A DNA stretch of 24,142 nucleotides. Origin: a virus. Both the position numbers and the translations under genes were made by a program. The notes under the pieces were generated by a model. That model made no database searches. It worked only from the letters and a program-made list of their open reading frames with translations, and was not told where the DNA came from. Below are positions 1 to 24,142 of this stretch, one piece after another; position 1 is the first letter of the stretch, and every line of letters starts with the position of its first letter. Where the stretch lies: positions 1-24,142 of IMG/VR virus record IMGVR_UViG_3300025687_007041, one strand, 5' to 3'.

Positions 1-2625
1 TTGTTCCCCATGATAAACAGACTTATATTCGTCCTTTCTGTTTAGAAGTTCTGGTTTCATGATGCTCTCACCCAAGAGATTTCCTGCTCTTGACCACATT
101 TGATAAGTGGGTGCTTCTGGGAACACATGCTTCACCGAATCGTGAACAGTTCCCATACACATCAAAGTGAAGTTTTGAATTTGAGAATGAACTTCTCCAA
201 ATCTTTCAATGACCTTGATGTATCTGTCAGTAATTGGATGTTTTGCTTTTCTTTCCTGATCTGGAAGGTGAAGAACAAATCCACCATTTGGGTTACCAGC
301 AAAAGGAACATTCTTAATTCTTTCGATGTCATCCAAACTCATTCCGATTCCAGTTGTGAAGACCGAAACAGGATGACCTTGCTCATGAGCATAAAGAAGC
401 ATGTCCGTGGTTTTTGGATTCAACCAAGGTTCCGTAAAACCAGCAAAGGTCACACGAATTTCCTTTGGCATCTTGTCAACTGCTTTCTTGAAGTTGTCAA
501 GACTCAAGAATCTTTCACCCTTATAAGACTTTTGAAGTGTTCTTTGTGGACAGAACACACAATCAACCACACAACCATTCTTCACATCAATTGAAGTTGT
601 GAATTCCATCGTTGGAGCAACAGCGTCATTCCACTTGTTCTTTGGTTGTTCTTGATTGTCAATGTAAATGTTTATCCAACCATAATATTCCACAACATCA
701 TCATTCCAAATCTGATCTGTTAGATCATTGAAATTCGAATTGTAATCAACAAAATAAACTTTATGATTACTAAAATGTTTTAAATAAGTATCTCTAAATT
801 TTTTAAACTTTTCTTTTAATTGTGGCGTACCAAAATGCCATTCACCAGAAATTTTCTTTACATTTTTCTTAATCCAATCAAAATTACCATCGGTGAACAC
901 ATTGTATTCACCACCTTCACAATCAATTTTTAAAAAATCTATTTTCTCTAATTTTTGTTCTTCGATAAGAGTTTTAAACGTTATTCCTTTACCAGAAGAT
1001 GTCTTTTTCCATAGATCATTACCCATATAATTGGGATCTAAATCATCATTATACAATCCATTAAAAATTACATCACCATCAACAGAAGATATGCCTTGGT
1101 TTAAGCAGGTAACGTTATTATAATTAGATGTATTTTTTACTAATGTTTTAAAAAGTTCTGGATGAGGTTCAAGACAAATGACCTTCTTTGGATTTTTATT
1201 TAAAATCGAATATGCAAATGGACCAACACTGGCTCCAATGTCAACAACAACATCACCATAATTTACATGGAAATGTTTTTCATAATTAATATTTTCTGAT
1301 TTAAATTCTTCTTTGATTGATTGATAATTCCAAGAATTCTGTTTCATTATTCCCCAATCAAAATCTTCATGACAATCTCTGTTGTCAATGTAAATCGTAA
1401 TTGCAGTGTAATAATCTAGGAACCAATCATCCCACAGACCCCACTTAATGTCACATTCATCAAAGGAATAAACTTCGTGATTGGGAAAGTATCTAAGATA
1501 AGTATCTCGAAAATGTTTAAATTTTTCTCTGAGTTCTGGTGTCCCTAAGTGCCACTCTCCAACAATCTTTCTGACATTGTTTTTAATCCAAGAAGCATTT
1601 TCGTCATTGAAGATATCATACTCACCACCCTCACAATCTGTTTTAAGGAAATCAATCCTCTCAATTTTGTTTTGTTCGATGAATGATTTGAAAGTGATTG
1701 TTTCAACTTCCTGAACGTTCTCATCTTCACAAGTTTCAATGAACTGCTCATTAAAAAGACCTGTGAGTTTTTGTTTTCCATCAACACTGCCAATTGCCTT
1801 GTTGATAAATCGAGCATTTTCAGATCTGACATTTTTTGTCAGAGTTTGAAACAAATCCTTATGTGGTTCGAAACAGTAAATTTTCTCAGGGTTTTTCTCT
1901 TCTAATGTGTAGGAGAACGGACCAACACTTGCTCCCACATCAAAAACAATATCTCCATCCTCAACAGAGAAAAACTTTTCATAAACTTTTTGTTCGAAAA
2001 CTTCTTTCTCAACAATTCCCTTGAACCATTCATTCTCCGCTGCTTTTCCCCAATCAAAATCTGCTTTGAGGAATTTGAGATTATTCATCACAGATTCTCT
2101 GTGAATTGAATCCATCTGCAACCAATAATTTTCTCTGAGATCTAAGAAATATTTTCTACTGTCATCACAGAGACCAGTGTGCCATGAAGACACTGCTCTT
2201 TCAAACAAGATTCCATAAATTCCAGGATAATCAACAGAAAGTGGAAGTTTTGGTAGGTCTGTGTATGCAACTTCCAATCCAATAGACGAAATCAAATAAG
2301 CATCATGATAATTTCCGTCTCTTTCATAAAATCTTGAGAGAAGAAAATAACCTTCAGGTCTCTTTGGAAGTAAAGCAACTGCTGTTTGAAGCATTCCCTT
2401 GACAGAGTTATTTCTGCACCCCTGAGAATCAAAGCAACCAGATGCTGCCAACAGACAAGCATACATCAATGTCTTATCTTCTGTCCTTTCAGCAGTTCGA
2501 ATGTAATAAGAGATTGCAGAGGCAGTCTGACCGATGGAGTGATAATGTTTTGCCAACCACAGATTTACATCAGGGTTCTCTGGGTCATCAATAAACTTGA
2601 CCAGTTGTGTGTTTAAATCAACCAT
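1..2625 (-). CDS. TPR-like / FkbM methyltransferase x2 / radical SAM fusion protein (3' end outside window)
   Basis: One minus-strand frame stays open for 875 codons from an ATG at 2625 to the window edge, so the C-terminus is missing. Residues 1-190 are helical and TPR-like. Residues about 190-415 form an FkbM-type SAM methyltransferase: motif I VFDVGASVG (227-235), FEPH (252-255) and DFLKTDCEGGE (325-335). A second copy follows at about 422-655 with VVDIGASVG (460-468), LEPH (485-488) and DFLKIDCEGGE (563-573). Residues 676-875 begin a radical SAM domain with C685, C689 and C692 in CxxxCxxC spacing and FAGFTEPWLNP (727-737) in the place of the usual GGEP strand. The start overlaps the GH130-like gene by 8 bases, implying translational coupling. 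FkbM enzymes usually O-methylate glycans or small molecules; the substrate here is unknown. The domain calls are strong, while the joint function is inference. Confidence 0.85.
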   Translation of the reverse strand, partial: MVDLNTQLVKFIDDPENPDVNLWLAKHYHSIGQTASAISYYIRTAERTEDKTLMYACLLAASGCFDSQGCRNNSVKGMLQTAVALLPKRPEGYFLLSRFYERDGNYHDAYLISSIGLEVAYTDLPKLPLSVDYPGIYGILFERAVSSWHTGLCDDSRKYFLDLRENYWLQMDSIHRESVMNNLKFLKADFDWGKAAENEWFKGIVEKEVFEQKVYEKFFSVEDGDIVFDVGASVGPFSYTLEEKNPEKIYCFEPHKDLFQTLTKNVRSENARFINKAIGSVDGKQKLTGLFNEQFIETCEDENVQEVETITFKSFIEQNKIERIDFLKTDCEGGEYDIFNDENASWIKNNVRKIVGEWHLGTPELREKFKHFRDTYLRYFPNHEVYSFDECDIKWGLWDDWFLDYYTAITIYIDNRDCHEDFDWGIMKQNSWNYQSIKEEFKSENINYEKHFHVNYGDVVVDIGASVGPFAYSILNKNPKKVICLEPHPELFKTLVKNTSNYNNVTCLNQGISSVDGDVIFNGLYNDDLDPNYMGNDLWKKTSSGKGITFKTLIEEQKLEKIDFLKIDCEGGEYNVFTDGNFDWIKKNVKKISGEWHFGTPQLKEKFKKFRDTYLKHFSNHKVYFVDYNSNFNDLTDQIWNDDVVEYYGWINIYIDNQEQPKNKWNDAVAPTMEFTTSIDVKNGCVVDCVFCPQRTLQKSYKGERFLSLDNFKKAVDKMPKEIRVTFAGFTEPWLNPKTTDMLLYAHEQGHPVSVFTTGIGMSLDDIERIKNVPFAGNPNGGFVLHLPDQERKAKHPITDRYIKVIERFGEVHSQIQNFTLMCMGTVHDSVKHVFPEAPTYQMWSRAGNLLGESIMKPELLNRKDEYKSVYHGEQ

Positions 2626-3616
2626 TGTTCAACTCCGCATTGAGAACTTGTTCTTCGATTACCGACTCTGGGAACTTTAATAAGAACGCTGCATTATCTT
2701 GAAAACCAAAAGTCAATAAGAAATCTGACCCCTGTTGGGCAAGTCCCACAGCAAACTCAACGTCTCCACCCATAAGTGAAAATGTGTCAGTCCATCTCAA
2801 CAGATTAAAATCTTTGTCCCACAAAAGGATTCTGTGTTTATAAATGGCATCTTTTCTTTGTGTCTCACTCTTGAACAAATCAACTTCGTGAGTGAAAGCG
2901 ATGTAATAATCTTTCCAAGGGATGACTTGAGAACCACCACGAGGATAACCAGACATTTCTCTTTTGTTAAAACGTTTAATCAGTTCTGATGTTCCATTTT
3001 CAGGATTTACTTTGACCAACTCTGTTGGGTTGGACCATTTTATGAAGTGATAAGGTTTGTCCAGAACTGGCATCCAGTTCTTCTCACAGTAACTATTAGG
3101 ATTATCTGGAGGTTCGATCCTAATTTGCGTGGTTTGAACGACTTTATCTTCCTGAATGTCGATCTCACAAAGTTCCATTCTTCCAATTCCTGTTGGGTCG
3201 AGGTCTCTCCTCACACCACAGGTGAACATCTTTCCTTCCCACTCAAACAAGCGAGCGTCTTCAAGTCCAACGAAGTCCCACAACTCCTTGTCTGGAAACT
3301 TGGAAGTGTCAATCTTGTTATGACGAACAATTTCATAATTTTCATCCAACTCCAAATAATGATTCCACGTCCTCAGGTGGATGTCATTCTCTGGATGAAT
3401 ATAAGTCAATGGTCCGTAAGGATGCTGAAACAACTTCTTCTCTGAGTGGTAAAACGTGTAATTTACCGCTCGAAGATTGACTAGAACCTTATCATTGTGA
3501 ATGTAAACGGATGGGTTCATCAGTCCCAATCCATTGTTTTCCTCTGCAGGAATAATCAATGGATGAATTGACCCACCATAGTAAAGACACAATTTTGAAA
3601 AATTGAAACCACTCAT
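2618..3616 (-). CDS. GH130-like five-bladed beta-propeller protein (predicted glycoside phosphorylase/hydrolase-like)
   Basis: A protein of about 332 residues. Counting from a GTG three bases upstream (3619) as residue 1, it shows GLEDARLF (118-125), EKNWMP (179-184), RGGSQVIPW (227-235), MGGDVEFAVGLA (283-294) and a late GFQDNAAFLL strand. These blade motifs resemble the GH130 mannosyl-phosphorylase-like propeller group, which acts on beta-linked mannosides or related glycans. I cannot assign the catalytic residue or prove activity, and many phage members are uncharacterised. I prefer the ATG at 3616 over the adjacent GTG; neither has a clear Shine-Dalgarno. A late-promoter-like GATAAATA lies about 25-30 bases upstream. 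Its stop codon overlaps the start of the FkbM/radical SAM fusion, suggesting the two are made together and share a glycan-related role (inference). Confidence 0.72.
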   Translation of the reverse strand: MSGFNFSKLCLYYGGSIHPLIIPAEENNGLGLMNPSVYIHNDKVLVNLRAVNYTFYHSEKKLFQHPYGPLTYIHPENDIHLRTWNHYLELDENYEIVRHNKIDTSKFPDKELWDFVGLEDARLFEWEGKMFTCGVRRDLDPTGIGRMELCEIDIQEDKVVQTTQIRIEPPDNPNSYCEKNWMPVLDKPYHFIKWSNPTELVKVNPENGTSELIKRFNKREMSGYPRGGSQVIPWKDYYIAFTHEVDLFKSETQRKDAIYKHRILLWDKDFNLLRWTDTFSLMGGDVEFAVGLAQQGSDFLLTFGFQDNAAFLLKFPESVIEEQVLNAELNNG

Positions 3617-3639
3617 CACATAATTAAAAGTTCATACTG

Positions 3640-3647
3640 TATTTATC
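3640..3647 (-). promoter_or_regulatory. Late-promoter-like GATAAATA before the GH130-like gene
   Basis: The minus strand reads GATAAATA, seven of eight bases matching the T4 late promoter TATAAATA. It overlaps the stop codon of the 305-aa fibre and lies 24-31 bases before the ATG at 3616. The T4 late box is read by gp55 sigma with gp33/gp45; that this phage uses the same system is inference. Confidence 0.5.
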
Positions 3648-4560
3648 TTGTCCTTTTCAACTCCTCAATCTCCAATTTCAGTTCTTTGACTGCTTGAACA
3701 AGGACACCAATAAGACCATTGTAAGTAACGGTCTTAGTTCCTCCCAAACTCACTTGAACCAGCTCTGGCAAAACTGTTTCCAACTCTTGAGCAATGACAC
3801 CAACAGATGATTGATCAGAATTTTTCCATTTGAATCTGACACCTCTTATTTGGTTGATAATTGATATCGCATCCTCAACGGTTTCAATGTCAGTCTTGAG
3901 GTTGATGTCTGATCCAGAGTTGACATTTCCAGTCGCAGAAACATCTCCAGTAACACTCAATGTGCTACCATCAAAAGTAAGATTTGCTTCTGCATTCAGA
4001 GTGGTTCCACTCACCGCAGTCATTACTCGGTTGTCAGAAACATTGGTAAGCGTTGCAGAACCACTTGTTCCAGTGGTTCCTTGGGTACCAGTTGTACCCT
4101 GTGTTCCAGTAATGCCTTGAATACCCTGGGTTCCCTGAGCACCAGTGATGCCCTGAATTCCTTGTGTTCCCTGAGCACCTTGAGCACCGGTGATTCCTTG
4201 AATTCCCTGAATGCCCTGAAGTCCACTGACAGTTGTGGGATCTACCCAATCAACATCTGCACCATCTGTTTTGAGAACATATCCATTAATGCCTAAACTT
4301 CCACCAGCATCCTTGATACCACTATTAAACTGTACAGCACCTGTAAATGTTGAAATTCCACTAACACTAAAATTATTGTTTACTTCTACAGTGTTATTAA
4401 ATGTTGCCGCAGTTCCTGTGATGATGTAATCGGTGGACGCGACACCAGTCAATCCAGTTCCATCACCAATAAATGATGTTCCCGTAACAACACCAACAAA
4501 AAGATCGTTGGATACGTTTATTGCTGTAACAAAACCTGCTAATACACGAGCCCTTGTCAT
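3643..4560 (-). CDS. Collagen-like tail-fibre protein with C-terminal S74 autoproteolytic chaperone
   Basis: A 305-residue fibre protein. The N-terminal 115 residues are beta-rich and include GDGTGLTGV, common in phage fibres. Residues about 112-170 are Gly-X-Y triplets dominated by Gln, Thr, Ile and Ala rather than proline. The C-terminal 89 residues are a Peptidase_S74 intramolecular chaperone: S217-D-I-N-L-K222 matches the Ser/Lys dyad spacing, followed by [15 protein letters not shown], and the end is a charged coiled coil. In characterised S74 proteins this domain trimerises the fibre and then cuts itself off just before the Ser. The gene starts 4 bases after a 57-aa fibre-head ORF in a different frame. 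The upstream codons of this frame (reading S-D-D-A before the Met) suggest the two were once one gene. RBS is weak. Confidence 0.85.
4057..4230 (-). repeat. Collagen-like Gly-X-Y coding tract in the 305-aa fibre
   Basis: A run of 9-base-periodic codons encodes [16 protein letters not shown] and [10 protein letters not shown]-type triplets. Gln and Thr replace the usual proline. Such tracts form triple-helical fibre shafts. Confidence 0.85.
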
Positions 4561-4564
4561 GGCA

Positions 4565-4738
4565 TCATCCGATGGTCAATGTTCCACTCGATGCATCATA
4601 AGTCAAGGAACCAAGGTCTCCTTTGACCTCAAGTTTAGTTGTTGGACTGTCTGTACCGATTCCAACCCTGTCATTAGCAATATCTACATAGAGATTATTG
4701 TCAGAAACAAGGTCGCCAGTTCTTCTAGTTTTACCCAT
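4565..4738 (-). CDS. 57-aa fibre head fragment, probably split from the downstream 305-aa fibre
   Basis: A short ORF starting [10 protein letters not shown] and containing [20 protein letters not shown], the N-terminal repeat typical of marine phage tail fibres (compare LGLGTDSPTQQLDVDG in the 1124-aa neighbour). An AAGG sits about 8 bases before its ATG, immediately after the 1124-aa gene. It ends [13 protein letters not shown] then TGA, and the 305-aa ORF begins four bases later in the +1 frame. Dropping one base near the stop would join ...GTLTI to [13 protein letters not shown], a natural-looking fibre sequence of roughly 364 residues. It may therefore be the 5' part of a frameshifted or recoded gene rather than an independent protein. 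Confidence 0.65.
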
Positions 4739-4751
4739 TTTGGTGCCTTAG

Positions 4752-7700
4752 TTATATCTTATTTAGGGATTGTTTAATAAGGTCAATCTCAGTTTGTTGT
4801 TCTTTAATTGCTTCAATCAGAACACCAATGAGACCATTATAAGTCACTGTCTTCAGACCTTCAGAGTTTGTTTGAACCAGTTCTGGAAGAACAGTTTCTA
4901 ACTCTTGAGCAATAACACCAATCGATGGTTGATTGGATTCCTTCCATCTAAACTTAACACCATTTAGTTGTTTTGTAAGAGAAACTGCATCTTGAAGAGT
5001 CTCAACATTTGATTTCATAGAGATATCGGAAGTTGAGTTTACGTCACCAGTGACAGTGACCCCAGAAGAAGTAGTCTCAAATTTCTTAATGTTATTGTAT
5101 CGAATATCTACTGAACCATTACCATTACAAACAATTGCATTTTCAGTTCCAGCAACTTGAATCGCAATATCGTCATCGGATTGGAGAACTAAGTCACCTG
5201 CAGTAACCTGTTTAATAATACTATTAGTTCCGTTGTGATAAATCTCCAAGTCATTACCAGTTCCAAATCTAACTTTTACGTTGTCATTGTAATCAACACC
5301 AGCCGCTCCACCTGCTGCTGTTCCTGTGATGCCCTGAGTTCCCAAGATTCCCTGAATGCCCTGGGTTCCAGTGATGCCTTGAATTCCCTGTGTGCCCTGA
5401 GTGCCTTGAATTCCCTGAATTCCTTGAGTTCCTTGAGCACCCTGAGCACCAGTAATTCCCTGAATGCCTTGAGTTCCTTGAGCACCCTGAGCACCAGTGA
5501 TGCCTTGAATTCCTTGGGTACCTTGAGCACCAGTGATGCCTTGAATTCCTTGTGTACCCTGAGTTCCAGTAATTCCTTGAATACCTTGAGCACCTGTGGC
5601 ACCATCCGCACCAAGAACACCTGCGGTTCCTTGAGTTCCAGTAATTCCTTGGATTCCCTGAGGACCTGCTGATTCGAAGTAAACAAAGTCAAGAATATCA
5701 CCCAAAGAAGCACCGGTGTCGAGAACAACGGATGTTCCATTGGACGCTGTAAATTCATCTGCTGTCAGACGAACACCATTAAGGAAGACATCAATGTTTC
5801 CTACGCTGTAAGTAACGGAAAATGTGGTTTGACCGGCAGTTGCAGTAACACTTGTCTCATTCTTGGTGTAACTGAAACCTTGGATACCTTGGATTCCCTG
5901 AGTTCCTTGAATTCCTTGAATTCCTTGAGGACCTTGAGGACCTTGAACACCTTGTGGACCAGCAGATTCAAAAGCAACAAAGTCGAGAATGTCACCGAGT
6001 GATGCTCCTGTGTCAAGAACAACTGAAGTTCCGTTGGTTGCGGTAAACTCATCCGATGTCAGACGAACACCATTTAGGAAGACATCAATGTTTCCTACGC
6101 TGTAAGTAACAGAGAATGTGGTTTGACCTGCTGTTGCTGTGACACTCGTCTCATTCTTGGTGTAACTGAAACCTTGAATGCCCTGAATGCCTTGAGTTCC
6201 AGTGGTTCCTTGTGTTCCTGTTATCCCCTGAATTCCCTGGGTTCCTTGAGCACCCTGAGCACCAGTAATTCCTTGAATACCCTGAGTTCCAGTGAGTCCC
6301 TGAATGCCCTGAATACCTTGAGTTCCTTGAGCACCCTGAGCACCAGTAATTCCTTGAATACCCTGAGTTCCAGTGAGTCCCTGAATGCCTTGAGTTCCCT
6401 GGGCACCTTGAGCACCAGTGATTCCTTGGATTCCCTGAATCCCTTGAGTACCTTGAGCACCAGTAATTCCTTGAATTCCTTGGGTTCCCTGAGCACCTTG
6501 TGCACCAGTGGTTCCTTGTGTACCAGTGATTCCTTGAATACCCTGAAGACCTATATCACCCTTTGTTCCAGTTCTTGCAAAAGTAATGATTACATCTTCT
6601 GTGTTGCTGAAGGATGTTGAACCAGAAAGATATGAAACAGAGACCTTATGATAACCAGTTGCTTCAGTGTTCGTTCCACTGATTGTAAAGATAGCAAAGT
6701 CATTAGAGTTGGTTCTGTTTGAAATTCTAACGTGACCCTTGATGGTTGAAGTCGAATCATCAATGGTTCTGAGGAATGCTTGAATGTCATTTCCGCCATC
6801 ATCCTCATCATCGATGTACATCAATGTGGCAGCTGACAAATCAGCATTGTTAAACCTTACTTTTCCTTGACCTGGGTCAGCATCTGTGGTTGTAGTGTCA
6901 AAAGTAAAGTCGAACGTGGCACCTCCAAAGTTTCCATCAACACCTTGAATGCCTTGTGTTCCAGTGGTTCCTTGTGTTCCTGTTATCCCCTGAATGCCTT
7001 GAGTTCCTTGAATGCCTTGAATTCCTTGAGTTCCCTGAGCGCCTTGAGCACCCGTAATTCCTTGAATACCCTGGGTTCCCTGAGCACCAGTGATGCCCTG
7101 AATTCCTTGAGTGCCCTGAGCACCGGTGATGCCTTGAATGCCTTGTGTTCCTTGAGCACCAGTAATTCCTTGAATGCCCTGAATTCCTTGAATTCCTTGA
7201 ATTCCTTGAATTCCTTGTGTTCCTTGAGCACCGGTGATTCCTTGAATGCCCTGAATGCCCTGTGTTCCTTGAGTTCCCTGGTCACCAGTTGTCCCCTGAG
7301 TGCCCTGATCACCAGTGATTCCTTGAATGCCCTGAAGCCCTTGAATTCCTTGAATTCCTTGAATCCCTTGTGTTCCTTGAGCACCGGTGATTCCTTGAAT
7401 TCCCTGTGTTCCTTGAGCACCTGTTATTCCTTGAGTACCCTGAGCACCGGTGATGCCTTGAATGCCTTGTGTACCTGTTGTACCCTGAGGTCCAGCGGAC
7501 TCAAAGTAAGTGATGTCAACAACATCTCCTGCTTGAGCACCAGAAGCAAGAACAACTGCTGTTCCACTGGTTGCAGTATAGTCGGCAGGAGACAGACGCA
7601 CACCATTGAGGTAAACGTCTAAGTCTGTTCCATCTGCATAAGTTGCTGCAAATGATGTTTGTCCCGCTGTTGCGATATAATTACTTTCGTCTCTTGTAAA

Positions 7701-8126
7701 ACTTGTTCCTTGGAGACCCTGAATACCTTGAGTTCCCGTTGTACCTTGAATACCTTGAACAGAAGGTCTCCATTCTACTCCACTTCCTGTTGAGGTGAGA
7801 ACAGAGGCAGCAGCACCTACTCCATTATTATTATCATAAATGGCACCACGAAATCTGGCTGCGCCATCAACATCCAATTGTTGTGTTGGGGAATCTGTAC
7901 CAAGACCAAGATTCCCTTGAGTGAAGAATGCGTTATAACTGTCTGTTCCTGCCCCAACTCTGATGGGGTTGACCGCGATGACTGTTGTCCCAACACCTAC
8001 GTTTTTGGATGCGTAGAGAAATCCATCGTAGGTGTTAAGGGCAACTTCACCCAATGGCAGTTGGTCTGGTGTTGGAATCTTTCCAGCAACAGCCGACCTC
8101 TTTAGCTTAATCTTAGGATCTGCCAT
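4752..8126 (-). CDS. Long collagen-like tail-fibre protein with S74 C-terminal chaperone
   Basis: A 1124-residue fibre. The head (1-120) has IKLKRSAVAGKIP and LPLGEVALNTYDGFLY, resembling phage-fibre N-terminal attachment domains, plus a GLGTDSPTQQLDVDG repeat. Gly-X-Gln/Thr collagen-like tracts cover about residues 122-140, 210-395, 522-654, 722-749 and 819-934. Between them lie three homologous 70-residue beta domains (about 141-210, 655-722, 750-818; core DVFLNGVRL and GTSVVLDTGASLGD) and a 120-residue insert (about 397-520; DPGQGKVRFNNA). Residues 935-1032 carry VRFGTGNDLEIYHNG, frequent in cyanophage fibres. The end is Peptidase_S74 with S1033 and K1038 and [15 protein letters not shown]. 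Such fibres trimerise, then the chaperone is shed by self-cleavage. Proline is nearly absent from the tracts. The receptor is unknown. No strong RBS is visible upstream. Confidence 0.9.
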   Translation of the reverse strand: MADPKIKLKRSAVAGKIPTPDQLPLGEVALNTYDGFLYASKNVGVGTTVIAVNPIRVGAGTDSYNAFFTQGNLGLGTDSPTQQLDVDGAARFRGAIYDNNNGVGAAASVLTSTGSGVEWRPSVQGIQGTTGTQGIQGLQGTSFTRDESNYIATAGQTSFAATYADGTDLDVYLNGVRLSPADYTATSGTAVVLASGAQAGDVVDITYFESAGPQGTTGTQGIQGITGAQGTQGITGAQGTQGIQGITGAQGTQGIQGIQGIQGLQGIQGITGDQGTQGTTGDQGTQGTQGIQGIQGITGAQGTQGIQGIQGIQGIQGIQGITGAQGTQGIQGITGAQGTQGIQGITGAQGTQGIQGITGAQGAQGTQGIQGIQGTQGIQGITGTQGTTGTQGIQGVDGNFGGATFDFTFDTTTTDADPGQGKVRFNNADLSAATLMYIDDEDDGGNDIQAFLRTIDDSTSTIKGHVRISNRTNSNDFAIFTISGTNTEATGYHKVSVSYLSGSTSFSNTEDVIITFARTGTKGDIGLQGIQGITGTQGTTGAQGAQGTQGIQGITGAQGTQGIQGIQGITGAQGAQGTQGIQGLTGTQGIQGITGAQGAQGTQGIQGIQGLTGTQGIQGITGAQGAQGTQGIQGITGTQGTTGTQGIQGIQGFSYTKNETSVTATAGQTTFSVTYSVGNIDVFLNGVRLTSDEFTATNGTSVVLDTGASLGDILDFVAFESAGPQGVQGPQGPQGIQGIQGTQGIQGIQGFSYTKNETSVTATAGQTTFSVTYSVGNIDVFLNGVRLTADEFTASNGTSVVLDTGASLGDILDFVYFESAGPQGIQGITGTQGTAGVLGADGATGAQGIQGITGTQGTQGIQGITGAQGTQGIQGITGAQGAQGTQGIQGITGAQGAQGTQGIQGIQGTQGTQGIQGITGTQGIQGILGTQGITGTAAGGAAGVDYNDNVKVRFGTGNDLEIYHNGTNSIIKQVTAGDLVLQSDDDIAIQVAGTENAIVCNGNGSVDIRYNNIKKFETTSSGVTVTGDVNSTSDISMKSNVETLQDAVSLTKQLNGVKFRWKESNQPSIGVIAQELETVLPELVQTNSEGLKTVTYNGLIGVLIEAIKEQQTEIDLIKQSLNKI
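4760..4766 (-). promoter_or_regulatory. Late-promoter-like CTAAATA before the 57-aa fibre head
   Basis: The minus strand reads CTAAATA inside the last codons of the 1124-aa fibre gene, 22-28 bases before the ATG at 4738. Sequence and spacing match the other junction motifs. Because it lies in coding sequence it could be coincidental. Confidence 0.4.
5325..5670 (-). repeat. C-terminal collagen-like tract of the 1124-aa fibre
   Basis: Codons for G-[IT]-[QT], G-A-Q and G-T-Q triplets repeat over about 115 residues before the linker that leads to the S74 domain. A GADGATG stretch is the only place where Asp enters the triplets. Confidence 0.85.
6165..6560 (-). repeat. Central collagen-like tract of the 1124-aa fibre
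   Basis: About 130 residues of Gly-X-Y with two near-identical blocks reading [16 protein letters not shown] followed by LTGTQ, which suggests recent unit duplication. Confidence 0.85.
6940..7495 (-). repeat. Longest collagen-like tract of the 1124-aa fibre
   Basis: About 185 residues of uninterrupted Gly-X-Y. It includes a perfect fourfold 9-base repeat (gaattcctt on the plus strand) at 7181-7216 encoding repeated GIQ triplets. Confidence 0.88.
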
Positions 8127-8151
8127 TTTTTAGGTGTCTATGAAGTCATTT

Positions 8152-8169
8152 CATCTGTATATACAGATG
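8152..8169. repeat. Perfect 18-base palindrome CATCTGTATATACAGATG
   Basis: The sequence equals its own reverse complement over 18 bases and lies in the leader of the 1124-aa fibre gene, between a CTAAATA motif and the ATG at 8126. It could be a protein-binding site or an RNA hairpin; function unknown. Confidence 0.7.
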
Positions 8170-8176
8170 TTTTTTA

Positions 8177-8183
8177 TATTTAG
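8177..8183 (-). promoter_or_regulatory. Late-promoter-like CTAAATA before the 1124-aa fibre
   Basis: CTAAATA on the minus strand overlaps the stop codon of the 59-aa gene and is about 51-57 bases before the ATG at 8126. It is followed by an A-run and a perfect 18-base palindrome in the leader, so a transcript from here would carry that palindrome. Confidence 0.5.
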
Positions 8184-8359
8184 GAAGATCGTTTAGGTTT
8201 CTCTTCCACCTTTTCTAATTCCAAAATTCGAGCAGTAAATGCTTCAATTTGTTGTCTGTATTTCAACTCTCTTGCTTCCAAAGCAATAACTTGATTGAGG
8301 TAATCGTTAGTTTTTGTTTGATAAACCTTAAGCAAATTTTGATAATCTTGTTCATCCAT
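8180..8359 (-). CDS. 59-aa putative coiled-coil protein, unknown function
   Basis: A short frame starting MDEQDYQNLLKVYQ, continuing with a heptad-rich stretch (LNQVIALEARELKYRQQIEA) and ending in a basic KPKRSS tail. It is about 59 residues, strongly helical, with Leu/Ile/Val at a and d positions, so it probably forms a coiled coil. I do not recognise the family. It lies between the 522-aa and 1124-aa fibre genes, so a fibre-assembly or structural role is possible but is inference. The ATG directly follows the U-run of a terminator, no Shine-Dalgarno is visible, and a CTAAATA motif overlaps its stop codon. Confidence 0.6.
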   Translation of the reverse strand: MDEQDYQNLLKVYQTKTNDYLNQVIALEARELKYRQQIEAFTARILELEKVEEKPKRSS

Positions 8360-8385
8360 AAAAAAGAGGGGTCATTGACCCCCCT
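8360..8385 (-). terminator. Rho-independent terminator after the 522-aa fibre
   Basis: On the minus strand GGGGTC-AAT-GACCCC (8382 to 8368) forms a six-pair GC-rich stem with a three-base loop and is followed by TCTTTTTT. This is a textbook intrinsic terminator 20-40 bases after the 522-aa stop. The U-run ends at the ATG of the 59-aa gene. Confidence 0.8.
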
Positions 8386-8391
8386 ATTTAG
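8385..8391 (-). promoter_or_regulatory. Late-promoter-like CTAAATA abutting a terminator
   Basis: CTAAATA on the minus strand ends two bases before the terminator hairpin's first arm (8377-8382). T4-like spacing would put the transcript start near 8378-8379, inside that arm, so a transcript starting here would not form the full hairpin. Confidence 0.5.
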
Positions 8392-8405
8392 TTTCTAAGT
8401 TAGAC

Positions 8406-9974
8406 TCAGAATGAACCGCCGTCGATCGTCGCGTTGGTGATTACAATGTCACTTCCGCTACATCCGATGACTTCTCTTGTAGCAGCACAACCGCTAACGT
8501 ACAACGAAGCAACTTCCAGAGTACCACCAGTGTTGCTGGTCAGAACACCTGAAGACTCACTAACGTCTGCCGAAATAACAACTCTTGATGAACTGTCATC
8601 CCAATAAACTGCTGCTTTCTTAGCAGAACCAGAATAATAGTTGAACAGAACACCAATGTCCTTGTTCAGGTCAGAAGAAGGAGCAGAACCATCAACAAAT
8701 CCCAGGTCGAGGAGTTGGTCTTCAATGGTTGTTGTGGTTGTGTTGACTTGAGTTGTGGAACCGTTAACGTAAAGGTTACCAGCAACGGTCAGGTTTTGTG
8801 AGAGAGAAACAGCACCAGTACTGTCTGTAATTGTGATGGCAGCAGTTCCATCATTTGCCTTAACAGCAGATGCTTGAACTGTTGGAGTTGTCAGTGAAGT
8901 TGTAACTGTAACATCGGCAGGAAGTCCAATGGTGATTGACTGACCAGATGCTGAAGTTTCAACTTCATTTGCAGTACCAGAAACAGTCAGTGTCTGTGAA
9001 GTAGAAACTGAACCAGTTCCAGAATCACCTGCAGTTGAAACTGTCAGGTCAATATTGCTGATTGCAGTATCTGTATAATCCTTTACTGCTGCAGATGTTG
9101 GAAGAGTTGTATCGTTATCGTTGGATCCGATACCTTCAGACTCAATAACAATTGCAGATGCTGCAAAATCAGCAACCTCTACATTGGACAGTGAGTTGCC
9201 AGTTCCATTGGCATCAAATGTCTTATTGGTAAGAGTGTCAGAAGATGATGCAGTGATGAATGCTGAAGTTGTGTTGTCATAGTTTGACAAGTCGTTGTCA
9301 ACAACCAAATCAATTGCACCATCGCCTGCATCGTCATAAGTTGCAGTAATGCGAGTATGTGAACCATTTGTTACCAATTGAGCAGCTGTAATATCTTCAA
9401 TTCTTTCTGCATTTACAGTGACTGCACCAGAAGATACCGTGAAGTCAGTTGCATCAAAAGAAGCAACACCCTTATTTGAACTGGTAGCGTCTTCAGCAGA
9501 AATAGTGATGGTATCATCACTGACCGTAGTGTCAATTCCCTCACCACCAGTGAAGGTCAGAGTTCCACCAGTAGTGAAAGTGTCGTTGGAACCAGAATCT
9601 GCAGCCAGTGTGAAAGTAGAGTTGATTGTGGTAAATGAGAGGTTACCAGAACCATCTGTTATCAATGCATCTCCACTGGAACCATCAGTTCCAGGCATTG
9701 TGTAAGTTACAATCCCAGAAAGACTATCTGGTGATTTGATTGTTATGAAACTGGTGCCGTTAGACGTACCTTCAACCAGGTTGACTCCACTGCCAGTGGA
9801 AGTCCCATTCACGGTCCAATATCTGCCTGAACCAACGAATTGATTATTGACAGTTGTTGAGTCAATACCTACATAAAGATCATAACTATCGGTTGTAAAA
9901 CCAGGTTCTCCCGCTCTAAGACCAGGGAGATTGGCAAGTACGCCCCTCTTAAACTGAATTACGGGAGCTGCCAT
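8406..9974 (-). CDS. Tail-fibre-like virion protein, 522 aa
   Basis: The N-terminus VIQFKRGVLANLPGLRAGEPGFTTDSYDLYVG resembles the Mtd_N-like attachment heads of phage fibres, with an IxFKRG strand and a GE-x-G-F-TTD turn. The middle is a long Ser/Thr/Asp-rich beta-repeat stalk. The C-terminal third has NLYVNGSTTQVNTTTTTIED then LDLGFVDG and IGVLFNYYSGSAKKAAVYWDD, a module common in marine phage fibres. It ends TNATIDGGSF, a signature shared with the two small proteins upstream. It lacks an S74 domain and collagen triplets, unlike the other fibres. A terminator lies just after the stop. The ATG at 9974 has only a weak AAAG upstream. Host-recognition fibre or accessory appendage is the likely role; the exact position in the virion is unknown. 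Confidence 0.8.
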   Translation of the reverse strand: MAAPVIQFKRGVLANLPGLRAGEPGFTTDSYDLYVGIDSTTVNNQFVGSGRYWTVNGTSTGSGVNLVEGTSNGTSFITIKSPDSLSGIVTYTMPGTDGSSGDALITDGSGNLSFTTINSTFTLAADSGSNDTFTTGGTLTFTGGEGIDTTVSDDTITISAEDATSSNKGVASFDATDFTVSSGAVTVNAERIEDITAAQLVTNGSHTRITATYDDAGDGAIDLVVDNDLSNYDNTTSAFITASSSDTLTNKTFDANGTGNSLSNVEVADFAASAIVIESEGIGSNDNDTTLPTSAAVKDYTDTAISNIDLTVSTAGDSGTGSVSTSQTLTVSGTANEVETSASGQSITIGLPADVTVTTSLTTPTVQASAVKANDGTAAITITDSTGAVSLSQNLTVAGNLYVNGSTTQVNTTTTTIEDQLLDLGFVDGSAPSSDLNKDIGVLFNYYSGSAKKAAVYWDDSSSRVVISADVSESSGVLTSNTGGTLEVASLYVSGCAATREVIGCSGSDIVITNATIDGGSF

Positions 9975-9987
9975 TACTTTACGCTTT

Positions 9988-10000
9988 TATAGTAACTATA
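9988..10000. repeat. Short inverted repeat TATAGT-A-ACTATA
   Basis: A 13-base inverted repeat with six-base arms in the leader of the 522-aa fibre gene, just after CTAAATA. It is AT-rich and may be chance. Confidence 0.4.
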
Positions 10001-10004
10001 GAAC

Positions 10005-10011
10005 TATTTAG
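10005..10011 (-). promoter_or_regulatory. Late-promoter-like CTAAATA before the 522-aa fibre
   Basis: CTAAATA on the minus strand, directly after the stop of the 84-aa gene and about 31-37 bases before the ATG at 9974. It is followed by a short inverted repeat (TATAGT-A-ACTATA) at 9988-10000. Confidence 0.55.
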
Positions 10012-10012
10012 A

Positions 10013-10267
10013 TCAAAAAGAACCTGCGTCATAATTACGTTCAATGTTTCCTACATCGATTTGCGCTTCAATTTGATCGACGAAAGCATCAGGAATTCCG
10101 TCACCATCATTTTCTGTTATTGCTGAAGCAATCAGATCATCCGATGAGACCAAATCAAATTGTCCAGCAGTATGATTGTATCTCAGAAGATACTTAGATG
10201 TTGCGTTAGAGAGAGTTCCTTGTTGGTTATTTAAAAACCCAATGCGAGTGCTGTTTCGAAAAGTCAT
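10013..10267 (-). CDS. Small virion-associated protein, paralogue of the 106-aa neighbour
   Basis: An 84-residue protein whose second half, SDDLIASAITENDGDGIPDAF then VDQIEAQIDVG and the end YDAGSF, aligns with the 106-aa protein just upstream (ADTILG..., TQIESQIDLG, DIDGGGF). The motif KYLLRYNHTAGQFDLV matches KVVSWDNNTSKFVLV in that neighbour, a strand pattern found in many phage fibre proteins. Its ATG shares one base with the neighbour's TGA (TGATG), indicating translational coupling. I do not know its function. By position and C-terminal signature it is probably a small fibre or appendage component. Confidence 0.65.
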   Translation of the reverse strand: MTFRNSTRIGFLNNQQGTLSNATSKYLLRYNHTAGQFDLVSSDDLIASAITENDGDGIPDAFVDQIEAQIDVGNIERNYDAGSF

Positions 10268-10587
10268 CAGAATCCACCTCCATCAATGTCTCCCTGAGCA
10301 TCACCAAGGTCAATTTGTGATTCAATCTGAGTAATGAACTCATCTGAGAGGTTTCCGTCTTCCGAAGATCTTCCAAGAATGGTGTCAGCATCGACCAGAA
10401 CAAACTTACTGGTGTTATTATCCCAAGAAACGACCTTTCCATCTGCTGCTGCATTTAGAGTTCCAAAATCCACATCAGTGGCATCTTGAAGTTCTCTGAC
10501 TGGTTTGGTCGATTGAACAGTCGCTTTTGTCGCGGCTTTTCTACCAACTGAAGATGATGCGCTTGTTGACCTTCTGATGGTTGCCAT
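10267..10587 (-). CDS. Small virion-associated protein, 106 aa, unknown function
   Basis: The first 30 residues are Ser/Ala/Arg/Lys-rich and look disordered (MATIRRSTSASSSVGRKAA). They are followed by ELQDATDVDFGTLNAAADGK and VVSWDNNTSKFVLV, a pattern widespread in phage fibre proteins (DVD..., dG-vl-w, kfv). The end, EFITQIESQIDLG and then DIDGGGF, is homologous to the 84-aa protein downstream, and the terminal DGGGF resembles the DGGSF of the 522-aa fibre. It starts 5 bases after the 111-aa gene and overlaps the 84-aa gene by one base. I infer a fibre-associated role; nothing enzymatic is visible. Confidence 0.68.
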   Translation of the reverse strand: MATIRRSTSASSSVGRKAATKATVQSTKPVRELQDATDVDFGTLNAAADGKVVSWDNNTSKFVLVDADTILGRSSEDGNLSDEFITQIESQIDLGDAQGDIDGGGF

Positions 10588-10592
10588 GAGTT

Positions 10593-10928
10593 TTAGGTCG
10601 AAATTCCTGCTGTTACCAATGCTTGCCCTTCAACCATTCTTGAAACCACGTTACTTGATGATGTCAAATAAACATCGTAATAATATCTTCCAGGTTTCAG
10701 AGTCTGAGTAATGGATGATGCCATGGAGATGGTAACTTCTCCTGTTGCTCCAGTGATCGACACAGAAAAACTTGTCGCAGTTGCTGCTCCAGGGTATTTT
10801 CTAATTTTTGAAGTTCCCGAATAACCAGCCAAATTGGTGGCAGAACCATCCGACTCCGTTGAAGTGAAAAGTTCACTAAACGTTGTTCCTTGAGGAATAA
10901 CAATGTTAACTGAGGGAACGGCAGCCAT
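10593..10928 (-). CDS. Small beta-rich (Ig-like?) virion-associated protein
   Basis: A 111-residue protein with alternating beta strands: VNIVIPQGTTFSELF, a GSATNLAGYSGTSKIRKY segment, SFSVSITGATGEVTISM, then LKPGRYYYDVYL and RMVEGQALVTAG. The pattern, in which strands around residues 60-75 lead to GRYYYDVYL, looks like a single immunoglobulin-like or BppU-N-like sandwich as seen in small phage structural proteins. The fold guess is inference. A good AAGGA lies about 6 bases before the ATG at 10928, and an ATAAATA motif overlaps the end of gp16 just upstream. It opens the group of non-T4 genes that follows small terminase. Confidence 0.65.
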   Translation of the reverse strand: MAAVPSVNIVIPQGTTFSELFTSTESDGSATNLAGYSGTSKIRKYPGAATATSFSVSITGATGEVTISMASSITQTLKPGRYYYDVYLTSSSNVVSRMVEGQALVTAGIST

Positions 10929-10939
10929 TTTTATCCTTT

Positions 10940-11371
10940 TTAACTATTTATGTCTTTGGCTGAATTCTTAAGAAGTTTCTGTAATTCAGCAGTGGAACCA
11001 ACAAACAGGGCATTGTTGACTGTTGTTGGTCCTTTCGATTCTTCTTCTTTAGTAACATCCTTCAGTTTCTTCTGAAGATCAAGCAACTTATCGGTTGCAT
11101 CAGCGACGTTCTTAATCAACTGACCAGCAACCTCATAAGCACGAGGCATTTCGCTCTCCTGTGCTAATTCGAGGATTCCGTTGATTGCTTCTTGTCCTTT
11201 TTCAATGATCGAATAAAGATTACCCCTTGTGTATTCGTAGTCTTTCTTGATATCTTCCGTTGAAGATTGGATTTTGGTAATTTTATTTTCGATATCATTT
11301 GTTTTTACCTCAGTGATTTCAGTTGGTGTCACGTCAAATGTTTCGTCAAGTTTATCAAATTTACCAGGCAT
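10940..11371 (-). CDS. gp16: Small terminase subunit gp16
   Basis: A 143-residue, largely alpha-helical protein (T4 gp16 is 164). It starts MPGKFDKLDETFDV, then has long helices including KKDYEYTRGNLYSIIEKGQEAI and a segment reading LELAQESEMPRAYEVAGQLIK, typical of T4-like gp16 (PRAYEV...LIK). A charged coiled coil (DKLLDLQKKLKDV) and a C-terminal tail follow. Small terminase regulates DNA recognition and the gp17 ATPase/nuclease during headful packaging. It directly follows gp15, as in T4, with a GAGG about 8 bases before the ATG. In T4 gene 17 follows immediately; here it does not, and fibre genes take that place. Confidence 0.88.
   Translation of the reverse strand: MPGKFDKLDETFDVTPTEITEVKTNDIENKITKIQSSTEDIKKDYEYTRGNLYSIIEKGQEAINGILELAQESEMPRAYEVAGQLIKNVADATDKLLDLQKKLKDVTKEEESKGPTTVNNALFVGSTAELQKLLKNSAKDINS
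10945..10951 (-). promoter_or_regulatory. Late-promoter-like ATAAATA before the 111-aa gene
   Basis: ATAAATA on the minus strand overlaps codons near the end of gp16 and is about 17-23 bases before the ATG at 10928. It could start transcription of the fibre and small-protein group. Confidence 0.45.
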
Positions 11372-11380
11372 AAGTCAACC

Positions 11381-12376
11381 TCAGAACACAGTACCACTAA
11401 ATCCAAAGTCATCTCCAAATTCGATTAGTGCATCATCAGCAGCAGTGATGTTATAAACATTTGCGCCGCTAACATGTTTTTCTGGAATTGTGTTATCCTG
11501 ACCTCTTCTAACTGTCAAGCTGTTTCCACTAATCTTAGTGACAAACATTTCTTCCTGACCGATGTAAATGTAAGTTTCTGCTGTAATTCCAGAACTGCTC
11601 GTGACAGGAATAATAACATCTCCAAGATCGATGTTTGCTGTTGTGGTTGTAACAACAGTTCCATCGTAGTCCTTTGTTGCTCTTGGAGTAACTTGATAAG
11701 TGAGATCTCTTTCTGCGTTCTTCTTGTTTCCAGCAAGGTAACCAACAGTGACCTTCTTGACGATGGTGTCGGTAACATCGGTGATGGGACCGAACAGGTA
11801 AGTCTTTGCCGTGAAATTCAGTGTATAGATGAGAGCACGTCTTGTGTCAAAATTTCCCTCATAATCATCAGACATTATAATGTTATCCAATTGAATTGGT
11901 ATATCTCTTTTCTCTTTCAATTCTCCCAAGAAATTCACTGAAAGATTATAATGTGGTTGAAAATAAGGAAGAATTTGTTCAACGATTTGAAGCATGTCAT
12001 CATTTAACTTAGTGTAAATGACAAGTTCAAAACTCATATTATAAGGAACTGGCATGTAGTTCTTTTTGATGTTTGCACCATCAGGAGTTTGATTAATGAT
12101 GGTTTGCATCTGTGTTGACTTGCGACTTGGATCGTAAGTCAGACCAGTGAACTCAAAAGACATTCTTGGAAGAGTAATCTGAACAGGACGATTCAGATCT
12201 GCTTCCTGCTGCATTCTTGCAAGAAACTTTTGAGTGGGTCCATAAGCAAGAGGAACTTGGATTTCACTAAAGGTGTCATCCGAAGCATCTTTATGCTGAA
12301 TTTTAATTCCATTAAAAAGGGATCCAAATCCGATAATTACGGATCTGAAGACCTCATTGTAAAAATATTCAAACAT
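11381..12376 (-). CDS. gp15: Tail sheath stabiliser / tail-completion protein gp15
   Basis: A 331-residue protein beginning MFEYFYNEVFRSVIIGFGSL, with IQVPLAYGPTQKFLARM and LPRMSFEFTGLTYDPSRK in the first 110 residues, then NYMPVPYNMSFELVIYTK and a segment DDYEGNFDTRRALIYTLNFT, all hallmarks of T4-like gp15. T4 gp15 is 272 residues and caps the tail tube and sheath for joining to the neck. The extra length is C-terminal: residues about 255-310 form a small beta module (YIYIGQEEMFVTKISGN then LTVRRGQDNT...H) similar to one in the 2472-aa protein. It lies between gp14 and gp16 exactly as in T4. A CTAAATA motif sits between the gp14 stop and this start. The RBS is weak (AAGAG). Confidence 0.9.
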   Translation of the reverse strand: MFEYFYNEVFRSVIIGFGSLFNGIKIQHKDASDDTFSEIQVPLAYGPTQKFLARMQQEADLNRPVQITLPRMSFEFTGLTYDPSRKSTQMQTIINQTPDGANIKKNYMPVPYNMSFELVIYTKLNDDMLQIVEQILPYFQPHYNLSVNFLGELKEKRDIPIQLDNIIMSDDYEGNFDTRRALIYTLNFTAKTYLFGPITDVTDTIVKKVTVGYLAGNKKNAERDLTYQVTPRATKDYDGTVVTTTTANIDLGDVIIPVTSSSGITAETYIYIGQEEMFVTKISGNSLTVRRGQDNTIPEKHVSGANVYNITAADDALIEFGDDFGFSGTVF

Positions 12377-12399
12377 TGCTCTTGTTAAGGAATATTAGT

Positions 12400-12406
12400 T
12401 ATTTAG
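12400..12406 (-). promoter_or_regulatory. Late-promoter-like CTAAATA before gp15
   Basis: CTAAATA on the minus strand follows the gp14 stop codon immediately and is about 24-30 bases before the gp15 ATG. Its intergenic position makes it one of the more credible copies. Confidence 0.55.
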
Positions 12407-13804
12407 TTATGGCATCCCAAAGGGGTTTGTTTCGGTGAAATCGAGCAATGCGTCTGCTGCTGCCTCAATGGTGTCATTATCAGCGAATGGAGTAACAAGA
12501 TCATCCTTATTCTGAACAGACAAGACGTAGTATGCTCCAGAAGACTCCCCTTGAATTGCTTCTCCAGCGGTAAAGGTTCCATCGACGATTGAAACTTCCA
12601 GGAGGAATGTTGAAGCAGTCCACTTCTTGACTCTTGCTGTTGTTCCTGATGTTTGACCAGTAACAATTTCGTTGAAGGTGTAAGTTCCAACCCCAACGGT
12701 TGCTCCGATTCCAGTTGGAGCGTCGATGGTAATTGTTGGTGCAACCGTGTAACCACATCCAGCATTTTGAATGTAAGCAACAGTAACAATTCCAGCAGCG
12801 TTGATTTCACCCCACCCTGTCGCAGTTGTTCCAGTTCCAGGACTGGCGAAAGTGAAGACTGGATTTGTTGTGTAACCAGAACCACCACCAGTGATTGTGA
12901 CAACACCGACGCTTCCTGTTGTGCAGATTCCAGTGGTTGCTGCAGCGCCAGATCCGCCTCCACCTTTAATGGTGACCCAAGGTGCAAGTGTGTAACCACA
13001 TCCAGGATTGGTCAGATTGATTGCAAGAATCTTTCCATCATATTCACCATTACAATTGGTGTAAATGTTGGTAATTGAAGCGACACCAACTGCTGTTGTT
13101 CCTCCAGCAGGAGCAGCAGAGAAACTTACAGTTGGTTGACTCTCATAACTGCCACCCATGTTTGTAATGTAAACAGTTTCAACTGCTCCAGATGCACAGT
13201 AACTTGTAATTGCAGTCGCAGTCGATGCCACACCGACCATTGTTAGTGTCTGAATGTAACCAATTTGATCAATCTCATTATCGATGTCAGTAACGCCTGT
13301 ATCGATAACCTCATCTTCATAACGGAAGGGTTCACAAGTCAACTCATAAACATAAGTGTCTCTGAGTTGATAAAAAGGTTGTTCGTGCTCAACATACTTA
13401 ATCTCAAACAGACGATCCCCCAGAGGGAAATAAATCAAATCTCCTTCTTTTGGTCTTGATGAGAGTTCAATGTTTGCAATGTCTTTGATCAGTGGTGTGA
13501 TGTAATTTTCATATCTTTCTTTGGAAATTGTGATAACTAAATCATCTTTTTCTTCAATTCCAAATTTACTTAGAATTGTTTTTTGCCCACCAAATCCATC
13601 ATAAGTGTTTACATATGCTTCCAAAGGATAAGCATTTGTGAACTCAGATTGAACGACTTCTCTGATGATTGTATTTGTTTTTGCGTAAATTCTTGGCAGG
13701 TAATAACACTCAACTCCATACATACGAAGTTGTTCATTTACCAAGTCTTGAATAAGACTTTGTTCTGTTGTTGATCCGTTTAGAAAAAATGGATTGAGTG
13801 TCAT
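12407..13804 (-). CDS. gp14: Neck protein gp14, with beta-repeat C-terminal extension
   Basis: A 465-residue protein. Residues 1-180 match T4-like gp14: NPFFLNGSTTEQSLIQDLVNEQ, GVECYYLPRIY, EAYVNTYDGFGGQ and a PFYQLRDTYVYELTCEPFRYE stretch. T4 gp14 is 256 residues and joins gp13 to form the neck between portal and tail. The extra part (about 185-450) holds four Gly-rich repeats of the form GxGYTxxPxxTI (SYESQPTVSF, GCGYTLAPWVTI, GSGYTTNPVFTF, GCGYTVAPTITI). A module with IVTGQTSGTTARV follows near residues 375-393, and the end reads ETNPFGMP. This suggests surface decoration domains, possibly whisker-like (inference). A GGAG lies a few bases upstream of its ATG, just after gp13. Confidence 0.9.
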   Translation of the reverse strand: MTLNPFFLNGSTTEQSLIQDLVNEQLRMYGVECYYLPRIYAKTNTIIREVVQSEFTNAYPLEAYVNTYDGFGGQKTILSKFGIEEKDDLVITISKERYENYITPLIKDIANIELSSRPKEGDLIYFPLGDRLFEIKYVEHEQPFYQLRDTYVYELTCEPFRYEDEVIDTGVTDIDNEIDQIGYIQTLTMVGVASTATAITSYCASGAVETVYITNMGGSYESQPTVSFSAAPAGGTTAVGVASITNIYTNCNGEYDGKILAINLTNPGCGYTLAPWVTIKGGGGSGAAATTGICTTGSVGVVTITGGGSGYTTNPVFTFASPGTGTTATGWGEINAAGIVTVAYIQNAGCGYTVAPTITIDAPTGIGATVGVGTYTFNEIVTGQTSGTTARVKKWTASTFLLEVSIVDGTFTAGEAIQGESSGAYYVLSVQNKDDLVTPFADNDTIEAAADALLDFTETNPFGMP

Positions 13805-13814
13805 TGCTTACTCC

Positions 13815-14681
13815 TCAACCGATCAGATCCATTGGGGGAAGTTCGTAGTAAGAAGACATTTCCTCGCGGATCTTATCAACCTCTCGAACACCATCCTCAT
13901 AAATTTCTCTTCCATTAAATTCAATTCCACCAGGAAGTTTGACACCTTGGAACTTGATGAGGTTTTGTCCCCACTGTTTCTTGATGAGAGCAACTAGATA
14001 ACGCTTCAGGAATGAATCATTCCAAACTCTAGAGTAATCGTTACCATCCATCGCAATAAAGCAGTCGAGAATGATGAAATCTCCGACTTGAATGGTGTCC
14101 CAATCAACATCCAGATAAAGTCTGTCCTGCCTCTGGTTGAAACGGATTTGTTTGTGTGTGTTCAGAAGGAAGTTGAGTGTCTCAAGGTAACTCATTGCCA
14201 TTGAGTAACTCAACAAATCAGTTTGACCCCAATAATAAATGTCGTTGAGGAACAACTGATATTTGAAACTAAACAGGTTCGCAGTGTTGACGCCTTGTGC
14301 ATCATCCCACTGGAACGCTTTGTTCACACCGATAACATTGGGTGGAACCTGAATGTAATTACTGTTTTCGTAATATGTAAACGTGGTGGCAGTTCCAACA
14401 ATCGTTGCTGTTGCTGATGTACTTGCAATACCAACTGATCCAGCACCAATCGAAGGAGCACCAGGCGGTCTTGCTTTACCACGGTCAATGTCATTTTGAG
14501 TGACCTGATACTTCAGATAATTCTGATAAACACCATCAAAGTGCCTCTCTTGAAAATACTGAATTGCATCATCCAACAGGTCATCGACCTGCTCGTCAGC
14601 AACGTTGATTTCCAAAACAGGAGCGCCTAGTTGCCTCAGTGCATAATCTTTTAGTTCTTGTCGATTGGAAGGCTGCGCCAT
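13815..14681 (-). CDS. gp13: Neck protein gp13
   Basis: A 288-residue protein (T4 gp13 is 309). It begins MAQPSNRQELKDYALRQLGAP then VLEINVADEQVDDLLDDAIQY, FQERHFDGVY and, later, SYLETLNFLLNTHKQIRFNQ, DRLYLDVDW, FLKRYLVALIKKQWGQNL and ELPPMDLIG at the end. These are strong T4-like gp13 signatures. gp13 forms the head-completion/neck ring under the portal and, with gp14, prepares filled heads for tail joining. A Gly/Ala-rich loop at about 75-110 (APSIGAGSVGIAST) is an insertion. CTAAATA lies 25-31 bases upstream and a GAGGG precedes the ATG. gp14 follows with a short gap, as in T4. Confidence 0.92.
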   Translation of the reverse strand: MAQPSNRQELKDYALRQLGAPVLEINVADEQVDDLLDDAIQYFQERHFDGVYQNYLKYQVTQNDIDRGKARPPGAPSIGAGSVGIASTSATATIVGTATTFTYYENSNYIQVPPNVIGVNKAFQWDDAQGVNTANLFSFKYQLFLNDIYYWGQTDLLSYSMAMSYLETLNFLLNTHKQIRFNQRQDRLYLDVDWDTIQVGDFIILDCFIAMDGNDYSRVWNDSFLKRYLVALIKKQWGQNLIKFQGVKLPGGIEFNGREIYEDGVREVDKIREEMSSYYELPPMDLIG

Positions 14682-14705
14682 CGATATCAGTCCCTCTTTA
14701 TAAGG

Positions 14706-14712
14706 TATTTAG
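14706..14712 (-). promoter_or_regulatory. Late-promoter-like CTAAATA before gp13
   Basis: CTAAATA on the minus strand begins two bases after the stop of the 72-aa gene, 25-31 bases before the gp13 ATG, and is followed by a GAGGG ribosome-binding site. Confidence 0.6.
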
Positions 14713-14713
14713 A

Positions 14714-14932
14714 TTATCTCAAGAACTCTTTCAGTAAAGACTTAATGTCATTCAAATCATGCTTTAAGTCATCCATGCTTTTTTCCATGTTGTTAAGTCT
14801 TTCCTGCTCACCGTTAAGTCTTTCTCTGTTAGCAACATAACGTTGATAATCATTGGAATTCTTATTCACGATAGCATTGGTGTTGCTGTCTCTAAAGAAT
14901 CCTTCTTGTCCTTTTACTGGAATTAAACTCAT
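14714..14932 (-). CDS. 72-aa coiled-coil protein, unknown function
   Basis: Starts MSLIPVKGQEGFFRDSNTNA and then becomes an amphipathic helix from residue about 28 to the end (NRERLNGEQERLNNMEKSMD, then LKHDLNDIKSLLKEFLR). The N-terminal GFFRDSNTNAIVN motif looks structural; the rest is a coiled coil that could trimerise. The ATG is one base after the stop of the 2472-aa gene, with no clear Shine-Dalgarno, implying reinitiation by the same ribosomes. In T4 this slot holds gp12/wac; this protein is far shorter and I do not claim homology. A baseplate or neck accessory role is possible. Confidence 0.7.
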   Translation of the reverse strand: MSLIPVKGQEGFFRDSNTNAIVNKNSNDYQRYVANRERLNGEQERLNNMEKSMDDLKHDLNDIKSLLKEFLR

Positions 14933-14933
14933 G

Positions 14934-17900
14934 TCAAGCGAACGAGATTACACGGAGATTTTTAATCTGTGGAACAACTGAAGAATTTGTTGTCGTTCCG
15001 ATCAGTTTGATTCTAAAGACAGAGAACGGATTAAGATTATTTGCCGTGAAGGTGTATTCCTTGAAGAATTTTGGTGCAGGTTCGTATAGAGCAGTGTCTT
15101 CTTTGGGAACCAATCTGTCTGGAAGACCATCGCTGTTGGTTGTGCTGATAATATTACCAGCAGCATCCAAGTTGTTGTAACCAGGGAATGGAACAAAGAG
15201 GGTCTCGTCAACAGGCAGATCCTGGTTCAGTGAGAAGAATGCTCTGATGTCAGATGAATCATGAACATAAGCATCCAACTGAATTCTCAGGGAAGTTGCT
15301 GGATTCTCAAGAACAATTGGTTTAGTGATGTAGAAGAATCTGTTTGGATCATCTTGGAAAGTGTTGACTCTGAAATCCGTTGCATAATTGGAAACAGGTG
15401 CGTTTGTTCTGTTATTGACAAACACGACTGCTGCGTTGTCAAGGTCAACAACTGGTGAGAGTTTAGAGTCCGATGTCTGGAAGTTGATGTTCATGGAGAA
15501 CGACTTATTTCCAGGGAACAGTCCACTTGGTGAGAGATAGGTGGATTCGTTAATTCCAGAAACAACCATTCTTGGTTCAGTAAAGTAATTATCTGTGAAA
15601 AGTGCAACTTCTTGATAACCCTTATCAACATAACCTGCTTCAGATCCATCAACACTGGTTCCGCTGATTGTTCTGACGTTCGCACTCACAGTGGTTCCAG
15701 TTGGACTCATGGTTGTAATTCTTGGAACAATCAAAGAATAAGGAATGTTGTAAGTTCCTTTTGCATTTGTTCCAGCATTTGCTTCAGTGTTGTTGAAGTA
15801 GAGTGCTGGAAGAGTTCCAGATCCAGTTCTGTCAGTTCCATTCTCATCCATCTGAATGTTGATGTGATAAGAATCCAAGGTAATTGGGCGAGTAATGGTA
15901 TCACTCACGTCTGCCAGATTGTGTGTGGTGTTAATTCTTCTTAGAGAAACACCGTTCAATTCATACTTAAGAACCAAATCATTTGCCGAGTGTGAAGCAA
16001 TGACAGTGTTGTCAACACCTCTGGTAATTCCAGTTAGGGTTGCTCCGTCAAATCCAGTGTAAGAAATGATTTCTTTGCCGATCTTGATGTAACCAGGGTT
16101 GGTGGCTCCAACAGCAACATTTTCAAACGAGGTGTAATTAGTTGTGGAACCAATCGAAATTGCTCCAGTTGCTGTGTTAGTATAAACCTCAGCAAGAGTT
16201 GTTGCTGGAACGTCAGTTGTAACATCTTTCAGTGTTACACGGTTGACCTCAGAATACATTCCATGATTTCTCTGGAAAATCCTCATGTGAGTTCCATCAT
16301 GATTGACTCTGATCGGAGTCTGAGGAACAACACCTCCACCAGAAGAATAATTCAGTTCAGTTGTGATTCCCAGTGAATTTTGGTAGAACAGTTTGTCAGT
16401 TGCTCCGGTTGCAAAGTTACCTTGAACATCATTAAGAATCAGTTCGTTGTTGCCATAAATCTCACCAACAGTCAGTCTCAACCCTGTACCAAGATTATTA
16501 TTACCGATCGAGATTGGTGTAAGAACATCACCAAGAGAATATCCCTTACCACCACCTGCGGTAGAAACAGTCGCTGCAATTGCCACACCATTATTGATCG
16601 CAATCTCAGCGGTTCCGTCAATTCCATTACCAGTTACGCTGGTGAGAGCAACACCAGAGAAGACGTAATAACCAGAAGAAGGAGTGTAACCAACGCCAAT
16701 GTTGGTCAGAGTCAGATCACCAGTCATTGAACCAGCGAATCCTGTCAGAGTTCCTTGTGCTCCGGTTGAATTTTGGATGACAGTGTTGCCAACAACCAAA
16801 CCAGTGTCTTGAACGGTTGTTCCAATTCCAATGCTAAGGTTTCTGGATTCCATTGTGATGGAATTCTTAGCGATTCCTTCCAGAGTCTGTGGAAGACTTG
16901 GATTATAAAGTGTGAATGAACCTGTGCTTGCGAAGTCCGCTCTGTACATCGTGAACTTCAGGTCCTCATATTGACTTGGAGTCCAAACGGTGGCATTCTG
17001 TGACTTGAACAGTGAACCAAGAAGTGGTTGAACTGAAACAAGAACTTGTCCTTGCTCTTGTCCAAGTGTCGTCACCTCAACTTCACCCAGTCTTGAAATC
17101 CAAACTCTGTATTCCGTTGAGGATGAACCCATGATGAATGCATATTCAGTGTTGGCTTCCAGGTAAACTGGAGCATCAAACACCCAAGAAGTTGCAACTG
17201 TTCCGTCTTCAGACAGTGCAATTTGATCTGGTTCCAGAGTTACTTCCGAGAAAGGAAGAATTCTTTCGTTGGGAGTTCCCAAAGTGGTTTCACGAACCTG
17301 ACACCAGACGGGAATTGTTTCATCCTTGGTGTGGAAGAAGACATCAACTTTAGTGATGTAAATTCCAGTGTCCTCGTCAACCATAAAGGTTTGACCCAGA
17401 GGGTCCCAATATCTAGTTGTGGAGGTGGTAACCGTTCTTGCCTCTTCGACTTCTCTGAACTCAACGTCGGCGTTTCTAACAGACAGAGTGGTTTCTTGAA
17501 TGTTGTCGATGCTTCCTTGTGAGTAGAACGTCTGTTCTCCTGCTGTTGTTGCAACACCTTGAACCAAACTGTTAGTTGAACTGCTGGTGAGTTTGAAAAC
17601 AGATGTTCCCGTTTCAAATACAGGGTTTGTTTCATTAGATTGGTCAGGAACTCTGTAAGAACCAATGATGGTTCCCAGTCTGTCGGTGATCAGTCTTACG
17701 TTAGAAACTCTTGCTTGTGCTCCACTGGATTGTCCAACCAGAATCATTCCAGTTGCAGCATAACCAAAGAATTCAGGATTTGCTTCAGATTGGAGACTGA
17801 AAGTGTCAACGTTCAGAATTGTTGAAGTTTCTGAATAAGTTGAAGGGATGGTTGCTTCTCTGTTATAGGGGTTTGAATCAAAGATGTCAGAGGGGTTATT

Positions 17901-20900
17901 ATAAGGACCATACTTGTGATTTGCTTGAGAAACACGGAATGTGAGAGCAGCAACTGCAGATTCTGTGACCTCTTGACTCTGAACTGTCGAAGGCATTGTG
18001 CCGATTACAGTTTCACTTACTTCAAATGTTCCATTAATCATCTCGATTTCGAGAAGTTTACTGCAGCAGAACTTGTTGACATCAACAGCATCATAGAAAC
18101 CATAAACCTGAGTGAATGGTTTAAAACTCTTACCAGTAAACTCAATGTTTCTGGTTCTCATAAAGTTGATTTGCTCTCTGCTGACAATTCTGTCTCCAAG
18201 AGAAAGTTCATCCAGTCTTTCAGTGAGAATGGTTTGAACACCCTGTCTTTCTTGCTCACGAGTTGTTCTGGTTGTTTGACCAAGGCTACTTCCAGTCCAC
18301 CATGCGCCGCCAGTGGTTGTGGTAGAACTTGTGGTTACCCAATCTTCCCAAACAGTTGGACCAAGACCAATTCTGTTTCCATCTTCGTCCTCTGTAATTT
18401 CAACGCCCTGTTGGAGTGCAGTGGAAACAAAATCACCTTCGATTGTTCCAAGATTCTCTGTGTCGAGTCTGTTTGTGTCAACCCAAACATCAACGTTTGG
18501 TTCCAAAGAGAGATTTCCAGTCCAGAACTGAACAAGGAAAGGAGTTACACTTTCCGATCTTGTTGCATATGGGTTTTTGACAAACTCAACTTCTGTATAA
18601 TCCAGAGTCATTATCTGACCAGATCTTCTGACTCCAGTTCCTTGAACAGAAGCAAATCTTTCGTCTTCATTGGGATCTGTCGTTGTTCCAATTCCACTGA
18701 TCGCACTTGTTGCCAACTGCATCGAAAGAGCAGTTGTGTAGTGAGATGGTCTCAGAATTCCTCTTGCCTTATCGATACTATTTCTGATTCCGATCTCTGG
18801 ATCTTGAGGAAGTAGTTCAGTGAAGTTATCGACGAACACACCAGACTTAAATCTATTCAGACCATTGGCATCTGGAATGAATGAGTTAACAGTTGCAGTT
18901 TCGAGAGAAGTCAGGGAAGTGTAATACTCAAGATTGGAAATTCTTCTTTCGAGTCTTGAGATATCTGACATCTGATATCTCTTATGCTCAACAAAATCAA
19001 CTCGAACATCATCTGCCGAATAAACATAAGCAGGAAGAGCAATGTTTGCAATATTGAGAGTTCCACTTAAGTTTTCTGGAAGTTGTGGGGTGTCAGCGGG
19101 TGCACCCTGTACAACGGTGACAACTCCTTCTTTGTTGATGCAAACTCTGTCTGCTCTTGAGAGGTAGTAATCATAACTCAGAGAAACAGACTCATCAGAG
19201 GCAAGAACAAACTTAGAACTGTGTTGTCCTGTTGCTCCACCGTCAAAGTCTCTTCCATCAAATTCAAATGGAGACTTTGCTCCAGAGGAGACCGTGTAAG
19301 TTTTTACTCTTGGTCTTGCGTCAATCAGATCAGTGACTCTTGTACCATCAACCTTAGGTATCTCTGATGTATAGTTAAACTGATCATATGAGTTTACTGT
19401 AGTAATGTCTCCAGTGTCCGAAGAACTGTATTCTGCCTTGGAGAAGTAAACTTTGATCTTTCTTGTGGGTGCTTGGGCATTTGCCTTTCTTGTGATTCTT
19501 CCGTAATCATAGTAAGAAAGTTTTTGACCATTACCCGTATTGAACTGGTTGGTGATGTTTTTCGAAGGAACAACAACATTAGTTGCAATTGCACTCACGC
19601 CAGACTGAGAGAAATTAATAACTTCTCCGGATTCAAAAACAACGTTGTTCAGATAAGCAAAATTGACCGCAGTGTCACTCTTTCTGACAAGATAAATTGC
19701 TTTTGCGCCACTAATAGCACCAGTAATTGTTTCACCAACGATGAGATCATTTGTGTTGGCACTTGGACCATCCATGGAAGCGGTGGTCATGTAAGGTGAT
19801 TCGGGATCAGAAGTGTCCTTGGATTCATAAATTCCATGAACTTTCAGAACATCAGGAACATTCAAACAAATTACAGAGTCTTGAACTCTGGTTCCAAATG
19901 GGAAAGAACCATAAGTCAAACCATCATTCAGAGTGGTTCCACCAATGCCAGAAGCAGAGATGGACGATTTATCAATCAGAACATTGTTTGAAATAACCTT
20001 TGTCTTAACTTTGTTGGTTACGTTACCCTTGCGGAGGGTTGCAATCAGGATTGTTCCAGAATCTGTGGTTGCACTCAAACCATTGAACTGGATTGAGGTT
20101 GAACCGTTGGTTAGAGAGATTTTATCTGCCGTTAGTGCTTCTGTGGATCCGTCAGAACGCATCAGAATGTATCTTTCTTCATCGAATGGAAGGAAAACTT
20201 CATTGGGATCAGCATTGATAACAGGAGTTGAATTAGCAGCGATTGAAGTTGTAAATTGCTTTCTAATAATCAGATTTGCTGAAGTGAGATCAACGGACTC
20301 GATGTTGTTTTTGGGGAAGATGCTGTAAAGAGTTTCATTAGATGCTCTGTTTCCAGATCCGTTAGTGTCTTGAATTTTGGTTTGTACAACCTTGAATTGC
20401 GTTCCAGTTTCTTGAGAAGATGGAAGTGCACCATTATTGATGCCGGCAACCGATTCGACTGCTTCAATAACCAGACTGCTGGTGTTTACGGTTGTAACTC
20501 GTGCATAAGATACGTCTGTAAGAGTATCTCTTTGGTAAGAGACGATGTTCCCTGTGGTGACAATCCCTGGGAAAACAGCACCAGCAACTGTAACGGTGGA
20601 AACACCGCCGCTTGCGCCAGTGATCGTTGCGGATCCATATTCATAGAAATCCTCCTGTACAACGTCCGCACTAAAGGTTGATGCGGACCCCACAATTCCG
20701 AAAACTGACTTAATGTCAGAATTTTCCCAATTTCTGATTCCTGTGACATATCTGCTGTCATTTGCGACTCCATTGAAAAGAAGTCTCTCTCCATTGAAGA
20801 AATCACCCTGAACATCGTAAGCAGTAAAAGCAGTTCCAGCAGAAACACTGTATCTGAGGAATGCGCTCGCTCCACTTGACTCACCTTTGATGTAAGTTGG

Positions 20901-22352
20901 AGTGGAAAGTGTAACTGCGGTGTTTACAGTGAAATCAGAGTAAGTTTGAACGTCCCAAAGCGACAAATCCCACTCATTTGCGGTTGGAACAGCAGAATTA
21001 TAAGATCCAGACTCCAAAGCGAAGTCATAAATGCGAGCAACACCGATTTCTTTTCCTGGTCTTGCCGCTTGATCAGATCCAACCCTTTCATCTCTCAAAC
21101 TAATCGTGTTTGAAGTGTTAAATCCAATTGTTGCCGAACCATAAACGTTATTCAGCGTAAAAGTGGGCCCAAAACCGAAATTGACCGCTTGGTTTTCAAG
21201 AGTTTTGGTTGTTCTTGGTTTGGGAACGTCAATAAGTGTTGGGGAGATGATGTCAACCTCATATCCCTTCACATATGCCTTACCTGGAGACACTTTGTAG
21301 ACCAAAAGGTCTTCACTTGGGACATTTCCATCAACTGTGGTTTGCCCAGGGTTGTAAATTCCTCTATTTCCTTGACCATTGTTCAAATTCTCTCTAACAG
21401 AGGTCAAGAAGTTCTTTACATAATAATTTCCTGATTCGTCAAAGGTTCTGCGGGCAAATTCATCACCAATAAAGTTATATTGGGTGTTTTGAGTAAGAGA
21501 TCTAAGATTTCCGTCTTGAACTTCTGCCAATTGGACGAAATTCTGATCATCATAATCGTCCAGTGGTTTTGCAAACAGGGTTGCTGTGATTTTGAGACGA
21601 TCAGCGCCTGGTGCAGTGTAATTATTAAATCCTTTCGCGTTATCGTTGAGTGATGGGTCTGTTTCAGAAGAAACAATCTCTTCCAGAACGTTCAGACCGA
21701 TTCTGACACTCGGATTATTAGAATATTGGCTTAGAAGGAGGATTTGGCTGGAAACATCAACAAAATATCCTCTCAGGAAGAAAACACCCTCATTCAGAGT
21801 GAATCCAGATCCAACAATTGCAGCATTTTGTGGAACTGTGCTTGCAAATCCACCACCTGCAGAGATAAATGTGGTTGCGTAAGTAATTGCACTCTCTGTC
21901 AGGAGGACTTCTCCATCCAGAAAAGTTGCAGTAGCAGCATCAGTGCTGCTAGAATTCTGATAATTCAAATAAAGAGTGTAATTTCCCTTCTCGGACTCTT
22001 CATTTGTGATATAAGTGACTACTTTTGCAGTAACTCCAGACGTTGCACCCGTAATTGTCTGCCCAACAATCTTGTCAAGGTAAAGAGAAACGGGAACACC
22101 AAGATATTCAGACTGAATCTGAATACCATTGAAACTTCTGGTGTAAAGTGTGCCTCCAGGAATGATTGCAGTTCCCTCTTTGAAGAGGTGATTGCCCACA
22201 TCTTCGACCTGATTCTGGAGAATCGACTGTAGAGTCGTTAATTCTCGTGCCTGAACAGGATATCCTGGTTTAAACAGGACCTTGTAGTAGTTGCTCTGAG
22301 GAGTAAAATCGTCATAATATGGAGCAACGTTGAGATTAGTTTCCTGTGGCAT
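14934..22352 (-). CDS. Giant DUF4815-type virion structural protein (baseplate region)
   Basis: A 2472-residue protein, by far the largest here. The N-terminus (VAPYYDDFTPQSNYYKVLF then GYPVQARELTTLQSILQNQV and EGTAIIPGG) is the DUF4815 signature of marine T4-like phage structural proteins. Residues about 1130-1145 carry ISRLERRISNLEYYTSLTSL, a coiled segment of this family, and about 1645-1660 carry TTRYWDPLGQTFMVDED. Beta repeats recur: TGxxSGAxA modules near 91-114, 486-501, 869-891, 1534-1556 and 1849-1871, GVGYTPSSG, and IGKEIISYTG...RGVDNT near 2073-2133. It lies between gp8 and gp13, replacing T4 genes 9 to 12/wac; a wedge or fibre-connector role is likely by position (inference). No strong RBS; the gp8 stop is 6 bases upstream. 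Confidence 0.85.
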   Translation of the reverse strand: MPQETNLNVAPYYDDFTPQSNYYKVLFKPGYPVQARELTTLQSILQNQVEDVGNHLFKEGTAIIPGGTLYTRSFNGIQIQSEYLGVPVSLYLDKIVGQTITGATSGVTAKVVTYITNEESEKGNYTLYLNYQNSSSTDAATATFLDGEVLLTESAITYATTFISAGGGFASTVPQNAAIVGSGFTLNEGVFFLRGYFVDVSSQILLLSQYSNNPSVRIGLNVLEEIVSSETDPSLNDNAKGFNNYTAPGADRLKITATLFAKPLDDYDDQNFVQLAEVQDGNLRSLTQNTQYNFIGDEFARRTFDESGNYYVKNFLTSVRENLNNGQGNRGIYNPGQTTVDGNVPSEDLLVYKVSPGKAYVKGYEVDIISPTLIDVPKPRTTKTLENQAVNFGFGPTFTLNNVYGSATIGFNTSNTISLRDERVGSDQAARPGKEIGVARIYDFALESGSYNSAVPTANEWDLSLWDVQTYSDFTVNTAVTLSTPTYIKGESSGASAFLRYSVSAGTAFTAYDVQGDFFNGERLLFNGVANDSRYVTGIRNWENSDIKSVFGIVGSASTFSADVVQEDFYEYGSATITGASGGVSTVTVAGAVFPGIVTTGNIVSYQRDTLTDVSYARVTTVNTSSLVIEAVESVAGINNGALPSSQETGTQFKVVQTKIQDTNGSGNRASNETLYSIFPKNNIESVDLTSANLIIRKQFTTSIAANSTPVINADPNEVFLPFDEERYILMRSDGSTEALTADKISLTNGSTSIQFNGLSATTDSGTILIATLRKGNVTNKVKTKVISNNVLIDKSSISASGIGGTTLNDGLTYGSFPFGTRVQDSVICLNVPDVLKVHGIYESKDTSDPESPYMTTASMDGPSANTNDLIVGETITGAISGAKAIYLVRKSDTAVNFAYLNNVVFESGEVINFSQSGVSAIATNVVVPSKNITNQFNTGNGQKLSYYDYGRITRKANAQAPTRKIKVYFSKAEYSSSDTGDITTVNSYDQFNYTSEIPKVDGTRVTDLIDARPRVKTYTVSSGAKSPFEFDGRDFDGGATGQHSSKFVLASDESVSLSYDYYLSRADRVCINKEGVVTVVQGAPADTPQLPENLSGTLNIANIALPAYVYSADDVRVDFVEHKRYQMSDISRLERRISNLEYYTSLTSLETATVNSFIPDANGLNRFKSGVFVDNFTELLPQDPEIGIRNSIDKARGILRPSHYTTALSMQLATSAISGIGTTTDPNEDERFASVQGTGVRRSGQIMTLDYTEVEFVKNPYATRSESVTPFLVQFWTGNLSLEPNVDVWVDTNRLDTENLGTIEGDFVSTALQQGVEITEDEDGNRIGLGPTVWEDWVTTSSTTTTGGAWWTGSSLGQTTRTTREQERQGVQTILTERLDELSLGDRIVSREQINFMRTRNIEFTGKSFKPFTQVYGFYDAVDVNKFCCSKLLEIEMINGTFEVSETVIGTMPSTVQSQEVTESAVAALTFRVSQANHKYGPYNNPSDIFDSNPYNREATIPSTYSETSTILNVDTFSLQSEANPEFFGYAATGMILVGQSSGAQARVSNVRLITDRLGTIIGSYRVPDQSNETNPVFETGTSVFKLTSSSTNSLVQGVATTAGEQTFYSQGSIDNIQETTLSVRNADVEFREVEEARTVTTSTTRYWDPLGQTFMVDEDTGIYITKVDVFFHTKDETIPVWCQVRETTLGTPNERILPFSEVTLEPDQIALSEDGTVATSWVFDAPVYLEANTEYAFIMGSSSTEYRVWISRLGEVEVTTLGQEQGQVLVSVQPLLGSLFKSQNATVWTPSQYEDLKFTMYRADFASTGSFTLYNPSLPQTLEGIAKNSITMESRNLSIGIGTTVQDTGLVVGNTVIQNSTGAQGTLTGFAGSMTGDLTLTNIGVGYTPSSGYYVFSGVALTSVTGNGIDGTAEIAINNGVAIAATVSTAGGGKGYSLGDVLTPISIGNNNLGTGLRLTVGEIYGNNELILNDVQGNFATGATDKLFYQNSLGITTELNYSSGGGVVPQTPIRVNHDGTHMRIFQRNHGMYSEVNRVTLKDVTTDVPATTLAEVYTNTATGAISIGSTTNYTSFENVAVGATNPGYIKIGKEIISYTGFDGATLTGITRGVDNTVIASHSANDLVLKYELNGVSLRRINTTHNLADVSDTITRPITLDSYHINIQMDENGTDRTGSGTLPALYFNNTEANAGTNAKGTYNIPYSLIVPRITTMSPTGTTVSANVRTISGTSVDGSEAGYVDKGYQEVALFTDNYFTEPRMVVSGINESTYLSPSGLFPGNKSFSMNINFQTSDSKLSPVVDLDNAAVVFVNNRTNAPVSNYATDFRVNTFQDDPNRFFYITKPIVLENPATSLRIQLDAYVHDSSDIRAFFSLNQDLPVDETLFVPFPGYNNLDAAGNIISTTNSDGLPDRLVPKEDTALYEPAPKFFKEYTFTANNLNPFSVFRIKLIGTTTNSSVVPQIKNLRVISFA

Positions 22353-22358
22353 GATTTT

Positions 22359-23912
22359 TTAGAACTGCAAGATGATTTTAACGTCTTCTTTCTGAGAGGC
22401 AGATCTGGTTACAGATGGCCTGTTGTCAACATAAACGATGTTTCCAGAGTATTTTTCGACTTCTGGGTCAGCCAGTCCAGACACAAATGTCTGTCCCAGG
22501 TAGTATGTTCTGTTATTTATTACCGTTGAGACACCCTGGAAAGCGGTGCTGATTGACAAATTGATGCTTCCACCACGAACAGTCAAGTCACCACTGTTGG
22601 GAGTCGCTGTGAAACGATTTTCTCTGAAACCATAAACAGGACTTGTGTTCAAAGTGCCGTCAGAATTGAATCCACAGTTAGTTCTGTCCTGCCAATATTT
22701 CAAAACACCAGTTGTTTGGTCATAAGAAACAACTCTTCCAACCGCAGTTGACCCAACACCAACGGTTTGAGTGACATATGAGTCAGCAGTGAAGGTTGCT
22801 TCACTATATCCAGCACCTGCAAGGCGAACTGCGTAAGTTGCAGCTGCTTTATCGGTGTCCAAAATGCTTGATGATCCTTCTGCAAGAGGATTTTCGATCA
22901 ATCCGACCCTTGCAAATTGATTTCCAGTGATGAAATCAGGATTTTCAGTGTCATTTTCAAATCTAGCGTAAGTCAGGACGTTAAATGCGCCCAATTCGCG
23001 GTAAATATCCCTTCCATGACCGCCATTTGGGGGAATAATGACGTTAAAAATGGGTGAAGTTGTCCCAGTTGGGACTCCACCTGCGACCAAATCGATTGTT
23101 CCAAAGGTATATCCTGTTCCACCGTCCGAAACTGTGACAGAATCGACTTTTGAGTCGTTATCAATCACAATTGTGCACTTTCCGCCTTGTCCATCGCCCA
23201 AAATTGGGACATTTCTGTAGGTTGAGTTCGCAGTTCCGAGTCCAACACCACGATTTCTGACCGTAACGATTTTCAATTGACCACTCGTACCAGCGTTTGT
23301 TCTAACGGCAGCGTTATCAGAGCTGGTATCCCAGTTACTTGGAGTTGGAATGTAATCTGTGGAGTCAAATTTGATCGCTTGAGATGGTTTGATAGTGTAA
23401 AGATACTTCCAAATGTAACCATCACCACTCGAACCAGCAGATCTGGGTTCCAAATCTGTAAAAGTTGGTTCATCCAAAGAAGGACCACCCTGATAATTGT
23501 TCTCAGGAGTGGCATTATTATAGAGACAGATATAAACTCTGAAATCAGAGTTCATCACATAAAAGTTTGAGTCATAGATGTCAAACGCACCAGAGGGTTC
23601 TGATGGATTTGAACGACTGATATCATTTCTCCACATGTCATATGTGGTTCCCGATGCCCAGGTAATCTTTCTCACAACCTGTGCAACATCGTTTGTATTG
23701 ACTTTTTTCAAAGCCAACATTGTGTCATAATAATCGTTAGACTCGTTCAGATTATCCTTTGGTGCAGGAGGATCTGTATCCCAAGTTGACGAGTAATTCG
23801 TCGCATTGGGAAGACCAATGAATGTGTAATAAGAATTTGATGTTGACTGGACGCCAGCAACAAAATTCTTGGCATTCAAAATACGAAGTTGGTCAGTAAT
23901 TATTGCTGCCAT
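22359..23912 (-). CDS. gp8: Baseplate wedge protein gp8
   Basis: A 517-residue protein beginning MAAIITDQLRILNAKNFVAG with YYTFIGLPNATNYSSTWDTD, KKVNTNDVAQVVRKITWASG and SNFYVMNSDFRVYICLYNN, then SGDGYIWKYLYTI, the typical opening of marine T4-like gp8. T4 gp8 is 334 residues and forms a dimeric wedge piece binding gp10, gp7 and gp6. The extra length is mainly after residue 220 and includes a beta repeat DSVTVSDGGTGYTFGTIDLV like those in gp14. It lies upstream of the DUF4815 protein with a 6-base gap and shares the same strand. An ATAAATA motif lies about 20-25 bases before its ATG; no strong Shine-Dalgarno. Confidence 0.82.
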   Translation of the reverse strand: MAAIITDQLRILNAKNFVAGVQSTSNSYYTFIGLPNATNYSSTWDTDPPAPKDNLNESNDYYDTMLALKKVNTNDVAQVVRKITWASGTTYDMWRNDISRSNPSEPSGAFDIYDSNFYVMNSDFRVYICLYNNATPENNYQGGPSLDEPTFTDLEPRSAGSSGDGYIWKYLYTIKPSQAIKFDSTDYIPTPSNWDTSSDNAAVRTNAGTSGQLKIVTVRNRGVGLGTANSTYRNVPILGDGQGGKCTIVIDNDSKVDSVTVSDGGTGYTFGTIDLVAGGVPTGTTSPIFNVIIPPNGGHGRDIYRELGAFNVLTYARFENDTENPDFITGNQFARVGLIENPLAEGSSSILDTDKAAATYAVRLAGAGYSEATFTADSYVTQTVGVGSTAVGRVVSYDQTTGVLKYWQDRTNCGFNSDGTLNTSPVYGFRENRFTATPNSGDLTVRGGSINLSISTAFQGVSTVINNRTYYLGQTFVSGLADPEVEKYSGNIVYVDNRPSVTRSASQKEDVKIILQF

Positions 23913-23930
23913 TGTGAGAAAGTTTTTCTT

Positions 23931-23937
23931 TATTTAT
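23931..23937 (-). promoter_or_regulatory. Late-promoter-like ATAAATA before gp8
   Basis: The minus strand reads CTAATAAATA in the 33-base gap between the upstream partial gene and gp8, 19-25 bases before the gp8 ATG. It is fully intergenic and matches six of seven bases of the CTAAATA copies. Confidence 0.5.
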
Positions 23938-23945
23938 TAGGGGAT

Positions 23946-24142
23946 TTAGGCGGTCGTGTAACCGACGTACCTAAGTGGGTTATAACGAGTAATCAAACCA
24001 GAAGTAGAAATTCCACTGTAACCTTGGTCACCATAGAAATTGAACGACTGAGCCGAAGTTTCCATGGTAATTTTGCCCCAACTAAAGTCACCCATGTAAG
24101 GTGCAGTTGTGTAACCAATGCTTCCTGCGTTATCGACGTTAA
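23946..24142 (-). CDS. Structural protein, C-terminal 64 residues only
   Basis: A partial frame entering from the right edge and ending at TAA. It reads NVDNAGSIGYTTAPYMGDFS, then WGKITMETSAQSFNFYGDQG, then YSGISTSGLITRYNPLRYVG and YTTA. The beta-rich, Gly/Ser/Thr/Tyr composition and the position directly upstream of gp8 fit another baseplate component; in T4 order this would be gp7, but too little is present to assign it. An ATAAATA motif between its stop and gp8 may separate transcription units. Confidence 0.6.
   Translation of the reverse strand, partial: NVDNAGSIGYTTAPYMGDFSWGKITMETSAQSFNFYGDQGYSGISTSGLITRYNPLRYVGYTTA

Follow-up and report, generated by a model that had tools for sequence, protein, structure and literature searches.

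An open reading frame at the left end of an IMG/VR phage record is probably one combinatorial product of a late-expressed phage cassette for glycan tailoring, a reading to which we assign a probability of roughly 0.6. The record, IMGVR_UViG_3300025687_007041, was analysed over its entire 24,142 bases (hereafter, the window), and there is no sequence beyond its left end. The frame (1..2625, minus strand) begins with an ATG at 2625 and remains open for 875 codons up to the record's left end, with about 64 C-terminal residues (the 3' end) lying beyond it. A TPR-like module, two FkbM methyltransferase cores and a radical SAM (rSAM) domain follow one another in this single frame, as the first-pass annotation had proposed and as Pfam, AlphaFold and two related contigs confirm. 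Multi-domain enzymes of this kind make up a family in T4-like aquatic phages that is widespread and has apparently not been described: 207 viral IMG/VR stretches gave a match to the rSAM module, and homologues of the TPR module occur in at least 568. The surprise rests more on this combinatorial family than on the window's single chain.

The two related contigs come from other metagenomes and were found by a search of viral contigs. Both L002 (939 aa, 97% identical) and L003 (945 aa, 84% identical) carry the same domain order, uninterrupted and with an intact C-terminus. A leftward extension of the frame had been suggested as a check; the record stops there, and these contigs complete the chain with a SPASM/Twitch-like C-terminus. 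A frame that runs off the end of a record could be suspected of being an artefact, created by a frameshift or by an assembly join between domains. This explanation was rejected and is extremely unlikely, because two other contigs share the order. The tandem FkbM-FkbM arrangement recurs in a further locus (L122), and the modules appear to be under purifying selection, with dN/dS of about 0.02–0.29, mostly below 0.16, where synonymous divergence could be estimated. Together, low dN/dS and near-invariant catalytic residues suggest that the modules are active enzymes.

The TPR-like module comprises residues 1–189 (2059..2625, minus strand) and has counterparts in homologous N-terminal modules. Its Pfam matches are sub-threshold in the window (TPR_17, 2e-4) and just above the cut-off in some relatives (P0008, P0009 and L046). 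In the AlphaFold (AF2) model, the N-terminus is all-helical, with pLDDT mostly 85–97, and Foldseek matches it to solved TPR proteins (MamA, TMt 0.72; CTPR, TMt 0.78; also OGT and GmaR), so the predicted fold is a TPR-type helical repeat. The model was run on the L002 protein with 31 sequences. Its mean pLDDT is 81 but its pTM is 0.40, and the individual domains are therefore credible while the packing between them is not. The channelled processing suggested in the first-pass annotation accordingly draws no support from this full-length model.

FkbM module 1 spans residues 190–415 (1381..2058, minus strand), and module 2, an inserted cassette, spans residues 422–657 (655..1362, minus strand). 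Pfam recognises two FkbM stretches in the frame (PF05050, 6.4e-28), and both copies keep the motifs D[VI]GAS, EPH, DCEGGEY and GEWH. From Pfam/TIGRFAM matches above cut-off (PF05050/TIGR01444) and these SAM-binding core motifs, both can be assigned to the FkbM methyltransferase family, although the window departs from the family at large: its two copies stand side by side within a TPR/rSAM chain. Their models match SAM methyltransferases in Foldseek, and a PDB sequence search with FkbM returned generic SAM methyltransferases only. Module 1 corresponds to the one FkbM module present in L004 and in L005.

The rSAM module occupies residues 671–875 (1..615, minus strand) and matches Radical_SAM (PF04055, 2.4e-08). 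Its CxxxCxxC [4Fe-4S]/SAM motif, read from the translation, lies at residues 685–692 (550..573, minus strand). The above-cut-off match and the motif, present in 96/96 sequences, place the module in the radical SAM superfamily as far as sequence can tell. Across 95–96 distinct rSAM modules the motif is invariant, as are six C-terminal cysteines (C878, C880, C898, C899, C930 and C933 in L002 numbering). The relatives' C-terminus appears to be a SPASM/Twitch-type auxiliary Fe-S domain, and the window ends before this part. SPASM (PF13186) scores 6.9e-6 in P0008, lies above cut-off in the L007 (DSL-LC02) and L040 proteins, and falls just below it in L002. The best PDB sequence match of the rSAM profile is BtrN (E 0.0012, weak), and DesII appears among the weak fold matches. 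BtrN is a radical SAM Twitch dehydrogenase of a cyclitol in butirosin biosynthesis. Its auxiliary-cluster cysteines (C-x19-C ... C-x2-C) resemble those of the phage module, whereas the sequences are remote and the phage module has extra conserved cysteines; the match is a hint about rSAM chemistry, not proof.

Upstream of the chain, and overlapping it by 8 nt, lies a gene for a mannoside phosphorylase/mannosyltransferase-like protein (2618..3616, minus strand). The earlier description of this neighbour as GH130-like holds for the fold, because the best PDB matches of its AF2 model (pLDDT 88.9) are almost exclusively GH130/GT108 proteins (Foldseek E down to 4e-9, TM ~0.5–0.6), including mannoside phosphorylases and Leishmania GDP-Man mannosyltransferases. 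It does not extend to sequence, where neither a GH130 match in Pfam nor a PDB sequence match was found. The beta-propeller is shared with GH130 mannoside phosphorylases and the GT108 Leishmania MPT, but identity in structural alignments is only ~10–15%, and the protein is best regarded, from its model, as GH130-fold and not as a GH130 family member by sequence. It contains an invariant GxEDxR segment.

Downstream of the chain in L002, and overlapping it by 4 nt, is a DUF6445 gene (4114–4713). An HxD...H...R signature is kept in 81–83 of 83 DUF6445 sequences and corresponds to that of Fe(II)/2OG oxygenases, with a putative HxD...H iron triad and 2OG-binding Arg. Other phages have DUF6445 fused to TPR; a PDB sequence search with the protein gave no match. 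The L002 protein also matches PHROG 1644, ‘minor coat protein’, a label that fits poorly with the Fe/2OG-type signature. Past this gene, L002 continues with structural genes and the large terminase.

In the window, the genes upstream of the cassette described here are on the same strand. Directly upstream is a collagen-like tail fibre/baseplate protein with a C-terminal chaperone (3643..4560, minus strand; PHROG baseplate wedge initiator/tail fibre), followed by a collagen-like (GXX, Thr/Gln-rich) tail fibre of 1124 aa (4752..8126, minus strand; PHROG tail fibre/collagen-like). This second fibre has long GTQGIQ/GTQGTT repeats and is a candidate O-glycosylation acceptor. Homologues of gp16, gp15, gp14, gp13 and gp8 come next, and the gp8 homologue has its nearest relatives in Prochlorococcus and Synechococcus myoviruses; the phage can be classed as T4-like and cyanophage-type. 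Between the gp13 and gp8 homologues is a 2472-aa protein (14934–22352) with a full-length match to phrog_358 (function unknown). The cassette is a variable glycan/tail-fibre island in the late structural region, between tail fibres/gp16 and gp17.

A T4-type late promoter-like element, GATAAATA (3640..3647, minus strand), is located ~24 nt upstream of the GH130-fold gene start and matches NATAAATA, the cyanomyovirus late promoter (PMC2984593). The motif ATAAATA/CTAAATA was present within 100 nt upstream in 30/91 non-redundant leaders, against 7.8±2.5 in 200 dinucleotide shuffles (maximum 15), and many of these matches sit 18–35 nt ahead of the start codon. These motifs suggest that the cassette is expressed late in infection, and the earlier placement in a T4-like late region is supported.

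The wider family was surveyed in ~235 IMG/VR loci using HMMs for seven modules: GH130-fold, TPR, two FkbM types, Methyltransf_24-type, rSAM and DUF6445. About 20 fused orders were found over ~150 complete multi-module ORFs (the raw 24 orders and 156 ORFs include a few split matches of one domain). Among the best 80 loci per search, with redundant contigs included, so that counts are not frequencies, the ORFs included GH130-FkbM-rSAM (28), TPR-FkbM' (26), TPR-DUF6445 (22), TPR-FkbM-rSAM (14), TPR-FkbM'-FkbM-rSAM (8), TPR-rSAM (7) and GH130-rSAM (5). Further fusions include GH130-TPR, GH130-DUF6445 and FkbM-DUF6445, and L122 combines Methyltransf_24-TPR-FkbM'-FkbM-FkbM with a separate rSAM gene. 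Glycosyltransferases also occur in TPR chains, with GT2/GT7C, GT25 and WavE in L158, GT17 plus Methyltransf_24 in L132, and a GT25-like domain in L119, and the relatives' chains include a match to a CmcI-like rhamnosyl O-methyltransferase.

Consequently, the view that such a chain is unusual in a T4-like phage finds no support in its original form, since the related orders are common. What survives of it, after the search for the same domain order in viromes, is the rarity of the exact tandem: among the loci examined, the window's order is complete in only two other contigs, L002 and L003. At the level of architecture class, these chains are common in environmental T4-like phages, and the exact FkbM-FkbM form is rare. 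One FkbM fewer is carried by L004, L005, L006 and DSL-LC02, and in a split form (L199) the FkbM2-type module still stands directly before the rSAM gene.

The chain was built by cassette recombination near domain borders, as indicated by uneven identities between modules and by the behaviour of FkbM2 as a block. Between the window and L002, DNA identity is 99.6–99.8% in FkbM1, FkbM2 and rSAM and 82.8% in TPR, with dS of 0–0.02 and 0.89, respectively. Similarly, L004 and L006 share 93% in TPR, 75% in FkbM and 94% in rSAM. L003 and L004 are 93% identical in FkbM1 and 92% in rSAM, and FkbM2 is absent from L004 as one clean block. In a quick tree with SH-aLRT support only, FkbM2 groups with the FkbM2-type modules of L122 and L141, apart from module 1 (SH-aLRT 100), and so looks recruited. 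A recent in-place duplication is not favoured, as FkbM2 is 57–62% identical to the FkbM2-type modules of L122, L141 and L199 and 47–49% identical to FkbM1. These phages thus gain, lose and swap modules, exchanging them near domain borders.

Two named Synechococcus phages carry relatives of the cassette. DSL-LC02 (L007, OR032571, WJZ48256-48258) has GH130-like, TPR-FkbM-rSAM-SPASM and DUF6445-type genes in the same order, set between tail-fibre genes; it differs in having one FkbM instead of two, and in carrying the cassette on the strand opposite the tail fibres. Its third gene (L007 10151–10744) is annotated ‘FkbM family methyltransferase’, a label we reject, as the product is 80% identical to a DUF6445/2OG-Fe-type protein. 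A search of the DSL-LC02 genome paper (PMC10611076) found no mention of FkbM. In S-SCSM2R (L008, PQ898602, XQU50107-50108), a chain headed by TPR likewise follows a GH130-like gene, but that chain is TPR-FkbM'-DUF6445, without rSAM. The ‘CcmH/NrfG’ annotation of this protein (L008 5998–7863) is misleading.

FkbM, rSAM, TPR and GH130 are all known families, and rSAM/glycan cassettes in such islands have already been published for pelagimyophages (PMC7029224). The pelagimyophage/cyanomyophage host recognition cluster described in that paper resembles the present island in its hypervariable tail-fibre region, its glycosyltransferases and its reported radical SAM cassettes. It differs in location, lying between VrlC and gp14, whereas the window's cassette lies between gp16 and gp17. 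A search of the paper found no mention of FkbM or multi-domain chains, and a full-text search of the open-access literature for FkbM, cyanophage and radical SAM returned no relevant paper.

Glycan tailoring of some kind is the likely function. This reading follows from the GH130 fold, the glycosyltransferase fusions, the genes of the L003 cluster, the GT2, GT9, GT25 and 2OG oxygenase genes found as phage neighbours of cassettes, and the surroundings of cellular rSAM homologues, which adjoin GT2, GT1/GT4, GDP-mannose dehydratase, epimerase and FkbM genes. The L003 cluster (3573–7431) has genes like those for a sulfotransferase, a GT9-type glycosyltransferase and a CmcH/NodU-type carbamoyltransferase, and L004 (6672–10483) has the same genes by sequence; both appear to be larger versions of the island. 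The glycan context first proposed from the GH130-like neighbour is therefore borne out more broadly. The modules probably act on one product, because many module pairs occur fused, and the gene overlaps in the window and in L002 were also counted as support for a single system.

In the proposed scheme, the TPR module would recruit the acceptor or partner enzymes, and the GH130-fold enzyme would make or break mannoside-type linkages. The two FkbM modules, with their conserved catalytic motifs, may methylate hydroxyls at two positions. The rSAM module, with a cysteine pattern like that of the cyclitol dehydrogenase BtrN, could perform a radical step on the sugar, such as oxidation or epimerisation, and the separate DUF6445 Fe(II)/2OG-type enzyme might hydroxylate the same product. 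The gain, loss and swapping of modules would vary the final glycan.

Where this glycan resides is a matter of weaker preference. Both the late-promoter motifs and the presence of tail-fibre genes next to the cassette somewhat favour the virion, and virion glycosylation is known in other phages, from mycobacteriophage work cited in PMC12691614. The collagen-like tail fibres of the phage itself are tentatively, and only weakly, ranked first as the site of the glycan. Counting against this, only 62/147 cassette loci have a collagen/S74 gene on the stretch examined, many of the contigs being short. The cassette may alternatively modify host O-antigen or another surface glycan, for example blocking competing phages or re-adsorption of progeny, which is possible though rather unlikely. 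For this genomic region, the published interpretation leans to modification of the host O-chain, and the glycosyltransferases of the host recognition cluster are so interpreted, in PMC7029224; the polysaccharide neighbourhoods of cellular rSAM homologues point the same way. Against the host surface stand the late-promoter motif, itself compatible with both targets, and the close same-strand packing with tail-fibre genes. Exclusion functions, moreover, are usually expressed early.

It is quite improbable that the enzymes act directly on protein, so that the collagen-like tail fibre itself undergoes FkbM methylation, SPASM radical chemistry and Fe/2OG hydroxylation without any sugar, in the manner of RiPP maturation or collagen hydroxylation. 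GXX-repeat fibres do adjoin the cassette in the window, the SPASM/Twitch-type cysteines are present, and peptides are the substrates of many SPASM enzymes whose function is known. The TPR modules of OGT and GmaR, both among the fold matches, bind protein partners. Methylation of peptide backbones is also within the reach of FkbM enzymes, as with the N-methyltransferase EreM of a proteusin pathway (PMC9259500). However, the GH130-fold and glycosyltransferase fusions in the same chains would then have no role.

If glycan tailoring is correct, the family would bring radical SAM chemistry into the modification of glycans by phages. A more ambitious and distinctly unlikely extension is a combinatorial assembly line, in which linker recombination shuffles TPR, GH130-fold, methyltransferase, rSAM and Fe/2OG modules to yield a lineage-specific methylated, oxidised tail-fibre glycan; the tail would then have a ‘serotype’ comparable to bacterial O-antigen variation. 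Family members are natural domain-swap experiments, and S-SCSM2R has a named laboratory host, Synechococcus WH7803, so whether the island's sugar genes target the virion or the host surface is directly testable.

A scan of genome contigs found no cellular protein with the chain. Two bacterial MAG records carry the rSAM module and are probably phage islands or binning/assembly chimeras. In L185 (7953–11701; CP070705.1, a ‘WOR-3’ MAG chromosome) the module is 54% identical, and an 847-aa ORF nearby was read as a T4-like DNA polymerase. In L163 (RGSV01000150.1, ‘Acidimicrobiia’) it is 64% identical, and the fragment looks like the rSAM of phage locus L199. A stand-alone rSAM/SPASM relative, ~42% identical, lies near head genes in Methanomicrobiales virus vir524 (L009 4022–4762, BK063669), a virus assigned to methanogens.
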